Shown here: positions 1-64,000 of the stretch, in pieces | How positions within the stretch are numbered: the first letter of the stretch is position 1 | Layout of the letters: every line of letters starts with the position of its first letter | Source: Methanolobus sp. ZRKC5 | Lineage (GTDB): Archaea; Halobacteriota; Methanosarcinia; Methanosarcinales; Methanosarcinaceae | NCBI RefSeq assembly: GCF_038446525.1 | Contig: NZ_CP151792.1 | Coordinates: 1,488,001-1,552,000, forward strand | Reading direction: 5' to 3' | Length of the DNA: 64,000 bases | Position numbers and translations under genes: made by a program | Notes under the pieces: generated by a model | Databases searched by the model: none | Seen by the model: only the letters and a program-made list of their open reading frames with translations | Told to the model about the DNA's origin: nothing

Positions 1-558
1 GACTCCCCCATTTCTTCTGCAAAAGAACTCGAAGGAATGCGCGTTGCAACTGAGTTCCCCAATATCACTGCCAAGTACTTCGAGAACCTTGGAGTAAACA
101 TTGAAGTAGTAAAGGTTAGTGGTGCATGCGAGATGACACCTCATGTAGGGATTGCCGACGCTATCGTGGATATATCCAGCTCAGGCACAACTCTGGTCAC
201 AAATCATCTGAAAATGATAGAAAAGGCATTCACATCATCAGTATACCTTATTGCAAATAAGAAGACGCAGGAAGACAACGGTAAGATCGGGCAGATACAG
301 ACCGCCGTTGAGAGTGTTCTAAGAGCAAAAGGAAAGCGTTACCTTATGATGAATGTACCTACGGCGTCACTGGAAACTGTCAAGAAAGTCCTTCCCGGAA
401 TGGCTGGTCCAACGATAATGAAAGTCGAGTCAGATGACTCAGTACTTGCAGTGCATGCAGTTGTTGATGCCGCCACCATCTTTGCTACAGTGGATGAACT
501 CAAGAAAGCAGGTGCCAAAGACATACTGGTAGTGCCAATTGAGAGAATGATGCCTTGA
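1..558 (+). CDS. hisG: ATP phosphoribosyltransferase HisG, C-terminal part
   Basis: HisG condenses ATP with PRPP in the first step of histidine synthesis. The frame is open from base 1, so the gene starts before the window. The visible 185 residues hold the end of the catalytic domain (a TEFPNI segment and a SSSGTTL phosphate-binding-like stretch) and then an ACT-like C-terminal domain containing VPTASLETVKKVLPGM and ending VVPIERMMP. That domain marks the long HisG form, which is usually inhibited by histidine. hisA follows after 6 bases, so the two are co-transcribed. The assignment is firm; only the N-terminus is missing. Confidence 0.96.
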   Translation, partial: DSPISSAKELEGMRVATEFPNITAKYFENLGVNIEVVKVSGACEMTPHVGIADAIVDISSSGTTLVTNHLKMIEKAFTSSVYLIANKKTQEDNGKIGQIQTAVESVLRAKGKRYLMMNVPTASLETVKKVLPGMAGPTIMKVESDDSVLAVHAVVDAATIFATVDELKKAGAKDILVVPIERMMP

Positions 559-564
559 GGTAGC

Positions 565-1305
565 ATGACCTTTGAAATTATCCCTGCCGTTGACATGAGA
601 AACGGCAAATGTGTGCAGCTGGTTCAGGGAATTCCTGGCAGTGAAATGGTCTCAATAGATGACCCGGTGGCAGTAGCCAAAGATTGGGTATCCCAGGGTG
701 CAAAAACACTACACCTAATAGACCTTGATGGTGCCATTGATGGTGAACGCAAGAATGCTACAATCATCGAAAAAATAGTAAAGGAATGCAAACCGCTTGG
801 AATGGAGATCCAGGTTGGCGGAGGAATACGCTCTTTTGAAAATGCAGCCGACCTGCTAAAACTCGGAGTTGACAGAGTTATACTTAGCACTGCAGCCATA
901 AATAATCCACAACTTATCAAAGAGCTTGCAGATGCGTTTGGAAGTGAACACATCAACGTTGCCCTTGATTCCAAAAATGGCAAAGTGTCCATTGAAGGAT
1001 GGAAAAAACAATCCGAATTCACAGCCGTTGAAATGGGAATAAGGTTTCAGGAACTTGGTGCTGGAAGTATCCTTTTTACAAATATAGATTCCGAAGGATT
1101 ACTGCAAGGTGTCAATACAACGCCTACCGAAGAACTGGTAAAGTCAGTCAGTATTCCTGTAATCGGATCAGGTGGCGTTACAAGCCTTGATGACCTCATT
1201 GCTTTGAAAAAGACCGGTGCAAATGCAGTCGTTGTCGGAAGTGCATTATACACAGGGAAGTTCACACTTCCAGAAGCAATAAATATTATTAGTGAAGATT
1301 TATAA
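565..1305 (+). CDS. hisA: HisA, ProFAR isomerase
   Basis: This (beta/alpha)8 enzyme converts ProFAR to PRFAR in histidine synthesis. At 246 residues it has the normal length. Features are the N-terminal IIPAVDMRNGK with the first catalytic aspartate (D10), the second in VALDSKNGK (D135), and the phosphate-binding loops GGGIRS and GSGGV. The start is the ATG just after a GAGGT Shine-Dalgarno sequence that overlaps the end of hisG, which suggests translational coupling. hisB follows 25 bases downstream. Confidence 0.97.
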   Translation: MTFEIIPAVDMRNGKCVQLVQGIPGSEMVSIDDPVAVAKDWVSQGAKTLHLIDLDGAIDGERKNATIIEKIVKECKPLGMEIQVGGGIRSFENAADLLKLGVDRVILSTAAINNPQLIKELADAFGSEHINVALDSKNGKVSIEGWKKQSEFTAVEMGIRFQELGAGSILFTNIDSEGLLQGVNTTPTEELVKSVSIPVIGSGGVTSLDDLIALKKTGANAVVVGSALYTGKFTLPEAINIISEDL

Positions 1306-1330
1306 AATACCAGAATAATCAGGTGCACCC

Positions 1331-1906
1331 ATGAGAAAAGCAAATATATCACGCAAAACCAGTGAAACAGACATCAATATCGAGCTGGAACTTGACGGAA
1401 AAGGCCTTGCAGACATCAGCACTGGTATTGGATTCTTCGATCATATGCTCACTGCATTCACAAAGCATGGGAACTTCAACCTCACTGTAAAAGCTACTGG
1501 CGACCTCATTGTTGATGACCATCACCTGATAGAGGATACCGGAATAGTCTTGGGCCAGGCAATAGCAGAGGCACTTGCTGACAAAGCCGGCATTGCAAGA
1601 TTCGGAGAAGCACGTATACCAATGGATGAAGCACTGGCAAGTGTGGCTCTTGACCTTGGAGGGCGCAGTTATCTGGTAATGGATGCAGAGTTCAAAGCCC
1701 AAAAAGTAGGAGAATTCAGCACTCAAATGGTAGTTCATTTCTTTGAAGCCATTGCCCAGAACTCAAAGACAAATATGCATGCCCACGTTTACGGGGATAA
1801 TGACCACCACAAGATAGAAGCACTTTTCAAGGCATTCGCCTACGCCCTTAGAAGAGCCATGGTCATCGAAGGAGAAGGAATAAAAAGCACTAAAGGCGTG
1901 CTTTAA
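1331..1906 (+). CDS. hisB: HisB, imidazoleglycerol-phosphate dehydratase
   Basis: This enzyme dehydrates imidazoleglycerol phosphate in histidine synthesis. It is the monofunctional 191-residue form, without a fused phosphatase. The duplicated metal-binding motifs are visible as HHLIEDTG in the first half and [13 protein letters not shown] in the second, together with the FFDHML segment near residue 35. A GGTG Shine-Dalgarno lies a few bases before the ATG. It is the last gene of the hisG-hisA-hisB operon; the next gene converges on it after 20 bases. Confidence 0.97.
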
Positions 1907-1926
1907 TCTAAACAGTATAGTTTCAG

Positions 1927-4041
1927 CTACTGAAACTTACTCCTTAATTTATCATAGAAAGCCTGTTCTTTTCCACCTGTCTTTTTTGAAAGCCTCTCTA
2001 CAATCAGTTCAGGGGTGCTTTTTGCAACATAATTATAACGGGGACTCCTGTCAACTATTAAATTCAGTTCGGCATCCAGCCCGCTTGCCTCTATCCCATC
2101 AACCCTGAGATCACAGACAATATTCTCCATGATCTGCTCTGAAAGGTGCGACACAAATATAGACATAGTACTCTCGTTTTCAGTTAAAACTTCAAGTATT
2201 CCAGCCATGATCTTTGCAGAAGCTCCAGGTTCTGTGATGGATTCAAGCTCATCTGCCAGAACAAATTTTGCAGAATCATCAGCTACCACAGAGAACTCAG
2301 TAAGAGTAGTTTCAAATGCACCTGCATCTAATGTACCTTTTGATTTAGCAAAGTAGTACATCGACTCAGTGAGAGATAGTTCCATATGCTGCGCAGGAAC
2401 AGGAAATCCCATCTGCGCAAGGATGCTGCTCTGCGCAAGGAGTTCCAGAAGGGAGGTTTTTCCTCCTGAATTAACGCCACTTAAAAGTACGACCCTGCTG
2501 GCCTCACTTTTAGGACTGAAACTGTTCTCACCCACTGAATAGTCAATTGGTATCACATCACCGTGTCTGGAAAGCAAAAACAGGTTCCTTCCACCCTTAA
2601 AACCAATCCCTGTACCATCTATAATTTCCGGCATAACAAGATCATATGCCAGTGCAAAAGAACCGATTGCAAATCCCACATCAAAATCAAGTACTTCGCG
2701 AACCATTTCCCGGACAATTGTTTTGTAGGAAGACAATATGCGCGAAACTTCGCGTTTATGGTCGAATTTTCTTTTCAGGACCTTTTTATTCAAGTGCTGT
2801 TTCAAAGCATTCAGATTATCAACATCTGCTTCCACAGGATGCATGATCTCTTCCGGAAAAAAAGAATCGACCATTAATCTTTCCTTTTTTTCAAGCTGAA
2901 GTTCATTGCATATTCTGTCCGCACCGTCCTTAACGATGGAGTAATAACTTTTGTGCAGCTTCTTTCCAAGTATCTCTTTCAGCTCAATGGAACCATTCAT
3001 CACTTTCAGCATATCCTGTCCGCTAAGAGTCATCTGGCTATTCTCCAGACAGGAATTCAGACCATCGTTTACAATACGCACAGTTTCTGTTACAGTAGAA
3101 CTAAGCTTGTCTGTTGCATCGGAAATTCGGTCTACTTCTTCATCAATCCCATGAACAATATCACCATTCTCGTCTATAAGAGCCAATGTAGAGGCAAGCA
3201 ACTCAAGCTTATCATCATCCATGCTGTCAAAGAAACTAATTCCCCTGGAACGGAGCAGCCTTATCACTTTAATAGAAGATTCTATTGACTTGAGATTCCG
3301 GGAAAATGCCACTATTTCTTTTTCAGGTATAACCTTGAAATCATCTATTTCCTGCAGGTCAGAATAGAATTCAGGGTCCACATCTTCCGGAAGATCAAAT
3401 GACAGGTAATCATCGCCCACGGCAATAACCTGGGAGAAGCCCCTTGAAATATCAATGAATTCTGAAAGGGAACGTGCAAAATTCACATCAAGCAATCCTG
3501 CAAACCGTTTTTTCGCATACTCGTAACTATCCTGGTCAGATGTTATGATAACTCTGTCACGGATCTTTGGGCACGGGTGTTTAAAATTAAGCTGTGTGGC
3601 TTTTGACAACAGGTCAACAATAGTCCCATCTCCCTCAAGAAGATTGGCAGTTTCCATGTAATATGAAACTGATTCACGTACCCGCATTATCTTTTGAATC
3701 TTGGTAGAAGGATACGGGAAAAAAACATGTAGTTTGTCCCTGGAATATTGAGTATGAGCAAACTCCTTGACTAGGTCAAGCAATTTTTCATAGACATCCA
3801 TTGCCTCTTTGGTTCTTAAAAAATCAGAAACATTAACTCCTTCAACCCTGGAAGCTACATCCTGGATAAGGGAGATGGCATAGCGTTGACCAATACCCTC
3901 TACCTCGGAAATGCTGGCAATATCACCGGCAAGTATAGCATCAAGGGCCTGATTTTCACTACCGAAATGCTCTACAAAACGTTTAGACATTTTATCCCCT
4001 ATGCGGGGAATATCCTGTAAGGTCCTGACATCAGCTAACAT
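1927..4041 (-). CDS. MutS-family ATPase with N-terminal HhH
   Basis: This 704-residue protein has a helix-hairpin-helix region at about residues 5-60 (IPRIGDKMSKRF, VEGIGQRYAISL), a long helical middle, and a MutS-type ABC ATPase in the last third. Walker A (GVNSGGKTS) is near residue 522 and Walker B (VLADELES) near 590. No MutS1 mismatch-reading domain or MutS2 Smr domain is evident, so it belongs to an archaeal MutS-related group of unknown function. Its ATG overlaps the TAA of the upstream DUF4130 gene by one base (TAATG), which implies coupled translation and a shared process. Binding to branched or damaged DNA is an inference from the HhH and MutS parts. Confidence 0.85.
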   Translation of the reverse strand: MLADVRTLQDIPRIGDKMSKRFVEHFGSENQALDAILAGDIASISEVEGIGQRYAISLIQDVASRVEGVNVSDFLRTKEAMDVYEKLLDLVKEFAHTQYSRDKLHVFFPYPSTKIQKIMRVRESVSYYMETANLLEGDGTIVDLLSKATQLNFKHPCPKIRDRVIITSDQDSYEYAKKRFAGLLDVNFARSLSEFIDISRGFSQVIAVGDDYLSFDLPEDVDPEFYSDLQEIDDFKVIPEKEIVAFSRNLKSIESSIKVIRLLRSRGISFFDSMDDDKLELLASTLALIDENGDIVHGIDEEVDRISDATDKLSSTVTETVRIVNDGLNSCLENSQMTLSGQDMLKVMNGSIELKEILGKKLHKSYYSIVKDGADRICNELQLEKKERLMVDSFFPEEIMHPVEADVDNLNALKQHLNKKVLKRKFDHKREVSRILSSYKTIVREMVREVLDFDVGFAIGSFALAYDLVMPEIIDGTGIGFKGGRNLFLLSRHGDVIPIDYSVGENSFSPKSEASRVVLLSGVNSGGKTSLLELLAQSSILAQMGFPVPAQHMELSLTESMYYFAKSKGTLDAGAFETTLTEFSVVADDSAKFVLADELESITEPGASAKIMAGILEVLTENESTMSIFVSHLSEQIMENIVCDLRVDGIEASGLDAELNLIVDRSPRYNYVAKSTPELIVERLSKKTGGKEQAFYDKLRSKFQ

Positions 4042-4886
4042 TATACCTCCAATTCGGATGCAAAAGAATCCAGGGTGCAGTTTGCAATACCTTTTTCAAC
4101 CTTGTACCTGTCCCTTTCCGACATCTTGCTCATGGACGCAGAAGCTTTTGGCTGCACTTGCTTGGCATGGTTTTTGTTTCTCCGGTTGTGGATCATCTGA
4201 GAATCATAGTACATATCCCACAGATCATCAACCTCATCACGTTCATTAGTAAACTCAAGGCTACCTGCCAATGAAGAAGGCACCTTTGTGAAATGTTCAA
4301 GGCCTACATGAGCACCGTTCCCTATCCAGGCAATATCTCCCTCTATTACTGAAACAGGAAGATCCGGGTTTTTCCTTGAAAGCCAGCGACAGAACATATC
4401 TCCTATCTGATGTGGGGATTCTATTTTGACAGACAACACTCCATTAACAAAAGCAGGTCGTGCAAACATGCACAAACGATGATATGAACGACTTACATCT
4501 CGCATGTAATTGTAATATTTTTTACCCGTGCTGCTCTTACCTGAATAAAGAAGTTCGACATTTCCCTCGCAAAAACACAGAAAATGCACCAGTTCGATTG
4601 GTCGTGAGCTTCGATGTCTCAGTACCATTGCTATGTATCCTTCAACATCCGGATCACGCTGGAACATTCTTGAGCCCCGTTTTCCAAATATATTACGTAC
4701 AAGCTTTGTTGTATCTGACATACATCTGAAGCCGAGAGTTTTCACTTCATCGATGCCTGTGAACTCCATCTTTTGTTTCAGTTCATCTCTGTCCTTTGCA
4801 GAAATGAGATCACAATCCGGATTACTTGAGATTTCTTCACAGGCGAGCAAGACACCTTCTACATTTTCCCTGAATGCTACGATCAT
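4041..4886 (-). CDS. DUF4130 / TIGR03915-family putative DNA metabolism protein
   Basis: The 281-residue product matches what I know of the DUF4130 family, a partner of the TIGR03916 radical SAM protein that is elsewhere fused to UdgX-type uracil-DNA glycosylases. Recognisable stretches are YNYMRDVSRSYHRLCMFAR, LSRKNPDLPV, and DDLWDMYYDSQMIHNRRN; the last is typical of its C-terminal part. The start codon overlaps the stop of the radical SAM gene (ATGA) and the stop overlaps the next start (TAATG). No reaction has been shown for the family to my knowledge; involvement in DNA modification or repair is inferred from context. Confidence 0.85.
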   Translation of the reverse strand: MIVAFRENVEGVLLACEEISSNPDCDLISAKDRDELKQKMEFTGIDEVKTLGFRCMSDTTKLVRNIFGKRGSRMFQRDPDVEGYIAMVLRHRSSRPIELVHFLCFCEGNVELLYSGKSSTGKKYYNYMRDVSRSYHRLCMFARPAFVNGVLSVKIESPHQIGDMFCRWLSRKNPDLPVSVIEGDIAWIGNGAHVGLEHFTKVPSSLAGSLEFTNERDEVDDLWDMYYDSQMIHNRRNKNHAKQVQPKASASMSKMSERDRYKVEKGIANCTLDSFASELEV

Positions 4887-5992
4887 GCACCTACCCCCGT
4901 AAATGAGAATAAGTTTGTCTGTTTTTTTCCGTTTATTTCAATGAAGGGACGTGCACGACCAAGAACGACACCCATGCGTGCAAGTTCTTTTTCTGATGCT
5001 ATGGGCCTTGACTGAATAATCCTGCTTGCGCCCACTGGACCAATTCCCGGCACTGTGAGCAACTCTTCCCTGCTTGCAGAGTTAATGTTCACCGGGAACA
5101 TATCAGGACGGCATGATGCAAGGAGCATTTTAGGATCAGTGTCACAGAGGAAACCATTGTCATCGAGAACAGAATCCAGGTCATTAGCAGTCATACCATA
5201 ATCCTTCAGAAGATAGGAAGTCTGATACAGTCTTGTTTCCCTCCATTGGGGAGAAGGCTCATTGTTTTCAAGGGGAGTGAATGGAACCGGGTCGAAACTC
5301 ATAAAGTAAGGCCTTCTCAGTTCATACCTGTCCATGAACTTCTCAACGGTTCCGATAATCTCCCTGTCAGATTCCTGCAGAGCTCCCACCACAAACTGAG
5401 TGTCGTTGGCACCAATGATACGCCCTCTGGAACCTGTCTCTCGCCTTTTCTTATTAATCAGATCCCGTGTCCATTGCAAACGCTGGAGTACATCATTCTT
5501 ATAATCAAAATTTGGACATATTTCCGAATAATTAAGTGAACTTGTAGTCTCTGCATTCACACCAAACTTATTTGCGTAATCAGCGATTTCCTCAAGCAGA
5601 TACTTTGGAGTACCTGGCATTACACGAATATGGATATAACCAGTAAATCCCTGACCTCTCAAAAGTCTTGCAACATCTAATTGCTTCTCTGCTGTCCTTT
5701 CAGAATCACCGATAACACCGGAGGACAGAAACAGGCCTTCTATTGCATTCCTTCGGTAGAAAGACCATGTGATCTTCACTATTTCTTCAGGACTTAATGA
5801 TGCACGCACAGAATCCCTGCCACACCTGTTCGGACAATACGTACACTCTCCAGAACATGCATTTGTCATCAATGTCTTATAGAGTTGTATGCAACGACCA
5901 TCTGGTCCGAAAGCATGACAGACTGCACTCTGGTTGCAACTGTCATATTTGGTACCTTCGGACAGCAGTCTCATCCTTTCCATAAGCGTCAT
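4883..5992 (-). CDS. Radical SAM protein, TIGR03916 type (putative DNA repair)
   Basis: This 369-residue protein has the CxxxCxxC cluster motif (C46, C50, C53 in CSGECTYC), followed by C57, and ends in a helix-hairpin-helix segment (LLTVPGIGPVGASRI), a layout typical of the TIGR03916 family. The frame is open upstream to 6103, but the family N-terminus (MTLMERMRLLSEGTKYD) starts at 5992, so I use that ATG. The stop overlaps the DUF4130 start by four bases. A cluster-binding SAM enzyme with an HhH DNA-binding tail suggests chemistry on DNA or a nucleotide; this is inference. Confidence 0.88.
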   Translation of the reverse strand: MTLMERMRLLSEGTKYDSCNQSAVCHAFGPDGRCIQLYKTLMTNACSGECTYCPNRCGRDSVRASLSPEEIVKITWSFYRRNAIEGLFLSSGVIGDSERTAEKQLDVARLLRGQGFTGYIHIRVMPGTPKYLLEEIADYANKFGVNAETTSSLNYSEICPNFDYKNDVLQRLQWTRDLINKKRRETGSRGRIIGANDTQFVVGALQESDREIIGTVEKFMDRYELRRPYFMSFDPVPFTPLENNEPSPQWRETRLYQTSYLLKDYGMTANDLDSVLDDNGFLCDTDPKMLLASCRPDMFPVNINSASREELLTVPGIGPVGASRIIQSRPIASEKELARMGVVLGRARPFIEINGKKQTNLFSFTGVGA

Positions 5993-6154
5993 ATGGTGCT
6001 CATTAACAGGATTTCTGGGAATCATTAATAGACAATATGGCAGATGCGGATATAAGCAACCTGTAAGCATGGTGAAAGTATTCATCAGAACAGATAGAGA
6101 CATACGAAAAGAAAAAAGGACAAAACAATGGATTTCAAAAAAAAAAAAATAAGA

Positions 6155-6348
6155 GTAACTATTCAGCCTGGCACGATTTGCCTATTGGTACTGATTTCAT
6201 CGAAATAGAGATGTCTGCTCACTAACAATCTAACAATCAAAAAAGCAATCAATAGCAACAATCAAAATAAATGATCCTAATGAAATTTACGTTTCAACTT
6301 TTTGTCAAGATTGTTATTGATAGCGTTTTTATCAGGCTGAATAGTTAC
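6155..6348. mobile_element. 194-bp MITE related to the IS66-family element
   Basis: The segment begins GTAACTATTCAGCCTG and ends with its exact reverse complement, giving 16-bp perfect terminal inverted repeats. Fifteen of these bases equal the ends of the complete IS66-family element at 37064-38685. It is flanked by AAATAAGA (6147-6154) and AAATAAGG (6349-6356), an 8-bp duplication with one mismatch. There is no ORF; the interior is AT-rich with repeated AACAATC words and a partial internal inverted repeat. It accounts for most of the gene-free stretch 5993-6402. It was probably moved in trans by the IS66-type transposase. Confidence 0.85.
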
Positions 6349-6402
6349 AAATAAGGGAACAAAAAATAATGAATTTGATGGTTCCTGACTACTAAAGAAA
6401 TA

Positions 6403-6957
6403 TCATTCCTTTTTGAATTTGACATTCACCTTTAAGATGCTTATTGGTTCCAGCTTCTTCCACATGACTGTTCCTTCTCTGTCGAATTTATGCTCATTGA
6501 CATTCTGTTCAGAGAATTCACCATCTACCTCGTATATAAAGAAACCTTCTTCACCATTTGTGGAAACAATGTTGTCTTGCCCGTGAACATTCTTCACTTC
6601 CACTACTGCAGCCTTCTTAAGTGCTTGCAGAAGTGTTGCACCCTTTTCCACTTCAACCGTTCTGGAAGGTGCAAATATATCCAGAGCATGGAAAATATTC
6701 TTATTGTTCAATTGCAGTACATGTGTTTTACCGTAAATCTTGCGCTGTATGAGGTCAGCAGCTTCAAGTATATTTGCATGTTTTGCAGCAACCGGAACAG
6801 AAATACTAAGCATCCTTGCAAGTTCAGATATATGCATTTCACCTTCAGTAAGCTGTTGTAGCATTCTTAGTCTGGTTTCACTTCCAAGTGCACTAAAAAG
6901 TTTCAAACGATCCATCTTTTCTGGATTCTCGGAATCATTGTTATCGAGAGTACTCAT
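6403..6957 (-). CDS. ArsR-type winged-helix regulator with DUF4430-like C-terminal domain
   Basis: Residues 15-95 form a winged helix-turn-helix of the ArsR kind (LFSALGSETRLRMLQQL, ISELARMLSISVPVAAKHANILEAADLI). Residues 98-182 resemble the DUF4430/transcobalamin-C-like beta-grasp domain: VEVEKGATLLQALKKA is the usual opening, followed by GFFIYEVDGEF and later VMWKKLEP. No metal-binding cysteines are present, so it is not a classical metal sensor. It is encoded downstream of and on the same strand as the TIM-barrel and cbiZ genes, with a 134-bp gap that may hold its own promoter. A ligand-sensing role, possibly for a corrinoid, is inference. Confidence 0.75.
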   Translation of the reverse strand: MSTLDNNDSENPEKMDRLKLFSALGSETRLRMLQQLTEGEMHISELARMLSISVPVAAKHANILEAADLIQRKIYGKTHVLQLNNKNIFHALDIFAPSRTVEVEKGATLLQALKKAAVVEVKNVHGQDNIVSTNGEEGFFIYEVDGEFSEQNVNEHKFDREGTVMWKKLEPISILKVNVKFKKE

Positions 6958-7091
6958 AATTAAGAGTAAACATAGAGTTCAATATAAGCTTTTCTACACA
7001 AACAGTCCATTTAACAGCCTATTTTATAAAGATAACTTATAAAATATATATGTATATGTATAACAACTGCACAATAATACAAATGCAAGAA

Positions 7092-8072
7092 TTATCCATG
7101 CAATGCTCGTTTCTGCGTAGCTATTTTCATATCAAGAGATTGCAAATCAGTTGAAACAAATTCGTGGGTCAGGAAATCAGGAGATACGAATTCAACTATC
7201 TGAGAACATTTCTCACTGGTGAAAGGCATATGGTGATCAATCTGTTCAAGTATTCCCATAACCGATAAAAGGCGCTCATGAAAATGCATTTTATCAAACC
7301 CCGCAGGGACATCCTTTCCCATGGAGTTACGCATGAACTCACCTGATAAACTGCAGTGGAAATGCATGCCTTCAATTCGTTTGATGAAATCCTCAGAATG
7401 AGTGGAAAGCAGATCCAATACAACATCGATTGAGCATTCCTCATCTTCACACTTCATAGTAGCATTCATAAGGTGGCCGGTATCCAGCACGAAAGCCCAA
7501 TTCTCAAAATCAAGAAGGTCTGTAAAATATTCAACATTTTTGGAGTCAAGGAATGTAAGACCTGGCCACCAGAGATTCTCAAAGAATATCCTGACCGGTG
7601 GTTCACCATTCTGATAAATTGAGACAGCATCATTCAGAAATTCAGCAGTTGTTGCAAGCACGTCTTGGTCAGTACAATTAAAACAACGTGTAAAGACCTG
7701 TTCCAGTTCTGCATAAGAAACATGGAACACTGCATACGAAGCATCCAGACGTGCAGCATTCTCAAGTGATCCCCTGAAATTATCAATAACTTCCTCGCGG
7801 CTGCTACCGCCAAAAACGTAAGCCATCTCAAAATCCTCCATTTCCTGTAAAAAAGCAGAAGGATCAGCCCAGGCTCTATGTCGCCCCATCCAATAAGGAA
7901 GATGTACACCCACTATAAGATCCTCGGGCACATCTGGAAGCGGAGACGAATCCACAAAGAGTTCCAGCCCATCCAGGCCATGTCTTACAAGGAAATTCCG
8001 TATCATACCCCAGTTAGAATTGAACATTTTCATGTCATGATCACAAAGAGAAAAATTCATCATTTCTTTCAT
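7092..8072 (-). CDS. Xylose isomerase-like TIM-barrel protein
   Basis: The 326-residue protein resembles the AP-endonuclease-2/sugar phosphate isomerase superfamily. Candidate metal-site segments appear in order: VGVHLPY, VFHVSY, FFENLW, VLDTGHLMNA and GMHFHCS. This pattern of His/Glu/Asp at barrel strand ends suits a divalent-metal enzyme, but the substrate cannot be read. The start is preceded by a GGGGTG Shine-Dalgarno, 18 bases after the cbiZ stop, so the two form an operon. A link to corrinoid or cofactor metabolism is suggested only by this neighbour. Confidence 0.75.
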   Translation of the reverse strand: MKEMMNFSLCDHDMKMFNSNWGMIRNFLVRHGLDGLELFVDSSPLPDVPEDLIVGVHLPYWMGRHRAWADPSAFLQEMEDFEMAYVFGGSSREEVIDNFRGSLENAARLDASYAVFHVSYAELEQVFTRCFNCTDQDVLATTAEFLNDAVSIYQNGEPPVRIFFENLWWPGLTFLDSKNVEYFTDLLDFENWAFVLDTGHLMNATMKCEDEECSIDVVLDLLSTHSEDFIKRIEGMHFHCSLSGEFMRNSMGKDVPAGFDKMHFHERLLSVMGILEQIDHHMPFTSEKCSQIVEFVSPDFLTHEFVSTDLQSLDMKIATQKRALHG

Positions 8073-8090
8073 TTATGCACCCCAAAGGAA

Positions 8091-9284
8091 TCATTTTCTG
8101 GAATTACAAATATCTTTAGGATCACAATTTTTCGCCAACCAGCCAGTAACACGGATCCAATTGTCAATTATTGTATCTTTTTCGTCAGTCAGTTCATCAA
8201 AAGGAATGGAAACATCTATATCAAGCATTTCAGGCAGCCCCTTCATAATAGAAACAGCTACCTTCCTGCCGGCAGTTTCAGGAACGAGACCCCATGAGAT
8301 CTCATCTACAATATGCAATATTGAGCCTGTTGCCCCTACAAGTACGGGATTCTTTGACATCTCACGCAATTTTTTGAAAAAAGCCGCTTTTCGATTATCT
8401 CCATTCATGTGTGATGCAACTTTCCAGTAGTTATTCTCTTCTATTCCAAAACGTTCAAGTCTCACGAGTATATCTCTCTGGGAGAGTGGGGTCAGATCCG
8501 ACTGCATCTCAAGTGCTTTAAGCGTGCATTCGATCACAACTTTCCCTATAAGCTCACCAAGCTTGGAATGCTGACCTGCATCTGTCAACAAAAGAGGACT
8601 TGTAGAGTCTGCAACAACAGCTATCATATCTGTTCCTGAACCTGTGGCAATTCCAGTAGAATAACGACTGGGTGCCATCAACTGCTGCAAAGCGGCAGTC
8701 TTTGCTTCAGAGGCAGTAACCACAGCTCTTGTCATAGCGTATGGTGGAAGATTGGCCCCTATTACTAACATAGTGTTAATAGTTCCCTGAATAAACTGGT
8801 GAGAACCATCTTCCTGATAATAGGATGCAGGGTCACCTACACGCCCTCCATTGATCTCAATACCCGCAGTCATGACAGCAGTTACCTCTACACCACGGAA
8901 AGATTTGGTCACGATAGAAACATTATCCATATTAGCAGCTGTCAACAACCCTGAAGATGTATCAGGATCAGCACCCAAGCTTTTTGCAATAATAGCCAGG
9001 TAAGCAGGAATGCTGCCACCATCAAGATCCTTTGGAGCATGCTTGCTTTTTGGAACCATGTGATTGAAAATTGTCCTCAGGTCTTCCCTGTAGCCACCGT
9101 TTAACCATGAAGTTGTAAGGGTGTTCCTTCCCTCAGGCAAACTTAGCAAAATCGAATCCTTGAACCTGTATACTTTCTCTTTGCCTGTGGTCTCAAAAAG
9201 AAGTACACCCTTTTCTTCTGTATGTTTGTCGACTGGTTCAGACTGATCGTCCTTAGCTGTTACTTTCCTTGATCTTGCTACCAT
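8091..9284 (-). CDS. cbiZ: CbiZ, adenosylcobinamide amidohydrolase
   Basis: CbiZ cleaves the aminopropanol side chain from adenosylcobinamide to give adenosylcobyric acid, the archaeal route for salvaging corrinoids. The CbiZ-specific blocks are clear: LTTSWLNGGYREDLRTIFNH (residues 57-76), the SFRGVEVTAVMTAGI strand, GTINTMLVIGANL, TASEAKTAALQQL and ATGSGTDMIAV. At 397 residues it is longer than the core domain, with an N-terminal charged extension and about 130 C-terminal residues of unknown role. Corrinoids are essential for methylotrophic methanogenesis. I first considered CobT, but these motifs fit CbiZ. Confidence 0.88.
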   Translation of the reverse strand: MVARSRKVTAKDDQSEPVDKHTEEKGVLLFETTGKEKVYRFKDSILLSLPEGRNTLTTSWLNGGYREDLRTIFNHMVPKSKHAPKDLDGGSIPAYLAIIAKSLGADPDTSSGLLTAANMDNVSIVTKSFRGVEVTAVMTAGIEINGGRVGDPASYYQEDGSHQFIQGTINTMLVIGANLPPYAMTRAVVTASEAKTAALQQLMAPSRYSTGIATGSGTDMIAVVADSTSPLLLTDAGQHSKLGELIGKVVIECTLKALEMQSDLTPLSQRDILVRLERFGIEENNYWKVASHMNGDNRKAAFFKKLREMSKNPVLVGATGSILHIVDEISWGLVPETAGRKVAVSIMKGLPEMLDIDVSIPFDELTDEKDTIIDNWIRVTGWLAKNCDPKDICNSRK

Positions 9285-9422
9285 GGGAACCCCATATCAT
9301 TTATTGCCTGATCCTGATACAATATCCATTAAAAAAGGACAGATACCACAAGAACATTAATGAATATACCCCGGTGGATTTTAAATATCTTTTGAAAAGC
9401 AACTACTTCAAAGATTAACGGA

Positions 9423-9976
9423 CTATTTTTCATAGACCAACGCAAAAGCACTGAGATCACGGAAGTTTATAAGACCATCATCATTGAAATCTGCCCATTT
9501 ACTGGATTCTATAGCCGTAGCGTTGTAAACCAGAGCAAATGCGCTGAGATCGCGAAAATTTATCAAACCATCGCTGTTAGCATCCCCTTTCATCAGAACA
9601 TTTTCTTCTGTGACAATCCAGGTCCACTGGGCTATTACATCCTGATTCTCACGTGAGGCAATGGCTTTTACATCATAACTTCCCGCAACCTGCGGAATCA
9701 GTTCGCAATCTGAAGACAGCACATTATGTTCTACTTTTACATCTTCACCATCAAAGAGCCATGAAATATCACACTCGATATTAGTATCAATTGAAAATGT
9801 CATTGGAGATAAAACAGATTCAACAATATCACCTGAAGGAGTAAAAGCAGTGATATGAAGGGTTTCTGCAACTGAGTCACTCCAACCAAAATCCTGAGTG
9901 TACATGGCAACGTTGCTGTAACCGGAGTACTCACCAACCCAGATACCAATTCCAATCTCGTTGAAATTAGAGTTAA
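9423..9976 (-). pseudogene. CAP-dockerin protein, 3' part after IS5 insertion
   Basis: The reverse strand reads the last quarter of a CAP (SCP/PR1) domain (NSNFNEIGIGIWVGE, ending MYTQDFG), then an Ig-like linker, and a dockerin with two repeats, each containing DGLINFRDLSAFALVY and a calcium-loop pattern. The start of the gene lies beyond the insertion sequence at 11123-11514. The reading phase matches exactly: removing bases 9977-11126 gives A-N-I-L-N-S-N-F-N-E-I. The intact protein would have about 313 residues and act outside the cell, the dockerin presumably binding a cohesin partner. An ATG inside the IS end (10001) could yield a leaderless fragment, which is unlikely to function. Confidence 0.9.
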
Positions 9977-11122
9977 GAGGATTTCGATAAACTACCATCA
10001 ATACCCATACAATTTAATAAAATTTAAATAATAGCAAAGCAAATTTACTATTATGGATTCTTTTACTGATTTTGCCTTAAATGAAGAATATAAGCGTCTC
10101 CAATCTGTCGGAGATAAGCTTGCTGAAATTGAATATTTAGTAGATTGGAAGCCTTTTCGCCCTATTCTGGAGTCAATGTACATAAACAGAACAGCTTCAG
10201 GCGGACGGCCTGAAGCTGATGTTATTGTAATGTTCAAGATGCTTGTTCTGCAACAATGGCATGGTCTTTCTGATGCTGAGCTTGAAAAGCAGTGTATTGA
10301 CAGGATATCCTTTAGGAAATTCCTGGGATTTCCTGAATATGTACCAGACAGTACAACTGTCTGGTCATTCAGGAAGAGAATTATCGACAATGGTAAAGAA
10401 AAAGCGGTGTGGGATGAAATGCAGAATCAGCTTGATGCTCTTGGTTTGAAGATTAAAAAAGGAATGATCCAGGATGCAACTTTTATTCACTCAGATCCAG
10501 GACATGCAAAAGCAGATGTACTCAGAGGAAAAGATGCGAAAACAAGAAGAAGCAAAGATGGAACCTGGACTAAGAAAAATGGTAAATCTCACTTTGGATA
10601 CAAACTTCATACAATTATTGATAAGGATTATGAACTAATCAGAAGATTTGAGACAACAACTGCATCACTTCACGATTCACAGGTTGATCTGTCTGAAAAG
10701 GGTGAAGTGGTGTATAGAGATAAAGGATATTTTGGAGCAATAGCAAAAGGTTTTGCAGCAACAATGCAACGAGCTGTAAGAGGACATCCTTTAGGAATAA
10801 TGGATATCCTCAGAAATGAAAGAATAAGTGTGAAAAGAGTCCCTTGCGAAAGAGTGTATGCAGTGACAAAAGAAATATTTAAAACCAGAAAGGTTCTTGT
10901 TACAACTGTAGAAAGAGTGAATGCAAAAATGTTGATGACAGCTTTTTGTTTTAATCTGCATCAATTGAGGACACTAAAAACCAAAGGAATAATCTAGGAT
11001 AGCGGAAGCTATACTAAAAATAAGGATTAATGAAGAGAAATAAACAAAATGATAAAAAATGAGAGGATATAATTGAGTTTGAATACTTTAATGATCTAAA
11101 ATGAGGGAATATCGAAATCCTC
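9977..11122 (+). mobile_element. Complete IS5-family insertion sequence, 1146 bp
   Basis: The element has 13-bp perfect terminal inverted repeats (GAGGATTTCGATA at 9977-9989, its complement at 11110-11122) and is bounded on both sides by TTAA (9973-9976 and 11123-11126), the duplicated target. It carries one transposase gene. Its right 843 bp are identical, as far as I can compare, to 45115-45957, so both copies are recent. It interrupts a CAP-dockerin gene on the other strand. Confidence 0.95.
10053..10997 (+). CDS. IS5-family DDE transposase
   Basis: The 314-residue transposase has an N-terminal IS5-type domain (residues 20-115, SGGRPEADVIVMFKMLVL) and a DDE catalytic core. The likely triad is D141 (QDATFIHSD), D223 (YRDKGYFG) and E266, which sits in an R-x3-E-x6-K arrangement (RVPCERVYAVTK), the signature of IS4/IS5 enzymes. 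The gene fills the element. Nothing in it is visibly broken, so it may be active. The start is the ATG that gives the family N-terminus (MDSFTDFALNEEYKRL). Confidence 0.95.
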   Translation: MDSFTDFALNEEYKRLQSVGDKLAEIEYLVDWKPFRPILESMYINRTASGGRPEADVIVMFKMLVLQQWHGLSDAELEKQCIDRISFRKFLGFPEYVPDSTTVWSFRKRIIDNGKEKAVWDEMQNQLDALGLKIKKGMIQDATFIHSDPGHAKADVLRGKDAKTRRSKDGTWTKKNGKSHFGYKLHTIIDKDYELIRRFETTTASLHDSQVDLSEKGEVVYRDKGYFGAIAKGFAATMQRAVRGHPLGIMDILRNERISVKRVPCERVYAVTKEIFKTRKVLVTTVERVNAKMLMTAFCFNLHQLRTLKTKGII

Positions 11123-11514
11123 TTAAGTATATTCGCCCTATGTCCCGGAGAATTCATAAGGCCTTCGTGAGCTGCGATAAGGTCAGGAGGATAATGCAAA
11201 GCAATGTTCTCACCCGCGTACACGATATCATAGCCTGTACTGCTCAATCTTTCCGAAAAAGAAGTTCCATCATAGGAATCATGAGAAAAATAATCTTCTT
11301 CGATCATCTCTTTGCTATGCTCACTTGCAGCATCGTTCAAGACTGAATTGAAGCTAAATGGTTCAAGGCCATATAATGCTCTTTCCTCGTTGATAAGGTC
11401 AAGCATCTGCTGCTCCTCTTCAGCATATTCATTTATTGCACCAGTAACCCCGGTCAAAATACTGAATAAGATGACCAGGAAGATAATTTTCATTAACGTT
11501 GACATATTGATCAA
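11123..11514 (-). pseudogene. CAP-dockerin protein, 5' part
   Basis: This is the first 130 codons of the interrupted gene. A signal peptide (residues 7-25, MKIIFLVILFSILTGVTGA) is followed by the CAP domain: MLDLINEERALYGLEPF, SEHSKEMIEEDYFSHD, YAGENIA, and GLMNSPGHRANIL, where the insertion cuts. Past the TTAA the frame runs into the IS end and stops after 36 unrelated residues at 11014. CAP proteins of prokaryotes are secreted; their activity is mostly unknown. The fusion to a dockerin points to a surface complex. Confidence 0.9.
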
Positions 11515-11615
11515 ATAACCCCATAAACAGATTATGCAAAAATAAATTCGAGGGCATATATAAATATTGTATTAAAAAAAAGAGAAAGTAAAGGGACCTA
11601 TAAAAAATAAGGGCA

Positions 11616-13073
11616 TTATGCCCTTAGTTCTTCATGATCAGATAATTTATGCTGGGACTCTGCTTGTATTTCAGTCTCCAGCAATTTCCCCACGTAAACT
11701 CTTGCCCACACAAAAATGAACAACGAACCTAGGATGTTACCTACGACCATGCCCCACCAAACACCTATAAGCCCCATATTCAGATTAAAAGCGAAAAACA
11801 AAGCGAACACTGGTACGAATATGACAGCACGCACAATTGTTGCAACAAGCGCATAAAGTCCTTTGCCAACTCCCTGAAAAAGAGACGAAGAGAGCATACC
11901 AAGAGATACTGTGGGATAGAATATGCAAATAATCCTCAGAAATATAATAAGGTCATCTGTGATATGAGAAGCGCTTTCTGAAAGAGTGAATGCGTAAGCT
12001 ATCTGAGGAGCCAGTATGAATGTAAAAAAAGCAATGACTGTTTCTACAAGAAGACCGATCTTCATTGAATATATATGAGCGAAGGAGACTTTGTCATATG
12101 AACCTTCACCGTATGAAAAACCAGTCATCGTTACAACTGCTGTTGAAATTCCAATGAGTGGAGCAATAGCTATGGTTGCAACACGCCATCCAACAGTGTA
12201 AACAGCTACTCCATCGGTATTACTGGCAGCTATTATGATGACATTCATTACAAGCATCATAAGTGCCATAGATGCCTGTTGTACAGTGGCAGGAATGCCA
12301 ACCTTGGATATGTCCCTGAGAATTCCCCGCTCAAAACTGAAATCCTTGAAATCAAAGGATAAATAAGTATCTTTTTTGAAGAACAACCAGCTGGACATCA
12401 GAACTGCAGTCACTCCCATTGATATCACTGTGGCCCATGCAGCACCCGCAACACCCATCTTGAACTGATAGATGAAAATCGGGTCAAGTACTATATTCAG
12501 AATGGAACCAAATATCATTGCATTCATAGCTCGTTTGGTGTCACCTTCACTGCGAAGTATCGCATTTGCAACATTGGTAAAGAACAGGAGGATACTGCCT
12601 CCAAAGATAATACGACCATAAGATGTCGCCATTGCAGTTGTCTTTCCGGCACCTATCATAGCAAATATCGGCTCTGCAAATGTGAAGAGTGTTATAGTGA
12701 AAACAGCAGACATCAAAACCATCAGGATCATCGTATGAACTGCAACATTGTCCGCACCTATTTTATCCCTTGAACCAAGCCGTCGGGATATTGCTGAACC
12801 GGCACCAACCCCAAGGCCGTTTGACAATGCAATGATAATAAAGAAGAATGGAAATACAAAACCCACTGCTGCAAGAGCATCCGAACCCAAGCCGGAAACC
12901 CAGAAAGTATCTACAAGATTGTACAATGTCTGGATGGACATACCAAGCATCATTGGTAATGCTAATTTAATTATAGCCTTTTTCGGGTCACCCAACATGG
13001 CTTTCATTCCGGAAGTTGCATTTGGAGTCTCAAATGCAGGTCCCTCATTTTCATTATTTGTAGTATTATTCAT
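11616..13073 (-). CDS. MATE-family multidrug/Na+ antiporter
   Basis: The 485-residue protein has about 12 hydrophobic segments in two similar halves and the MATE opening ALPMMLGMSIQTLYNLVDTFWVSGLG. Such carriers export drugs or toxic compounds in exchange for Na+ or H+. The start overlaps the last 8 bases of the MarR gene, so the regulator and pump are one operon. A soluble N-terminus of about 30 residues precedes the first segment. The substrate cannot be predicted. Confidence 0.92.
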   Translation of the reverse strand: MNNTTNNENEGPAFETPNATSGMKAMLGDPKKAIIKLALPMMLGMSIQTLYNLVDTFWVSGLGSDALAAVGFVFPFFFIIIALSNGLGVGAGSAISRRLGSRDKIGADNVAVHTMILMVLMSAVFTITLFTFAEPIFAMIGAGKTTAMATSYGRIIFGGSILLFFTNVANAILRSEGDTKRAMNAMIFGSILNIVLDPIFIYQFKMGVAGAAWATVISMGVTAVLMSSWLFFKKDTYLSFDFKDFSFERGILRDISKVGIPATVQQASMALMMLVMNVIIIAASNTDGVAVYTVGWRVATIAIAPLIGISTAVVTMTGFSYGEGSYDKVSFAHIYSMKIGLLVETVIAFFTFILAPQIAYAFTLSESASHITDDLIIFLRIICIFYPTVSLGMLSSSLFQGVGKGLYALVATIVRAVIFVPVFALFFAFNLNMGLIGVWWGMVVGNILGSLFIFVWARVYVGKLLETEIQAESQHKLSDHEELRA

Positions 13074-13563
13074 TTGAAGCCTTCTTCATTTCGTTTTCAG
13101 ATGCTATGTTTTTGGCAGCTTTTTCCATCATGGAAATAAACATAGCCTTTTCTTCAGTGCTAAAGCCATGCAAGAGTACATCATTGAGCTTTGAGCTTAT
13201 ATCGATCAGCACAGGCTTCATTTCGCGCCCTTTATCAGTAAGGTAGACACAGTAGGCACGTTTATCGCAAGGGTCCCTTTTCCTGATAACATAGCCCATT
13301 TCTTCGAGTTTGTTAACAGAGCGGGTGATGGTTGCACGATCATATTTCAATGAACTGGCAAGTGATTCCTGACTCACTCCTTCATGATACATTAAAAGCT
13401 TAAAAAAAGGGAACTGTCCACTTCCAATGCCATATGGTTCCAGCTCTTTTGAAAGATATATATTGATCGACCTGAAAAGGTGAGATATATCCCTACCTAT
13501 GGATTCATGTTTTTTAATGCTACAAAGGTTTTCATGTTTAACGGGATGTGTCAGAACTACCAC
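13066..13563 (-). CDS. MarR-family transcriptional regulator
   Basis: This 165-residue winged-helix protein has the MarR layout: a dimerisation helix, the HTH (QESLASSLKYDRATITRSVNKLEEMGYV), and the wing (KRDPCDKRAYCVYLTDKGREM). The first usable start is a GTG at 13563; no ATG precedes the conserved part. An AT-rich TATA-like stretch lies at about 13595-13608, and between it and the start is a cluster of GCAAC/TTGC half-sites (about 13568-13588) that could be its operator. It probably represses itself and the MATE pump. Confidence 0.85.
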   Translation of the reverse strand: MVVLTHPVKHENLCSIKKHESIGRDISHLFRSINIYLSKELEPYGIGSGQFPFFKLLMYHEGVSQESLASSLKYDRATITRSVNKLEEMGYVIRKRDPCDKRAYCVYLTDKGREMKPVLIDISSKLNDVLLHGFSTEEKAMFISMMEKAAKNIASENEMKKASNE

Positions 13564-13644
13564 CTATTAGTTGCGTTTGCAATTGTTGCATACTCAACTA
13601 TATTATAAAAAAGCATTCTCCAAAACAGCAATAATTTGAGAATA

Positions 13645-14559
13645 TCAGTCTATAAAAAGTTCAACACCCATAAGTTCAAGGAAGATCTCTTCGAGGGAAG
13701 GTACAATAGTTCGCATCTCCACTATGTCCCCAGCTCTGGATGCAACCCATTTGGTAGTCTGGTTAACCACATCAATGTCACTGGTTGTAACGACATAGTT
13801 ATCGTCCACTATCTTGGTTTCGGAGATGGAGTACTCTTCAATACCGTCCACTTTGAACTCAAGACGATACTGTATCTTGCCATATTTCTTTCGTATTTCC
13901 TCAGCAGTACCCAATGTTACCAGCTTTCCTGCCTTGAGAATAAGTATCCTGTCACAGAGACTTTCAACCTGGAAGAGATTGTGAGCACTGAATATGATGG
14001 TTTTCCCGGATTTTTTCAGTGAGCGTACGTAATCAGTGATATAACGGGAAGTCATTGGGTCTAAGCCTGATGCCGGTTCATCGTATATCAGGATGTCAGG
14101 GTCATTGATAAGAGAACGAGCTATGGCAACTTTACGCTTCATTCCTTTTGAAAGATCACCTATCTTTTTACCGTCAGCATTGAGAGAAAGATCAAAAAGA
14201 AGTTCACGTATCCTTTTCTTTGCACGGTCCTTTGGAATGCAGTATAACTCTGAAAAGAAGAGAAGATAATCCTCTACACTCATACCCTCGTAGAGAGGAG
14301 ACTCTTCTGGAAGAAAACCAAGGAATGATTTTATCTCAACAGCATCCTTTGAGATATCCAGACCTTTCATATAAATACTGCCGGTACTTGGCCTGACAAG
14401 ACTGCTGAGCATTTTTAACGTTGTGGTTTTACCAGCACCGTTTGGACCAACTATTCCAAATATCTGCCCTTTGCTCACTGAGAAAGAAAGGTCATCAACA
14501 GCAACAAAATCGCCGTATTCCTTCCTGAGTCCATTAACTTCGATTACACCAGGTTCCAC
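13645..14559 (-). CDS. ABC transporter ATP-binding protein
   Basis: The 304-residue protein has Walker A (GPNGAGKTT), the signature LSKGMKRKVAIARSL, Walker B (ILIYDEPASGLDP) and the switch histidine (FSAHN). The C-terminal 80 residues are typical of ABC-2 export ATPases. The frame is open to 14628, but the GTG at 14559 gives the family N-terminus (VEPGVIEVNGLRKEYG). It probably powers the two permeases encoded divergently at 15579-18496, with only the MscS gene in between. The substrate is unknown. Confidence 0.92.
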   Translation of the reverse strand: MEPGVIEVNGLRKEYGDFVAVDDLSFSVSKGQIFGIVGPNGAGKTTTLKMLSSLVRPSTGSIYMKGLDISKDAVEIKSFLGFLPEESPLYEGMSVEDYLLFFSELYCIPKDRAKKRIRELLFDLSLNADGKKIGDLSKGMKRKVAIARSLINDPDILIYDEPASGLDPMTSRYITDYVRSLKKSGKTIIFSAHNLFQVESLCDRILILKAGKLVTLGTAEEIRKKYGKIQYRLEFKVDGIEEYSISETKIVDDNYVVTTSDIDVVNQTTKWVASRAGDIVEMRTIVPSLEEIFLELMGVELFID

Positions 14560-14580
14560 AAAAAGAATATATACTTCACT

Positions 14581-14590
14581 ATATATAAAC
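14581..14590 (-). promoter_or_regulatory. TATA box of the ABC ATPase gene, leaderless start
   Basis: On the reverse strand the sequence reads GTTTATATAT, centred about 26 bases before the GTG at 14559. That spacing would place transcription initiation at the start codon itself, so the mRNA would be leaderless; no Shine-Dalgarno sequence precedes this GTG. Confidence 0.55.
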
Positions 14591-14645
14591 AATGTTATAA
14601 AATAAGGAAAAGCATAGTTGCAGATCAACTATGCCTGAAGACAGT

Positions 14646-15455
14646 TTAATTCTTGTACATATGTACATCCAGCTGTGGGAAGGGAATCTCAATCTCTTCC
14701 TTGCCAAACGCCGCATGTATAGCTATTGTCAGGTCATTTTTCACAGCCCAGAAATCAGGGGTATTGACCCAGGCACGAAGCTGTAGATTTACAGATGAAT
14801 CTGCCAGTTCGGCGGTAACAACTGCTGCTACAGGGTCAGCAAGCACACGGGAATCCTGTTTGATGACATCCAGAGCGATCTGTACAGCTTTTGGAATGTC
14901 CGTAGTGTAACCCACACCAACATCAACTGAAACTCTGCGTGTAGGCATTCGGGTCGCATTTACAATAGGACTGCCCCATACAAGTTTGTTAGGCAATGTG
15001 ATAAACTGGTTATCGGGAGTAAGGAGTTCTGTCGCCATGATACCAACTGCATGAACTGTACCGGAAAGACCATCCACAGTTACATACTCTCCTTTGTCAA
15101 GAGGTCTCAGGGATGCTATCCACACACCTGCAGCCATATTGTTAAGTGAATCCTGCATACCAAAGCCAAGCACCAGTCCAATAACTGCTGAAAGACCTAC
15201 GACCACAGAGCTTGTATCGATTCCAAGGGTGCTCACAACTGCAAGCAATACACCCACATAGAGCAACGCACGCAGGAAACGAACGAGAAATTCAGTTACA
15301 AGCTCAGGAAGTTTAGTCTTTTTCAGGCCTTTACTAAACATACCGGAAAGAATTCCGGCAACAAGAAGACCTGCAATCAGAATCACCAGTGCAAATACTA
15401 TGTTTGCTATCGTTATCTCTGTATAAGGTATAGTTTGAGCTAAAATGTCTACCAA
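14646..15455 (-). CDS. MscS-family mechanosensitive channel
   Basis: After the TTG start (good GGAG Shine-Dalgarno 7 bases before it) come 269 residues. Three N-terminal membrane helices lead to the pore helix GLSAVIGLVLGFGMQDSLNNMAAGVWI, followed by the beta domain (DKGEYVTVDGLSGTVHAVGIMATELLTPDNQFITLPN) and the alpha/beta vestibule. The channel relieves osmotic pressure by opening under membrane tension. An ATG at 15539 gives a longer frame, but it reads through the promoter region and lacks family similarity. Confidence 0.9.
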   Translation of the reverse strand: MVDILAQTIPYTEITIANIVFALVILIAGLLVAGILSGMFSKGLKKTKLPELVTEFLVRFLRALLYVGVLLAVVSTLGIDTSSVVVGLSAVIGLVLGFGMQDSLNNMAAGVWIASLRPLDKGEYVTVDGLSGTVHAVGIMATELLTPDNQFITLPNKLVWGSPIVNATRMPTRRVSVDVGVGYTTDIPKAVQIALDVIKQDSRVLADPVAAVVTAELADSSVNLQLRAWVNTPDFWAVKNDLTIAIHAAFGKEEIEIPFPQLDVHMYKN

Positions 15456-15578
15456 TCTACCACTCCTGTGTATTATTAGTAAATAATCATATAAAAGTAG
15501 ACAATTGCCTGCATATAACCCTTCGTAATTATATAGCAAGTGTAGAAATATATATTAATATAATAAGCGCGTAATAAA

Positions 15579-17399
15579 ATGATGATGCCTGCTTGGTTCA
15601 CTATTGCAAAATGGGAATTTTTTAGATCAAAACTTAAATTCGATGCACGATCCATGATCATGCTCATATTATCTTTGATACTGGTAATAATTGCCTCTTA
15701 TGCTGCATCCCAGACAGGGATGAGTATGAACCAGAAAATATATCTTGTAGCTATTTCACAGCCTGAAGTACAACCTGTTATCGAAACCGATCAGAGATTC
15801 GATCATATTCTTGTAGACAGATTCACTGCAGGTAGCTACTATGAATATGGTGCTGATATGGCCATCATAGGAAACAACGTATATCTGGGGGATACTCGTA
15901 AAGCAGCGGCTGCGGGCGATTCATTGGACAGTACTTTTAAAACATATCGCGAAGTGGTTCTAACCTCATATAATGATGTTAACAATAGCCACCCTGTATG
16001 GGTCACTGTCCATGATCTGGAAAGACCGCAGAACTTCCAGCTGGCAGGAGCTGAGGAAACTGTTGATGGCATTAAAAAAGGAGCCAACGGACCTGCGGAT
16101 CTTGAAGATGTACCCCGCACTGGTGCCACAAACGAGCAGGAAAGAAGTGGATCCGTAAGAACTGGCTCATCAACTATCTCCCCGGAAGATATCGCAGCTC
16201 TTGATGCCATGGAAGGGAAGACCTTCTTTGAAAGGCAGACAATATCCACGCCTTCCAACTTTTCACCACCCATACCATTCACGGCCATACTTTATGCATT
16301 CCTGTTCATATTCCCAATTTACTTCATTTCACAATTCTACTCCACCAGCCTGATGGATGAGCGTACAAACAAGAAGGGAGAACTTGTACTTGCTGCACCC
16401 TTGCGTGGCATAGATGTTGTGGTTGGGAAAACTATCCCCTATCTTTTCATCACAATGGCTATCCAGACAGCAATAACTCTATACATAATCGGCATACCGT
16501 CAACTTTTGCAGGTGTAGAGAGAGTATTGCTTGTACTTGCAGCCATATTCCCTGTAGTCCTTCTCTTCTTTGCACTTTCATTCTACAGTGCCATCCTTTC
16601 CAGAAGTTTTAAGGAACTAACTTTTGCAAGTGTATTCCTGTCGGTGATCATATCAGGATACCTGTTCTTCCCTGCAATGTTTGCAAATATCCATGCCATC
16701 AGTTCCATTTCCCCTATAACGCTCATAGTCAGGCTCATTGAGAACGAGGAAGTGCTGATAAACACATATCTTTTCTCAACCCTGCCATTCTACTTCGTAG
16801 CAATCTCAGTATATGCATTTGGAACCTTCATTTTCAGGGAAGAGGACCTGTTCACACAAAAATCCATCAGCGGAAAAATAGTTGACTGCTTCGAACTGTT
16901 CCTTTCATATCCGTATGGTTCTGTATTCCTGCTTAGCGTAATATTCATTCCTTTTGTCTATATGGCACAACTGATGCTCATAGTCATGCTTTTCAATTTG
17001 CCTGTGCCTTATTCGATAATAGCAATGATCCTGATGTCCGCAATGGCGGAAGAGCTTGTAAAGTCAATTGGTATCTACACACTTTTTAAAAGGAAGATAG
17101 CTGACATCACATTACGCAACGCAATAAAGTATTCCATATTATCAGGTGCAGGATTCTTCGTAGGGGAAAAAGCTGTTGCTGTCCTCACACTGGCACCAAT
17201 TGCAAGTTCAGCCTTCGGGTCAGTAATGACAATGGGCACTTTGCTATTGATACCATTGTTCCTGCATATCACAACAGTTCTCATCAGCTCACTGGTAATG
17301 TACAAAAAAGGACCACGATATTACGTGGTAGCCGTAGTACTTGCAACCCTTTTCCACAGTTTGTATAACATGATAATCCTAAGGGGGCTGTTCTTTTGA
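15579..17399 (+). CDS. ABC-2 permease fused to a PrsW-like intramembrane protease domain
   Basis: Residues 1-430 look like an ABC-2 export permease: one N-terminal helix, a large extracytoplasmic part, then a helix bundle with the MDERTNKKGELVLAAPLRGIDVVVGK segment. Residues 440-606 form a separate bundle with the PrsW motif order: EELVK (E491, E492), FFVGE (E530), H563 in PLFLHITT and H593 in FHSLYN. PrsW proteins are glutamic-type membrane proteases. A fused exporter and protease might process what it exports or cut a regulator. A TATATATT near 15549 suggests a leaderless start at the MMM cluster. The TTG of the next gene overlaps the stop. Confidence 0.8.
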   Translation: MMMPAWFTIAKWEFFRSKLKFDARSMIMLILSLILVIIASYAASQTGMSMNQKIYLVAISQPEVQPVIETDQRFDHILVDRFTAGSYYEYGADMAIIGNNVYLGDTRKAAAAGDSLDSTFKTYREVVLTSYNDVNNSHPVWVTVHDLERPQNFQLAGAEETVDGIKKGANGPADLEDVPRTGATNEQERSGSVRTGSSTISPEDIAALDAMEGKTFFERQTISTPSNFSPPIPFTAILYAFLFIFPIYFISQFYSTSLMDERTNKKGELVLAAPLRGIDVVVGKTIPYLFITMAIQTAITLYIIGIPSTFAGVERVLLVLAAIFPVVLLFFALSFYSAILSRSFKELTFASVFLSVIISGYLFFPAMFANIHAISSISPITLIVRLIENEEVLINTYLFSTLPFYFVAISVYAFGTFIFREEDLFTQKSISGKIVDCFELFLSYPYGSVFLLSVIFIPFVYMAQLMLIVMLFNLPVPYSIIAMILMSAMAEELVKSIGIYTLFKRKIADITLRNAIKYSILSGAGFFVGEKAVAVLTLAPIASSAFGSVMTMGTLLLIPLFLHITTVLISSLVMYKKGPRYYVVAVVLATLFHSLYNMIILRGLFF

Positions 17400-18496
17400 A
17401 TAAATTCGGAAATTCATGCAGCAAAGTGAAGACCATAGCTAAAAAGGAATTCAAAGAGCTCATGAGTGAAAAGACATTCATACTTGCCATTATAATCCAG
17501 CTTTTCATAGCATCGTTCGCAACCTTCCTGGTTATCGGACTTACTTCATTCTATGACCCAAGCACATTGGGAGATATGGAACTGGAAGGAACTTCCATTG
17601 CTGTGGTTGGAACCCAGGACAATGAGCTTTATAAGATATTACAGGAAAGCAATGTCAGGACATATCTTTATCACGACTTCCAGTTAGCATATACAGATTT
17701 CTATGACCATAAGTTAGATGCGATCATTGTGGCTCCATTGGGGACTTCTACTGGAACTGATCTGCTCAACGTAGATATATACCTGCCAAAATCAGAAATA
17801 AAGGCAACTGTTGTTTCCCTTCAGCTTAAGGAACCACTTGAGATGTACGAGCAGAGTGTGAGGGATGTAAGGACGCAGAGATTGCCCGGATATACACCTA
17901 TAGAATTCAACATAATAGAAAGAGGTATCAAAACATCTTCCACCTACTTTGAGTTCATTTACGTAGCACTCCTACCCTTGCTTGTATTCACTCCGGCATT
18001 CATATCAGGAGGACTGATAATTGATTTCATTACAGAGGAATACGAGCGCAAGACCATGGATATGCTCCTTGTGTCTCCGGCATCCATACTTGACATCATT
18101 AATGGAAAGGTGATACTGGCAATATTGATAGTTCCCCTGCAATCGTTTGTCTGGATGCTACTGCTGTCAATGAACAGGGTGTCGATACAAAATTCATTGC
18201 AGATATTACTACTTGTGACAGTTATCGCTGCTGTACTTGTACTGTCAAGTACTATAATCGCAGTCCTGTTCAGAGAAAGAGGAGTTGCACAGCTACTGTA
18301 CTCACTTATCCTCATCTTCCTGTTCATGGCCTCTTACCTGTTCACGAACTCCCCACTGAACTTGGTTACCCGTCTTTCTATAGAAAGCATAGGAGCACTG
18401 GAAAGCTGGACATGGATGGGGATCTATATCCTTGTGGCCATATTTCTGTATGCCTCAATGGTGATTGCAGTCAAGAAAGAAGCACATAACATTTAA
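17396..18496 (+). CDS. ABC-2 type permease
   Basis: The 366-residue protein has an N-terminal helix, an extracytoplasmic domain and five to six C-terminal helices, as in the NatB/ABC-2 family. The motif ITEEYERKTMDMLLVSPASILDIINGK is the cytoplasmic coupling segment of these permeases. The start is a TTG overlapping the stop of the permease-protease gene (TTGA). It probably pairs with that protein and the ATPase at 13645-14559 to form an exporter. Confidence 0.88.
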   Translation: MNKFGNSCSKVKTIAKKEFKELMSEKTFILAIIIQLFIASFATFLVIGLTSFYDPSTLGDMELEGTSIAVVGTQDNELYKILQESNVRTYLYHDFQLAYTDFYDHKLDAIIVAPLGTSTGTDLLNVDIYLPKSEIKATVVSLQLKEPLEMYEQSVRDVRTQRLPGYTPIEFNIIERGIKTSSTYFEFIYVALLPLLVFTPAFISGGLIIDFITEEYERKTMDMLLVSPASILDIINGKVILAILIVPLQSFVWMLLLSMNRVSIQNSLQILLLVTVIAAVLVLSSTIIAVLFRERGVAQLLYSLILIFLFMASYLFTNSPLNLVTRLSIESIGALESWTWMGIYILVAIFLYASMVIAVKKEAHNI

Positions 18497-18513
18497 AACA
18501 TACAAATATATAG

Positions 18514-20358
18514 ATGATAATAATGCCAACAAAAAAGCTCCTTTCAGCAATCATAATGTTGCTAATTCTTATTGCACCTGTAAGCGCTTATGGAATCAGG
18601 GAGGAGAACATATGGATTTTCCAGGGTTCCTACGACCTGGGAATTGCCGAAAGAGCATACCTGGAAGGCTTCACTATAAAAATACATGAGATCAACGTCG
18701 ATAATGAATCCTCAGCTACATTGTTGGTATACAGGAACTCCATTTTCAAAGAGGCTGTTCAGGTTGATAGTGAATTGAACAGCGAGCATATCTATAACGG
18801 TGAGCTCAAGATCAACGTACTTGCCATAAGCCAGGAGAAAGTCTCACTGGAAATATACAAACAAAAATCTGAACTTGTATGGGTCACTGACATTCCAAAG
18901 ACATCATTCAGAACAGGTGACACGCTAACAGGAGATAAATACAAGATCATCTTTGCTGATATCAATGAAGATGGGGCAGCAATATCAGGAGAGTATGATG
19001 GCAACAAGTTTGAAGGAACTTATAAAACAGGAGACCATCAGAAATTCTCTGATGAGTTCATGATCAATGTAGTATATCTGAAAAAGGATACAAAAGAAGT
19101 GTTTATAGAGACACTAAAACCGGGAGCTCCTGATATAAAATTAGATTCTGCAGATGTAAAAGATAGCTATGAACCAGATGAGTACGTGGAATATGAACTT
19201 CTGGTCACAAACAACGGGACAATACCATTGCATGGGATGATACTGACTACGGAATGTGATGACGGATACGTAGAAGAAGCAACTCAGCAACATTCGATAC
19301 TCGAAGCCGGGAAACAAAAAAAATTCATCATCAAGATTAGACCTGAAAGTGAACCCGTAGGTAAGAACATAAGTATAATTTCAAAAGTTCAGGGCTATGA
19401 TTACAGAGGAAATGAATATAGAAACGAAATCTCGACAGAAGTGAACGTCAAACCGTACATATCCATCGAAAAAGAGATAATTACAAGGGAAAAAGCATCT
19501 GAAAATCCTGAATTTGGAACCGAACAGTACTTCCAGATAATTATTACTCTTGAGAATAAGGCAAACTTCCAGACAGCTGTCACAGTCACAGATGAATTGC
19601 CTGCATCTTTTATTCCCAATGATATAGAAACTACTGAATGGGCAGTATTGCTTGATGCCAGAAGCACAAAGACAATAGAATACTTTGTATCACCTACAGA
19701 ACCTGGGGATTTCATATTCATGCCTGCAACAGTGATATGGAAAGATGGAGGGGAAACCTACACACTGGACTCTGAGAAAACTGATACGCTCTTTCACGTA
19801 AGTGGCTCGAAGGTTATTGTAGAAAAAGAACTCAGTTCCAGTTATATGCTTGTGGGAGAGGAAATAAATGTCACTATTATAGTAATTAATGAAGGTGATA
19901 ACGCTTTTAAAGTATCTTACAAGGAAAGCATTCCTGATGAACTCACTTTCATCGAAGGAGATTACAAGTGGGCTGGAACACTGACAGCAGGAGAGACCAG
20001 GAAGTTCACTTACATTGTACGGGCGGAAAGAGCAGGAGAATACTACCTGCCTATGACCGAACTGAGTACTACAGACGAAGAGGGGAAAAAAGAAAACACT
20101 GTTTCAGCTCAACCTTTCCTTTACATTGATGATGCTCTTGTGGAAGATGAAATCTACATTGAACAAAGCAGCTATAATGAGCCATATGATAGCTCCTTTG
20201 AAAATAGTGATGAGACTGCAACAACAGAGCCTGAGATCACAAGGGTTGAAGCTGCAGGTTTTTTAGCATCTTCATTTGTCAGCCTTTTCCTCTTAATTGG
20301 TGTTGTACCTGGCTTCATATATTTATATATAATCAGAGAATATAAACAAACGAAATAA
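18514..20358 (+). CDS. Membrane-anchored surface protein with DUF11-like repeats
   Basis: The 614-residue product has a signal peptide (LLSAIIMLLILIAPVSA), several beta-sandwich repeats with the phrasing of archaeal S-layer/DUF11 domains (VTNNGTIPLHGM, VTDELPASF, VINEGDNAFKVSYKESIPDELTF), and one C-terminal helix (residues 588-608) followed by a short basic tail. It should stand on the outer face of the membrane. It lies 17 bases after the permease gene, so it may belong to the transporter operon. The start may be the first or second ATG (18514 or 18523); no Shine-Dalgarno is evident. Confidence 0.75.
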   Translation: MIIMPTKKLLSAIIMLLILIAPVSAYGIREENIWIFQGSYDLGIAERAYLEGFTIKIHEINVDNESSATLLVYRNSIFKEAVQVDSELNSEHIYNGELKINVLAISQEKVSLEIYKQKSELVWVTDIPKTSFRTGDTLTGDKYKIIFADINEDGAAISGEYDGNKFEGTYKTGDHQKFSDEFMINVVYLKKDTKEVFIETLKPGAPDIKLDSADVKDSYEPDEYVEYELLVTNNGTIPLHGMILTTECDDGYVEEATQQHSILEAGKQKKFIIKIRPESEPVGKNISIISKVQGYDYRGNEYRNEISTEVNVKPYISIEKEIITREKASENPEFGTEQYFQIIITLENKANFQTAVTVTDELPASFIPNDIETTEWAVLLDARSTKTIEYFVSPTEPGDFIFMPATVIWKDGGETYTLDSEKTDTLFHVSGSKVIVEKELSSSYMLVGEEINVTIIVINEGDNAFKVSYKESIPDELTFIEGDYKWAGTLTAGETRKFTYIVRAERAGEYYLPMTELSTTDEEGKKENTVSAQPFLYIDDALVEDEIYIEQSSYNEPYDSSFENSDETATTEPEITRVEAAGFLASSFVSLFLLIGVVPGFIYLYIIREYKQTK

Positions 20359-20378
20359 ACTGACAGGAGAAAAAGACT

Positions 20379-20795
20379 ATGGGAATTCTAGCTTTTGTAG
20401 GATCAGGGATGCTTTTTGCATTATTTGCCGTGCTAGTACTTTTTGTTCTGATCAATATGTCTTCCAGACTTGCACTCATTATTCTGTTCATTACACCCCT
20501 TTTTTTTATGCTCCTAATACCAGGAACTTCAATAGCTTTCCTTTCTTACAGACAGATGCTCCTTGCAAACGGACTTGTACCCATAAACAATTTCCACATA
20601 TTGCTAATGCTCTGGTCCACCCTTATAGGAATAATACTGTACACTGAGTTTTTGACATGGTATCTTGGAAAGGGTGCAAAGATGAAGAAAGGAAGTACAG
20701 GCAATAGTCAAAATATGGAAACTTTTGGAAACGTACTACAAAATACATCTTCTGCAATCGAAAAAGTAAAAGATAACGTTCTGAAACGTAATTAA
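20379..20795 (+). CDS. Small membrane protein of unknown function
   Basis: A 138-residue protein with three hydrophobic helices in the first 95 residues and a polar C-terminal tail. An AGGAG Shine-Dalgarno precedes the ATG. I do not recognise a family. It follows the surface-protein gene by 20 bases and precedes a TM2-like gene by 12, so it is part of the same run of envelope genes. Confidence 0.7.
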   Translation: MGILAFVGSGMLFALFAVLVLFVLINMSSRLALIILFITPLFFMLLIPGTSIAFLSYRQMLLANGLVPINNFHILLMLWSTLIGIILYTEFLTWYLGKGAKMKKGSTGNSQNMETFGNVLQNTSSAIEKVKDNVLKRN

Positions 20796-20807
20796 CATCT
20801 GGCAAAA

Positions 20808-21140
20808 TTGTTATGCAAAGGGAACTATACCCTATTACATAGTTATGGGGGAATAAGTCTGACAGATGAAGAAGAGAAGTATGTTATAAATGTAGAGGAA
20901 GACGAAGAACATAAACCAATGCCATGGAGATCCGCACTCTATTCCCTGGTATTCCCTGGACTTGGGCAGATGTACAACGGAGATTTTGCCAGAGGTTCTT
21001 ACTATTTTGTAATTGCGTTTATACTGATTGTTGCATCATATCTTGTAATACCTATATTGATACTGATCGTTTTCTGGCTGTACAACATATATCAGGCTTT
21101 TAGTTTTGCCAGAAATTATGAAGCTAATGAACAGGGCTGA
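20808..21140 (+). CDS. TM2-like small membrane protein
   Basis: An acidic N-terminus of about 35 residues is followed by two membrane helices with a TM2-like pattern: PWRSALYSLVFPGLGQMYNGDFARG, then a hydrophobic stretch and FWLYNIYQAFSFAR. The G-x-G-Q-x-Y-x-G core is typical of TM2 proteins, whose role is unclear. The start is uncertain: a TTG at 20808 opens the frame, and the conserved region begins near residue 38. Confidence 0.65.
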   Translation: MLCKGNYTLLHSYGGISLTDEEEKYVINVEEDEEHKPMPWRSALYSLVFPGLGQMYNGDFARGSYYFVIAFILIVASYLVIPILILIVFWLYNIYQAFSFARNYEANEQG

Positions 21141-21175
21141 GAAAAAAGGAATAATAAAGGAGGCTAAGGCCCATG

Positions 21176-22006
21176 TTATGCTGGATTATTCCTGTTATAA
21201 GGTGCAGCAGCCAGTGATGAAATGCTACCTGCAGAAATGGAATTGTAAACAGGCTGCGTAGGTGCAAGCCATACGGCTCCTGTTCCTTCAAATGTCTGCA
21301 GGAGACCTTCGCCGGACGTTAGTTTACCAGCAATGCCTTTTCCGGATCTTTCAACACTGAATTTTACTGAATCAGACCTTAAAAGAGCAAAGTTTCCGTC
21401 AACCTGAAGTCTTTCATTGTCAAGTGTATATTTCAATATTTCACCCATGGGAACCGGGCTTTCAAGAATACATGTGCCTGTGCCACTGATCTTTGTCTGG
21501 AACCAGCCATCGCCGCCAAATAAACCGGCAGTTATGTTCTTCTGGCTTGCAACACCAACTTCCAGAGATGACTCGGAACAGTAGAATATACCCTTGTCTA
21601 CAATAATAGTACCATTGTCCAGCGTTACTGCCAGAAAATGACTGAAACTGGGTTCAAGGAATATCTCGCCTGTACCTTTGTAGAGAGGATTGAAAGCAGA
21701 CTCATTTGTAAGCTTGTTCTTTAGCATCTTCTTTGCAAGACCGCCAACGCCACCTATATTGGCATCACATGCAATATTTCCTTTGTGAAAATAAAGAGCA
21801 CCGGGTTCGACTATAACGCCACTATCATTCAAGGTTACTTTTACCTGTTTCAGATGCATACCTGCCATCTGTGTATAATGCAGGTTCCTTGCAATGGCAG
21901 GGTCCTTGCTTCCGGTTAAAGAATTGTACTGAAGGATCTCTGCTTTAAAATCACCTTTGTCAACACTGTCAAGGACAGTTATATTGTTATAGAATTTTGT
22001 TTCCAC
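21176..22006 (-). CDS. AIM24 / TIGR00266-family protein
   Basis: This 276-residue beta-rich protein resembles the AIM24 family. Typical stretches are VIVEPGALYFHKGNI, GTGEIFLEPSF, KGIFYCSESSLEVGV, GLFGGDGWFQTKISGTG and the later AVWLAP. AIM24 folds are trimeric, and in mitochondria influence the inner membrane; the prokaryotic role is unknown. It is a single gene between two convergent/divergent neighbours. Confidence 0.82.
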   Translation of the reverse strand: METKFYNNITVLDSVDKGDFKAEILQYNSLTGSKDPAIARNLHYTQMAGMHLKQVKVTLNDSGVIVEPGALYFHKGNIACDANIGGVGGLAKKMLKNKLTNESAFNPLYKGTGEIFLEPSFSHFLAVTLDNGTIIVDKGIFYCSESSLEVGVASQKNITAGLFGGDGWFQTKISGTGTCILESPVPMGEILKYTLDNERLQVDGNFALLRSDSVKFSVERSGKGIAGKLTSGEGLLQTFEGTGAVWLAPTQPVYNSISAGSISSLAAAPYNRNNPA

Positions 22007-22164
22007 TATAATACCACATCCAGAAGAAAAACAGCACCAAGACGCATCAGCATTGGCGCTAACTTATAATATATTTATAGATATATAATATATAAACATA
22101 TCCTTTTTTAATCCATGACTGAGATATAAAGTCTGACAACCCATAAAGGTCCCTGAAATTAAGC

Positions 22165-22956
22165 ATGAACCCAAATCCTAGAAAACACGGAACAGCACCA
22201 TACACAATTGCAGTCGTCCATGGTGGTCCCGGAGCGCCGGGAACGGTGACAGAACTGGCCATTGAACTTTCAAGCAGGTCAATGACAGGAGTATTGGAAC
22301 CACTGCAGACATCAATGAGTATCGAAGGGCAGATAAGGGAATTGAGAAAAATGCTGAAAAAAAATGGGAAACTGCCTGTTTCACTGATAGGGCATTCCTG
22401 GGGTGCATGGCTTGCCTTTATGTTTGCCGCACATTACCCTTCCTATGTGAAGAAACTGATACTTGTTGCAAGCGGACCTTTTGAAGAAAGGTATGCCTCC
22501 ACAGTTATGCAAACAAGACTTGAACGCATGAGTGAAAGCGAAATAGAAGAGTACCTGCATCTTAGCTCAAGTATGAGTGATCCATCTGTGGCAAATAAAA
22601 ATCATGTCTTTGCAAAATTCGGGAAACTTATCTCAGCTGCAGATTCTTTTGATCTTGTGCCTTATGAAGGAGCAAATGCAGGGTTTATGCATGATGTTAA
22701 TAGAAGTATATGGAACGAAGCCAGTTATTTGAGAAGAAGCGGAAAACTGCTTGATATGGGAGAACACATAAAATGTCCTGTAGTTGCAATTCATGGGAAT
22801 CATGACCCACATCCTTTTGAAGGAGTAAAAGCCCCTCTTTCAAAGAGGTTAAAACACTTCAGGTTTACCATGTTGGAGAACTGTGGACATTATCCCTGGC
22901 AGGAAAAACATGCTTCAGAAAAGTTTTACCAGGTAATCCAAAAAGAACTTTTGTGA
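22165..22956 (+). CDS. Alpha/beta hydrolase
   Basis: The 263-residue protein shows the alpha/beta hydrolase pattern: oxyanion-hole HGGPGAPG near residue 20, the nucleophile elbow GHSWGAW (serine near residue 81), the acid segment AIHGNHDPHPFEG and the catalytic histidine in NCGHYPW. The substrate cannot be told. The ATG lies about 160 bases from the divergent AIM24 gene; that gap contains AT-rich TATA-like runs. Confidence 0.88.
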   Translation: MNPNPRKHGTAPYTIAVVHGGPGAPGTVTELAIELSSRSMTGVLEPLQTSMSIEGQIRELRKMLKKNGKLPVSLIGHSWGAWLAFMFAAHYPSYVKKLILVASGPFEERYASTVMQTRLERMSESEIEEYLHLSSSMSDPSVANKNHVFAKFGKLISAADSFDLVPYEGANAGFMHDVNRSIWNEASYLRRSGKLLDMGEHIKCPVVAIHGNHDPHPFEGVKAPLSKRLKHFRFTMLENCGHYPWQEKHASEKFYQVIQKELL

Positions 22957-23027
22957 GAGAATGGAAAAAGAAGAAGAAACAAAACTTACGGATCCTTAAC
23001 CAAACAGATGGTCCGGTCTTTTAATTC

Positions 23028-23885
23028 CTATCTTTTGCAGACACCGGCCTTTGCATTCATATAAGAATCAAACGACAGTTCCATTGTACCTTTGACTTCA
23101 ATGACATTCATATCAAAGTACTTTGCAAAATCAGAAACCGATCTGTCATAATCACTGTTTGTAAGCGACGGAGTATTTATCTTGAAAACTTGTTCATATT
23201 CCGGATTGTCAAAATATTTTTTGATATCATTGAATTCTGGTGTTGATCCATCCAGCCATTCCTGAAAACTGAAACTCCACATTGGAGTCGTATATATAGA
23301 ACCTTTCCCGCCCCACTTGACTTTTGTTTCAGTATAGCTGCTATTTCCACCGAGGGCCACACTGATGCAATCATCCGCAACCCCCTTGTTATTGTCTTTC
23401 AGGAAATAGACAGGACACTCAAGTGATTTTAAGTCAGCCTCAGATTCAGAACTATAAGCACATTTCCCGTAAAAAATCAGGATTCCATCAGATATTTTTG
23501 ACATTTCCCTAGCATTACGACATACTTCAGAGTGCAGGCGATCCAGATCAGCATGCAGGTTCTTTGACAGGAGATTTACCACAATAATGAGCTGTTCATC
23601 CTTCTTTGCTTTAAGTTCAGCATGGATATTTTTAAGAAAATCAAATTTTGAAAAGCGCAGAATGAGGTCTAAAAAGATATTGCGCTCATTTTCTGTAACG
23701 ATGTCTGGTAGCCTGTCAAAATGAAATACCAATGGGTGAAGTTCTTTAGACTTAAGTTTTCTTGTTAACCTGAAGCTATTCGTATTTTCAACTAAGTACA
23801 ACTGTTTGATACCATGATCTTTAGAGAGAACATGTACGAGTTCATCTTCAAGCATTTCACAGGCAAGTATACTCAGGACAGGCAT
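23028..23885 (-). CDS. DUF1638 protein, second of a pair
   Basis: A 285-residue DUF1638 protein. The N-terminus VLSILACEMLEDELVHVLSKD, the central DGILIFYGKCAY and the FLKDNNKGVADDCISVALGG segment match the family, which is frequent in methylotrophic methanogens, sometimes near corrinoid methyltransferases. The upstream neighbour is a diverged paralogue, 16 bases away, so the pair arose by duplication. The function is unknown; conserved Cys residues (near C8, C147) might bind metal. Confidence 0.8.
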   Translation of the reverse strand: MPVLSILACEMLEDELVHVLSKDHGIKQLYLVENTNSFRLTRKLKSKELHPLVFHFDRLPDIVTENERNIFLDLILRFSKFDFLKNIHAELKAKKDEQLIIVVNLLSKNLHADLDRLHSEVCRNAREMSKISDGILIFYGKCAYSSESEADLKSLECPVYFLKDNNKGVADDCISVALGGNSSYTETKVKWGGKGSIYTTPMWSFSFQEWLDGSTPEFNDIKKYFDNPEYEQVFKINTPSLTNSDYDRSVSDFAKYFDMNVIEVKGTMELSFDSYMNAKAGVCKR

Positions 23886-23901
23886 AGCAAAACCAGTTTC
23901 A

Positions 23902-24708
23902 TTAGTTACTGTTACTTATTTCGTTCTTGATGGAATGGTAACATTTCTCAAATATTTCCTGATTGCCGCTAATCTCGAATACGCTGTATCCGAACAACTT
24001 TGCATGTTCTTCTACCTTTTTATCAAAGTCCTTTACATAATTAAGACCAGTGTTGACCTTTGCAACTCTTGAATATCCAGAAAGGTCACTAATCATTTTT
24101 GTCAGCTTCACGAATTCTTCAGGATTTGAATCAAAATCGTACCCTGTGAGAGGGAACTCTTTCCATGCATGAGCAAACATAGGTGTGTGAAAGAAAGCAG
24201 GCTCTTTACTGTTTTCTTTCAGCAATTTCAAGTAGTTTGCACAACCACCTACAGTTGCCCCTATACAGTCATCTACGATTCTATCATCATTATCCCTAAG
24301 TATCCGTACTGTGCAGCCATCTTCTTCCATAGAGAAGTCTTTCTCTACATCACCCAGAACATTACCACAAAGACCGTAAAAAAGGAGGATTCCGCTGGAA
24401 AATGGTATCATTTCCCTTATGGTTTGATAGACTTCAGATTTCAGGTTTTTTGGCACCATGTGAAGTCCAAGTTCCAGAATGTTAACCACAACAGTTAGTT
24501 CATCCCCATTCTCGGCTTCAATAATAGGTGGCATCTCTTCAAAAGGAACAATATCATAGCAGACTTGTTGTTCAGCAAGTTTTTCAGTAAACTCTTGGAT
24601 ATCTTTATTTTCTACTATTATAATTTTCTTGATTTCAGGATCATTGCTTAAAAGCCAGACAATTTCATCCTGAAGTATTTTACATGAAATAATACTCATG
24701 GTGTTCAT
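23902..24708 (-). CDS. DUF1638 protein, first of a pair
   Basis: The 268-residue paralogue of the next gene, with SIISCKILQDEIVWLLSNDPEI at its N-terminus, SGILLFYGLCGNVLG in the middle and ILRDNDDRIVDDCIGATVGG. Both members share the cysteine in the first strand and the YG-x-C motif. A palindrome matching one upstream of the TetR gene lies 78-95 bases before its start, so it is probably controlled by TetR. Function unknown. Confidence 0.8.
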   Translation of the reverse strand: MNTMSIISCKILQDEIVWLLSNDPEIKKIIIVENKDIQEFTEKLAEQQVCYDIVPFEEMPPIIEAENGDELTVVVNILELGLHMVPKNLKSEVYQTIREMIPFSSGILLFYGLCGNVLGDVEKDFSMEEDGCTVRILRDNDDRIVDDCIGATVGGCANYLKLLKENSKEPAFFHTPMFAHAWKEFPLTGYDFDSNPEEFVKLTKMISDLSGYSRVAKVNTGLNYVKDFDKKVEEHAKLFGYSVFEISGNQEIFEKCYHSIKNEISNSN

Positions 24709-24785
24709 TATAATGTCTCCTCAATGATGGTGGGTAACATGGTGGCCAATTCTTTAAGGAAAAATTGAGCATATAAAGATATGCT

Positions 24786-24803
24786 ACTTACATATAAGTA
24801 AGT
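24786..24803. promoter_or_regulatory. Probable TetR operator before the DUF1638 genes
   Basis: The 18-bp sequence ACTTACATATAAGTAAGT is a palindrome with one mismatched pair. Its outer bases, ACTTA and GTAAGT, recur in the same spacing at 25456-25473 upstream of the tetR-like gene. Two matching palindromes around one TetR gene are good evidence for its binding site. Confidence 0.6.
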
Positions 24804-24821
24804 TATGCTTCAGAAAAAAAA

Positions 24822-25427
24822 TTAATCTTTCCAAGCAAGATCTGATTTGATCAGAGCGATAGACCTTACAAGTGTTTTTCTCCCCTTGATGCTGGATAAT
24901 TGCCTGGCACCCAGCAGAGACTCAAAGACTACTTCCGCACGCGTCTCCGCCGGACCGGAGAAATTAAACTTCCCCTGCTCCCGACCGGCATTAAGAACCT
25001 CGGTTAGCCAGGACAATATATCATCAAGTAGCAACATATTTTGCATTTTAACCTTTTCCGGAAGCTCTTCAAAACCAAGGATCACAGAACCAGGAGGACA
25101 GATACTTTTCCCTTCATCAAACTCCCTCAATGCAAAATCAAAATAGTATTGGAGCTGCTCCTGCTCAGAACCCCCTGAATATGCTATCTGGAAAACATCT
25201 CCCACTATGTTCTTTCTGCTCTCTTCAAGCAGGGCGGCAACTAGGTCTTCCTTTTTGGGATAATAATGATGAATGGCAGCATTTTTAATTCCCAGTTTCT
25301 GGGAAATATCCTTGTAACTGAATCCATGATAACCCCGGCTTTGCAAAAAAATCCTTGCATAATGAAGTATCTGTTGATTAGTCTGGTTCATATATTTCAT
25401 AGCAACACACGCATCCATTATATACAT
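24822..25427 (-). CDS. TetR-family regulator
   Basis: The 201-residue protein has a TetR HTH (FLQSRGYHGFSYKDISQKLGIKNAAIHHYYPKKEDLVAALLEE) and a helical ligand domain with GSVILGFEELP in the AcrR/YcdC style. The start may be residue 13 (MNQTNQQ, 25391) rather than the first ATG. Palindromes on both sides suggest it controls itself and the DUF1638 pair. The ligand is unknown. Confidence 0.87.
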   Translation of the reverse strand: MYIMDACVAMKYMNQTNQQILHYARIFLQSRGYHGFSYKDISQKLGIKNAAIHHYYPKKEDLVAALLEESRKNIVGDVFQIAYSGGSEQEQLQYYFDFALREFDEGKSICPPGSVILGFEELPEKVKMQNMLLLDDILSWLTEVLNAGREQGKFNFSGPAETRAEVVFESLLGARQLSSIKGRKTLVRSIALIKSDLAWKD

Positions 25428-25455
25428 AATTACATATGATATCTAATCATTAAAT

Positions 25456-25473
25456 ACTTATTGATTAGTAAGT
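25456..25473. promoter_or_regulatory. Probable TetR operator before its own gene
   Basis: ACTTATTGATTAGTAAGT has the same ACTTA...GTAAGT arms and 18-bp length as the palindrome at 24786-24803. It lies 29-46 bases upstream of the first ATG, where it would overlap an archaeal promoter, which suits autorepression. Confidence 0.55.
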
Positions 25474-25572
25474 AATTGTGAAAGAAAAAACAATAATCAA
25501 AAACAAAGATATTGAATTTAACAATTCCTGAATGAAAACAGAATAAAAAGAAATAAAAAAAGAAAAAGGAAA

Positions 25573-27345
25573 TTACTCATCCAGAATATTGTGGTAGTAA
25601 TATTCTCCTTTGGCTTTTTGTTCCCTGTCAAGCCTGGAATCCTGTTTATTTACCCTTGGACGGGAAGTATCTTCATCGCGTCTGAATGTTATGTCGAGGT
25701 TTGCCAGGAATTTGTTCATGCCATCCTGCATGCTTGAAGGAGAATGTGCTTTACCGTAAACTGCAGGTTCACCCTCAAAGACTATAAGACGCTCACTTAA
25801 CATGTCTATCATATAGATATCATGGTCAACGACCATTGCAGTCTTGCGGTTGTTCTCTGCAAACCTCTTGATCACTTTTGTCGCCATTGAACGCTGTTCT
25901 ACGTCAAGGTGAGCACTTGGTTCATCAAGAATGTACATGTCAGCATCTTGTGAAAGACATGCTGCAATAGCTACCCTCTGGAGTTCTCCACCACTGAGCT
26001 CTGTAATCAGGTGATCGTAAAGTCGTTCTATCTGCAGGGGTATGGCAATCTCAGACTGATAATAACTTGTGTCGAACCTGTTGCACAGACCACGCAGGTA
26101 ATATTGAACTGGAATAGCCGTGTCAGCCTTGATGTATTGTGGTTTGTATGATATTTTTATGTCGAGGTCAAGTTCACCCTCATCCGGCTGCACTTCTCCT
26201 GCAAGTATCTTGACGAATGTGGATTTACCTATACCGTTGGGACCTACTATTCCCAGAACCTCTCCTTGTTTTAGTGAACCGTCATCGGTTGAAAGAGAGA
26301 ATCCCTCACCATATTTTTTGGAAAAGCCGTCATAATCCACAAGAGTGTTAATATCAGCCCCTACTCTTGGAGGATGAACCTCGAATTTGATGGCTTCAGG
26401 ACGCACACGCACGTTCTCTTCAGGAAGGTAACCTTTGAGGTACTGATTTATGGCAACACGCACGCTTTTAGGGTGGGTCATCACACCGTAGCCTCCAGGT
26501 TCACCATATGCAACATGCACAACATCGGCAAGCATGTCAAGTATAGCAAGGTCATGCTCTACAACAAGTACGGCTTTTTCTTCTGCAATTTCCTGAATTA
26601 GTTGCGCTGTATTGATACGCTGGTAAATATCAAGATAAGGACTTATCTCATCGAAGAAGTAGAAGTCAGCATCTTTTGCAGCACATGCGGCAATAGCTAC
26701 CCTCTGAAGTTCACCGCCACTGAGTTCCGTTATCTTATGGTCAAGGACATGTGAAAGGTTGAGACGCTCAACCAGTTCTGAGAGGTTCCCTTTTTCATCA
26801 GTCTTGTCAAGAAGTTCGCTGGTCTTTCCCTTGAAAGCCTTGGGAATCATATCCACATACTGTGGTTTCTGGGAAACTTTGATATTGCCGTCTATAACAT
26901 CGCTGAAATAGTCATGGAGAGCTGTACCGGCATAGTGTTCGAGTACTTTATCCCAATTGCCGCTTTCCTGTGAGAAATTTGGTACAAGAGTGCCGGAAAG
27001 TATCTGGACTGCCGTACTTTTACCGATACCATTGGGTCCGAGGATACCAGTGACCCTGCCAACCTGTGGGATTGGCAGACCATAGAGGGCAAATCCGTTT
27101 TGACCATACCTGTGGGTTGGTTCTGTAAGGGCTTCAGGAAGCCCAATGATCATTATAGCTTCAAAAGGACACTTGTGGACACAGATACCACAGCCCACGC
27201 AAAGTTCTTCGGATACTACTGGCTTACCATCATCTCCGAAAATAATAGTCTCGTCCCCGGTCCTTACACGAGGACAGTACTTTTCACATTCATGACTGCA
27301 ACGTCTTGGCTGGCATCTGTCTTTATTCAATATAGCAATTCGCAT
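25573..27345 (-). CDS. ABCE1/Rli1 ribosome recycling ATPase
   Basis: ABCE1 splits ribosomes after termination. The N-terminus holds two 4Fe-4S clusters (CQPRRCSHECEKYC and CVGCGICVHKCPFEA). Two ABC domains follow, with Walker A GPNGIGKST twice, signatures LSGGELQRVAIAAC twice and Walker B segments ending in FDE and LDEPS. At 590 residues it has the normal length. The two halves are similar enough to explain the repeated DNA. It stands as a single essential gene. Confidence 0.97.
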   Translation of the reverse strand: MRIAILNKDRCQPRRCSHECEKYCPRVRTGDETIIFGDDGKPVVSEELCVGCGICVHKCPFEAIMIIGLPEALTEPTHRYGQNGFALYGLPIPQVGRVTGILGPNGIGKSTAVQILSGTLVPNFSQESGNWDKVLEHYAGTALHDYFSDVIDGNIKVSQKPQYVDMIPKAFKGKTSELLDKTDEKGNLSELVERLNLSHVLDHKITELSGGELQRVAIAACAAKDADFYFFDEISPYLDIYQRINTAQLIQEIAEEKAVLVVEHDLAILDMLADVVHVAYGEPGGYGVMTHPKSVRVAINQYLKGYLPEENVRVRPEAIKFEVHPPRVGADINTLVDYDGFSKKYGEGFSLSTDDGSLKQGEVLGIVGPNGIGKSTFVKILAGEVQPDEGELDLDIKISYKPQYIKADTAIPVQYYLRGLCNRFDTSYYQSEIAIPLQIERLYDHLITELSGGELQRVAIAACLSQDADMYILDEPSAHLDVEQRSMATKVIKRFAENNRKTAMVVDHDIYMIDMLSERLIVFEGEPAVYGKAHSPSSMQDGMNKFLANLDITFRRDEDTSRPRVNKQDSRLDREQKAKGEYYYHNILDE

Positions 27346-27396
27346 GTAAAATCCCTGTCAGTGATAAATATAATAGATAAAGGTAAAAAGAGAAGA

Positions 27397-27810
27397 TCAA
27401 TTAAGGAGCAGTGTCCATGTTACTAGACAGAAATCTATAACGATGAACTCAACATAGAACCAGTCCTTAAAGCCGAATTCCTTTACTTTGATCTTGAATA
27501 GTGGGAATACCAGTTTCATTGCGTAGAAGGAAAGTGCAGCAATGATGGTCAGTATTGCATACCATTTCACAGTGGGGTCATCAGCAATACCAAGCTGTAT
27601 GTAGGCAAGAATACCCGCTATTATACCGATAATAGCTGCAACTGCCGTTTTGATGATACCCTCCATGTGAGCTATTTTCCTTTCTTCCGGAGTCTTCACC
27701 TTAAATGTGACCTTCCCGGAGCCGGATGAAGTAGGAGCTGGTTGCGCAATATCAGTGGATTCTTGCTTAGATGAAGCCTCTGATTGCTTTTTTTTGGATG
27801 ATTTTGACAA
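27397..27810 (-). CDS. Small three-helix membrane protein, EMC6-like
   Basis: A 137-residue protein with a polar Ser/Lys-rich N-terminus of about 45 residues and three hydrophobic helices. The C-terminal segment FGFKDWFYVEFIVIDFCLVTWTLLLN resembles archaeal EMC6-like proteins, which are thought to help membrane-protein insertion. The assignment rests on helix pattern and this tail only. Confidence 0.6.
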   Translation of the reverse strand: MSKSSKKKQSEASSKQESTDIAQPAPTSSGSGKVTFKVKTPEERKIAHMEGIIKTAVAAIIGIIAGILAYIQLGIADDPTVKWYAILTIIAALSFYAMKLVFPLFKIKVKEFGFKDWFYVEFIVIDFCLVTWTLLLN

Positions 27811-27897
27811 TTGATCTGATCTCCTGGTTCAACTTGGATAGTGTGAGTACTATAAAAACCAATACTTATATAAATGTTTATCCTGCCAGACGGCATA

Positions 27898-28911
27898 TCA
27901 CACAAATTCATTGCTCAATATATTAGTGATCATGTCCGTGGAAAGAGCATTAAATCCGATGGAATCGAGATGTTTTGCAAATCTTCCGGGACGGTGTCCA
28001 TTGGGATGATAGACAACCGTGAATTCAGGGTCTATGTCCTTTACCATCTCCACAAGCCCCCTGGCATCCAGGTGATCACTTATCTGGATTGCAGGATAGC
28101 GATAATCGCTGCGCCCGGTCATGACATATTTAGAAATATGAGACGGCAGTTTACCCAGGTCCCACGGAGGAACGACACTTATACAATCTCCGCAGGTTTC
28201 TCCGATACATGCAAGTTCCCCGGAATCCTCAAGGAGAGCCCTGGTCAGTGAAAGTGATTGATCGTCCATCTCTATTGTTCCATCATAACCAAGTTCCCTG
28301 AGTAGTTCCACAGCCCTCTGTGCCTTGCCGAATGCATAGGCTCCAAAAGCAATAGAAGGATTGGCTTTGAAGGCATTCTCAAAACCTGTGAGGTCATCCT
28401 CAAAATAACAGGTTGTATCTCCGGGATCCCCATAGTTGGCTTCGGTTATCAGAAGATCACAATGAGGAAGCATGGAAGCATCCTTTACATCACCGGTCAC
28501 AAGTATCTTTGTACCAAGTTCATTTTCCCACATAAATGCTACTGAGCCGACTGTGTGAAAATTCGGGAAAGTCTGCACTTTTACGCCTTTGACATCTATA
28601 GTTTCGCCAACTTTGAACATCCTGCCTGCATACTTGCGCTGGTGGCGAATCTCAAGAGCCAGAGCAGTCTTTTCCGAACATATGGCACGCTCGGATAGCA
28701 TTGCGGATTTCCCATTATGATCGGAATGGGCATGAGTAATAAGATAAGCGTCAGGCTGTTGGTATTTCCCAGCAGTCCTTGTAGTATCAATAGAAAATGT
28801 GACAAGGTCGCCTTCAACAGATTTGAACTTAATAGAAAGGTGCGGCTTGAAAGAGCCACGGGAGTTCTTCTCCCTGAAAACCATTACACCAAGATCGACC
28901 AGTTCCTTCAA
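27898..28911 (-). CDS. MBL-fold metallohydrolase, RNA-processing-like
   Basis: The 337-residue protein has the metallo-beta-lactamase signature HAHSDHNG near residue 60, FHTVGSVAF, the TGDVKDAS aspartate and a C-terminal VYHPNGHRPG. It resembles archaeal proteins annotated as mRNA 3'-end processing or exonuclease-like MBL enzymes, though it lacks the long KH/beta-CASP arrangement of CPSF homologues. A nuclease role is likely but not shown. Confidence 0.8.
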   Translation of the reverse strand: MKELVDLGVMVFREKNSRGSFKPHLSIKFKSVEGDLVTFSIDTTRTAGKYQQPDAYLITHAHSDHNGKSAMLSERAICSEKTALALEIRHQRKYAGRMFKVGETIDVKGVKVQTFPNFHTVGSVAFMWENELGTKILVTGDVKDASMLPHCDLLITEANYGDPGDTTCYFEDDLTGFENAFKANPSIAFGAYAFGKAQRAVELLRELGYDGTIEMDDQSLSLTRALLEDSGELACIGETCGDCISVVPPWDLGKLPSHISKYVMTGRSDYRYPAIQISDHLDARGLVEMVKDIDPEFTVVYHPNGHRPGRFAKHLDSIGFNALSTDMITNILSNEFV

Positions 28912-29004
28912 TTTTCTAAACCCTCGAAACCGGATTGATCTTAAGGTATTTACGTTTTTTCAAAAAATACGTTGGAAAATAAATTAAAAACAAAGAACCG
29001 GTGC

Positions 29005-29274
29005 TTAAAGCACCTTATTTAATTCTTCGATTAGAATAGCTGCGGTTGTAAGCCCTGTAAAACGTTTTGCTACTTCACCATCCTTTAGAATGACGAGAGT
29101 AGGTACCGCCTGGATGCTGTACTTTCTTGCAAGCTCCTGGTTCTTATCTACATCAATTTCCTTAACTTCAACTTTGTCACCAAGTTCTGCCTCAACTTTT
29201 TCAAGGAAAGGTTTCTGCATCTTACATGGTCCACACCAGGTTGCACTGAAATCTAAAAGTTCCACTTTGCTCAT
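29005..29274 (-). CDS. Thioredoxin
   Basis: An 89-residue thioredoxin with the active site WCGPCK after DFSAT, and the cis-proline segment AVPTLVILKDG. The start at 29274 (MSKVELLDF) follows a GAGGTG Shine-Dalgarno; a longer frame to 29346 has no family similarity. It reduces disulphides in the cytosol. Confidence 0.93.
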   Translation of the reverse strand: MSKVELLDFSATWCGPCKMQKPFLEKVEAELGDKVEVKEIDVDKNQELARKYSIQAVPTLVILKDGEVAKRFTGLTTAAILIEELNKVL

Positions 29275-29471
29275 ATAAGCACCTCTGTATTGTATAATCA
29301 ATGAATTAATTATAAAGTATTGTTTATCGATACCACACATCACCATGCCTGAAAGAGAGTTCTTGTCGCCCGAAGTCCCCTAAAGACACAAACCTCTTTA
29401 AGATGGTAATGCGAATTACACACACAACCATGTGAATAATTGCATATAAAGTTTACGTCCACCTTATATAA

Positions 29472-30263
29472 TCATGTACGTCTTATTTTAGAAGTCAAAT
29501 CAAGAGGCTTTGAATAGTAAGGTGCTGTGGTTACAATGACATCCACATATTTTGCATATTCAGGGATCATGCCGATATTTATTCCACCAACTGCAATCTC
29601 CAGATTGGGATTGAGTGCGCGCAGTTTTGGCACAAGTGACTCAAGATCCTGTGGCTCGTAGTGATCCAACAGAAGCATGTCAGCCACCGGAGCAGACTCG
29701 TAAGCCTCTTCTGTGGTCCGTGGTTCTATCTCTATCTTGCGCATTGACTTGAGCTTTACCTGTTTATCCATGACATCCAGATGGTTCTGCGTTATGAGAA
29801 TAGAATCACTAAGGGAATTACGATGGTGATCTCCACCACCTGTTTTTACAGCCTTGAGCTCATATTTACGAAAGCCCGGATGAGTCTTGCGACTTGTGGC
29901 TATCATTATATCAGGATTTGATTTTCTTGCAAGCTCGACAGCAAAGCGAGTCTTTGATGCAATGGAGCATACCATTGAAAGGAAGGTCTGCGATATCCGC
30001 CAGAGTTTGAAAAGTGTAGGAAGGTCACCCTGAGCCTCAAATATAACATCGTTAGGGTTGAACTCCGCACCATTTTCAACCATGTTTACGACTTCAAGAC
30101 CGTTCTTTTTGTAAAAAACCGCGAGGTCATCCATACATGCAGCAACCCCGTGCTCTCTTGACTTTATACGAATTCTTCCATCACCTTCTATTTCAAGAAG
30201 CTCTGTGGTCTCATCGCCGTAAGGACAATCCTCTGAAAGATAAATATCAAAAAAGTCTACCAT
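29472..30263 (-). CDS. ModD/NadC-like phosphoribosyltransferase-fold protein
   Basis: The 263-residue protein resembles ModD, a relative of quinolinate phosphoribosyltransferase NadC. Features are DCPYGDETTELL near the N-terminus, ATSRKTHPGFRKYELKAVKTGGGDHHR with the phosphate-contacting Arg/Lys/His, and a C-terminal barrel ending GGINIGMIPEYA. No molybdate transport genes are adjacent and no nadA/nadB is seen, so the substrate stays open. A GGTGAT Shine-Dalgarno supports the ATG at 30263 rather than 30278. Confidence 0.8.
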   Translation of the reverse strand: MVDFFDIYLSEDCPYGDETTELLEIEGDGRIRIKSREHGVAACMDDLAVFYKKNGLEVVNMVENGAEFNPNDVIFEAQGDLPTLFKLWRISQTFLSMVCSIASKTRFAVELARKSNPDIMIATSRKTHPGFRKYELKAVKTGGGDHHRNSLSDSILITQNHLDVMDKQVKLKSMRKIEIEPRTTEEAYESAPVADMLLLDHYEPQDLESLVPKLRALNPNLEIAVGGINIGMIPEYAKYVDVIVTTAPYYSKPLDLTSKIRRT

Positions 30264-30464
30264 AGTAATCACCTGCACTAATCAAAGTAGTGTATACTTC
30301 ATAACTGTTACTATTTCTGTGTTTTCGATAAATAAACAGGAAATTATCAAACAATTTTCGGTATAAATATATAGACTTTGCTATGTTTTGTATTCTAAAG
30401 AATGATTTCTTTAAATTACACATATTTTCCGGTCAGGCTGGATGAAATTAAGAATTAAAAGGAT

Positions 30465-31337
30465 ATGAATACGATGTTTAAGAAAAACGTTGAGCTGGTC
30501 ATTGTATTTTTACTGATGATAGCATTGTGCACCCCAGTTGCAAGTGCAGGTCAAACGAACGATTCTGACAAATATACTTTCCAAAATTACGGTGGCGAGG
30601 TTTACACACCAGAACCGATGGAATTTGGCGCTAACTTGAATGACAATTCTACTCTGGAAAACGGAAACTCCAGAAAATATATGATGTTCCAGTTTTATGA
30701 AACTCCTAATGAAGAACAACTAGAATTGCTAGAAAACTATGGGGTTCTACGTGTAGGTGTTGCTGCTAGGCGTACTCTTATATGTTCAATGCCTGCTGAC
30801 CTGACAGCAGCCGACCTGCCTGCAGAAAGCGGACTGAGGTGGATGGGCGAGATCCCTGTGGAGAACAAGTATGACTATAATTATGGGTTGGATGTTCCTG
30901 AGTGGGCAAGAGCTGAGGACGGAAACGTAAAGCTTGCAATTCATTTTTATGAAGATGTATCTTCACAGGATTCAACGAATATAGCACAAAAATACTCTGA
31001 TAATTTCTCAACTCCTCTAAATGGAAGACCATGGTTTTATAGGACAATAATAAATGAAACTAATATCACTTTTATTGCCAGTGAAGATGCTGTCAATAAA
31101 GTTACATATTATGGCTCTGAAGTTGTGCCTGATGGTGGAAGTGACTTTGTAGACTATGAAGTAATAACTGAGGAAAATGAAACTGAACTTGTAGATGAGC
31201 AAGAAGATGGCATTCAGGAAACTATTGAAGACATCGACGAATCAGAAGAGAAAGAATCACCGGGCTTCGCATCAACCACTGGAATCCTGATACTTGCACT
31301 AATAGCTATTTTAATGGCAAAAGACAGGACAGACTAA
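30465..31337 (+). CDS. PGF-CTERM surface protein
   Basis: A signal peptide (VELVIVFLLMIALCTPVASA) leads into a 220-residue ectodomain with EEQLELLENYGVLRVGVAARRTLICS, which resembles the propeptide-like region of archaeal surface subtilases, but no catalytic domain follows. The C-terminus has an acidic stretch, SPGFAS, a hydrophobic helix and a KDR tail: the PGF-CTERM sorting signal processed by archaeosortase A. The start is the first or second ATG (30465/30474). The function is unknown. Confidence 0.75.
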   Translation: MNTMFKKNVELVIVFLLMIALCTPVASAGQTNDSDKYTFQNYGGEVYTPEPMEFGANLNDNSTLENGNSRKYMMFQFYETPNEEQLELLENYGVLRVGVAARRTLICSMPADLTAADLPAESGLRWMGEIPVENKYDYNYGLDVPEWARAEDGNVKLAIHFYEDVSSQDSTNIAQKYSDNFSTPLNGRPWFYRTIINETNITFIASEDAVNKVTYYGSEVVPDGGSDFVDYEVITEENETELVDEQEDGIQETIEDIDESEEKESPGFASTTGILILALIAILMAKDRTD

Positions 31338-31358
31338 AAAGAAAATGAAAGGAGGAGA

Positions 31359-33248
31359 TTAATCCTCCAGTGAGGAAATGTCTCCTGGGTCCTGTCCAAG
31401 TTCCTGTGCCTTGAGCAAACGCCTCATTATCTTTCCGCTACGAGTCTTTGGCAAAGAGTCCCTAAACTCGACCTCTGATGGCATTGCTATAGGGCCAAGG
31501 TTCATCCTTACGTGGTAAAGAAGCTCCAGTTTCAACTTGTCACTGGGACTGAAACCCATACGCAATATAATGAAAGCCTTGATGGAATCTCCCTTGAGTG
31601 GGTCGGGTTTTCCAATGACAGCTGCTTCTGCTACTGCCTCATGGGATACCAGAGCACTTTCCACCTCAGCGCTACCGATGTTGTGACCTGCAACTATCAG
31701 GACATCATCAGAACGACCCAGGATCATTATGTATCCATCCTCATCTTTTACTGCAAGGTCGCCTGCGGTGTAATAGTTCCCTATAGTGTTCCAATACTGA
31801 TCATACCTCTCATCATTACCGTAAACTGTTCTCATCATGGAAGGCCATGGTTCTTTTATGACAAGGAAACCACCTGTTCCGGCAGGGACAGGTTCGCCAT
31901 GCTCATCCACGACATCAGCAATAACACCAGGAACAGCCCTTCCTGCAAATCCAGGTTTCATCGGCTCGCCAACCGTTGTTGTAAGCATATGCATACCTGT
32001 TTCTGTTTGCCACCATGTATCAAGGATAGGGCATTTCTCCTTGCCTATGACACGATAATACCACTCGAATGCTTCAGGATTAAGAGGCTCACCAACCGAA
32101 CCCAGTACACGCAGTGAACTAAGGTTATACTGATCAGGCCACTCTTCGCCCATTCTCATGAACATACGAATCGCCGTAGGTGCTGTATAGAAGACAGTCA
32201 CATCGAACTCTTCAATCATGTTCCACCAGACACCAGGGTCAGGATAGTCGGGCGTTGTTTCGGAGATCAGAATCGTTGCACCCATTGAAAGAGGACCATA
32301 GACAATGTAACTATGACCTGTGATCCAACCGGGGTCTGCGGTACACCACATGACATCGTTCTCTTTCAGGTCGAACATGTTCTTTGTAGTATAATAGGTA
32401 CCAACCATATACCCACCACATGCATGAACTATTCCCTTTGCAGGACCTGTGGTTCCACTGGTATAGAGAATGAAAACTGGGTCCTCTGCATCCATGACCT
32501 CTGGCTCACACTCTTTCTCCACGTTATCCATTATCTCATGGAAATCAACTTCTATCTCTGAGAAAAGTTCCAGCTGCGGAGTCATTCTTCTGAGGACCAC
32601 GATCTTTTCCACGCATGAAGCGTTGACAACAGCTTCGTCCACCAGGGTTTTGAGGTCTATGCGCTTTCCACGCCTAAGAGTTGCATCTGCTGTGATGACG
32701 ATCTTTGCCTGTGCATCCTTTATTCTGGAATGCAACGCATTGGCACCGAAGCCTCCGAACACGACACTATGTACAGCACCAATACGGGCACAAGCCAGCA
32801 TTGCGATGATCTGCTCGGGAACAAGCGGCATATAGATACATACCCTGTCACCTTTTTCTACTCCAAGTGACTTCAGGCCGTTGGCAAATCTCATGACATC
32901 ACGATAAAGCTGGCGATATGTTAGAATTTGCTCCTCACCATTGTCACCGACCCAGATCATTGCTACTTTGTTCCTTTTGCCATTGAACACATGCCTGTCC
33001 AGACAGTTATGGGTGATGTTCAACTTGCCATTTGTAAACCACTTTGCATTCGGATGGTTCCATTCCTTTACCTTATCCCATTTCTTAAACCATTCAAGTT
33101 CTTCTGCAACATTCTCCCAGTGTTTTTCAGGATCTTTTAGAAACTCATTGTAGGCAGTTTCATAATCCTGCAACCAGGAATTTTTCTTTACAGAAGGATC
33201 GGGAAGATAGCTTTTACTATCCAGCTTGACATCAAAATTCTCAGACAT
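31359..33248 (-). CDS. acs: Acetyl-CoA synthetase (AMP-forming)
   Basis: Acs makes acetyl-CoA from acetate, ATP and CoA. The protein (629 residues) has [20 protein letters not shown] (ATP loop), [37 protein letters not shown] and the C-terminal [13 protein letters not shown] with the lysine that is regulated by acetylation elsewhere. The start at 33248 follows a GGGAG Shine-Dalgarno. In a methylotrophic methanogen it probably serves acetate assimilation. Confidence 0.95.
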
Positions 33249-33623
33249 GTTTACTCCCTTCATTATTATTTACCGTTGAGGTATTCGCCATGACCTCAAG
33301 TATACTCCAGGTCAATCGGACATTTTTTGCAGGGCAACCGTATCATGTCATTTTGAAAAACAAACAAAGGTTCGCGAAAGAACCCCGGGACATGAATGGG
33401 ACCGCGTTGAAAGAACCACAGACAATATGTAGAATACTTTCAATTATCATGTATAATCATGATATTGGTATATACCTATTTTGGTCTCTAAAGAATTACA
33501 AAACTACGTTTGAAAAAAACCAAAAAGATAATTGAGAAACATGTTGCAAAAGAGAAAAAACCGCAAAAACAGTTACAACCGAGTTAAAAAAATAAAAAAT
33601 GAAATCGAATAAAATAAAAAGAA
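33249..33623. other. Gene-free 375-bp interval, acs leader and promoter region
   Basis: I see no supported gene here. An 81-codon frame on the forward strand lacks a Shine-Dalgarno sequence and family similarity. A GTATATACC stretch near 33470 could be the TATA box for acs on the reverse strand, which would imply an untranslated leader of about 200 bases. The part next to the NAC gene is AT-rich, with A-runs near 33590-33620. Confidence 0.4.
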
Positions 33624-33974
33624 TTAAGATGAGAGTGACAGGATTGCCTCTGCCAGATCACCATTTGCATTTTTCAATGCTTCACGGGCCTGATCATCGG
33701 ACACACCAGTCTGCTCTGCAACGAGCCTCACATCATCATCGGGTATTTGCAATTCCCTGGCTACATCTTCCGGGGTACCGACTATCTGATAGGTATCTGT
33801 ACCCTGAGCGTTCATTATTGAGACATTGGCATCGTTGAAAACGATATCCTTTGTAGCTGTTCTTATAATGACCTGTTCAACATCATCTACGTCAGTGATG
33901 TTGATACCCATCTGCTTCATCATCTGCTTAACTTTTGCAGGGTTCATTCCCCTGCCGCCTATTCCCGGAAACAT
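33624..33974 (-). CDS. nac: Nascent polypeptide-associated complex protein
   Basis: The archaeal NAC subunit binds nascent chains at the ribosome. The 116-residue sequence has the Gly/Met-rich N-terminus (MFPGIGGRGMNPAKVKQMMKQMGI), the NAC beta-barrel (VIIRTATKDIVF, YQIVG) and a C-terminal UBA domain (VRLVAEQTGVSDDQAREALKNANGDLAEAILSL). Length and domain order are normal. Confidence 0.96.
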   Translation of the reverse strand: MFPGIGGRGMNPAKVKQMMKQMGINITDVDDVEQVIIRTATKDIVFNDANVSIMNAQGTDTYQIVGTPEDVARELQIPDDDVRLVAEQTGVSDDQAREALKNANGDLAEAILSLSS

Positions 33975-34042
33975 GTAATCACCTTTGATATGAATGTAAA
34001 GTACCCAATTCGTTTAGTTCATTAAGTTCATTAAATAGTTGC

Positions 34043-34372
34043 TTAGCAGCAACCGCCGCCACATGATGATGAGTTACAGCCACCGCCGGACTGGTTGTCA
34101 ATGACAAAGCCCTTTCCTGATGGACCATCTACGTAGTCGATGTTTGCACCTGCAAGACCCTCTGCATCATCCTTACTCATTACGATCTTAAGACCTTTTA
34201 CTTCAACTACAAGATCGTTCTCTTCATTAATCTCTTCTTCGAGTGACATTCCATACTGCACACCGCAGCAGCTCATGCCTGCAACGAAAACTCTGAGAGC
34301 TACATCCTTCTTATCCTGTTCTTCAAGCAGTGATTTTAATTCGACTGCTGCATTGTCAGTTACTTCTACCAT
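34043..34372 (-). CDS. IscA/HesB-type iron-sulphur assembly protein
   Basis: The 109-residue protein follows the HesB/IscA fold: VTDNAAVELKSLLEEQ, LRVFVAGMSCCGVQYGMSLEEE, and a C-terminal Cys-rich tail (CNSSSCGGGCC). The first cluster-binding Cys pair (MSCCG) sits where A-type carriers have theirs, while the tail has more cysteines and glycines than usual. It probably carries or delivers Fe-S clusters. Confidence 0.88.
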   Translation of the reverse strand: MVEVTDNAAVELKSLLEEQDKKDVALRVFVAGMSCCGVQYGMSLEEEINEENDLVVEVKGLKIVMSKDDAEGLAGANIDYVDGPSGKGFVIDNQSGGGCNSSSCGGGCC

Positions 34373-34498
34373 TGTTGATTCCTCATTATTTGTTTGAAAT
34401 GAATACTAGGTGACTACCGGGTAATCCCTTATATGTGTTTTTGATATATAAACTATTCGTATAGTTACGAACTTGTTTGCTTATTCCTACAATAAACC

Positions 34499-35737
34499 TC
34501 ACACGAACTCAACATCATCATCTACAGGATTCTGCAAGACCTCACCGCTATAAGCATTTATTTCTAAAGAATTCCTCTGGCCTTTTATTTCCCATATGGG
34601 CACATAGACAAGATCCACCTGCAAATTAATATCTGATGGGCTTGGTTTAAATTTTTTGTGTTCGGAAATGATAGCTTCACCCTGGGAATCATCGAAACGC
34701 AGGTCACGTGTGTATTCGTCTACTATCATATCAAGAAGTTGCTTTTGAGCTTCCTCATTGGTGGTAACAGGCATTTTTACATCATATTCCACATCAGGAA
34801 CGACAACACTCTCACGTACATCGGTCAAACGCATTTCCTCTAAGTTTCCATTGAGTGCATTAAGACAACCGGAACCATCGCCGGATATGTCAATTATTTT
34901 AGATTTGTAGCGATGTTCCACACCAAGTGAATAATGGTACTGCCAGAAAGGTACGAATTTCAATGTTGCTGTGTTAGCTGCCCTAACATGGGGCATTGCT
35001 ATTGAAACTGCACGATCCCTTGATACATTGATAGGTGGTGAATGCAGACTCATGATAACTGAATCCATTGGCACTTTCTGAATAGGAGGTTCAGGAGGCA
35101 CAGGCGCTTCAACACGAGGTTCCTCCGGAACATCAGGTACCTCTAATATAGCAGGTGTCTCTAATATTTCAACACCCTCTGATTCAGAAGAGGTAGCACT
35201 TGGACGATAATATTGTACTTCTGTTACTCGTTCCACAACAGGTGCGGACGGTCTGGAGAAACGCGAAACTAATGGCTCCTCTAACGCTGATTTTTCTACA
35301 TGGGGAGAGGAACCCGTGCCAAATATAGCATTTATAGCTTCTTTTGCGATCTCATCCGACTTGTTAACCGGTTTTTTCCTGCTCGTCTCAAGCAGGTCAA
35401 GTTCTGCTGTTGATCCTTCCATGTCAGCAAGTACTGCCCTGCCTATTTTAAGAGCCATGTCATCACGACTCCATACTTTAAGACCAGATGCCTCTGCCTG
35501 ACGAAGGACTTCATTGTTTGCCTCCCCGGCAATCACATAGAGACCTTCACCATCTGTTATCTGGCTTACAAATTCCCTTAGCTCTGTAAGGTTCGGGCCA
35601 TATGAAAGTTTAATGAACGTCTTCAAGCCGTCCCTCTCAGCAATTAGGTCATGCCGGAAAGAATCCGTAACATTATAACCTGATGATGTGAAAATATCCC
35701 TCAAAATTCGCACTAAGTCTTGTTTCATTATGATCAT
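34499..35737 (-). CDS. Conserved protein with nuclease-like N-terminus, partner of RAD55-like ATPase
   Basis: Of the 412 residues, the first 115 resemble a small alpha/beta endonuclease-like fold (RHDLIAERDGLKTFIKLSYG, YVIAGEAN), although a complete PD-(D/E)XK site is not clear. Residues 120-250 are a Pro/Glu-rich linker. Residues 255-412 form a conserved C-terminal domain with FVPFWQYHYSLG and VYVPIWEIKGQRNSLEINAYSGE. The gene follows the RAD55-like ATPase on the same strand after 93 bases. I do not know its function; DNA-linked signalling or repair is inferred. The start could also be residue 4. Confidence 0.6.
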   Translation of the reverse strand: MIIMKQDLVRILRDIFTSSGYNVTDSFRHDLIAERDGLKTFIKLSYGPNLTELREFVSQITDGEGLYVIAGEANNEVLRQAEASGLKVWSRDDMALKIGRAVLADMEGSTAELDLLETSRKKPVNKSDEIAKEAINAIFGTGSSPHVEKSALEEPLVSRFSRPSAPVVERVTEVQYYRPSATSSESEGVEILETPAILEVPDVPEEPRVEAPVPPEPPIQKVPMDSVIMSLHSPPINVSRDRAVSIAMPHVRAANTATLKFVPFWQYHYSLGVEHRYKSKIIDISGDGSGCLNALNGNLEEMRLTDVRESVVVPDVEYDVKMPVTTNEEAQKQLLDMIVDEYTRDLRFDDSQGEAIISEHKKFKPSPSDINLQVDLVYVPIWEIKGQRNSLEINAYSGEVLQNPVDDDVEFV

Positions 35738-35830
35738 TACCCATTTTATCGATTAAGTAAAATAGCTTTCTATGAATAAAAAGTATAAGGACTAGAAATA
35801 ATGTTTCCTTAATTGGAAACATGAAAAATA

Positions 35831-36595
35831 TTAAAGAACACGTGTAGTGGTTTCCAGTTCGATTCCCTTCTTTGTGACCATATAGGAAATTGTCCGGTTA
35901 GGAACAAGCATTCCACGCATCTTCCTTATCATTATAGTACGCTCGATCTCGCTTCCACGTTCATTGAGCCTGAATTCAATTACACCGTCACATATGTGGC
36001 GAAGGGTATTCTCCGTAATTGGATCGTGCATGCCACTGGTCATCAATACTAAGTGAATGGCCCCTGTTGCCCTGCCGATGGAAGAAATCAGTTCAATTGA
36101 ATCGACTACTGTATTAAGACTGTAGCCGCGCAGGAAATATGAAATAGAATCTACAACACCTCGGTATTTTGTATCTCTTTTTTGTGTCACTGTGGCTTTC
36201 AGGAGATTCATCGAATCCGTACCTTTCTTAAGGAAATCCTTTGCAGAGAGATTACTTGTTAAATCCTTAGGAAGCACATTATAGAAACGTGGCCCATAAG
36301 CATCAACGAAATCAAGACGCCCATCCTCAAGATACTTTTCAACATCCCATTTCATGTTCTCCATCTCATGAACTATATCATGACCGGGATGTTCGGACGT
36401 GAAGTAGAATACTTCCTCGTCATTCAGAAGGCCACCATAAACAAATTGCTGGGCAAAAATATCGGAATTGGCACCTGGCTCCGCAAGAATCAGAATTGTT
36501 GTTCCGGGAGGTACCCCTCCCCCGAGCTGCACGTCCAATCCGGCTATCCCTGTTGAGATTCTATATCCACCTGTACCATCAAAACTATAATCCAT
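35831..36595 (-). CDS. RAD55/KaiC-like ATPase with degenerate Walker A
   Basis: The 254-residue protein has the RecA-superfamily layout of archaeal RAD55-like proteins: YRISTGIAGLDVQLGGGVPPGTTILILAEPG, then EVFYFTSEHPG, and a Walker-B-like RGVVDSISYFL. The P-loop reads EPGANSD in place of GxxxxGK(S/T), so the lysine is missing and ATP hydrolysis is doubtful. Many archaeal KaiC-like paralogues are regulatory. It is paired with the 412-residue gene downstream. Confidence 0.8.
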   Translation of the reverse strand: MDYSFDGTGGYRISTGIAGLDVQLGGGVPPGTTILILAEPGANSDIFAQQFVYGGLLNDEEVFYFTSEHPGHDIVHEMENMKWDVEKYLEDGRLDFVDAYGPRFYNVLPKDLTSNLSAKDFLKKGTDSMNLLKATVTQKRDTKYRGVVDSISYFLRGYSLNTVVDSIELISSIGRATGAIHLVLMTSGMHDPITENTLRHICDGVIEFRLNERGSEIERTIMIRKMRGMLVPNRTISYMVTKKGIELETTTRVL

Positions 36596-36688
36596 AATTA
36601 GACCCCATATTACGCAATTATTTCTTTGTCAATTATATTAATAATGAAGTATAATAGTATTTTATAGTATATAGTAATTAGTGATGCC

Positions 36689-37051
36689 ATGATAAAACCT
36701 GATGATCTGAAATATGATAACGGCCTCATACAGGCCATTGCTCAGGACAGTGAAACAAAAGAAGTACTCATGTGTGCCTTCATGAACAAAGAAGCAATGG
36801 AGAAGACTATTGAGAACGGCATAGTCCACTACTGGAGCCGTAGCAGACAACGCCTGTGGAAAAAGGGTGAGAGCTCCGGACACGTGCAGAAAGTTGTTGA
36901 AATAAGGATAGATTGCGATATGGATGCGGTCCTGCTATTGGTGCAACAGGAAGGAGGAGCATGCCATACAGGCTTCCGTTCATGTTTTTACAGAACAATA
37001 GATGGTGAAGAAGTAGGAGAAAAGGTATTCAACCCCGAAGATGTGTATTGA
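36689..37051 (+). CDS. hisI: HisI, phosphoribosyl-AMP cyclohydrolase
   Basis: HisI opens the purine ring of PR-AMP in histidine synthesis. The 120 residues include [33 protein letters not shown], the metal site IRIDCDMDA and the Cys pair in [14 protein letters not shown]. It is the monofunctional form without HisE. It is far from the other his genes of the window, and an IS66-family element sits 12 bases after its stop. Confidence 0.96.
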
Positions 37052-37063
37052 TTATATTTCTTA

Positions 37064-38685
37064 GTAACTATTCAGCCTGACTGTTTTAATGATGCAAAAA
37101 ACAATATACTATGGCTTCATTCTATGTGTTAAAAAATATTCAGTAAAATATCATAAAAAACGTCTATCAATCTGAGGGGATTTGTATAGACCGCGAAGAA
37201 ATACTTGCAGTTTATGAAGCTGGTCCAGAAGCAGTAGTAGAACTTGTAACTCGATTACTTGGGATAATTGAACATCAATCTCTCCAAATTGCACAACTTG
37301 AAGAGCGTGTCAGGCATTTGGAAGAAATGCTTGAAAAGAATAGTCGCAACAGTAGCAAACCACCTTCTACTGATTCTTATGCACGGAATAAACCAACCCT
37401 TAAAAGTCAAAGAAAAAAGACCAATAAGCATGTAGGTGGTCAAAACGGTCATCCTGGTACTACATTAAGAATAAATGATGATCCGGATGAAGTTATTGTT
37501 CATCCTGTTAATCAATGCGTCAATTGTGGGAGATCGTTAGCTTCTGTTCCCTCTGACTATGAAAGAAGACAGGTCTTTGACATTCCTCCTATAACTATCA
37601 ATTGCATTGAACATCGTTGCGAGATTAAAACATGTCCCAAATGTTCTCATGTAAACAAAGCTCTTTTTCCAGATGGTGTAACTCAGCCGACTCAATACGG
37701 TCATCGAGTTAAGTCATTTGCAGTTTATTTGCACACTTACCAATTACTTCCTTATCAGCGTGTTACCAAGTTGTTCTCTGATATTTTGGGATGCAAGATA
37801 AGTCCTGCTACTTTGGTGAACACGGAACGTAGTTGTTTTGAGAAGCTTGGAGCTTTTGAAAATACAGTGAAACATCTCCTGAAAGAATCTCCTGTCATCA
37901 ATCTGGATGAAACAGGAATGAGAATAAATGCAGTTCGTAATTGGCTTCATGTGGCAGGTACAGACAAACTGACCTATTATTTTGCACATCGCAAAAGGGG
38001 CTCAGAAGCAATGGATGCTATGGGCATATTACCAGGTTACACTGGTGTTGCAACACATGATTTTTGGAAACCGTACAACAAATATGAATGTCAACATTCA
38101 TTATGTAATGCACATTTATTACGAGAGTTAACTGGAGCTTCCGAAAACAGGGATCAACAGTGGCCAAAGATAATGAGTGATCTCTTGATATGCATTAAAC
38201 ATCATGTTGATAATGATCTTTTAGATACTGAGCTAATTCAAAGGTTCAGTGAGGATTATGATCACATAACTTGTTTAGGAGTGAATGAAAATCCTCCTGA
38301 TCCGGAATCAAATGTGCGGTCTAAAAAACGAGGACGTAAGAAGCAGACCACGGTAAAGAATTTGCTGGATAGGTTTATTGGCCATAAAGAGGATATCTTA
38401 CGATTTATGTACGACCAAAACGTTCCGTTTGATAACAATCAGGCTGAAAGAGATATCAGAATGACGAAAGTACAGCAGAAGATATCAGGTACTTTCCGCA
38501 GTGAACAGGGTGCAAAAAATTTCTGCCGTATAAGAGGATACGTGTCTACTGTTAATAAGAATTCTGAATCTGTTATCGATGCAATTAGTGCAATATTTTA
38601 TGGCAATTCATTTGTTCCAAAGTTGCAGAATTGATCGTGGATGAAGAAATCAGCTTGGTGGAAGTGAGCTAGGCTGAATAGTTAC
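37064..38685 (+). mobile_element. Complete IS66-family element, 1622 bp
   Basis: The ends GTAACTATTCAGCCT and its reverse complement form 15-bp perfect terminal repeats. Perfect 8-bp target duplications, ATTTCTTA, lie at 37056-37063 and 38686-38693. It carries a single transposase gene and no tnpA/tnpB accessory genes, as in the ISBst12-like subgroup. The first 275 bp recur at 44850-45124. It inserted between hisI and the PINA gene without breaking either. Confidence 0.95.
37180..38634 (+). CDS. IS66-family transposase
   Basis: The protein has an N-terminal leucine-zipper-like helix (LLGIIEHQSLQIAQLEERVRHLEEMLEK), the NSRNSSKPPSTD motif, a zinc-finger (CVNCGRSL, CPKCSH), the DDE core (NLDETGMRI, HDFWKPY, FDNNQAERDIRM) and the IS66 C-terminal domain. 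The first ATG is at 37318, but coding similarity clearly extends upstream to 37183 without any in-frame ATG, GTG or TTG except one TTG 9 bases before the ATG. A GAGGGGA Shine-Dalgarno lies at 37174-37180, so translation may begin at ATT 37180 or ATA 37186. The exact start is unsure. Confidence 0.92.
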   Translation: MCIDREEILAVYEAGPEAVVELVTRLLGIIEHQSLQIAQLEERVRHLEEMLEKNSRNSSKPPSTDSYARNKPTLKSQRKKTNKHVGGQNGHPGTTLRINDDPDEVIVHPVNQCVNCGRSLASVPSDYERRQVFDIPPITINCIEHRCEIKTCPKCSHVNKALFPDGVTQPTQYGHRVKSFAVYLHTYQLLPYQRVTKLFSDILGCKISPATLVNTERSCFEKLGAFENTVKHLLKESPVINLDETGMRINAVRNWLHVAGTDKLTYYFAHRKRGSEAMDAMGILPGYTGVATHDFWKPYNKYECQHSLCNAHLLRELTGASENRDQQWPKIMSDLLICIKHHVDNDLLDTELIQRFSEDYDHITCLGVNENPPDPESNVRSKKRGRKKQTTVKNLLDRFIGHKEDILRFMYDQNVPFDNNQAERDIRMTKVQQKISGTFRSEQGAKNFCRIRGYVSTVNKNSESVIDAISAIFYGNSFVPKLQN

Positions 38686-38796
38686 ATTTCTTATAATAAT
38701 ACTAAACATCACTAATCCTTTCATTGACCCTTCTATTCTTTTTTACACATGATTTAAAGGTGTGGCGACTTAATTAAATAGTCAGCAACCCTATTC

Positions 38797-40668
38797 ATGA
38801 CTATGGAAGAAAGTGCAGAAAACAGGCGAAAGATAGTCCCTGATACGAGTGCAGTCATCGATGGTATCCTTTCCACAAGGATACGTGATGATGGGCTGAG
38901 GGATGTAGACATTCACGTTCCAGAGGCAGTGGTGGCTGAATTGGAAGCCCAGGCCAACAGGGGACTTGAGATTGGATACAAAGGCCTTGAGGAGATACAG
39001 GAACTCCAGAGATATGCAGACAAAAGCAATATCAGAATATTTTTCACCGGGCCCAGACCAAACCTTGAGCAGGTCAAGCTTGCCAAGGGCGGCGAGATAG
39101 ATGCACTAATAAGAGAGGTCGCAGAGGGGCTTGATGCAAATTTTGTCACCGGTGACCGGGTACAGTCACTCGTTGCAAAAGCAAAGGGACTTGAAGTTGA
39201 TTTTGTAAAACCCCCATTTGAAAAATTCGGACCATTACTTGTTGATGACTTCTTCACACCTGACACAATGTCAGTTCACCTGAAGCACAAGGTTTCCCCA
39301 ATGGCAAAAAAAGGTTCCATAGGGGATGTGCAATATGTAAAGATAAGAAATGAGCCCTGCACATACCAGGAATTAAAAATGATATCCAGAGAGCTGATGG
39401 ATAGGGCACGTTCTGATCAGGAATCTTTTACGGAAATGACCTTCACCGGTGCAGCGGTGCTTCAGATAAGGAATATGAGGATTGCCATATCGAAGCCTCC
39501 GTTTTCCGATGATGTGGAAATCACTATTGTACGTCCGGTGGCCTCTGTATCACTGGAAGAATACCGTTTAAGCGATTTGCTCAAAGAAAGGATAAACACC
39601 CAGAGGGGTATTCTGATATCAGGACCACCAGGTGCTGGAAAGTCCACTTTTGCAGCAAGTGTTGCTACTTATCTTAATGACGGAGGATTTGTGGTCAAGA
39701 CCATGGAATCACCTCGTGACCTACAGGTTCCACAAGAGATCACCCAGTACGCTCCTCTTGATGGCAGCCTTGAGAATACGGCAGATGTGCTGTTGCTTGT
39801 ACGCCCGGATTATACCATATATGACGAAGTACGCAAGACCAAGGACTTCGAGATCTTTGCTGATATGAGACTTGCCGGTGTGGGCATGATCGGAGTTGTG
39901 CATGCAAACCGCGCGGTGGATGCAATTCAAAGACTTATAGGCAGGGTAGAGCTTGGTGTGATCCCGCAGGTTGTGGATACAGTGATATTCATCGACAAGG
40001 GAGAGATCGCAAAGGTACAGGTGCTTGAGTTCACTGTGAAGGTTCCGGCAGGCATGATGGAAGCCGACCTTGCCAGACCTGTTATCCTTATATCTGACCT
40101 TGAGACAGGCAAGAACGAATTTGAGATCTACACCTACGGTGAGCAAGTCGTTGTTATGCCTATTGGCGGGGAACAGAAGAGAAACCCATCATGGAAATTT
40201 GCAGAAGAAGAGGTTAAGGATGTAATCGGCAACTATGCAAACGGTCCGATAGAGGTGGAAATGATCTCAGATAACCGTGCTATGGTGCGTGTGAGAGACA
40301 AGGACATGCCCAGGGTGATTGGTAAAAGCGGCAAAACGATCGATGATATCGAGAAAGGGCTTGGCATTCATATCGATGTACGTAAGTTCGAGCCTGGAGA
40401 GGAACCTAGATATCAAGATAATGAGGAACGCAAACCACGTTCAAATAAAGAACACCACCCCATCATCGAACGTACAAAAAAGCATGTCATACTCAATGTC
40501 CCTGAAGCTTCAGGTCGTGATGTGGAAGTCTATGCAGGTGAAGGGTTCATGTTCTCAGCAACTGTAGGCAGACATGGTGATATCAAGATGAGGACAAATT
40601 CCGAGGTCGCCCAGGAGATCTTGTATGCTATGCAAGAGGGCGAGGTTTTGTGGGTTAAGGAAGTCTGA
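38797..40668 (+). CDS. PINA-type PIN domain / VirB11-like ATPase / KH protein
   Basis: The 623-residue protein combines a PIN domain (residues 13-130, VPDTSAVIDGIL, EAVVAELE, NFVTGDRV), a hexameric-type ATPase with Walker A GPPGAGKST (residues 276-284) and a RRLIGRVELGVIPQ-like arm (here QRLIGRVELGVIPQ), and a KH domain (MVRVRDKDMPRVIGKSGKTI). The Sulfolobus homologue PINA promotes Holliday-junction branch migration and works with Hjc. The length and order fit that group. The TATA-like and leader region lies between the IS66 element and 38797. Confidence 0.9.
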   Translation: MTMEESAENRRKIVPDTSAVIDGILSTRIRDDGLRDVDIHVPEAVVAELEAQANRGLEIGYKGLEEIQELQRYADKSNIRIFFTGPRPNLEQVKLAKGGEIDALIREVAEGLDANFVTGDRVQSLVAKAKGLEVDFVKPPFEKFGPLLVDDFFTPDTMSVHLKHKVSPMAKKGSIGDVQYVKIRNEPCTYQELKMISRELMDRARSDQESFTEMTFTGAAVLQIRNMRIAISKPPFSDDVEITIVRPVASVSLEEYRLSDLLKERINTQRGILISGPPGAGKSTFAASVATYLNDGGFVVKTMESPRDLQVPQEITQYAPLDGSLENTADVLLLVRPDYTIYDEVRKTKDFEIFADMRLAGVGMIGVVHANRAVDAIQRLIGRVELGVIPQVVDTVIFIDKGEIAKVQVLEFTVKVPAGMMEADLARPVILISDLETGKNEFEIYTYGEQVVVMPIGGEQKRNPSWKFAEEEVKDVIGNYANGPIEVEMISDNRAMVRVRDKDMPRVIGKSGKTIDDIEKGLGIHIDVRKFEPGEEPRYQDNEERKPRSNKEHHPIIERTKKHVILNVPEASGRDVEVYAGEGFMFSATVGRHGDIKMRTNSEVAQEILYAMQEGEVLWVKEV

Positions 40669-40783
40669 GAGCATAAAGATTACAGGGATAGTGATGCTTT
40701 TCCCTGTGACCCATCCTTCTATTTTTCAAATATTGCTGTATAGTCTGAATCAAAATGTATTTATATTTATAAATAATTAAATT

Positions 40784-42424
40784 TTGATTGGAATGGAAAT
40801 AGACATAAAACGTGGTTATGATATCCTCCCTGACAACAATATCACGTTTGGAATAAGAATCACAAATAATACTGATCTTGTCATTTCTGACGTACAGATC
40901 ATCCTCGATTATAATGAATCACTTTTCAAGTCGCAGGAAGACAGGATTCAGAAACTGGCTAGCATCCCCCCGAGCACAGCCATAACTGCTAAATTCACCT
41001 TGAAGCCCACGGGATGTATCCTCAACGAAAAAATTGGGGCAAGCATAATCTATCGTGACCCTAAATGGGAAAAACACATGGTTGATATGCGACCAAAGGA
41101 AGTACATTGTATCTGTCCTTTTTTGCGTGCAAAACCAATAACAAAAAACGAATTCCTTCAACTATCAGGTTCAGGATATGCTGTGGAATCCAGCATGAAT
41201 TTTGAAGATATGAACATAGAGCAGATTACTTCTTTCCTGATGCAGACCTGTGCAACACATCTCTACATAGTAGATGAATACACAATTGCAGAAGGTAATG
41301 TGCTCCATTTCTCAGGTGAAGTCATAGGCGAGAATAATCACTACCTTCTGACAGCCCTGATAAAGGAAAATGAAGGACTTACTCAGGTCATGCTCAGGGC
41401 AGTTTCTGACAAAAAAGATGGAATACAGGGATTTCTCAACGAGATGCTGGCAAAGCTCAAGCATCTTGCAAATACAGTTAATTCTGCAAAAGAGATTGGA
41501 GTTATCAAAAATAAGCAGGTGGTCAATGTCCTTGATTCCGTAGTGAAGAGAAGCAATTCATCTGTCGAAAACACGAAATCTCCAGTTAATATCAAAAACA
41601 GTATAGTGCAGCAACCTAATACTTATTCAACCCGGAATTCAGGAATTGACCAGAGCAATAATCATGGGAAGAATCCCATGAACGATGAGGCGATTGCTGG
41701 CAAAAATAATCAAAATTCGCAAGATGAAGATGTTGCGAAAATGTATGATACCTATCGAAAGGAAATCAGGGAGAAACAAAACGGGACTGAAGAAAAAAGA
41801 GAGGTCAGTATCATCCCATATTCCCGTAATCCTGCTCCTTCTGACAAGAAACTTACTATTCTTCGCAGCACCGCACCGCCACGTAAAAAAGAAAAACCTA
41901 ATTTAAAAAGACATAAGAAAAACAAGAAAGAAATCCTCATGCAGATGTTATTCATTATGGTTCTGGCCATTGTTGCAGGTTCCTTAATGCAAATCCCCAT
42001 AATCAAAGAAAATATCGGTGGCAGGTTTGGAAGCTCTGACACAGAATCCAATGAGGTGAAGTTTATAGCCATTGGTTTTCTCAATGCAGTGAATGAAAGT
42101 CAATTCAGTATTGCTTTTAGTATGTATCAGGGAAAGGATCTTCTTGTTCCCGCAAGTGTTGAGATGCTGTTCAGTAATGAAGGAATTAAACCGAATAGTA
42201 TTAAGCAGATAGATATTGTATCAAATGAAATCGAAGACGACACTGCAGTCATGGCACTAAACTGTACTGTATCCAGTGTTGATATTCTTGGAAAGGAAAC
42301 TGATATTTCAGTTATACCGGTCTATTTGCAGCTACATGATATTGACCAGGGCTGGACAGTAACATCTGTTTCATTTATCCAGCCGTATGATATTGAATCC
42401 AGTAGATCGGCAGAAGTGGTTTAA
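40784..42424 (+). CDS. Single-helix membrane protein of unknown function
   Basis: This 546-residue protein has an N-terminal beta-sandwich-like domain (residues 1-120, GIRITNNTDLVISDVQIILDYNESLF), a second alpha/beta part to about 240, a low-complexity Asn/Ser/Lys linker to about 385, one membrane helix (EILMQMLFIMVLAIVAGSLMQI), and a C-terminal 130-residue domain resembling NTF2/DUF4878-type folds. The N-terminal part is probably cytosolic, the C-terminal part outside. I do not recognise the whole. A TTTATATTTATAAATAAT stretch just upstream looks like a TATA box; the start is TTG 40784 or ATG 40793. Confidence 0.65.
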   Translation: MIGMEIDIKRGYDILPDNNITFGIRITNNTDLVISDVQIILDYNESLFKSQEDRIQKLASIPPSTAITAKFTLKPTGCILNEKIGASIIYRDPKWEKHMVDMRPKEVHCICPFLRAKPITKNEFLQLSGSGYAVESSMNFEDMNIEQITSFLMQTCATHLYIVDEYTIAEGNVLHFSGEVIGENNHYLLTALIKENEGLTQVMLRAVSDKKDGIQGFLNEMLAKLKHLANTVNSAKEIGVIKNKQVVNVLDSVVKRSNSSVENTKSPVNIKNSIVQQPNTYSTRNSGIDQSNNHGKNPMNDEAIAGKNNQNSQDEDVAKMYDTYRKEIREKQNGTEEKREVSIIPYSRNPAPSDKKLTILRSTAPPRKKEKPNLKRHKKNKKEILMQMLFIMVLAIVAGSLMQIPIIKENIGGRFGSSDTESNEVKFIAIGFLNAVNESQFSIAFSMYQGKDLLVPASVEMLFSNEGIKPNSIKQIDIVSNEIEDDTAVMALNCTVSSVDILGKETDISVIPVYLQLHDIDQGWTVTSVSFIQPYDIESSRSAEVV

Positions 42425-42507
42425 GAGTAACGAGTTTCAACCCTCCTGAACGAAACAGCTACAAATTTGGTTTTTATTCAGCAATTCGTGAGAGAGTGCA
42501 GGAAGAG

Positions 42508-42930
42508 TTAGTGATGTGTGCTTAGATACTCTGCGACATACCTGGCAAAATCATCAAAATCGTCCAGCCTTTCGGTCAGGAACATATACAGAATATCGAG
42601 GTCTACTTCTTCGTACATGTGAACAAGGATATTTCTAAAACCTGCTGCTTGAGCGAATTCTTCTGCAAATTCACCTGGAATTATACCCTTCTGCCCTAAT
42701 GTCAGAAACACACTTTTGTAGTCCTCAGGTCTCTTAAACCCTTCTTCAGAAATAATTATTTCACCTATGTCTATTGCACTTTCAATAACAAGCTGGAAAT
42801 TTCTTTCAACTGCACATCGTAGTTCATAATTTGTTTCCAGATTGGTACTCTCTGTATCAATAGACTTCAAGTAACTGACACATCTTTGCATAAAGTTCAG
42901 TTTTCTGAGGATTTTGTCAGCAGCAGATAT
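42508..42930 (-). CDS. HepT (DUF86) toxin, start codon unclear
   Basis: HepT is the RNase-fold toxin of HepT/MntA modules. The R-x4-H-x-Y motif is present as RNILVHMY, and the helices AVERNFQLVIESAIDIGEII match DUF86. The first ATG is at 42891, but the 13 codons before it (ISAADKILRKLNF) continue the HepT N-terminal helix in the same frame directly after the TGA of the MntA gene, with no ATG, GTG or TTG among them. Either a non-standard start is used, the protein is short, or the pair was once fused. Confidence 0.8.
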   Translation of the reverse strand: MSAADKILRKLNFMQRCVSYLKSIDTESTNLETNYELRCAVERNFQLVIESAIDIGEIIISEEGFKRPEDYKSVFLTLGQKGIIPGEFAEEFAQAAGFRNILVHMYEEVDLDILYMFLTERLDDFDDFARYVAEYLSTHH

Positions 42931-43377
42931 TCAAACCAGCCCCTTTTCCATAATTCTTTTGAGAAGACTCTGGTTCAAGAAATCCTCATGGTACTTCCTG
43001 TCCAGATATTGTGACATTATACGCTGCTCCACATCCAGTTTCAAATCGTGATTCCTTTCAAGTATCAGAACGTTTGGCTTTATAATCTCAAAACTAAGCA
43101 CCGGTGATGTATCATTGATTATCAGAAGGTCTAATCTATCACTTTTGAGCAAAGTTGTGAGACTGCCTATCAGTTCAATAAGTTTATGATTTTTCTGGGC
43201 TTTTGTCAGCGATTCTGACAAATAGACACCTATATCGATGTCACTCAGAACACCGGCTTTCCCCTCTGACACAGACCCAAAAAGGTAAGCAAGCTCAACG
43301 TGTTCCTCTTTCTGAAAGAAATCTTTGAGGAGAGGGAGCAATTTATCTTTTTCGAAGGGTTGGTTGCTTGTATTCAT
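42931..43377 (-). CDS. MntA-type nucleotidyltransferase antitoxin
   Basis: The 148-residue protein has the minimal nucleotidyltransferase motif GSVSEGKAGVLSDIDIGVYL and a later DRLDLLIIND with the third acidic residue. In characterised pairs the enzyme AMPylates a Tyr of HepT and so disarms it. The ATG at 43377 is chosen because the 50 codons before it read into the repeat at 43457-43495. The gene forms a module with the HepT gene that follows in the same frame. Confidence 0.85.
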   Translation of the reverse strand: MNTSNQPFEKDKLLPLLKDFFQKEEHVELAYLFGSVSEGKAGVLSDIDIGVYLSESLTKAQKNHKLIELIGSLTTLLKSDRLDLLIINDTSPVLSFEIIKPNVLILERNHDLKLDVEQRIMSQYLDRKYHEDFLNQSLLKRIMEKGLV

Positions 43378-43456
43378 GGATATCTGAAAAGATAATGTTC
43401 TAAATTTTAGTATGTGTTTATAAGTGATAAAGGTTGAGTGGTTAGTCCTTTTCCCA

Positions 43457-43495
43457 CAGGTGACCACAAAAGTGCTATATAGAATGTGGTCACCC
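43457..43495. repeat. Hairpin repeat, copy A
   Basis: A 39-bp sequence that starts CAGGTGACCAC and ends GTGGTCACCC, forming a 9-bp perfect stem. It is nearly identical to 44181-44218, in the same orientation. It lies upstream of the MntA gene and downstream of the methyltransferase gene and may be a terminator or a small dispersed repeat. Confidence 0.8.
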
Positions 43496-43542
43496 ATACA
43501 AGCCGGAATAACATCGCTGCCAAGCAACTCACCCTGTTGCTT

Positions 43543-44100
43543 TTAAGCCTTTTTCAAAACAACTGCTTTGTCAGGAAAACGTTTTGGCCTATCCACAACT
43601 GTAAGCCCTGCACTACCGGCTATTTTAATGGATTCTTCAAATGCCTTTTTTGAAACATGCAACGGTGGCTCAACTACATAAATCAGACCATCTGTTTTGA
43701 GTATTGATTCCAGCTCCCTGAAAAATGCGTCTTTATCCGCCACCTCATGAACCATATAGAACAGGAAAACAAAGTCAAAATTCCCGGACACACCTATTTT
43801 GTCTGCAGCACACTTATGCAGTACGATATTCAGTTCTGTTTCAGATCCCTCTATCTTTTCCCTCAGTTTCGCAAGCATACTTTCCTGCAAATCTACGGCT
43901 ACGACCTGACCACTTTTCCCAAGCATCTGAGCCATATCAATAGTAAAAAATCCCGGACCACATCCTACTTCCAGAACATCCATCCCTTCTTTAATATACG
44001 GACCAAGTATTTTCCGTGGGTTTTGCAACCATCTGCGAATTCTGTTGTTGAGAATGATGGATATTGCTACGGGGCATACGTGGGTGGTATTGGAGGTCAT
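43543..44100 (-). CDS. Class I SAM-dependent methyltransferase
   Basis: The 185-residue protein has the SAM-binding motif I VLEVGCGPGFFTIDMA, motif II VVAVDLQESML and a FDFVFLFYMVHEV segment, as in UbiE-type small-molecule methyltransferases. The substrate is unknown. The start at 44100 is chosen because the longer frame to 44223 reads through the hairpin repeat. The gene lies alone between the two hairpin repeats, which suggests it moved in as a unit. Confidence 0.85.
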   Translation of the reverse strand: MTSNTTHVCPVAISIILNNRIRRWLQNPRKILGPYIKEGMDVLEVGCGPGFFTIDMAQMLGKSGQVVAVDLQESMLAKLREKIEGSETELNIVLHKCAADKIGVSGNFDFVFLFYMVHEVADKDAFFRELESILKTDGLIYVVEPPLHVSKKAFEESIKIAGSAGLTVVDRPKRFPDKAVVLKKA

Positions 44101-44180
44101 TGGGTATCTCTTCTTTCGATCATGAATACTATTAGTAGAAATGTTGTACTCTGAGATTAAATAGTCCATGTTTTTTGTTG

Positions 44181-44218
44181 CAGGTGACCATAAAAGTGGT
44201 ATTAGAATGTGGTCACCC
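44181..44218. repeat. Hairpin repeat, copy B
   Basis: The second copy of the CAGGTGACCA...TGGTCACCC repeat, with an 8-bp perfect stem, 724 bp from copy A. The stop codon of the DUF3427 remnant falls inside it, so it may have served as that gene's terminator. Confidence 0.8.
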
Positions 44219-44849
44219 CACAATAAGTCTCGCAGTTTCTCTTAATAAGTGAGCAGGCATTGCATATTTGAGACGCCATACAAAATTAATAGGTTTTTCA
44301 CCTTCATGGCTCACATACTCCGATGGTCCTAAGAAATAATAAGGTTGAGCCAAAGAATTGACACTTTTATGTATCCTTACAAAAAGAAGAATTGTATGGT
44401 CTTTATCTTTGTGATTGATATATCTCTGTCCAGTTTTAGAATCAATCCTAGTTGATGCCTGACTTTGCCAATGGAAGAGATTTTCGTTAATTGCATAGTC
44501 ATTATACATCGTAGTTGGAGAATAGTCCTTTTCATTCTTGTTTAACGTAATGAAAAATAAATCTGTCTTTTTGTCTTTGATATATAATACTCCAGTCTGT
44601 ATAGTATGATTATTTTGTAAATCAAAATACCCAAGTCCAGCGAGCAGTTCTGCTTGTGTGTATCTAGAATGCAAACTTAGAGATGAAACGTATGGTAATA
44701 TTATTTCAGGAGAAATCGTTTTTACGATGCTCTTTTTGTATTCTAACAGCATGATTATTTCATTATAGATTACAGGATTAGCTAGTAACTTAAAAAAAGC
44801 ATCTTTTAATGAAGCAAACTTTTCCTTATTCCAGATAGTTAGAATAAAC
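44213..44849 (-). pseudogene. DUF3427 helicase, C-terminal remnant
   Basis: The frame is open from the insertion-sequence boundary at 44849 and encodes 211 residues. YTQAELLAGLGYFDL, TMYNDYAINENLFHWQSQAST and FLGPSEYVSHEGEKPINFVWRLK are typical of DUF3427, the C-terminal domain of a DEAD/DEAH helicase family seen in defence loci. The helicase and nuclease parts are absent; the cut lies exactly at the IS66 left end. An internal ATG at 44752 could still yield a 179-residue protein. Confidence 0.88.
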
Positions 44850-45957
44850 GTAACTATTCAGCCTGACTGTTTTAATGATGCAAAAAACAATATACTATGG
44901 CTTCATTCTATGTGTTAAAAAATATTCAGTAAAATATCATAAAAAACGTCTATCAATCTGAGGGGATTTGTATAGACCGCGAAGAAATACTTGCAGTTTA
45001 TGAAGCTGGTCCAGAAGCAGTAGTAGAACTTGTAACTCGATTACTTGGGATAATTGAACATCAATCTCTCCAAATTGCACAACTTGAAGAGCGTGTCAGG
45101 CATTTGGAAGAAATGCTTGAAAAGCAGTGTATTGACAGGATATCCTTTAGGAAATTCCTGGGATTTCCTGAATATGTACCAGACAGTACAACTGTCTGGT
45201 CATTCAGGAAGAGAATTATCGACAATGGTAAAGAAAAAGCGGTGTGGGATGAAATGCAGAATCAGCTTGATGCTCTTGGTTTGAAGATTAAAAAAGGAAT
45301 GATCCAGGATGCAACTTTTATTCACTCAGATCCAGGACATGCAAAAGCAGATGTACTCAGAGGAAAAGATGCGAAAACAAGAAGAAGCAAAGATGGAACC
45401 TGGACTAAGAAAAATGGTAAATCTCACTTTGGATACAAACTTCATACAATTATTGATAAGGATTATGAACTAATCAGAAGATTTGAGACAACAACTGCAT
45501 CACTTCACGATTCACAGGTTGATCTGTCTGAAAAGGGTGAAGTGGTGTATAGAGATAAAGGATATTTTGGAGCAATAGCAAAAGGTTTTGCAGCAACAAT
45601 GCAACGAGCTGTAAGAGGACATCCTTTAGGAATAATGGATATCCTCAGAAATGAAAGAATAAGTGTGAAAAGAGTCCCTTGCGAAAGAGTGTATGCAGTG
45701 ACAAAAGAAATATTTAAAACCAGAAAGGTTCTTGTTACAACTGTAGAAAGAGTGAATGCAAAAATGTTGATGACAGCTTTTTGTTTTAATCTGCATCAAT
45801 TGAGGACACTAAAAACCAAAGGAATAATCTAGGATAGCGGAAGCTATACTAAAAATAAGGATTAATGAAGAGAAATAAACAAAATGATAAAAAATGAGAG
45901 GATATAATTGAGTTTGAATACTTTAATGATCTAAAATGAGGGAATATCGAAATCCTC
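44850..45957 (+). mobile_element. Chimeric insertion sequence: IS66 left end joined to IS5 right part
   Basis: Bases 44850-45124 are identical to 37064-37338 (IS66 left end with its terminal repeat); bases 45115-45957 are identical to 10280-11122 (IS5 right part with its terminal repeat). The two share GCTTGAAAAG at 45115-45124. The left flank lacks a matching 8-bp duplication on the right, and the right end is followed by TTAA (45958-45961) with no left TTAA, as expected if a deletion joined two separate insertions. Each parent has lost one end. Confidence 0.93.
45104..45832 (+). CDS. IS66-IS5 fusion transposase, truncated
   Basis: The joint keeps the reading frame. Seven residues of IS66 transposase (MEEMLEK) lead into residue 80 of the IS5 enzyme, whose catalytic residues are kept at D69, D151 and E194 of this frame. 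The IS66 coding phase is open further upstream to about 44966, which would add its leucine-zipper-like helix. The IS5 N-terminal domain is missing and the left IS5 end is lost, so it should not move this copy, but it might act on others or interfere. It could also be inert. Confidence 0.85.
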   Translation: MEEMLEKQCIDRISFRKFLGFPEYVPDSTTVWSFRKRIIDNGKEKAVWDEMQNQLDALGLKIKKGMIQDATFIHSDPGHAKADVLRGKDAKTRRSKDGTWTKKNGKSHFGYKLHTIIDKDYELIRRFETTTASLHDSQVDLSEKGEVVYRDKGYFGAIAKGFAATMQRAVRGHPLGIMDILRNERISVKRVPCERVYAVTKEIFKTRKVLVTTVERVNAKMLMTAFCFNLHQLRTLKTKGII

Positions 45958-46067
45958 TTAAGAATATATAATAAATTGCTTTTTAAAGATAATATTTCAT
46001 AAAATCCCACAACCCCAATCCTAATATACACTCCCCAACAATCTTCTACCACAAGGAGAATCTCATC

Positions 46068-47363
46068 ATGAAAGTATCAATTATAGGTTCAGGCTATGTC
46101 GGATCGGTCTCAGCCGCATGCTTTGCAGAACTTGGTCACGAAGTAATCTGTATTGACATTGACGAGGAGAAGGTAAAACAGATCAATGCAGGTATTGCAC
46201 CTATCTGGGAGGAGGGGCTGGATGAGCTGATGGAAAAGCATACGCAGAAGAATCTCATTGCCACATCAGATTATGATTATGCTGTGCAGAATACCGATGC
46301 TTCATTTATCTGCGTTGGGACACCGTCGGGAGAAGACGGGAGCATTGACCTCTCAATTGTGAAAGCTGCAAGTGCCAGCCTTGGACGGGCGATTGCGAAG
46401 AAAGATCACTATCATGTTGTTGTTGTCAAGAGCACTGTAGTGCCTGAGACAACTGAGAAGGTCGTGCTGACTACAGTTGAAGAGCACTCCGGCAAAAAGG
46501 CAGGTAAAGATTTCGGAGTTGCAATGAATCCGGAGTTTTTGAGAGAAGGCAAGGCTGTCTATGATTTCATGCACCCGGACAAGATCGTGGTTGGTGCGAT
46601 AGATGAGAGGTCATTCTTTGTAGTGTCCGAACTCTACCGCAAGCTGGACTGCGAGGTCACGCACACCAATACCAGGACAGCCGAGATGATCAAATACGTC
46701 AACAACTCATTTTTGGCAACCAAGATATCTTTTGCAAACGAGATTGGCAACATCTGCAAGCAGCTTGGAATCGACACCTATGAGGTCATGGATGCCGTGG
46801 GCACTGATTTCAGAATAGAGCGCAACTTCCTCAACTGTGGTGCCGGTTTTGGCGGTTCATGTTTCCCAAAGGATGTCAAGGCTCTCATAGGCAAATCAAA
46901 GAACATAGGGTATGAACCACAGCTACTGAGATCTGTGGTCGGTGTGAATGACAAGCAGCCCCTGAAGATGGTGGAACTACTCCAAAAAAAGCTCGAGAAT
47001 CTCAAGAACAAGAGAATCGCTGTGCTTGGTCTGGCCTTCAAGAACGACACCGATGACATCAGAGAATCCCGCTCAATTCCGGTAATAGCTGAACTGCTGC
47101 GACTTGAGGCTGATATTGCTGCATATGACCCAATAGCAGAGGAAAGCATGAAGAAGCTCTTCCCTGAGATCACATATTGCAAGAACTCATCCGATGCCCT
47201 GCAAGAGGCCGATGGATGCCTTATAGTGACAGAATGGGACGAGTTCAGGAAACTGGACAGTGAATTCAACGTCATGGCAAACAGGGTAGTCATAGACGGC
47301 AGGCATCTGATAAAACCAAAAGATATCAGCGTTGATATCGATTATGAAGGACTTTGCTGGTAA
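46068..47363 (+). CDS. UDP-glucose/nucleotide-sugar 6-dehydrogenase
   Basis: The 431-residue enzyme oxidises a UDP-sugar to a uronic acid for surface glycans. The Rossmann motif GSGYVGSVSAACFAELGHEV opens the protein; the catalytic Cys is in GFGGSCFPKDVKAL, with TEMIKYVNN-like AEMIKYVNNSFLATKI before it and the second domain (LAFKNDTDDIRESRS) after. An AAGGAG Shine-Dalgarno precedes the ATG. UDP-glucose, UDP-GlcNAc or UDP-ManNAc could be the substrate. Confidence 0.94.
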   Translation: MKVSIIGSGYVGSVSAACFAELGHEVICIDIDEEKVKQINAGIAPIWEEGLDELMEKHTQKNLIATSDYDYAVQNTDASFICVGTPSGEDGSIDLSIVKAASASLGRAIAKKDHYHVVVVKSTVVPETTEKVVLTTVEEHSGKKAGKDFGVAMNPEFLREGKAVYDFMHPDKIVVGAIDERSFFVVSELYRKLDCEVTHTNTRTAEMIKYVNNSFLATKISFANEIGNICKQLGIDTYEVMDAVGTDFRIERNFLNCGAGFGGSCFPKDVKALIGKSKNIGYEPQLLRSVVGVNDKQPLKMVELLQKKLENLKNKRIAVLGLAFKNDTDDIRESRSIPVIAELLRLEADIAAYDPIAEESMKKLFPEITYCKNSSDALQEADGCLIVTEWDEFRKLDSEFNVMANRVVIDGRHLIKPKDISVDIDYEGLCW

Positions 47364-47408
47364 GCGAGCCAGTAACAGAGAACAGTATTATTATCAAAGG
47401 AGGAAGCC

Positions 47409-47669
47409 ATGGCAGATGCATTTACCATTGCAACCGGGGAAAGGAGAAAGATAAAAAGCAGCCTTTTCGGAACCTCCTTAGATATAATGTACGGTGGGAT
47501 GTCCGATGATAATTCATTTTCTATCGGGCTTCTTTTATCAAAAGGTTACCAGGGACATGGGCTGAATCTGTTCTATCCTAAAAAGTCCACGTATATCAGG
47601 CTGGACAAACAAAAATACTATGTCCTTAATGTCACTCCTGAGAATATAACACTTCAATTATCTGAGTGA
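47409..47669 (+). CDS. Small protein of unknown function
   Basis: An 86-residue soluble protein with an AGGAGG Shine-Dalgarno just before the ATG. Most residues suggest a small beta fold (DIMYGGMSDDNSFSIGLLLSKGYQGHGLNLF). I recognise no family. It follows the dehydrogenase by 45 bases and is followed by a hairpin that looks like a terminator. Confidence 0.6.
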   Translation: MADAFTIATGERRKIKSSLFGTSLDIMYGGMSDDNSFSIGLLLSKGYQGHGLNLFYPKKSTYIRLDKQKYYVLNVTPENITLQLSE

Positions 47670-47671
47670 AA

Positions 47672-47696
47672 ATCGAAGGATTTTAATACCTTCGAT
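47672..47696 (+). terminator. Hairpin terminator after the 86-codon gene
   Basis: ATCGAAGG and CCTTCGAT form an 8-bp perfect stem around a 9-base AT-rich loop, followed by AAAAA. It starts three bases after the TGA. This suits termination of the dehydrogenase operon, though archaeal terminators depend mainly on T-runs, which are weak here on the forward strand. Confidence 0.5.
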
Positions 47697-47705
47697 AAAA
47701 ATGAC

Positions 47706-47727
47706 AGGTCTGTTGGTGGACAGACCT
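47706..47727. repeat. Second hairpin, 8-bp stem
   Basis: AGGTCTGT and ACAGACCT pair perfectly around TGGTGG. It ends on the first base of the TTG that may start the coiled-coil frame at 47727, so it could block ribosome access, or be a second terminator. Confidence 0.5.
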
Positions 47728-47888
47728 TGAAAAACGATCAGCAGATAAAAGAAGACATCAACGGCAGGTTACACTCAATTGACCAGACCGTTCGAAGCGT
47801 GGAAAAACGATTGCGTGCAGTGGAACGCAAGCTCTCCCTGGATATCCCTCCAGAGGTGCATCACCTATATTCTCGGAAGGAACTATGA
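47727..47888 (+). CDS. Short coiled-coil protein, possibly a fragment
   Basis: A 53-codon frame from TTG encodes a charged helix with heptad spacing (IKEDINGRLHSIDQTVRSVEKRLRAVERKLS) ending HHLYSRKEL. The frame is the same as that of the 86-codon gene upstream and is open back to its TGA. The stop overlaps an ATG (ATGA) that begins a proline-rich frame, which soon runs antisense into the virus tail gene. It looks like the last intact gene before a foreign insert. Confidence 0.5.
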   Translation: MKNDQQIKEDINGRLHSIDQTVRSVEKRLRAVERKLSLDIPPEVHHLYSRKEL

Positions 47889-47998
47889 ATAACCTGAACC
47901 CTCCCTCTGATATTGAACTGCCATCGGTAAACCCAGTGCCTACCACATACGTTCCGAATATCACCGGATCAAATGCCATCAGCAATCTTCCTGCATGT
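47885..47998 (+). other. Junction between host genes and provirus; truncated ORF start
   Basis: From the ATG at 47885 about 35 codons (NNLNPPSDIELPSVNPVPTTYVPNITGSN) look like a genuine proline-rich N-terminus; beyond 47998 the frame is only the antisense of the tail gene. On the other strand an AGGAAG Shine-Dalgarno followed by an ATG at 47979 could start the next virus gene. The join between host and viral DNA therefore lies somewhere in this interval. Confidence 0.4.
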
Positions 47999-49239
47999 TA
48001 TGCCACATATTTTATAGCAAAGTTCAACCTGGCTGTGCTGTCCGGGGAATCAAGAGCCTTGCAGATATATTTCGTGGTTTCCCCATCAATTGCAATCACA
48101 TCACCGTCAACAAGCCCTGCATCTTCTGAGAACTTAAAGAACAGTTCACTCTGGTATATAGGAGTGAAATTGTCAATAGAGTTACAAATGACCGGTTTTA
48201 CAAAATACACTTTCCCATTTCCAGTACTTTTTAGAGCGTAGCGGTTATTGTAAGCATGATACCAGAACTGGATTCCCTGACCAATAGTACGGGTTTCATA
48301 TGCAAATGGCCTTATCATAGGCATGAACTCAAAGTAATCATGATCGTTGGAGTCTGTCCATGAGACACCTACATTTCGCTGTGTGAAACAATAGAAATTG
48401 GTCAATCCATCGCTGTATTCTTTTGTACCCATATGTTCTACTACTGTAATAAACGAAGATTGCCTGTCATCCACAGAAACTGGCTCCGGTTTTGCCATCA
48501 GTGCAAACCCGGATGAATCTACCCATAGATAGTAGGTCAGAATCATGGAATTCAGATATGCCTGAGGGGATGAATCATCTCCCTGAAAACCAATAAATGT
48601 CTGGCTATTGGTTGTCCCATAAGTATGGTTCACACTATTGGTAATGCGAACCACCCGGTCTGATATCGCGGTCTTGCCACCGCTTGTGAGGGTAGCAGCA
48701 GAGCTGGGAGTATAGGAATAATCCACCTTGATCCCTTCTGCATCTGAAATAACAGTGGAATCCGAGATTCTGGCGATGCAGGTGTATCCATCGGAATCTA
48801 CTGCTACTACATAATCGGTGTTCCTGACGGCTGCAGTGTCTGATGCATCCGTAACCACTATGCTGGAAACTTCGGTCCCATCTCCGTTCCTGTAATTGAG
48901 CCTTACAAAATCAGTGTCTTCTAAAGTATGTGCTTCATCGGTCACGGATACAGGAGTCCCTGCAACTGTTGCATATGCATCCAGGTCACCTCTTATGGTG
49001 TTCAGGTTCTCCAGGTTCACTTCCATCATATCGCATTCGATGTATGCGACATGTTCCTTGATGCCAACCTTCACGATACCGGCGTTATCGGATTTAACCT
49101 CGACATCTTCCCATTCCTCCTTGAATACTGCATTGCGAATGGCGCCGATATTGACAAGCGATCCTATGGATGTGCCTATCTCCAGTTTACCAGATCCGAA
49201 CCGGATGGCATTTGAGTTTTGTACTGTTGTTTGTGCCAT
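47998..49239 (-). CDS. Virus major tail tube-like protein
   Basis: The 413-residue protein is the last gene of the head-to-tail cassette. Its N-terminal 120 residues (IGSLVNIGAIRNAVFKEEWEDVEVKSDNAG...) resemble tail tube proteins of siphovirus-like elements. A middle part (VDYSYTPSSAATLTSGG) looks like an inserted beta domain, and the C-terminal 150 residues are unassigned. The position directly after a tail-completion gene supports the call, which is still partly by context. Confidence 0.65.
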   Translation of the reverse strand: MAQTTVQNSNAIRFGSGKLEIGTSIGSLVNIGAIRNAVFKEEWEDVEVKSDNAGIVKVGIKEHVAYIECDMMEVNLENLNTIRGDLDAYATVAGTPVSVTDEAHTLEDTDFVRLNYRNGDGTEVSSIVVTDASDTAAVRNTDYVVAVDSDGYTCIARISDSTVISDAEGIKVDYSYTPSSAATLTSGGKTAISDRVVRITNSVNHTYGTTNSQTFIGFQGDDSSPQAYLNSMILTYYLWVDSSGFALMAKPEPVSVDDRQSSFITVVEHMGTKEYSDGLTNFYCFTQRNVGVSWTDSNDHDYFEFMPMIRPFAYETRTIGQGIQFWYHAYNNRYALKSTGNGKVYFVKPVICNSIDNFTPIYQSELFFKFSEDAGLVDGDVIAIDGETTKYICKALDSPDSTARLNFAIKYVA

Positions 49240-49243
49240 GTTA

Positions 49244-49813
49244 TTACCTCATGTGTATGATCTTGAAATCTATTGGAACGTGAAAAATACTGGAAACATC
49301 TTCTATGGCATCATGAGACCCCAGGTACGCTATTTGCTTGATGGGGTTCCCATCGGCCACACCTTTGTACCTGTTCAGACAGTCGATGACGGCATCTGAG
49401 AGCTGCTGAAGCTTGAGGTTGATCGCCTTTTCAATCTCATCCGTGTTTTCATCCAGAGCAGGCCTGAGGAAAGGCCTTGGTTGCTGATGGTATCTCCGTC
49501 CCAGGGAATCAGTGTCATTGAACCCCTTCTCGAGACGCATTGCATAGTTCATGGTGGAGCCGACCATTAACTCACATCGTTCGTTCGACTTTTCAACAGA
49601 TACAGGGTTAACCTCTGCAAGGTTGCGGAACAGGTTACCTGTTATCCTGTGTGGGAAATCATCACCGCCTTTTCTGGAATTCTCCTGGGCAGCCCTTACA
49701 ACAACATCTCCTCCTGCAAGCAGACCTTCCTCCAGGATGTCGGCAATGTCCTTGCCCATCTCTTGTAGGTTCTTTTGCAGCTTTTCCATTCCTTTGACTT
49801 TGAACTGGAACAT
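49244..49813 (-). CDS. HK97 gp10-like tail completion protein
   Basis: The 189-residue protein begins FKVKGMEKLQKNLQEMGKDIADILEEGLLAGGDVVVRAAQEN and contains a Y-A-x-R-L-E-K-G and PRPFLRPALDE motif, the classic gp10-family pattern (residues 95-130). These proteins cap the tail tube. A C-terminal extension of about 40 residues is unusual for the family. The tail tube gene follows after 4 bases. Confidence 0.82.
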   Translation of the reverse strand: MFQFKVKGMEKLQKNLQEMGKDIADILEEGLLAGGDVVVRAAQENSRKGGDDFPHRITGNLFRNLAEVNPVSVEKSNERCELMVGSTMNYAMRLEKGFNDTDSLGRRYHQQPRPFLRPALDENTDEIEKAINLKLQQLSDAVIDCLNRYKGVADGNPIKQIAYLGSHDAIEDVSSIFHVPIDFKIIHMR

Positions 49814-49817
49814 ATCA

Positions 49818-50090
49818 TCACCAGATTATCTGGACAATCATCCCTGCCAGCTGCAGGATCACAACGATCATTAGTCCGACAAAAGCATTCCTTCCAAGCC
49901 AGCGGTTCTGTCCCTCTTCCAGCATACGGATCCTTTCTTCATGGTCCTCGATGGAGCACTTCTCAAGTACGCGAATTCTCTTTTCGTGGTCATCGAGCTG
50001 ACAGCTCATCTTGTCAATGCCTGCACGAACGTGCTTGACATCGTTGTGGGTCTCGATTATTTTATCATAAGTGTCAGAATCGATCTCCAT
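49818..50090 (-). CDS. Small coiled-coil protein with C-terminal membrane helix
   Basis: The 90 residues form a helical region with two similar segments (DDHEKRIRVLE, EDHEERIRMLE) and a final hydrophobic helix (NAFVGLMIVVILQLAGMIVQI). It overlaps the preceding gene by one base and precedes the gp10-like gene. Similar small membrane proteins in this position are common in viruses but of unknown role; a holin-like or assembly function is only a guess. Confidence 0.6.
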   Translation of the reverse strand: MEIDSDTYDKIIETHNDVKHVRAGIDKMSCQLDDHEKRIRVLEKCSIEDHEERIRMLEEGQNRWLGRNAFVGLMIVVILQLAGMIVQIIW

Positions 50091-50443
50091 TATTCCACCG
50101 CCTTGAGCTTACATTCATAATGATGAACAGTAGAGTTGAACAGCCGGGTGATTGGTGTGACAAACAACACCTCATAAGAATGGGAGTAACCAGGAACTGC
50201 ACTGCTTATGGTATCACCAGTTTTCACAACAACATCAGAAGGCAGTATCACTGAAATCTCTAAAATACTGTGCTTCCCGCTTTCAAGCATGTCGATCTGG
50301 CCCGGATTATCTGATGCCAAAAAACGACATGGGGATGCGGTACTGTTCTCTGTATATACAGGAGAACCGTATTCATCCGTCCCGGACTGGGTATTTGAAA
50401 TAATGGTACACTCGTGGATCAGAGCAATGGCATGGATGGACAT
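50090..50443 (-). CDS. Head closure / stopper-like protein
   Basis: The 117 residues show a small beta barrel with CRFLASDNPGQIDM, VILPSDVVVKTGDTI and a YEVLFVTPITRLFNSTVHHYECKLKAVE end, resembling head-tail stopper proteins. The place between the connector and gp10-like genes supports it. The similarity is weak. Confidence 0.6.
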   Translation of the reverse strand: MSIHAIALIHECTIISNTQSGTDEYGSPVYTENSTASPCRFLASDNPGQIDMLESGKHSILEISVILPSDVVVKTGDTISSAVPGYSHSYEVLFVTPITRLFNSTVHHYECKLKAVE

Positions 50444-50445
50444 CC

Positions 50446-50820
50446 CTATTCTTCGCTGTTCACCGTTCTGACACCACTTCTGCCATATGGGATAGAGAAA
50501 GCCCGATGCTTGTACCTGTTTATGTATGAAGCGGCCTTCTTACGATGAATCTGTATCTCTGTATCAACATCGTTTGACTGCTGTTCGGACCCCAGTTTGA
50601 CCTGCTTTGCAAGTTCACCGGTGTACTTCATTCGTTCCAGAACGGTTGCTGCTGACAAATGTACGCAGGCTATGCTCAGTGCAGGTTCCGTGCTCTCCAT
50701 ACTCGCACCGGTTTCTAGAGATATCTCTGCAGATGTGTGGGTAATGATGGCAAGGATATCATCATCTGAAACTGATTCAGGAGACACGATGGTTTTTACT
50801 TCTGACACTGAGCATAGCAT
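50446..50820 (-). CDS. Head-tail connector protein
   Basis: The 124-residue, largely helical protein (VSEVKTIVSPESVSDDDILAIITHTSAEISLETGA, LSIACVHLSAATVLERMKY) fits the gp6/gp15-type connector that docks under the portal. Context and the helical pattern carry the call. It overlaps nothing and lies 2 bases from the next gene. Confidence 0.65.
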   Translation of the reverse strand: MLCSVSEVKTIVSPESVSDDDILAIITHTSAEISLETGASMESTEPALSIACVHLSAATVLERMKYTGELAKQVKLGSEQQSNDVDTEIQIHRKKAASYINRYKHRAFSIPYGRSGVRTVNSEE

Positions 50821-50826
50821 CTAAGT

Positions 50827-51030
50827 TCACTTTCCGGGTGCTTTTCGTTTTGGAGTTGTCTTTTCAGATGAACTTTCATCTGGTTCTTCATCTTCGAGTA
50901 TCAGAAGGGTATTGCCCATTCTTTCAGCTCTCTCTGCAGGGATATCGAACACATCTCCCTGCCTGAACTTCATCTCCTTTCCATCAAGATCTATAGCAAG
51001 ATTTCTCACGTTTACCTGGACTTTGACCAT
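50827..51030 (-). CDS. Small virus protein of unknown function
   Basis: The 67 residues include a short beta-rich part (VKVQVNVRNLAIDLDGKEMKFRQGDVFDIPAERAERM) and a charged C-terminal tail rich in Glu, Ser and Lys. Such small proteins often sit between capsid and connector genes. No family is recognised. Confidence 0.6.
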   Translation of the reverse strand: MVKVQVNVRNLAIDLDGKEMKFRQGDVFDIPAERAERMGNTLLILEDEEPDESSSEKTTPKRKAPGK

Positions 51031-51039
51031 TTTCTCACC

Positions 51040-51906
51040 TTAGATAGAACTGGTCTTGCAGATTGCCACGTTCTGTTTGATCCTCAGGATCCCGGCACTG
51101 TAAACACGACCGTTTAGATCACCTGTATCAGGGTGCTTTGAATCTACTCCATGCTCTGTCTTGAAATCGGACGTCATGTAGAAGTCGACATAAGGTTCTC
51201 CGACGTTCTCTGTGGGACTGACAAGCCCTGTACCTGCAGTCAGTGTGTTGGTACCGAATACCTGGCCGCCGTTGAGCATGTCCAAGATATCCGGCATTTC
51301 CTTGATACCATTTGCACTGCGGCTGGCCATTAGCTGCCTGCGCTGTGTGGTTGCAAGTACCCAGTTGAACGAAAGACTGTCAACAGGAATGCCATCATCG
51401 TCCATGAGCTCATAGACACCTGCCAGAGCATCTGTGGCATTTCCATAGGTCCCGAAGTCCTTGCTTACAGCATAATCATTGCCTGCTTCCTGGTACAGTC
51501 CATTCATATCATAATTTGTACCGTCATTGCTGACACCCATCATGATGGCTGCATTCTCTGCCTTTGCTGCCTTGTATGCTGCAGAGATGGAAGACGCTTT
51601 ATCGACATCCACTCCACTTCTAAGCCAGCTCTCATAAATACGCCTGTCAACCGTGTAGTCCTTCCAGTAAACAGGTATCTTTGAGTTGGTCAGGGAGACT
51701 TCGACCTTATCTTCATTCCCATCACGGAAACCATAGGATACGTATCCGTCACTGACATCTGTAATCTTACCCCAGTCAACAGAAGTTATACCAAATCCCT
51801 TCTCAGGAGTCACATGCACAAGTTTCCTTCCAATGAGTGCGTTCCTAAGAGCAGGGACAAGGGAGGAGTCTATTTCTTTTGAAAATGTTGCGAGTGCGTT
51901 TGTCAT
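51040..51906 (-). CDS. Major capsid protein, HK97/encapsulin-like
   Basis: The 288-residue protein resembles encapsulin-like HK97-fold capsid proteins: an N-terminal helix (SSLVPALRNALIGRKLVHVTPEKGFG), SYGFRDGNEDKVEVSLTNSKIPVYWKDYTVDRR for the E-loop region, and a central helix/A-domain part with FNWVLATTQRRQLMASR. It lacks the N-terminal delta domain, which in this cassette would be supplied by the separate scaffold/protease. Position between decoration and connector genes agrees. Confidence 0.8.
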   Translation of the reverse strand: MTNALATFSKEIDSSLVPALRNALIGRKLVHVTPEKGFGITSVDWGKITDVSDGYVSYGFRDGNEDKVEVSLTNSKIPVYWKDYTVDRRIYESWLRSGVDVDKASSISAAYKAAKAENAAIMMGVSNDGTNYDMNGLYQEAGNDYAVSKDFGTYGNATDALAGVYELMDDDGIPVDSLSFNWVLATTQRRQLMASRSANGIKEMPDILDMLNGGQVFGTNTLTAGTGLVSPTENVGEPYVDFYMTSDFKTEHGVDSKHPDTGDLNGRVYSAGILRIKQNVAICKTSSI

Positions 51907-51916
51907 GTTTTTTACC

Positions 51917-52462
51917 TCATATGAGACTCAGTACCAGGATGTCTGAAGCAGCAGAGGAAGCGTCCACTGACTGCTGTGTTATCGCGACAACAAGACCTTC
52001 ATCAGGAATGGAACCGCTGACTATCGCCCCGTTTGCTGCTCCGGATGTAACCGGGGTGGAACCGGTATCAACCACGATAGATGTTGCAGCGGTAAGCTCA
52101 CCGTTTGCAGCGGCTACGAGCCTTGTTCCCTTTGTGACGTTCTGGCCTGATGCAAGTCTGCCAACTATCAGGAAACCTCCGCCGTACAGGACCGCAGCCA
52201 TGTCATTCTGAGCGTAGATGGTGTCAACGTCAGTGGGCATGAAAACAGGATTTGTCTGCTCATATCCAAGCCATCCCAATGCAGGACCTGCTGCGGTGTT
52301 TACTACCATGTCATCGTCGTTGGTGCCCCTCTTGACCAGACGACCTGGGTACATGTTTGTGTCAGTTTCGATTTTAAGCTCCTGTTCCAGAGGCTTACCA
52401 CCGGCTACTATTTTGTTTGCCGGTTTCACAACACCTGAATATGCCACTATTCCACCACCCAT
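51917..52462 (-). CDS. Capsid decoration-like protein
   Basis: The 181 residues are rich in Gly, Ala, Ser and Val, with TDTNMYPGRLVKRGTNDDDMVV and GGFLIVGRLASGQNVTKGTRLVAA, a pattern of capsid decoration/DUF2190-like proteins. The gene overlaps the scaffold gene; either the ATG at 52462 or the GTG at 52447 (TAGTG overlap, with GGTGG before it) may be the start. The place just before the capsid gene is usual. Confidence 0.6.
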   Translation of the reverse strand: MGGGIVAYSGVVKPANKIVAGGKPLEQELKIETDTNMYPGRLVKRGTNDDDMVVNTAAGPALGWLGYEQTNPVFMPTDVDTIYAQNDMAAVLYGGGFLIVGRLASGQNVTKGTRLVAAANGELTAATSIVVDTGSTPVTSGAANGAIVSGSIPDEGLVVAITQQSVDASSAASDILVLSLI

Positions 52463-53433
52463 TCATTCTTGGTACTGTCCCATCTACCGACAGTACCTGT
52501 ACTGACTGAACTGGGGTATCTGACACTTTCAGCAGTTGCTCCGAGCTTGATACTTCCCAGATCCTCTGCAAGCTTCTCGATATCGGATGCTGTCAGATGC
52601 TGGTAGTCCTCGTCTTTTGTCTCGAGGTTCAGATCCTTCCTGGCAGCCGTGAGACTATCCATTGCATTTGCTCTCCTCTGCTCTTCCTTGTATGCTACAA
52701 TCTTGGCAGTGGCGATCTCATCGGCTTTGCTTGCCACCAGTTCCTGGACTTTTTCCAAAGGAATAGATGCAGCCTTATCCTTTTCATACGATGCGACCAC
52801 TTTTTCGAGGTCACCTACCTTCGTTTCAAGTTTTGCTTTAGCAGCTTTCAGATCCTCGATATCCTTATCTTTGACTCCATTGTCCTTTTCGAGCTCAGCA
52901 AGCTTTTCATTCGGTGAAGGATCTCCACCGCTGTTAGAATTGTCTTTGTTATCTGTCACAGGATCACCTGATGCGATGATTTTGAATTGATGAATGTTAC
53001 GTACCGCTACCTTTCCGTCCTCGGCTGCTGCAATGTTCCAGGTTGCCTGCTCCCACGCAGGATTCTGGACAAGGGTCAGGGACCTGGCCTGGACTCCACT
53101 GGCCCAGTTATCGTCAATAGAATCTGCCAGAGAATAAACACTCCAGGTATTTTCCCAGGTCCCATCCTGAATCTTTCTCTCTGCCACTGAATCGGTTACT
53201 GCTGCTCTTGCTTTGATCTCAGATCCTTCACGCCAGGCATCGACAATCCTGCCAATCTCAGCATTCGGATCCTCAGAAAAGTCACATTCGTGTGGAGAAT
53301 CCCGTGGGCAAATCCGAAGCACAGAATCTTTGAGAGAAGAGATGGCATTCTCTGCTTCTGAAAATGGAATTCCCCATCCGTTTTTGTTTATCTCGCCGAG
53401 TGGAAATGCAGTACCTTCAATAGTGATAGCCAT
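52447..53433 (-). CDS. Prohead protease/scaffold-like protein
   Basis: Residues 1-150 form a compact domain (ITIEGTAFPLGEINKNGWGIPF, SVYSLADSIDD, ARSLTLVQNPAW) that resembles self-processing prohead proteins; the catalytic residues are not certain. Residues 165-260 are a long acidic/lysine coiled coil (EKLAELEKDNGVKDKDIEDLKAAKAKLETKV), typical of scaffolds. The promoter at 53522-53531 lies upstream and probably drives the capsid operon. Confidence 0.7.
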   Translation of the reverse strand: MAITIEGTAFPLGEINKNGWGIPFSEAENAISSLKDSVLRICPRDSPHECDFSEDPNAEIGRIVDAWREGSEIKARAAVTDSVAERKIQDGTWENTWSVYSLADSIDDNWASGVQARSLTLVQNPAWEQATWNIAAAEDGKVAVRNIHQFKIIASGDPVTDNKDNSNSGGDPSPNEKLAELEKDNGVKDKDIEDLKAAKAKLETKVGDLEKVVASYEKDKAASIPLEKVQELVASKADEIATAKIVAYKEEQRRANAMDSLTAARKDLNLETKDEDYQHLTASDIEKLAEDLGSIKLGATAESVRYPSSVSTGTVGRWDSTKNEWVVE

Positions 53434-53521
53434 CGACGTTAAAGTACAAATACAACGGGTATAAAAAGATTATACAAATGAAAATTGGAAGAAATGATAT
53501 AATGTCCAATTTAAGTCACGC

Positions 53522-53531
53522 TTTATATAAA
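53522..53531 (-). promoter_or_regulatory. TATA box for the capsid operon
   Basis: TTTATATAAA is a strong archaeal TATA box, and a palindrome. On the reverse strand it would start transcription near 53500, giving a leader of about 65 bases before the scaffold gene at 53433. It lies between the MntA/HepT module and the capsid genes, so those genes need not depend on the portal promoter. Confidence 0.5.
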
Positions 53532-53594
53532 AGATGTGAACGTTTTTACACATAAAGTTCGATTCCCGGTAGGAAAGGTTAAGTTTTTTCCTGC

Positions 53595-53933
53595 TCAATC
53601 GATCTCAACCAGAATTGCCCGGATAGAATCCCTTAAACCAATCAGACGATTGCCAACAACATCCCACACAATCACATAATCGATTCCGAAATAACCATGA
53701 GCTAAGCAATCCCGCATACCGGCAATCACTCTCCATGGAACGTTAGGATAACTTGTTTTAATCTCATCCGGTACATTCTTAGCGGCTTCACCAATGATTT
53801 CTATATTCTTCACAACTGCCTTCTGGGTTTTCCTATCGTTCAGAAATTCACTGAAGTCCATTCCTGAAGTGAACTCTTCAATCTCATCAATCGCTTCAAC
53901 AATATCAGTTAAAAATAACCTGTACTCACGCAT
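53595..53933 (-). CDS. HepT (DUF86) toxin inside the provirus
   Basis: The 112-residue protein has the HepT pattern: MREYRLFLTDIVEAIDEIEEFT, KAVVKNIEIIGEAAKNVP, and R-x4-H-x-Y in RDCLAHGYFGID. The start at 53933 follows GGTGG; a longer frame to 53957 overlaps the MntA gene. It forms a module with the MntA gene 10 bases upstream and sits inside the virus head cassette. Confidence 0.88.
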   Translation of the reverse strand: MREYRLFLTDIVEAIDEIEEFTSGMDFSEFLNDRKTQKAVVKNIEIIGEAAKNVPDEIKTSYPNVPWRVIAGMRDCLAHGYFGIDYVIVWDVVGNRLIGLRDSIRAILVEID

Positions 53934-53943
53934 GAAAACCACC

Positions 53944-54243
53944 TTATGCATGCGCATAAATCACTTCTGAAAAAATCCTGCTCTTCAATTCATCCCTTAC
54001 AGCACGTTTCGAGATGATATCCACCTTTGATTCGAACTCGTCTTCAAGAAAAATTCCAAGGGCTGCGAGATCAAAAAGATCCGCACCTTTCTCAAACTCA
54101 ACAAGGAAGTCAATATCGCTGCCGGTCTTGTATTCATTCCTCACCACCGATCCAAAAAGGCCTATTTCCTTTACCTTGTAGTTTATTTTCAACTCCGGAA
54201 GCAGCTCATCCAGTCTTCCCAGAATAATATCCCTTTTGATCAT
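53944..54243 (-). CDS. MntA-type nucleotidyltransferase inside the provirus
   Basis: About 99 residues with the nucleotidyltransferase motif GSVVRNEYKTGSDIDFLVEF and the third acid in SKVDIISKR. The start at 54243 (MIKRDIILGRL) is preferred over ATGs at 54273 and 54255 for its fit to the family. It should inactivate the partner HepT by AMPylation. The sequence differs strongly from the MntA at 42931-43377, so the two modules are of separate origin. Confidence 0.88.
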   Translation of the reverse strand: MIKRDIILGRLDELLPELKINYKVKEIGLFGSVVRNEYKTGSDIDFLVEFEKGADLFDLAALGIFLEDEFESKVDIISKRAVRDELKSRIFSEVIYAHA

Positions 54244-54320
54244 ATTGATTCCCATATGAGACCTCTGATACACATTTTGGAGGTTCTTTTTATATTATTG
54301 CTTTGGTTGGGATTGTCTGA

Positions 54321-54350
54321 CTACTCCCATGAATTCATTCATGAGAGTAG
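54321..54350. terminator. Strong hairpin between the MuF and MntA genes
   Basis: CTACTC pairs with GAGTAG, and CATGAAT with ATTCATG, around a 3-base loop, with one mismatch. It lies about 190 bases after the MuF stop, in the 296-base gap before the MntA gene. It could end the portal-MuF transcript. Confidence 0.45.
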
Positions 54351-54468
54351 CATTATTTCAAGTATTAGTTTAATAGATTGTAACAGATTCTAATAGTTTA
54401 GACATTGGGTTATTGGTACATTCAGACAGTATCTCTATTTTAGTGTCATTCAGTACGGGCTTGTCTTT

Positions 54469-54510
54469 ACTTGGGCCTCGACTTGGGCCTTAACTTGGGC
54501 CTTAACTTGG
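54469..54510. repeat. 12-bp tandem repeat, about 3.5 units
   Basis: ACTTGGGCCTCG, ACTTGGGCCTTA, ACTTGGGCCTTA and ACTTGG follow each other directly. The array begins 30 bases after the MuF stop codon (downstream on the reverse strand). It is not coding in a supported frame. It could be a binding site array or slippage product. Confidence 0.75.
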
Positions 54511-54539
54511 ACCCACCGGATTTACATCACTAAACAATA

Positions 54540-55412
54540 TTATAAATCAAATAAAATGTGCTCTACCATTAACCTTTTCTCAATATCCTTGTCCAAGATG
54601 AATTTAGATATCCGATATTTGCCATTGAACCTGTCGATATTCTCAAAGACTTTCTCTACAACATTCTCATCAGCCAATTCCTTAAGGAATTCTCCGCTCT
54701 GACCCAGATGATGGTGAAAGTCGCGGTTCTCGAACTCTGTATCAGAATCAATTTTCTGGGCAATCTGCACAGGTTTAAGTCCTGATCGGCAGCTGTGATG
54801 GAGCGGAGGACGATACAGGTCCACAGAACCCTTTGATAGGTCGAACACTGTCCCATGCAAAGTCCTGCACTGATCACTTGTCCTATCATCAAGTTCAGCA
54901 TCGAACTCGACATATTCCACTCCACGTTGTCGATACCGGTACACTGTTGTGTTGGTGGCGACATCTGCAGTGAAGGTCCTGGCAAACCTCACTGCTTTGT
55001 ATCGTTCTCCTCCCCAGAGGTCTACTATCCTTTTGGCCAGCTGATTGGGATGCATCGTATAGATTGCTTCATCTTTGAGCATCTGGACGATAGATTCTAC
55101 AACATTATCTGCCAGCTCTGTGGATATCCTCACAGCTTCTTCTGTTAGTACATATGAATCTTCGATTGCAGCCGCAGAGATTTGTTTTAGTTGATAATCT
55201 GCATATAGCAACGATTGTTTGATGACCTCGGTGATGATACTATCCAGTTGCTTCAAATAGGTCCTGGAACCAAATTCCCCACGAACATTGAGGACAAGCT
55301 CTCGCTCATAGTTCATGGTCCTTAATCTGAATGCCCTCTTCATGGTTCGCTCTAAAAGGGAGATAAGCTTATTCTCGACCCGGATCAGTTCTGGAGATTT
55401 CAGGAGTGACAT
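54540..55412 (-). CDS. MuF/SPP1 gp7-like minor head protein
   Basis: The 290-residue protein has a helical N-terminal part and the MuF signature in the second half: DRTSDQCRTLHGTVFDL and YRPPLHHSCRSGLKPV (residues 178-215). Such proteins follow the portal gene and are packaged in the head. A helical C-terminal extension of about 70 residues is unassigned. Position next to the portal is typical. Confidence 0.88.
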   Translation of the reverse strand: MSLLKSPELIRVENKLISLLERTMKRAFRLRTMNYERELVLNVRGEFGSRTYLKQLDSIITEVIKQSLLYADYQLKQISAAAIEDSYVLTEEAVRISTELADNVVESIVQMLKDEAIYTMHPNQLAKRIVDLWGGERYKAVRFARTFTADVATNTTVYRYRQRGVEYVEFDAELDDRTSDQCRTLHGTVFDLSKGSVDLYRPPLHHSCRSGLKPVQIAQKIDSDTEFENRDFHHHLGQSGEFLKELADENVVEKVFENIDRFNGKYRISKFILDKDIEKRLMVEHILFDL

Positions 55413-55424
55413 TATATCGCCTGC

Positions 55425-55520
55425 TTATGTAATATTCGTGAAACACAAAGCAACGAAAGCAAGAATAAGTAACCAGACCACAGTTGCAACAAGAACAAGG
55501 CTGTTCTTATGCCTGATCAT
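55425..55520 (-). CDS. 31-residue single-helix peptide between portal and MuF
   Basis: An ATG inside the portal gene's last codons opens a frame of 31 residues: MIRHKNSLVLVATVV, then a hydrophobic helix, ending TNIT. It overlaps the portal stop by 14 bases and ends 12 bases before the MuF start. The pure membrane-helix pattern and tight fit suggest a real small membrane peptide, but length makes it uncertain. Confidence 0.45.
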   Translation of the reverse strand: MIRHKNSLVLVATVVWLLILAFVALCFTNIT

Positions 55521-56538
55521 TCACCTTCCACCGGGAATCCCCCCATTTGAGAAGCTGCTCTCTTGTGAGAACTCCACTATTGTACCATTCTATCACATCA
55601 CGGGATTCCAGCTGTGGCCGACTAAGCTCCTCGAACTCTATCCACACAGAATCTTCCGCCTTGTTCATGAGTCGAAGCCGCATATTGATGGCACAGTTGG
55701 CGATGTTTTGGACAATATGCTGCAGACCTTCCAGGACAACCATACGGTCCTCTTCGGATACATATCCGGCAGCATAGGTAGATCCTTTTGTATCGCCCAT
55801 GCTAAGAGGGGACTGCAACAAGCCTATTTGGATATCTGTTTCCAGTGATTTCTTGAACGACATGACATCCAGCGAGCCCTTTGCATCAACGGGAATAACA
55901 TCCAGGCCAACAGCAGCAATATCCTCGTTCTCCGAGAGGTACTTGTGTTCGTCAAGCCATGCATCTATGACCTTCTGAACAGTATCCCATGCATTATAGG
56001 AGCCACAAACCACGTCACTGAACTTCATGATTTTTCTTTTAGCCTTGTCACTTTCATTGATAACAATAGACCCAGTTGGAGGAGTGAGAATCTCCTTCGG
56101 ATTCATTTCGCCTGCGGTAAAATCTTCCGGGAGAATCGTTGTGTTCTGCATGAGCAGGGGAATCAGAGAGAAGTTATCTGCATTTCCGGTTGGTAATGCC
56201 ACATATGTTCCATCCCTGCAGAGAAGCCTGGCAAGTGTCTGCACCTGCTCAAGGAAGTTGATCTTAGTGGACCATCGCTCAAAATCTTTAACGATCTTAG
56301 AACCGGTTCCATCGAACTGCATGCCTTTGACTAGGGAAAGTGCCAGCTTGTTCAGAGATGTGGAAACATGTGGAGTGCAGGTTGAAAGTTGCTGGTAATA
56401 CTTGAACCGATTATCGGTGTCGAAGTTCTGATACCCTCCAAACTTCGTCGATGTATCTGTCCTTTTCACGCCAGCAGAGGCCATAAGAGTAATGGGCTTT
56501 GTATCTGGATCATTGATTGTGGCATTTAGGCGGACCAT
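55507..56538 (-). CDS. Virus portal protein
   Basis: The 343-residue protein forms the ring through which DNA enters the head. Portal-like parts are the helical stem region (RDGTYVALPTGNADNFSLIPLLMQNTTIL), PLSMGDTKGSTYAAGYVSEEDRMVV, and the C-terminal FEELSRPQLESRDVIEWYNSGVLTREQLLKWGD. It is shorter than most portals (usually over 400), mainly at the N-terminus. A GAGGT Shine-Dalgarno precedes the ATG. Confidence 0.82.
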   Translation of the reverse strand: MVRLNATINDPDTKPITLMASAGVKRTDTSTKFGGYQNFDTDNRFKYYQQLSTCTPHVSTSLNKLALSLVKGMQFDGTGSKIVKDFERWSTKINFLEQVQTLARLLCRDGTYVALPTGNADNFSLIPLLMQNTTILPEDFTAGEMNPKEILTPPTGSIVINESDKAKRKIMKFSDVVCGSYNAWDTVQKVIDAWLDEHKYLSENEDIAAVGLDVIPVDAKGSLDVMSFKKSLETDIQIGLLQSPLSMGDTKGSTYAAGYVSEEDRMVVLEGLQHIVQNIANCAINMRLRLMNKAEDSVWIEFEELSRPQLESRDVIEWYNSGVLTREQLLKWGDSRWKVNDQA

Positions 56539-56544
56539 AATACC

Positions 56545-56742
56545 TCATAGATGGTTCTTGATCAGAGCCTTTACTTCTGCAGCTGTGATCTTACCGTCTT
56601 CCAGTGACTGCAAGACTTCGTAGACAAAGGACTTACGCTCTTCTGCGGTCTTGTTCTTCCACCAGAGCTTTGTCCTTATGACTATGCCTGCACCAATTCC
56701 TATCAGGAAAGTAGCTGCTTCAGTTGCATACGATTCGATCAT
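56545..56742 (-). CDS. Small membrane protein before the portal gene
   Basis: From the ATG at 56742 there are 65 residues: one hydrophobic helix (EAATFLIGIGAGIVIRTKLWW) and a charged helix (LQSLEDGKITAAEVKALIKNHL). The ATG overlaps the TGA of the upstream zinc-protein gene (ATGA). It may be a holin-like or assembly protein; this is unproven. Confidence 0.6.
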   Translation of the reverse strand: MIESYATEAATFLIGIGAGIVIRTKLWWKNKTAEERKSFVYEVLQSLEDGKITAAEVKALIKNHL

Positions 56743-56894
56743 GGTTTGCTGCTCCTTGGTTCGTGTTGGCCACACCACTCATCAGAGGGAACTACCGGAA
56801 AACCAAGCTTCGCAACCGGAGACTCACGTCTGCAAAAACCGTATGATGGAGCAGTTGGCTTATAAAATGTGCATGTAGAACAGGTATCACTCAT
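56739..56894 (-). CDS. Short Cys-rich zinc-binding virus protein
   Basis: A 51-residue frame with MSDTCSTCTFYKP, then FCRRESPVAKLGFPVVPSDEWCGQHEP. The CxxC-x(n)-C-R-R and D-E-W-C-G pattern is a common small zinc-binding protein in phage genomes. It overlaps the next gene by ATGA, so the frame is very likely real despite its length. Confidence 0.72.
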   Translation of the reverse strand: MSDTCSTCTFYKPTAPSYGFCRRESPVAKLGFPVVPSDEWCGQHEPRSSKP

Positions 56895-56953
56895 GCAGTG
56901 GAATCTGAATGCTGCAACTATATAAGTTTAATACATTTCCAGAAGAGGGGAAC

Positions 56954-57133
56954 TTACATATCGTCGTTCTCTATGAGTTCAGAAAAGTTGAGGTCGACAA
57001 CAAACAAAGCACCGCATGTTTTACAATAGTATGATTTTCTCCCAGAAGGAAGGCGGATAAGATTAGGATGATTGTATTCACATCTTGCAAAGAATTTGTC
57101 GCCTTCAATCTCTACGGTTGCTATCCAGGACAT
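56954..57133 (-). CDS. Small zinc-ribbon protein, intact copy
   Basis: The 59-residue protein has a beta start (MSWIATVEIEGDKFFARCEY), a Cys pair in SYYCKTCGALFVVD and an acidic tail. A diverged, frameshifted copy lies at 61723-61903, in the same orientation. The 56.94-57.21 and 61.71-61.97 kb segments are similar along their full length, including the upstream region. Function unknown. Confidence 0.7.
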   Translation of the reverse strand: MSWIATVEIEGDKFFARCEYNHPNLIRLPSGRKSYYCKTCGALFVVDLNFSELIENDDM

Positions 57134-57337
57134 GTTGTTGCCTCGTAAGTATTCAGTGAAAACAGTACGTATCGACTTTATATATATTGTGTGGTGCCTA
57201 TAAAGTACCTTCATTTTTCTCCTATAATGCACAAATACGGCTCTGTAGAACCTCTGTCAAAATAAAAATCAGCTTGATGAAAATGAAGATATAGCAATAT
57301 CACACCACTGTTTGAAAACAATGTTTTTGAGATCTTG

Positions 57338-57787
57338 TTAATGCTTAGACCTTGTTACGAAAATTCTCGAATCACTAGGTAACACTTTATTTTCGTTTTC
57401 CTCGCATTCCGGGCAAGGTGCACCCCAGCCTTCTTCAATTAATTCCCACTTACCATCGTCTTCCAATATGTACAATCTTTCTATTTCAGAATGTCCGTGT
57501 TTGCAGAACAGATCAACTTTCAGATTGGTAAACGTCTCACCTTTGTCGTCGAAGGTATTTTCAATTGCAACAGGCTCAAAGCCTGCATTACGTATGGATT
57601 CAAGTATCTCTTCTTTAGATTCGAACACGTACTTGTCATGACCGGGTAGACACGATGATACATAAGTCGACTCCGTGCGTTCCATGAAAGATTTCTTTTC
57701 TTCTTTGTCCTTGAACATGCAGCATTTTTTGTACTTCTTACCACTACCACATGGGCAAGGGTCGTTTCTTCCTATTTTATCTGCCAT
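57338..57787 (-). CDS. SEC-C motif protein
   Basis: The 149-residue protein starts with the SEC-C zinc motif [18 protein letters not shown] (residues 6-23). The rest is a small alpha/beta domain with [12 protein letters not shown] and a second Cys pair (APCPECEE). SEC-C tails often serve as adaptors to nucleic-acid or protein machines. It follows the pRiA4b-like gene by 9 bases, so they form a pair. Confidence 0.8.
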
Positions 57788-57796
57788 GTTATCACT

Positions 57797-58339
57797 TTAT
57801 GAGAGTAATTCTTCTGCATAATGACCATCATGCTCCTCTTCCAGGCAGTCCTCACATAGAAGCACTTGTTTGTGTTCCTCCTCCGAACAATCAATACAGA
57901 TCCACGTAGCAATCGTTTTCTTTTGTATTTTCTTACAGGATACACAATATCGGTTTCTTGTTTTGTTCTTAGAAGTAATGCGGGGATATTTCGCTCCGGC
58001 CACCGGTTCTACAATTTTCTCTAGCTTAATTACGTGCTGTATATCATCACCAAAGTCATAAACATACTCCATGATGCTGCCTTCTACAAGTTCAAGTTCA
58101 TCAATCTTCTTCTTAGCACCAGCACCACATCCGTCTGGTTCAATTTCGCCAAAACCCTCTGATCTCCACACCTTGCCTGAAAAGAACTCACTCAGGTGAT
58201 AATCATCGTGATTGAATGCTTCACGCATGATGCTATCCAAATCTCCAAGCGTTTGACCACCCTTTATTTCTATACGGCGCCAGATACCTTTCCTATGTTT
58301 CAACGCAGCATTAAAAACGTATACTTTGTTATTTACCAT
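57797..58339 (-). CDS. pRiA4b ORF-3-like protein with zinc-finger tail
   Basis: Residues 1-105 match the plasmid pRiA4b ORF-3 family: WRRIEIKGGQTLGDLDSIMREAFNHDDYHLSEF and GSIMEYVYDFGDDIQHVIKLEKI. The C-terminal 70 residues add a Cys/His cluster (CVSCKKIQKK, WICIDCSEEEH, LCEDCLEEEHDGH) like a B-box or RING-type finger. The start at 58339 follows GGATG. The family is found on plasmids and mobile elements; its role is unknown. Confidence 0.8.
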   Translation of the reverse strand: MVNNKVYVFNAALKHRKGIWRRIEIKGGQTLGDLDSIMREAFNHDDYHLSEFFSGKVWRSEGFGEIEPDGCGAGAKKKIDELELVEGSIMEYVYDFGDDIQHVIKLEKIVEPVAGAKYPRITSKNKTRNRYCVSCKKIQKKTIATWICIDCSEEEHKQVLLCEDCLEEEHDGHYAEELLS

Positions 58340-58527
58340 AATAAGCCATCCAAGGTTACCATTGTAGCTAAACAAGAACTTTTATAATCTCCTCCCAAAA
58401 GTAGTTTGCTGCGGTTATATTGTAGCTATATAGATGCTAAAACAGTACCAACTCTAATTTAAATTGTTCTTGTCTGGATGTTCTCCACACCACTGCCATT
58501 CATCTGAAAAAAACAATGAACATCCGG

Positions 58528-60045
58528 CTACGGGAGCTTCACAATTTCTGCATTATCTGGATCAAGTCCGCTCCATTTCACCTTATATCCGAGAATATCA
58601 AATACCTGCTGCCCTTTTATTCCATATTTTTCGACAATAATAAGAGCTTCATTGTACTTTATCACACCATTCAACTCTTCCTCAACAGTTTTTAGGGTTT
58701 GATCATCAACAAGCTGGTTTCCAATCCGCAGATAATCATTGGCATTGTTGTCATGTTTAATAGCATTCAGCAAAGCATCGAGGGCAACCTCGTATTTTCT
58801 GGCAGTCTCATCGAGATCGATAATGTTTCCTTCAAAAGCAATTTCAACATTTTTAAGTCTTTCAATGTCCTCTGTAACCTGTTTCTCTTCGTATTTTCGC
58901 AGAATCCTGAGTATCTCTAGATACGGTATTTTCCTGTCGTAGAAAATGATGTTATCCATATTGAATTCAGAACCAGAGCATGCAAGCTTTTTATTCACAA
59001 GAAGTATCATTTCTTCTTTTTCTCTTTTCTCCAGCAGATTAATCTTTTGAATCTTTTTTTTGAGGTATTCTGGTGTCCAGAAACCGATTATTTCAACGAA
59101 TATCTTCTTGCCATTTTTCTCTAAGGAAAAATCAGGAATAAAGGCGTATTGACCTGCTTTCAATACTGCCGATTCTCTCTTGACATGCCAGTCATTAAAA
59201 TTGAGCAAAGAGAATTCCTTTTCAATGGCACTGTCAAAGCTCTCCAGAGCAGAGTTTGAATCGGGTTCAATATTAAAAATCTGCTTCGTATCATCAAGAG
59301 TGAAATCATATATCCGTTTTCCGGTCATTGTTTTTTTCGAGATACTTGCTTTTAAGCTCCATTTTTTGCACTTCATGATAATTGGCAGGAGTTTTGCCAT
59401 GGAAGTGCCATATCTTTCAGTCAGTTTAAACAGGGAAACAGCTCCGTCCAGGTATATCCTGCCATCCTCAATGGAGTACATCAATCCAAACCGTTTGATC
59501 TTCCAGAAGACCTCCTGGAAATTATCCTCTATTTGAATTTCCATGCCTGTTGCTTTAAAAAGAAGAGTTTGTGTCAATGACAGGTTATATTGTCTGAGCA
59601 GATCTTCAGGCGTCATTGTCTGGAACTCCTTAACTATCAAGTTCTCCTCCATATCTGCCCATAAGGCTTTTTCCAGTTCATTGGGTTTAACTGATAAACT
59701 TTCAGCAACCCTATTTATGACATCATTCCTTTCTAGAGCATCAAAAACAGCACCCGTACACTCCTCAAAAACCATTTTTCGGGCAGTTGATGGCTCTATG
59801 TCCGCATCCATTTCAATGATGCATTTTCTCTTAAGTATCTGAGAAAGACCCCTTATCAAACGGAAGTCAATCTCTTCGATACCTTCAATTTCTTCAGAGA
59901 GTTCTCCATATGTTTTACCGATATGCTTCTGAAATATATCTATAAGAGAGCGTGAGATCTCAAGGTTCCCACTGTTGATTTTAGCGTAAACAGGTTCTAT
60001 TTTTCCTTTATAGCTTTTCGTAACAAGAAGGTCACTAGTGAGCAT
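58528..60045 (-). CDS. Bax1 nuclease (DUF790)
   Basis: The 505-residue protein matches Bax1, the nuclease partner of archaeal XPB. The nuclease part includes YAFIPDFSLEKNGKKIFVEIIGFWTPEYLKKKI (a PD-(D/E)XK-like core: D in PDFS, E in VEIIG). The gene follows XPB after 9 bases. XPB opens DNA and Bax1 cuts it, a plausible nucleotide-excision-like pair. Confidence 0.92.
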   Translation of the reverse strand: MLTSDLLVTKSYKGKIEPVYAKINSGNLEISRSLIDIFQKHIGKTYGELSEEIEGIEEIDFRLIRGLSQILKRKCIIEMDADIEPSTARKMVFEECTGAVFDALERNDVINRVAESLSVKPNELEKALWADMEENLIVKEFQTMTPEDLLRQYNLSLTQTLLFKATGMEIQIEDNFQEVFWKIKRFGLMYSIEDGRIYLDGAVSLFKLTERYGTSMAKLLPIIMKCKKWSLKASISKKTMTGKRIYDFTLDDTKQIFNIEPDSNSALESFDSAIEKEFSLLNFNDWHVKRESAVLKAGQYAFIPDFSLEKNGKKIFVEIIGFWTPEYLKKKIQKINLLEKREKEEMILLVNKKLACSGSEFNMDNIIFYDRKIPYLEILRILRKYEEKQVTEDIERLKNVEIAFEGNIIDLDETARKYEVALDALLNAIKHDNNANDYLRIGNQLVDDQTLKTVEEELNGVIKYNEALIIVEKYGIKGQQVFDILGYKVKWSGLDPDNAEIVKLP

Positions 60046-60054
60046 TTTTATATT

Positions 60055-61392
60055 CTACCTCAGAGCTTTCTTTCTTCTTTTTGCTGTGTTGATCTCACTT
60101 GTTTCTGCCGATACGATCTCATATAGGACAGCTTCCTTCCCTTCCTTCTTTCTGAGTATCCTGCCCAAACGTTGAATGAAAGCCCTTCCACTGCCTGTTC
60201 CGCTCAGGATCACACCAACATCTGCCTCAGGAACATCTATGCCTTCATCCAGAACTTTTGATGTCACAACTGCCCTATATACCCCCGACCTGAACCGATC
60301 AAGAATCTCACTCCTTTCCTTGCTTGGCGTTTTATAGGTTATGGCCGGTATCAGGAATTCCTTTGATATCATATAGACAAGTTTGTTGTGCTCGGTGAAA
60401 ATAAATAATCTGCTATCAGCATGCTCTTTCAGGATCTCCCTGAATTTTTCTATTTTAGATGCACTGTTCAGGGCTATATCCCTTGCTTTATTTCTCGCAA
60501 GAAGGGCTTCTCTTGCCTTGGGATCTCTTCCACTTCGAATAACGATTTTCTGGAAATCTGATGGGCTTCTGATTATAATGTTACTTTTTCTGAGATAGTC
60601 TACAAAAATTCCCTGATTTTGCTCATATTCTATCTGCTCTTTCTCAGTCAGCTCAACCGCTATCTTTTGAAGCTTGAAAGGGGATAAATGCTTCCCTGCA
60701 AGATCTTTTACCTTTTTCTCAAAGACCTTTCCACCAACAAGCCTGTTAATCTCACTATGGGCTCCATCTTCTCTCTCATATGTAGCTGTTAGTCCCATCC
60801 GGAAAGGTGAAGCAAACATCTCGGCTATATTCTTGTAACCTTCGGCAGGAAGATGATGCACTTCATCAAAAATCATAAGACCAAATTTGTTTCCCAACAT
60901 GGCAGCATGGATATATGCAGAGTCGTATGTGGATACGGTTAAGGCTTTTATTTCCTGCTTTCCCCCGCCAAGCATTCCCACATCTACTTTGAACTCCTCT
61001 TGCAGTTTAGAACGCCACTGGTCAAGCAAGTCAAGAGTTGGAACTATCACTATTGTTGGCGTGTTCAATAAGGAAATTGCGTTAATCCCCACAACAGTTT
61101 TACCACTCCCAGTTGGTAGTACGATGACCCCGCGTTTGCTGTTCTGGATCCATGCATCAATAGATTTTTTTTGATATCCTCTCAATTCTATTGTGCTCTG
61201 AAGTTCAGGACACGGTAGAAGGTCAAGAACATTATCCGTATAACTGATACTTGAATTTTTAAGATAATCGGTAATGTTCTGGTAATACAAAGCCATCGCT
61301 CTGAAGGTTTTTGAACGCTCATCCCATGTAGAGTGACGGATTCTGGCATCTCCCCGAATGACAATTGTGCCTTGGTTAAAGAAAAGTTCCAT
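60055..61392 (-). CDS. XPB-type DNA helicase
   Basis: This 445-residue SF2 helicase has motif I PTGSGKTVVG, motif II DEVHH, motif III GLTATYEREDG, and motif VI QRLGRILRKKEGKE. The N-terminal damage-recognition-like region (about 80 residues) and the RED-like segment (RED near motif III) are XPB features. It pairs with the Bax1 gene downstream. The pair is usually chromosomal, but here it sits among accessory genes. Confidence 0.92.
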   Translation of the reverse strand: MELFFNQGTIVIRGDARIRHSTWDERSKTFRAMALYYQNITDYLKNSSISYTDNVLDLLPCPELQSTIELRGYQKKSIDAWIQNSKRGVIVLPTGSGKTVVGINAISLLNTPTIVIVPTLDLLDQWRSKLQEEFKVDVGMLGGGKQEIKALTVSTYDSAYIHAAMLGNKFGLMIFDEVHHLPAEGYKNIAEMFASPFRMGLTATYEREDGAHSEINRLVGGKVFEKKVKDLAGKHLSPFKLQKIAVELTEKEQIEYEQNQGIFVDYLRKSNIIIRSPSDFQKIVIRSGRDPKAREALLARNKARDIALNSASKIEKFREILKEHADSRLFIFTEHNKLVYMISKEFLIPAITYKTPSKERSEILDRFRSGVYRAVVTSKVLDEGIDVPEADVGVILSGTGSGRAFIQRLGRILRKKEGKEAVLYEIVSAETSEINTAKRRKKALR

Positions 61393-61488
61393 TGTGGTTT
61401 AAAATCGAATTGGATATTAATAAACGTTGGGTATACACAGTGAAAGTAATATGTGGTCGATTTGGTCTGAAAGATTCAATTCAAACCA

Positions 61489-61635
61489 TTAGACTATATT
61501 TTTCATTTTAAGTTTCTCAATCACCAGTTCTGCAGTTTCTTCCACCTGCCTCTCCTTGAGATTATTCTGCATCTTCGAATAATATTCTGCAATAAAGTCC
61601 ACCGCATGGCTCTTGTTACAATCCTGCTCCTTCAT
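61489..61635 (-). pseudogene. HsdM-like C-terminal remnant
   Basis: A 48-codon frame ends VEETAELVIEKLKMKNIV, close to the end of the HsdM at 63271-64000 (KEETAELVIKKLKMKKLM). The codons before the ATG are in a region with no further similarity. It is probably the 3' scrap of a second type I methyltransferase gene, left by rearrangement. Confidence 0.6.
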
Positions 61636-61722
61636 CGCCCGGTGAAGTACTGCGGTCGATGGACTTTTACAATCAGCGGCTCTATAGAAGTGTTATACAC
61701 TTTTCCCAGAGCAAGGGGGAAC

Positions 61723-61903
61723 TTAGATGTCATCATTTTCTATGAGTTCAGAAAAGTTGGGGTCGACCACAAACAAAGCACCACATGTTTTGCAATAGTA
61801 TGATTTTATTCCAGATGGGGGGGCGAATAAGATTGGGGTGATTGTATTCGCTTCTTGCAAGGAGTTTATCATTCTCAATTTCTACGGTTGCAATCCAAGT
61901 CAT
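61723..61903 (-). pseudogene. Small zinc-ribbon gene, frameshifted copy
   Basis: This copy of the gene at 56954-57133 reads MTWIATVEIENDKLLARSEYNHPNLI, then shifts frame at a run of seven G (61817-61823, one base longer than the equivalent stretch). Removing one G restores YYCKTCGALFVVD and the acidic tail. It is either a pseudogene or a sequencing error in the homopolymer. Confidence 0.75.
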
Positions 61904-61983
61904 GTTGTCCCCTCTGAAGTATTCAATAAAAACAGTACGCAGTGACCGTGTATATATTGTATCGAGCATATTAGATAACGTGC

Positions 61984-62110
61984 GCCATCTAACTGTTGTT
62001 TTCAGCTTAGTCTTTTTTCATAATGAATTTCTTGCGCGTCTTGCGCACCTCACCTGTGCGGCTACGCACGCACGGGCTCGGGCTTAAGCCGCGTTTTTCC
62101 CCACACCTAT
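61984..62110. other. GC-rich interval with short inverted repeats
   Basis: Within AT-rich surroundings this stretch is rich in GCGCA words: GTGCG and CGCAC pair around GCTA, and GGCTTAAGCC is a 10-bp palindrome. No gene is supported in it. It lies between the zinc-ribbon pseudogene and the lipoprotein gene. Possible roles are a recombination or terminator site. Confidence 0.4.
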
Positions 62111-62148
62111 TCTACAATAAAGTTGTAAAGTGGTAACGCAGTAAGTAA

Positions 62149-63186
62149 TTACATTTCCCTGAGTAGACGGAAACCGAAGTTGAAGTACCGGGAGTACGGG
62201 GCGTATTCGTAGCGATTTGCTGACCGACAGTTCTCGGCGTTGTTGAACCAGCTACCGCCACGAGAGACCCGGAGCGAGCCACTACCATCTTCCCATGCAC
62301 TACCATCTGTAGGAGCACCTTCATAATAACTATGCCATCCATCCTGGCACCATTCCCAGACATTGCCATGCATATCGTACAGTCCCCAGGGATTGGGTTT
62401 CTTCTGTCCAACCGGATGAGTTTTGCTCCCTGAATTGTTTTTATACCAGGCGTATTCTCCCAGATCAGACACACTATCTCCAAATGAATATCTCATGGTC
62501 GTGCCCGCCCTGCAGGCATACTCCCACTCGGCTTCGGACGGCAAACGGTACTTATTCGTGCCTTCCATGTTGTTTAACTTTTTAACGAACTCCTGCACAT
62601 CATTCCATGAAACTTTTTCCACAGGATTGCTGTCACCATCAAAATAAGACGGATTATCGCCCATCACCTCACCCCACTGTTCCTGGGTCACCTCATACTT
62701 ACCAAAGTAGTAGGCTTGCCCGATAGTTACCTCATGAACGGGACCTTCATTATCATACCGGTCTTCTTCATATAATGGAGAGCCCATCTCAAACTCGCCT
62801 GCCGGAATGAGTACGAATTCCATGTCAATAGAGTTGGTATAGGTCTTGGGGTTATTATCCTCAAGTTCTTCAGCTACAGCAGGTTGCGCAACTGGTTCAT
62901 TTTCAGGTTCACCTGATTTTTCATTAGTGGTTGTTTTTGTTTCAGCTATCTCTCCATCGTCAGACTCATCGGTTTCATCTACGAGTTTATAGAGAGGATC
63001 ATCATCAATGTCATATGACTTTGTATCAGGAAACATTTCTTCGGTTTTTTCCTCGTTTTCTGTATCAATTGGATTCTCAGTATCAGTACAGCCAGAAAAC
63101 ATTGTTGCAATAATCAATACCAATAACAAAGTTAGTTTCAAACAATTTTTAAAATTCATTACATTAAACGGTTTTATATCCACCAT
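62149..63186 (-). CDS. Formylglycine-generating-enzyme-like lipoprotein
   Basis: The protein has a lipoprotein signal (LLLVLIIATMFSGC, the Cys being the lipid site), an acidic linker of about 90 residues, and an FGE/SUMF1-type sulphatase-modifying domain: FVLIPAGEFEMGSP, YEVTQEQWGEVMG, YRLPSEAEWEYACRAGT, NPWGLYDMHGNVWEWCQDGW, and SLRVSRGGSWFN. The catalytic Cys pair of true FGE is not evident, so it may instead be a binding protein. The start at 63186 has a GGGAG Shine-Dalgarno; 63159 is another possibility. Confidence 0.85.
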   Translation of the reverse strand: MVDIKPFNVMNFKNCLKLTLLLVLIIATMFSGCTDTENPIDTENEEKTEEMFPDTKSYDIDDDPLYKLVDETDESDDGEIAETKTTTNEKSGEPENEPVAQPAVAEELEDNNPKTYTNSIDMEFVLIPAGEFEMGSPLYEEDRYDNEGPVHEVTIGQAYYFGKYEVTQEQWGEVMGDNPSYFDGDSNPVEKVSWNDVQEFVKKLNNMEGTNKYRLPSEAEWEYACRAGTTMRYSFGDSVSDLGEYAWYKNNSGSKTHPVGQKKPNPWGLYDMHGNVWEWCQDGWHSYYEGAPTDGSAWEDGSGSLRVSRGGSWFNNAENCRSANRYEYAPYSRYFNFGFRLLREM

Positions 63187-63270
63187 GCCACTCCCACTCA
63201 AATTTCTATAACATTTTTTGGAAGTTACTTTATTTCACATATATGTTATATTTTACGGCTAAATCTAATT

Positions 63271-64000
63271 TTACATCAACTTTTTCATTTTAAGCTTCTT
63301 AATCACAAGCTCTGCAGTCTCTTCCTTTGCCTCCCTAGCACCTTTAATCTCCTTCAGGCGGGCGGTAACATTGACCTTGTTCACCTTGTCGAGTTCGGAG
63401 AAAGCACCCTCATCGCCTCCCTGCTCTTCTTCAAGTTCGGTCTTGCTGGCGGTAGCGCTTTCCATTTCAGCAGTGAGCTGGTCGATAATCGCCTGTTCCT
63501 TAGCAAAGTAGCGAGCCACGATAAGAGCTTTAGGAACAAGGTCGCAGGTCCAACCTTTGTCTTTTTCCTTACCTTTCTTGTCCTTCTCTATAATACGATA
63601 GGTCTGAGCCTTCCAGCCATCATCAGAGATCATGTAGCAATCATCCTGCATTGTTTCAGCCCAGTAATCCATCAGGTGCTGGTACACATCGTATTGGCTG
63701 ATGAGAGGCTTGTCTGCGTAATGTGCAAGCAAGTCTTCGGAGAGTTCTGCTATGATCTCCTTAGGGTGACTTTCGACCTTCAACTGGCGCAGTGTGACTG
63801 AAGACTTCTCACGCCATTCAGCAAAGTGTGCATTCATTCCATCAATAGAAGCAGCAAACTCCGGATGCTCGTAGATGCTGGATTTGATAGCAGACTTGTC
63901 CACGGCAAGCTCCAGATAGCCATGACGCTTCTCTTTGAACAATGCCTGCCGAAGCTGTGGACAAATATCCCAGTACCTTTGGAGTGCATCGATATCAGCA
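63271..64000 (-). CDS. hsdM: Type I restriction-modification HsdM, C-terminal part
   Basis: The frame is open to the window edge, so the gene starts beyond it. The 242 visible residues match the C-terminal region of HsdM: ADIDALQRYWDICPQLRQALF, DVYQHLMDYWAETMQDDCYMI, and a helical coiled-coil tail ending ETAELVIKKLKMKKLM. The catalytic NPPF part lies outside the window. It methylates host DNA within a type I system; HsdR and HsdS are not in view. Confidence 0.88.
   Translation of the reverse strand, partial: ADIDALQRYWDICPQLRQALFKEKRHGYLELAVDKSAIKSSIYEHPEFAASIDGMNAHFAEWREKSSVTLRQLKVESHPKEIIAELSEDLLAHYADKPLISQYDVYQHLMDYWAETMQDDCYMISDDGWKAQTYRIIEKDKKGKEKDKGWTCDLVPKALIVARYFAKEQAIIDQLTAEMESATASKTELEEEQGGDEGAFSELDKVNKVNVTARLKEIKGAREAKEETAELVIKKLKMKKLM

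Follow-up and report, generated by a model that had tools for sequence, protein, structure and literature searches.

The radical SAM (rSAM) protein and the DUF4130 protein encoded side by side in the 64,000-nucleotide stretch of DNA analyzed here (the window) probably form a DNA-repair pair tethered to the sliding clamp, in which DUF4130 would be a pseudo-DHH protein and the MutS-like ATPase encoded downstream an optional or passive operon partner. We give this reading a probability of roughly 60%. The rSAM/DUF4130 pair occurs widely, with no annotation beyond "putative DNA repair". The domain-specific clamp-type tails described below turn this vague annotation into a testable claim, namely that the rSAM enzyme acts on replicating DNA, and the predicted DHH fold is the first structural placement of DUF4130.

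Three overlapping genes in Methanolobus

The three genes are co-oriented on the minus strand of the Methanolobus sp. ZRKC5 chromosome in the order rSAM, DUF4130, MutS-like. Their open reading frames and domain matches bear out the identities and the two stop-start overlaps (ATGA and TAATG) that an earlier note on this DNA had described. The features are as follows:

4883..5992, minus strand: rSAM gene (TIGR03916-like), 369 aa from a plausible ATG at 5992 (ORF 4883-6103, frame open to 6103)
5834..5857, minus strand: CX3CX2C motif CSGECTYC (residues 46-53) for the [4Fe-4S] cluster of radical SAM, by sequence
4979..5092, minus strand: helix-hairpin-helix (HhH) DNA-binding motif of the rSAM protein (HHH_3, 27.9 bits, cut-off 27; HHH, 25.5 bits, cut-off 24)
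4901..4921, minus strand: PIP-box-like C-terminal peptide QTNLFSF of the rSAM protein (residues 358-364 of 369), by sequence pattern
4883..4886, minus strand: ATGA overlap of the rSAM stop and the DUF4130 start
4041..4886, minus strand: DUF4130 (TIGR03915-like) gene, 281 aa, predicted DHH-superfamily fold without the DHH motif
4062..4076, minus strand: C-terminal TLDSF of DUF4130, weakly PIP-like by sequence, with no Gln
4039..4043, minus strand: TAATG overlap, base 4041 being common to the DUF4130 TAA and the MutS-like ATG
1927..4041, minus strand: MutS-like ATPase gene, 704 aa, HhH and MutS_V, euryarchaeal family
3862..4026, minus strand: N-terminal HHH_5 of the MutS-like protein (29.2 bits, cut-off 27)
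2455..2478, minus strand: Walker A GVNSGGKT (residues 522-529), shared unchanged by all 14 aligned homologues, whether or not the pair is present
2242..2259, minus strand: Walker B LADELE (residues 595-600), with D597, E598, L599 and E600 invariant

The overlaps vary among loci: an ATGA start was available at the rSAM/DUF4130 junction in 48 of 57 loci, and an overlapping start at the DUF4130/MutS junction in 22 of 57.

The rSAM and DUF4130 proteins belong to a known pair

The rSAM protein matched TIGR03916 with 286.7 bits (E 3e-85), under the curated cut-off of 343.5 bits, which none of the 392 genomes of the phylum passed; a Bacillota relative exceeded it (405.3 bits). The features of this family are present in the window protein, namely the CX3CX2C motif, the C-terminal HhH and the DUF4130 neighbor, and the three cysteines were invariant in 44 homologues. 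Its AF2 model (pLDDT 89.1) aligned with HydE over 214 residues (Z 19.0, 2.4 Å), and the closest folds among the best 50 structures matched were HydE, lipoyl synthase, biotin synthase and RlmN; spore photoproduct lyase was absent from these 50. This lyase (SplB) is likewise a radical SAM enzyme tied to DNA repair, and DUF4130-associated enzymes have been termed SplB-like (PMC3765255), but the window rSAM protein differs from it in carrying an HhH motif and a clamp-type tail.

The DUF4130 protein matched PF13566 with 33.5 bits, over the gathering cut-off of 27, and TIGR03915 with 25.9 bits, under the cut-off of 112.25, its kinship with the latter family running through intermediate sequences. 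The earlier assignment of the two genes to the uncharacterised TIGR03916/TIGR03915 pair stands. Gene order, domains, the HhH of the rSAM protein and direct adjacency are common to both, whereas here both proteins fall short of the NCBIfam cut-offs, UdgX is missing and a MutS gene follows. Fusion of DUF4130 relatives to UdgX, also claimed before, was confirmed in bacteria: it was present in seven of eight annotated bacterial plasmid records examined, with both domains over cut-off in the two fused proteins scanned, and a domain profile search found no UDG family (TIGR03914) match in the window DUF4130. In the proteobacterial UdgX-fused version (TIGR03915 with TIGR03914), DUF4130 likewise adjoins the rSAM gene and the genes overlap; it differs in its covalent uracil-binding domain and in an rSAM tail of the β-clamp type (QLSLL/QLSLF), compared with QTNLFSF in the window.

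The AF2 model of DUF4130 (pLDDT 82.7) resembles the RecJ/Cdc45/NrnA DHH superfamily; the top-ranking structures aligned over about 190-200 residues, with Z scores between 11.2 and 7.6. These included 8a8k_A (Z 11.2, 199 aligned, 4.5 Å), S. aureus RecJ (8y30_A; Z 11.1, 3.6 Å) and Cdc45. Unlike these proteins, DUF4130 lacks the DHH catalytic motif: no DHH string occurs in the window protein and no such column in the long forms, and the short archaeal forms are without the N-terminal part. DUF4130 is thus predicted, at low identity (12%), to adopt a RecJ/Cdc45-type DHH fold devoid of the DHH motif.

The type of rSAM tail switches with the domain of life

The tail of the window rSAM protein, QTNLFSFT (residues 358-365), fits the PIP-box consensus QxxLxxFx given in a passage of PMC7776575. 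It extends beyond the conserved core of the family and is predicted to be accessible and disordered (pLDDT < 50 for residues 362-369). The C-terminus of one Methanolobus FEN1 copy, GQSTLDKWF, has the same pattern (the tail of the second copy was not recovered); the C-terminal end of RNase HII from this genome, an extra positive control, has no motif. Motif counts, from which incomplete ORFs were omitted, were compared by Fisher tests. The pattern Q..[LIMV]..[FWY] occurred in 108 of 144 archaeal rSAM tails and, after clustering at 60% identity, in 20 of 33 clusters; among the tails of other archaeal ORFs its frequency was 16 of 783. Among bacterial rSAM tails, 21 of 30 carried the β-clamp motif (published pattern plus W/I) compared with 2 of 180 other tails, as did six of eight clusters with this widened pattern; the strict published pattern matched 11 of 30. 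The background rate of clamp-type tails in other proteins was about 1-5%. None of the 30 bacterial rSAM tails had the PIP pattern, and 3 of the 144 archaeal ones had the β-clamp motif. Judged by these patterns, rSAM tails are PIP-box-like in archaea and β-clamp-like in bacteria, the type switching with the domain of life, and the tail has the look of a docking peptide for the sliding clamp of replication, with the caveat that such short motifs may come from chance or ancestry.

The remaining rSAM tails, 36 archaeal and 9 bacterial, lacked a clamp-type pattern. Thermoproteota, Bathyarchaeota and some Chloroflexi had no tail motif, and the Methanothrix tail is DTTLEMW, without Gln. Many bacterial rSAM proteins have W-final tails, and a terminal W weakens one clamp motif according to a passage of one review (PMC11139829). 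A first widened bacterial pattern also caught QSTFL in one locus, probably by chance, and was replaced in the final count; one phage-labelled record (tail QLSFF) was set apart and not counted. In the other two proteins of the trio, the clamp motif occurred in none of 51 MutS-like proteins, and only one of 103 unique archaeal DUF4130 tails fitted the PIP pattern in its strict form, while a looser pattern matched 77 of 88 (73 of 774 for other ORFs).

The third gene encodes a euryarchaeal MutS-like ATPase

The MutS-like protein passed the cut-off for MutS_V (33.9 bits, cut-off 30.2) as well as for HHH_5, as expected from the earlier description of a MutS-like ATPase with an HhH motif, and a domain profile search found only these two domains, with no mismatch-recognition or Smr domain. 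It scored far under the cut-offs of the MutS1 (34.6 bits, cut-off 641.7) and MutS2 (62 bits, cut-off 400) profiles, and its best NCBIfam match was KamC (89.3 bits, cut-off 300). Full-length haloarchaeal relatives, aligned from the HhH to the tail, share 35-37% identity with it, and it is of a widespread euryarchaeal type. Its putative counterparts among known haloarchaeal proteins are MutS5a and MutS5b of H. volcanii (genes HVO_0191 and HVO_1354). A passage of PMC7776575 places both in a subfamily without an observed DNA-repair role elsewhere and lists MutS5a among proteins "not involved in mismatch repair".

The trio arose once, within Methanosarcinaceae

Across the order, the MutS-like gene was found in 157 of 185 genomes and the pair in 65-66, so that most genomes with this MutS family, those of Methanosarcina among them, lack the pair. 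Sixty-six genomes of the order have the rSAM gene, and in 60 of them the trio is contiguous and co-oriented; the exceptions are five loci split by contig ends or fragments (G121, G122, G143, G144 and G181) and one suspected contaminant contig (G023). Contig ends aside, the pair and MutS are never separated in Methanosarcinaceae genomes that retain the pair. The three-gene neighborhood recurs, but among the genomes and loci covered only in this family, which is largely the outcome that the earlier note named as refuting its idea. The 63 named loci from outside the family included none with MutS beside the pair. This sample is limited, since only 35 of the loci extend 2.5 kb or more upstream and 3.3 kb or more downstream, and it was drawn from the best 80 of 561 matches, with a bias towards window-like sequences. 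MutS was likewise not beside the pair in any of the 11 phylum genomes outside Methanosarcinaceae with detectable DUF4130. A general three-gene system was rejected on this count. DUF4130 was directly downstream of the rSAM gene in 42 of these 63 loci, and ten neighbors scanned (MsrAB, OmdA, PALP, MMPL, amidohydrolase, PP-loop, MFS and others) revealed no fixed third gene. MutS was not in an operon with the pair in three haloarchaeal loci. Replacement of a UDG by MutS in the same slot was also considered and is unsupported because most archaeal loci have neither.

The MutS tree (43 rows after removing 29 near-duplicates) contained two changes in pair association, and the trio had a single origin. 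The pair alone was precisely lost from two genomes (G103 and G104), probably of Methanohalobium, in which MutS and its ArsR-like and hisB flanks were kept; their MutS root-to-tip depths (0.87-0.89) are within the range of trio genomes. At trio loci, the unrelated, convergent hisB adjoins MutS in 53 of 55 testable cases and the ArsR-like flank is kept in 51 of 57. Since hisB is nearly as faithful to MutS as the pair is, little can be concluded about a three-part machine from the conservation of gene order. The trio is retained in two ANME-3-like loci (L127 and L129) where both flanking genes have changed. Tree distances of the three genes, compared over 55 loci and the window (L097, with a TAG, and the frameshifted L148 were left out), correlated with Pearson coefficients of 0.89-0.92. 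Incongruence, set beforehand as a refutation, was not seen at SH-aLRT of at least 95; at a support of at least 80 there were 5, 6 and 10 conflicting split pairs.

Proposed mechanism and alternatives

In the preferred reading, two proteins make up the core, a module for DNA repair. The HhH motif of the rSAM protein would bind DNA, and its C-terminal peptide would hold the enzyme at the clamp, through a PIP-box-type contact with PCNA in archaea and a QLxLF/W-type contact with the β clamp in bacteria. DUF4130, without DHH catalytic residues, is likely to hold either single-stranded DNA or a flipped nucleotide, its proteobacterial form being fused to the uracil-binding domain of UdgX. The target of the 5'-deoxyadenosyl radical would be a base behind the fork that has been damaged or deaminated. 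In Methanosarcinaceae, a euryarchaeal HhH-MutS ATPase, probably of the haloarchaeal MutS5 kind, came to lie downstream once and stayed; it would be an accessory at most and may merely share the transcript.

How far MutS takes part separates two of the alternatives. Under passive linkage, which overlaps the preferred reading and has a little under even odds, a single event put the pair upstream of mutS, local gene order in this family stayed static and MutS has no connection with the pair. The likewise conserved hisB and ArsR-like flanks, the clean loss of the pair alone and the missing fixed third gene elsewhere agree with this, while the stop-start overlaps in the lineage of the window and the survival of the trio beyond its flanks in the ANME-3-like loci speak against it. 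These last two points, with short gaps, the near-complete integrity of the trio and the correlated trees, would instead favor a true three-part system in Methanosarcinaceae, in which MutS serves both as sensor of a distortion and as remodeler of the DNA, the processing being done by DUF4130 and the rSAM protein. We consider this unlikely: the arrangement has one origin in one family, the HhH and ATPase signature of MutS is identical without the pair and in haloarchaea, loss of the pair left MutS unaffected, and hisB is nearly as loyal a neighbor. The lesion-sensing machine suggested in the earlier note was therefore not supported.

The remaining alternatives concern the target. The pair might modify RNA, a nucleotide or a protein, the tail motif being incidental, as the fold neighbors of the rSAM model act on small molecules or proteins (HydE, lipoyl synthase and biotin synthase) or RNA (RlmN); the HhH, the domain-switching tails and the DUF4130-UdgX fusion make this quite unlikely. 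It is highly improbable that the MutS-like ATPase, instead of being a DNA protein, serves the radical enzyme as a chaperone or reactivase in the manner of KamC with lysine 5,6-aminomutase. KamC is its best NCBIfam match, but this match covers the shared ATPase region at a score far under the cut-off, the N-terminal HhH, typically DNA-binding, is conserved, and most genomes with the MutS-like gene lack such an rSAM gene.

A wider version of the preferred clamp-tethered pair, which we regard as unlikely, would extend replication-coupled radical repair to both domains: an rSAM enzyme with a Cdc45-like pseudo-DHH partner would repair bases directly behind the fork, damage being recognized by UdgX in Proteobacteria or a dedicated MutS in Methanosarcinaceae. 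The trio offers a natural comparison, between a lineage that has lost the pair alone and retains MutS and its pair-bearing close relatives.

A defence or phage origin was rejected: there was no meaningful PADLOC match, PHROGs gave only weak matches to unknown ATPases, and a scan of viral_contigs gave no relative. Ten phage-collection records, mostly unannotated gut scaffolds, match a bacterial rSAM protein.

Arrangement of the three genes

The earlier note had proposed that three overlapping genes could form a three-part lesion-repair system, and their overlap is confirmed in the window: the radical SAM (rSAM) and DUF4130 genes share an ATGA junction, and the DUF4130 and MutS-like genes a TAATG junction. 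The genes, hereafter the trio, lie in a single-contig Methanolobus genome of 3.05 Mb:

4883-5992, minus strand: rSAM (TIGR03916-like), first gene
4041-4886, minus strand: DUF4130 (TIGR03915-like), second gene
1927-4041, minus strand: MutS-like ATPase, third gene

In profile scans, the nearest family of the rSAM was TIGR03916, with a score below the family cut-off, and the DUF4130 protein scored over the Pfam cut-off and under that of TIGR03915. The MutS-like protein combines an HhH at its N-terminus with a MutS_V ATPase and passed none of the MutS1, MutS2 and KamC cut-offs. Its top NCBIfam match was KamC, an ATPase that reactivates a radical enzyme (89 bits against a cut-off of 300). The trio is followed by a convergent gene, probably hisB to judge by its sequence and the hisA/hisG genes beside it, and preceded by a gene for an ArsR-like regulator. 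Three upstream genes share the stretch 6403-9284 (minus strand): this regulator, which also weakly matches DUF4430, a TIM-barrel protein resembling CbiR and a cobamide salvage protein resembling CbiZ/CbiS.

Distribution of the pair and the MutS-like gene

Among 185 genomes of the order, MutS was found in 157, rSAM in 66 and DUF4130 in 65, and 60 of the 66 genomes with rSAM have the trio adjacent and on one strand. In five others (G121, G122, G143, G144 and G181) contig ends or fragments interrupt it; in G181 the MutS start is visible past DUF4130 (locus L156). In G023, a metagenome-assembled genome of another family, a pair (rSAM plus DUF4130) of Methanosarcinaceae type sits on a 4.1-kb contig (C223, record SMBSF02, locus L171), which is likely contamination; the family otherwise lacks the pair, and the genome has its own MutS elsewhere. 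The pair occurs in eight genera of one family (f1), and six others (g4, g5, g6, g8, g9 and g13) lack it and retain MutS. Two DUF4130 genes are irregular. In G147, presumably Methanosalsum zhilinae, codon 67 is an in-frame TAG but encodes Gln in the sister gene (L097:7506-8375, minus strand); this TAG may be read as pyrrolysine, since the remaining frame is intact. In Methanohalophilus profundi (L148/G110, L175) DUF4130 is broken across two frames, with rSAM and MutS intact.

In a phylum sample of 392 genomes, TIGR03916 matched 131 and MutS 231. The DUF4130 search, run on 55 genomes with rSAM from outside the family, gave a detectable DUF4130 in 11, and in none of these 11 was MutS adjacent to the pair (nearest 10.6 kb, in G210; others far off or on other contigs). 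Genomes that we take to be of Archaeoglobus type carry both rSAM and a MutS relative of shorter length; the two genes are not linked in those complete genomes that were compared. A scan of a species collection, from which the best 80 of 561 loci were kept, gave 17 Methanosarcinaceae-like loci and 63 others, the latter spanning Methanothrix, Asgard, DPANN and Thermoplasmata archaea to Chloroflexota and Bacillota. Among these 63 of the best 80, DUF4130 was present in 43, directly downstream of rSAM in 42, and MutS in none; ten scanned neighbour genes at such loci were each different. In these samples the pair and the MutS-like gene lie apart outside Methanosarcinaceae, and the neighbourhood search speaks against MutS as a general partner of the pair.

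The window MutS can be aligned over its full length, HhH through tail, to proteins of genomes that we assign to Methanosarcina, ANME-type archaea, Methanothrix and Methanocella, and to haloarchaeal proteins (35-57% identity). Homologues with and without the pair alike have Walker A (LSGVNSGGKT), DELE and the tail FYxxLxxKF. This tail (window residues 695-703) is nearly invariant from Methanosarcina to haloarchaea in the last alignment columns. The review PMC7776575 covers MutS5a and MutS5b of H. volcanii, either of which may be the orthologue of the window MutS.

Descent of the trio

On the MutS tree, presence of the pair requires two changes, which we read as gain at the base of one family clade and subsequent loss in G103/G104, presumably Methanohalobium. 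These two genomes keep the ArsR-like gene, MutS and hisB-hisA-hisG at the locus and lack precisely the pair; their MutS has not evolved faster (root-to-tip depth 0.87-0.89 vs a trio range of 0.79-1.35). A MutS homologue with inserts, from a pair-less genus of the same family (L085, G084), sits on a very long branch (1.35).

The trees of the three genes share 33-34 of 53 splits pairwise, with no conflicting split pairs at SH-aLRT >=95 and 5, 6 and 10 at >=80. Joint vertical descent would account for this agreement. A shared function does not follow from it, since the flanking genes are nearly as faithful: hisB is kept in 53/55 testable trio loci and the ArsR-like gene in 51/57. A single observation favours selection on the trio: two ANME-3-like loci (L127, L129) retain it with both flanks changed. 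Overall, we consider it quite improbable that the trio works as a three-part machine.

Clamp-type tails

We favour the reading that the pair is a clamp-coupled DNA-repair module (probability about 0.6). When all C-termini were read together, archaeal rSAM proteins ended in Q-x-x-L-x-x-F/W (window protein: KKQTNLFSFTGVGA) and bacterial ones in QLSLF, QLSLL, QLPLW, QLTLW and similar. Mycobacterial ImuB engages the beta clamp through QLPLWG. FEN1 of the window's genome ends in GQSTLDKWF. The PIP-box consensus QxxLxxFx is given in PMC7776575, and the beta-clamp motif Q-aliphatic-x-[L/M]-[F/L], with optional insertion, in PMC11139829.

Counts were made on the last 40 residues of complete ORFs, and again by clusters at 60% identity. 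The PIP pattern (Q..[LIMV]..[FWY]) occurred in 108/144 archaeal and 0/30 bacterial rSAM tails, and the clamp pattern in 3/144 archaeal and 21/30 bacterial tails (published form widened by W/I; 11/30 in the strict form). By clusters, PIP was found in 20/33 for archaea and clamp in 6/8 for bacteria (3/8 strict). As background, the remaining ORFs of these loci had PIP in 16/783 archaeal and 8/180 bacterial tails, and clamp in 10/783 and 2/180. Fisher tests on earlier cluster counts gave p values of 4e-22 for archaea and 4e-12 for bacteria, the bacterial pattern then being looser; once the Methanosarcinaceae cluster was left out, the archaeal count was 18/31. The motif was absent from rSAM tails of Thermoproteota, Bathyarchaeota and several Chloroflexi, and those of Methanothrix, reading DTTLEMW, count as misses. 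Archaeal DUF4130 tails mostly read xTLDxF; 1/103 matched the strict PIP pattern and 77/88 a loose one, vs 73/774 in the background.

Published context and predicted folds

A figure legend in PMC3765255 treats DUF4130 as an enzyme with a predicted relation to mutagenesis and links it to SplB-like photolyases and uracil glycosylases, and PMC13212565 mentions TIGR03914-03916 for the glycosylase only. In the literature searched, mostly outside subscription journals, we found no further mention of either, nothing on UdgX with radical SAM or on radical SAM with the beta clamp, and, for radical SAM with PIP-box, only two papers that by title and abstract concern other subjects; clamp tails, DHH fold and MutS trio were therefore not found in print.

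For DUF4130, the AF2 model (47 sequences, pLDDT 82.7) matched DHH proteins foremost: 8a8k_A (Z 11.2, 199 aligned, 4.5 A), S. aureus RecJ (Z 11.1, 3.6 A), archaeal RecJ/Cdc45 and eukaryotic Cdc45, the top matches lying within 1 Z of each other at about 10% identity. DUF4130 is probably a non-catalytic DHH relative, because the window protein lacks a DHH string, the alignment of long forms has no conserved catalytic pattern at the N-terminus, and short archaeal forms miss the first ~90 residues. The best conserved segment (W223, Y227, Q230, R235, N237), in a poorly predicted part of the model, may contact rSAM. The rSAM model (44 sequences, pLDDT 89.1) shows the usual radical SAM barrel, and its closest folds among the 50 structures listed are HydE, lipoyl synthase and biotin synthase. 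The boldest reading, in which the pair would repair bases directly at the fork by radical chemistry, we regard as rather unlikely.

In bacteria, the gene after rSAM was named UdgX family or uracil-DNA glycosylase in seven of eight annotated plasmid records (six further fetched records were unannotated), the exception, L247, stopping at the record end. UdgX removes uracil and becomes covalently attached to the DNA (PMC10359453, PMC10776899). Both bacterial proteins scanned exceeded the TIGR03915 and TIGR03914 cut-offs.

Follow-up and report, generated by a model that had tools for sequence, protein, structure and literature searches.

An ABC-2 permease fused to a PrsW-type intramembrane protease domain in Methanolobus and across the phylum Halobacteriota

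Can a single archaeal polypeptide combine an export permease with a glutamic intramembrane protease, and what would such a protein do? The question is raised by a protein of 606 amino acids encoded by the ORF 15579-17399 (+) in the window studied here, a stretch of 64,000 nucleotides from the single-contig 3.05-Mb genome of Methanolobus sp. ZRKC5. A sequence-only reading had described this protein as a permease-PrsW fusion which might both export and cleave, or whose protease might sense the state of the transporter. The hydropathy of the protein revealed 6 + 5 TM segments. Six of them belong to the permease half (residues 1-430; 15579..16868, +), in which TM1 is followed by a large extracytoplasmic domain (about residues 44-231) and then by the other five, and the remaining five to the PrsW half (residues 436-606; 16884..17399, +). 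The nearest named relatives of the fusion are found in Methanolobus species, with M. psychrotolerans showing 89% identity over the whole protein.

The protease assignment was explored with the PrsW profile PF13367, which matched residues 440-606, the region proposed by the sequence-only reading, with 26.1 bits (E 7.4e-6) against a curated cut-off of 23.5; a genome-wide profile search repeated the match over the cut-off at 26.2 bits. A lack of any PrsW profile match, which would have refuted the sequence-only reading, was thus not observed. The match was missing when the full 606-residue protein was scanned with Pfam, most likely because the speed filter of HMMER drops it, and full-length Pfam scans missed the protease in 28 of 31 family members. 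Routine annotation would therefore miss it too, and a protease domain can thus hide in proteins named only as permeases. The RefSeq record of a Haladaptatus ortholog is named only 'ABC transporter permease subunit', and stand-alone bacterial PrsW proteins are labelled PrsW in database records. The PrsW score is borderline in single sequences: when 31 relatives were trimmed to the domain, 14 gave a PrsW match at E<=0.1, the best at 3.3e-9, and the domain of the window's fusion lost its match once the cut was placed four residues earlier. Such near-threshold scores would suit an accidental resemblance of motifs, the C-terminal helices being merely extra helices of the permease, and the case therefore rests on family-level tests. 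In these, hhalign aligned the profile of 31 fused domains with that of 8 stand-alone archaeal PrsW proteins (E 1.4e-6), and each of the four motifs fell into register, while the permease-half profile, used as a negative control against the stand-alone PrsW profile, reached only 0.7% probability. Together with the motif invariance described below, these results make an accidental resemblance very improbable, and we hold the protein to be almost certainly a real permease-PrsW fusion.

The four motifs (E491E492xxK495, F526xxxE530, H563 and H593xxxN597) were found at the residues named beforehand, with E491/E492 in AEELVK, E530 in FFVGEK, and H593 in HSLYN. In 93 distinct fusions, whose mean pairwise distance is about 0.6, E491, E492, K495, E530, H563 and H593 are conserved in 93/93, and H563 is in register with the corresponding histidine of stand-alone PrsW. 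F526 is kept in 92 of the 93 (Tyr in one), and residue 597 is N in 87 and D in 6. The whole 606-residue protein has 18 strictly invariant columns, and eight of these positions lie in the protease (E491, E492, K495, E530, K531, P559, H563 and H593). The fusion has its four motifs and its sequence family in common with stand-alone PrsW (PF13367, MEROPS M82; B. subtilis YpdC/PrsW and Haloferax HVO_0408), which is not fused to a transporter. In B. subtilis PrsW/YpdC the motifs read E75E76xxK79, F110xxxE114, H138 and H175xxxD/N179, and function needs E75/E76 and H175 (PMC12943098); the spacing from the second to the third Glu is 38 in both this protein and the fusion. The CPBP, or type II CAAX, proteases carry EExxxR as motif 1 and HxxxN as motif 4 (PMC4602095). 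No CPBP Pfam match was obtained in the fusions, and EExxxR is absent, with EExxK of the PrsW type in its place.

By sequence comparison, the fused PrsW domains form a subtype. The invariant Lys after the motif-2 Glu is a feature of the fusions as against stand-alone PrsW, whereas the fusions are without the Arg before the motif-3 His (R184) and the DG motif (D142, G143), which are invariant in the 8 aligned stand-alone archaeal PrsW proteins, the set in which this pattern was seen, and which are no published defining feature of PrsW.

The model of the protease domain (pLDDT 84.6, pTM 0.79) has four helices of high confidence in which the four motifs lie. A positive-inside topology derived from hydropathy suggests that the EExxK helix runs from outside to inside, with the motif residues in the middle of the membrane. 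This predicted position and the untouched active site favour an active intramembrane protease, and judged from its residues the protease half is quite probably catalytically active. The precedent of APH-1 suggests that invariant residues alone are no proof of catalysis: APH-1 keeps the motif residues yet is not the protease of gamma-secretase. APH-1 belongs by homology to the same superfamily as PrsW (PMC6588880), and the PrsW half could likewise have been retained for its shape, as a scaffold or a gating module that serves the permease without catalysis. In this superfamily the APH-1-like proteins have a role in assembly, and the fused domain is without the Arg and DG residues of stand-alone PrsW. 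In the Foldseek search of the domain against PDB, which returned no significant match and did not find Rce1, APH-1 chains had the highest TM-scores among the matches listed (0.41-0.43), though these were not significant (0.43 at E 4.5). Scaffolds, however, often lose one of the catalytic-type positions, whereas all of them are intact in the fusions, and in APH-1 itself EE is replaced by QE (PMC6588880). A scaffolding role appears unlikely.

The permease half and the following gene were also found to be as the sequence-only reading had proposed. In the window's fusion, ABC2_membrane_3 (residues 218-384) gives a weak match of 22 bits against a cut-off of 31.6, whereas 30 of 31 relatives of the fusion match this family, the best with E 1.4e-19. 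The gene downstream, with the ORF 17396-18496 (+), encodes a second ABC-2 permease of 366 residues (PERM2; ABC2_membrane_3, 59.3 bits), and its TTG start overlaps the TGA stop of the fusion. The profiles of the permease half and of PERM2 aligned by hhalign at E 3.3e-7, and hydropathy gives PERM2 a matching large extracytoplasmic loop (residues 48-190). The full-length fusion model is of moderate quality (pLDDT 67, pTM 0.60). With E 0.019 and prob 1.00, a mycobacterial ABC efflux pump headed its Foldseek matches in PDB; below it came transporters of unrelated kinds together with some ABC-2 exporters. The fold search on this model is suggestive of ABC-2 exporters. A PDB sequence search with either half of the fusion gave no matches.

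The genes around the fusion were compared in 49 loci with a length of at least 9 kb. In 49/49 of these, PERM2 is the direct neighbour of the fusion and shares its strand. A DrrA/GldA-like ABC ATPase, which is the probable motor of the exporter (13645..14628, - strand; ABC_tran 102.7 bits, DrrA1-3_C), is present in 47/49 and lies within 1.5 kb upstream of the fusion in 46/49; it is divergent from the fusion in most loci, as in the window, and co-directional in 9. The other neighbours are limited to one lineage. These are an MscS-type mechanosensitive channel between the ATPase and the fusion (14646..15539, -; Pfam MS_channel; 13/49 loci), a DUF11/BatD-like surface protein that begins with a signal-like segment and has one TM at its C-terminus (18514..20358, +; Pfam DUF11/BatD; 17/49 loci), and two small membrane proteins, one of 138 amino acids with no Pfam family in the scan (20379..20795, +) and one of 110 amino acids with a weak DUF5683 match (20808..21140, +), both recognised as lineage-specific by locus and ortholog comparison. 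The core is therefore made up of the ATPase, the permease-PrsW fusion and the second permease, and the MscS channel is probably a lineage-specific insertion outside it. This core resembles the two-permease ABC-2 exporters (NatB/ABC2_membrane_3, DrrAB and GldA-type), which likewise combine an ATPase with two permeases having large extracytoplasmic domains; the difference is that here one permease carries a protease.

The sequence-only reading had called for a survey of such fusions in Methanosarcinaceae. The fusion is indeed present in this family, but it is missing from several genera there and it is spread over the phylum. Matches were found in 55/120 genomes of the order Methanosarcinales, 76/238 of the class Methanosarcinia and 202/393 of the phylum Halobacteriota, where 82/136 genera are represented; among the well-assembled phylum genomes sampled the count is 191/321, or about 60%. 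In distant families, where the first matches were partial or weak, single frames of about 520-630 amino acids were found to span both halves. All 76 fusion-bearing genomes of the class have the second permease, for which four extra matches in the class are fragments, and the family genomes that have no fusion have no second permease either, apart from a single weak match in one of them. The unit is therefore kept or lost together. A search of a plasmid collection gave one match only, which is haloarchaeal. No PADLOC or PHROGs match linked the unit to defence or phage, and such an origin was rejected. An apparent ATPase-permease-protease triple fusion of 982 amino acids (L110) was also discarded, as its ORF is over-extended and covers an ATPase that is encoded in a different frame. 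In four genomes of one genus of the family (G504, G505, G508 and G509), matches of 50-70 amino acids to the last ~55 residues of PERM2 were seen at places other than the main gene, and several of these stretches contain an in-frame TGA.

The distances of the two halves correlate with r 0.97 over 4278 pairs, a high value which in part reflects no more than the history of the species. A FastTree analysis combined 48 fused domains with 13 PrsW domains from stand-alone archaeal and bacterial proteins, and in it the stand-alone domains all group together (support 0.994). One fast-evolving, long-branch fusion (L116) is placed beside them with support 0.863, the deep nodes being poorly supported. The tree and the co-divergence of the halves are consistent with a single old fusion event, which would be the simplest reading.

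What, then, would the attached protease do? ABC-2 exporters as a class handle lipids, drugs, ions, glycans and peptides. Our tentative best explanation, which we hold with less than even confidence, is an ABC exporter with two permeases, one of which bears the protease as a covalent part, and which would help to clear or export the cleavage products. The heteromeric exporter would consist of an ATPase dimer, the plain permease PERM2 and the permease with the C-terminal PrsW domain. The protease, active and placed beside the permease pore, would cut a transmembrane or hydrophobic peptide substrate, and the ATP-driven permease pair would extract or export the cleavage product or else feed the substrate to the protease. 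A coupling of cleavage to export or extraction is similarly possible but doubtful, and the bolder proposal of a phylum-wide archaeal machine for ATP-driven intramembrane proteolysis, in which the exporter pulls segments into the protease or products out of it, is rather unlikely. Since the neighbours vary between lineages, the substrate is probably encoded away from this locus and shared throughout the phylum. The DUF11/BatD-like protein may be a candidate substrate or partner, at most a lineage-specific substrate: a proline in the middle of its C-terminal TM, present in 17/17 orthologs, would be compatible with intramembrane cleavage. As a universal substrate it was ruled out, being beside the operon in only 17/49 loci. 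The same TM segment also has a near-invariant FLxSSF-type stretch.

Alternatively, the protease may act as a regulator outside transport, the exporter sensing either a ligand or an insult to the envelope and then switching PrsW to cut an anchored regulator, on the model of Bacillus, where PrsW cuts RsiW. Under membrane or peptide stress, the PrsW that has been characterised sets off a cascade of regulated proteolysis (PMC4602095, PMC12943098), and elsewhere PrsW is fused to the signalling domains PilZ, cyclic-nucleotide and FHA (PMC3482391, PMC12943098). Against this, a comparison of loci from the phylum showed neither a regulator nor an anchored anti-factor as a conserved neighbour of the gene. 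Moreover, archaea are not known to have sigma/anti-sigma pairs. A regulatory role is therefore regarded as improbable, though it deserves somewhat more weight than the scaffold, and the exporter with an attached protease is retained as the working explanation.

Intramembrane proteases have mostly been studied as free enzymes, with passive access of the substrate. That an untouched active site is kept in a fixed, old fusion to an ATP-driven exporter suggests a coupling of membrane-protein cutting to transport in some archaea. The ATP-driven machine considered above, if real, would be the first ABC transporter known to be coupled directly to intramembrane cleavage by an enzyme of the PrsW type. 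Some parts of this picture are already known, namely a permease-CPBP fusion and PrsW fusions with toxins and PilZ. The former, a bacterial counterpart, is the NCBIfam model NF041647 (ABC_perm_CPBP), which, judged by its name and its length of 636 positions, combines an ABC-2 permease with a protease of the same superfamily, and PERM2 aligns with its first 301 positions at E 6.9e-11. Its protease, however, is CPBP and not PrsW; the fusion gives no match to the model, and PERM2 scores 41.6-41.9 bits against a cut-off of 435. The PrsW fusions in polymorphic toxins and signalling proteins (PMC3482391, PMC12943098) likewise hold PrsW within a larger protein; a combined role in export and cleavage was proposed for the toxin fusions (PMC3482391), and PrsW-PilZ fusions have been published (PMC12943098). 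In contrast, the fusion studied here has no toxin or signalling domain, and its partner is an ABC-2 permease with an ATPase and a second permease. No description of a permease-PrsW fusion was found in the literature searched, which did not cover the 2011 paper defining the superfamily. The surprising parts are the phylum-wide spread and the intact active site. The unit is widespread in tractable haloarchaea and is therefore testable by gene deletion.

A few further observations were made in the surroundings of the locus. The family of the small membrane protein at 20379-20795 has a conserved NGxVPINN(F/Y)H motif and travels with the DUF11-like gene. At 11616-13563, beside the ATPase, a MATE-type efflux gene and a MarR-like regulator (ORFs of 485 and ~165 amino acids), identified by eye, are present in most Methanolobus loci with their order kept. 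The genome that holds the window also has a second PrsW, a stand-alone protein of the ordinary type with 290 amino acids and 88 bits (L095 1258-2130; G000:C1:1305603-1306130), and a histidine-kinase-like ORF lies downstream of it on the other strand.
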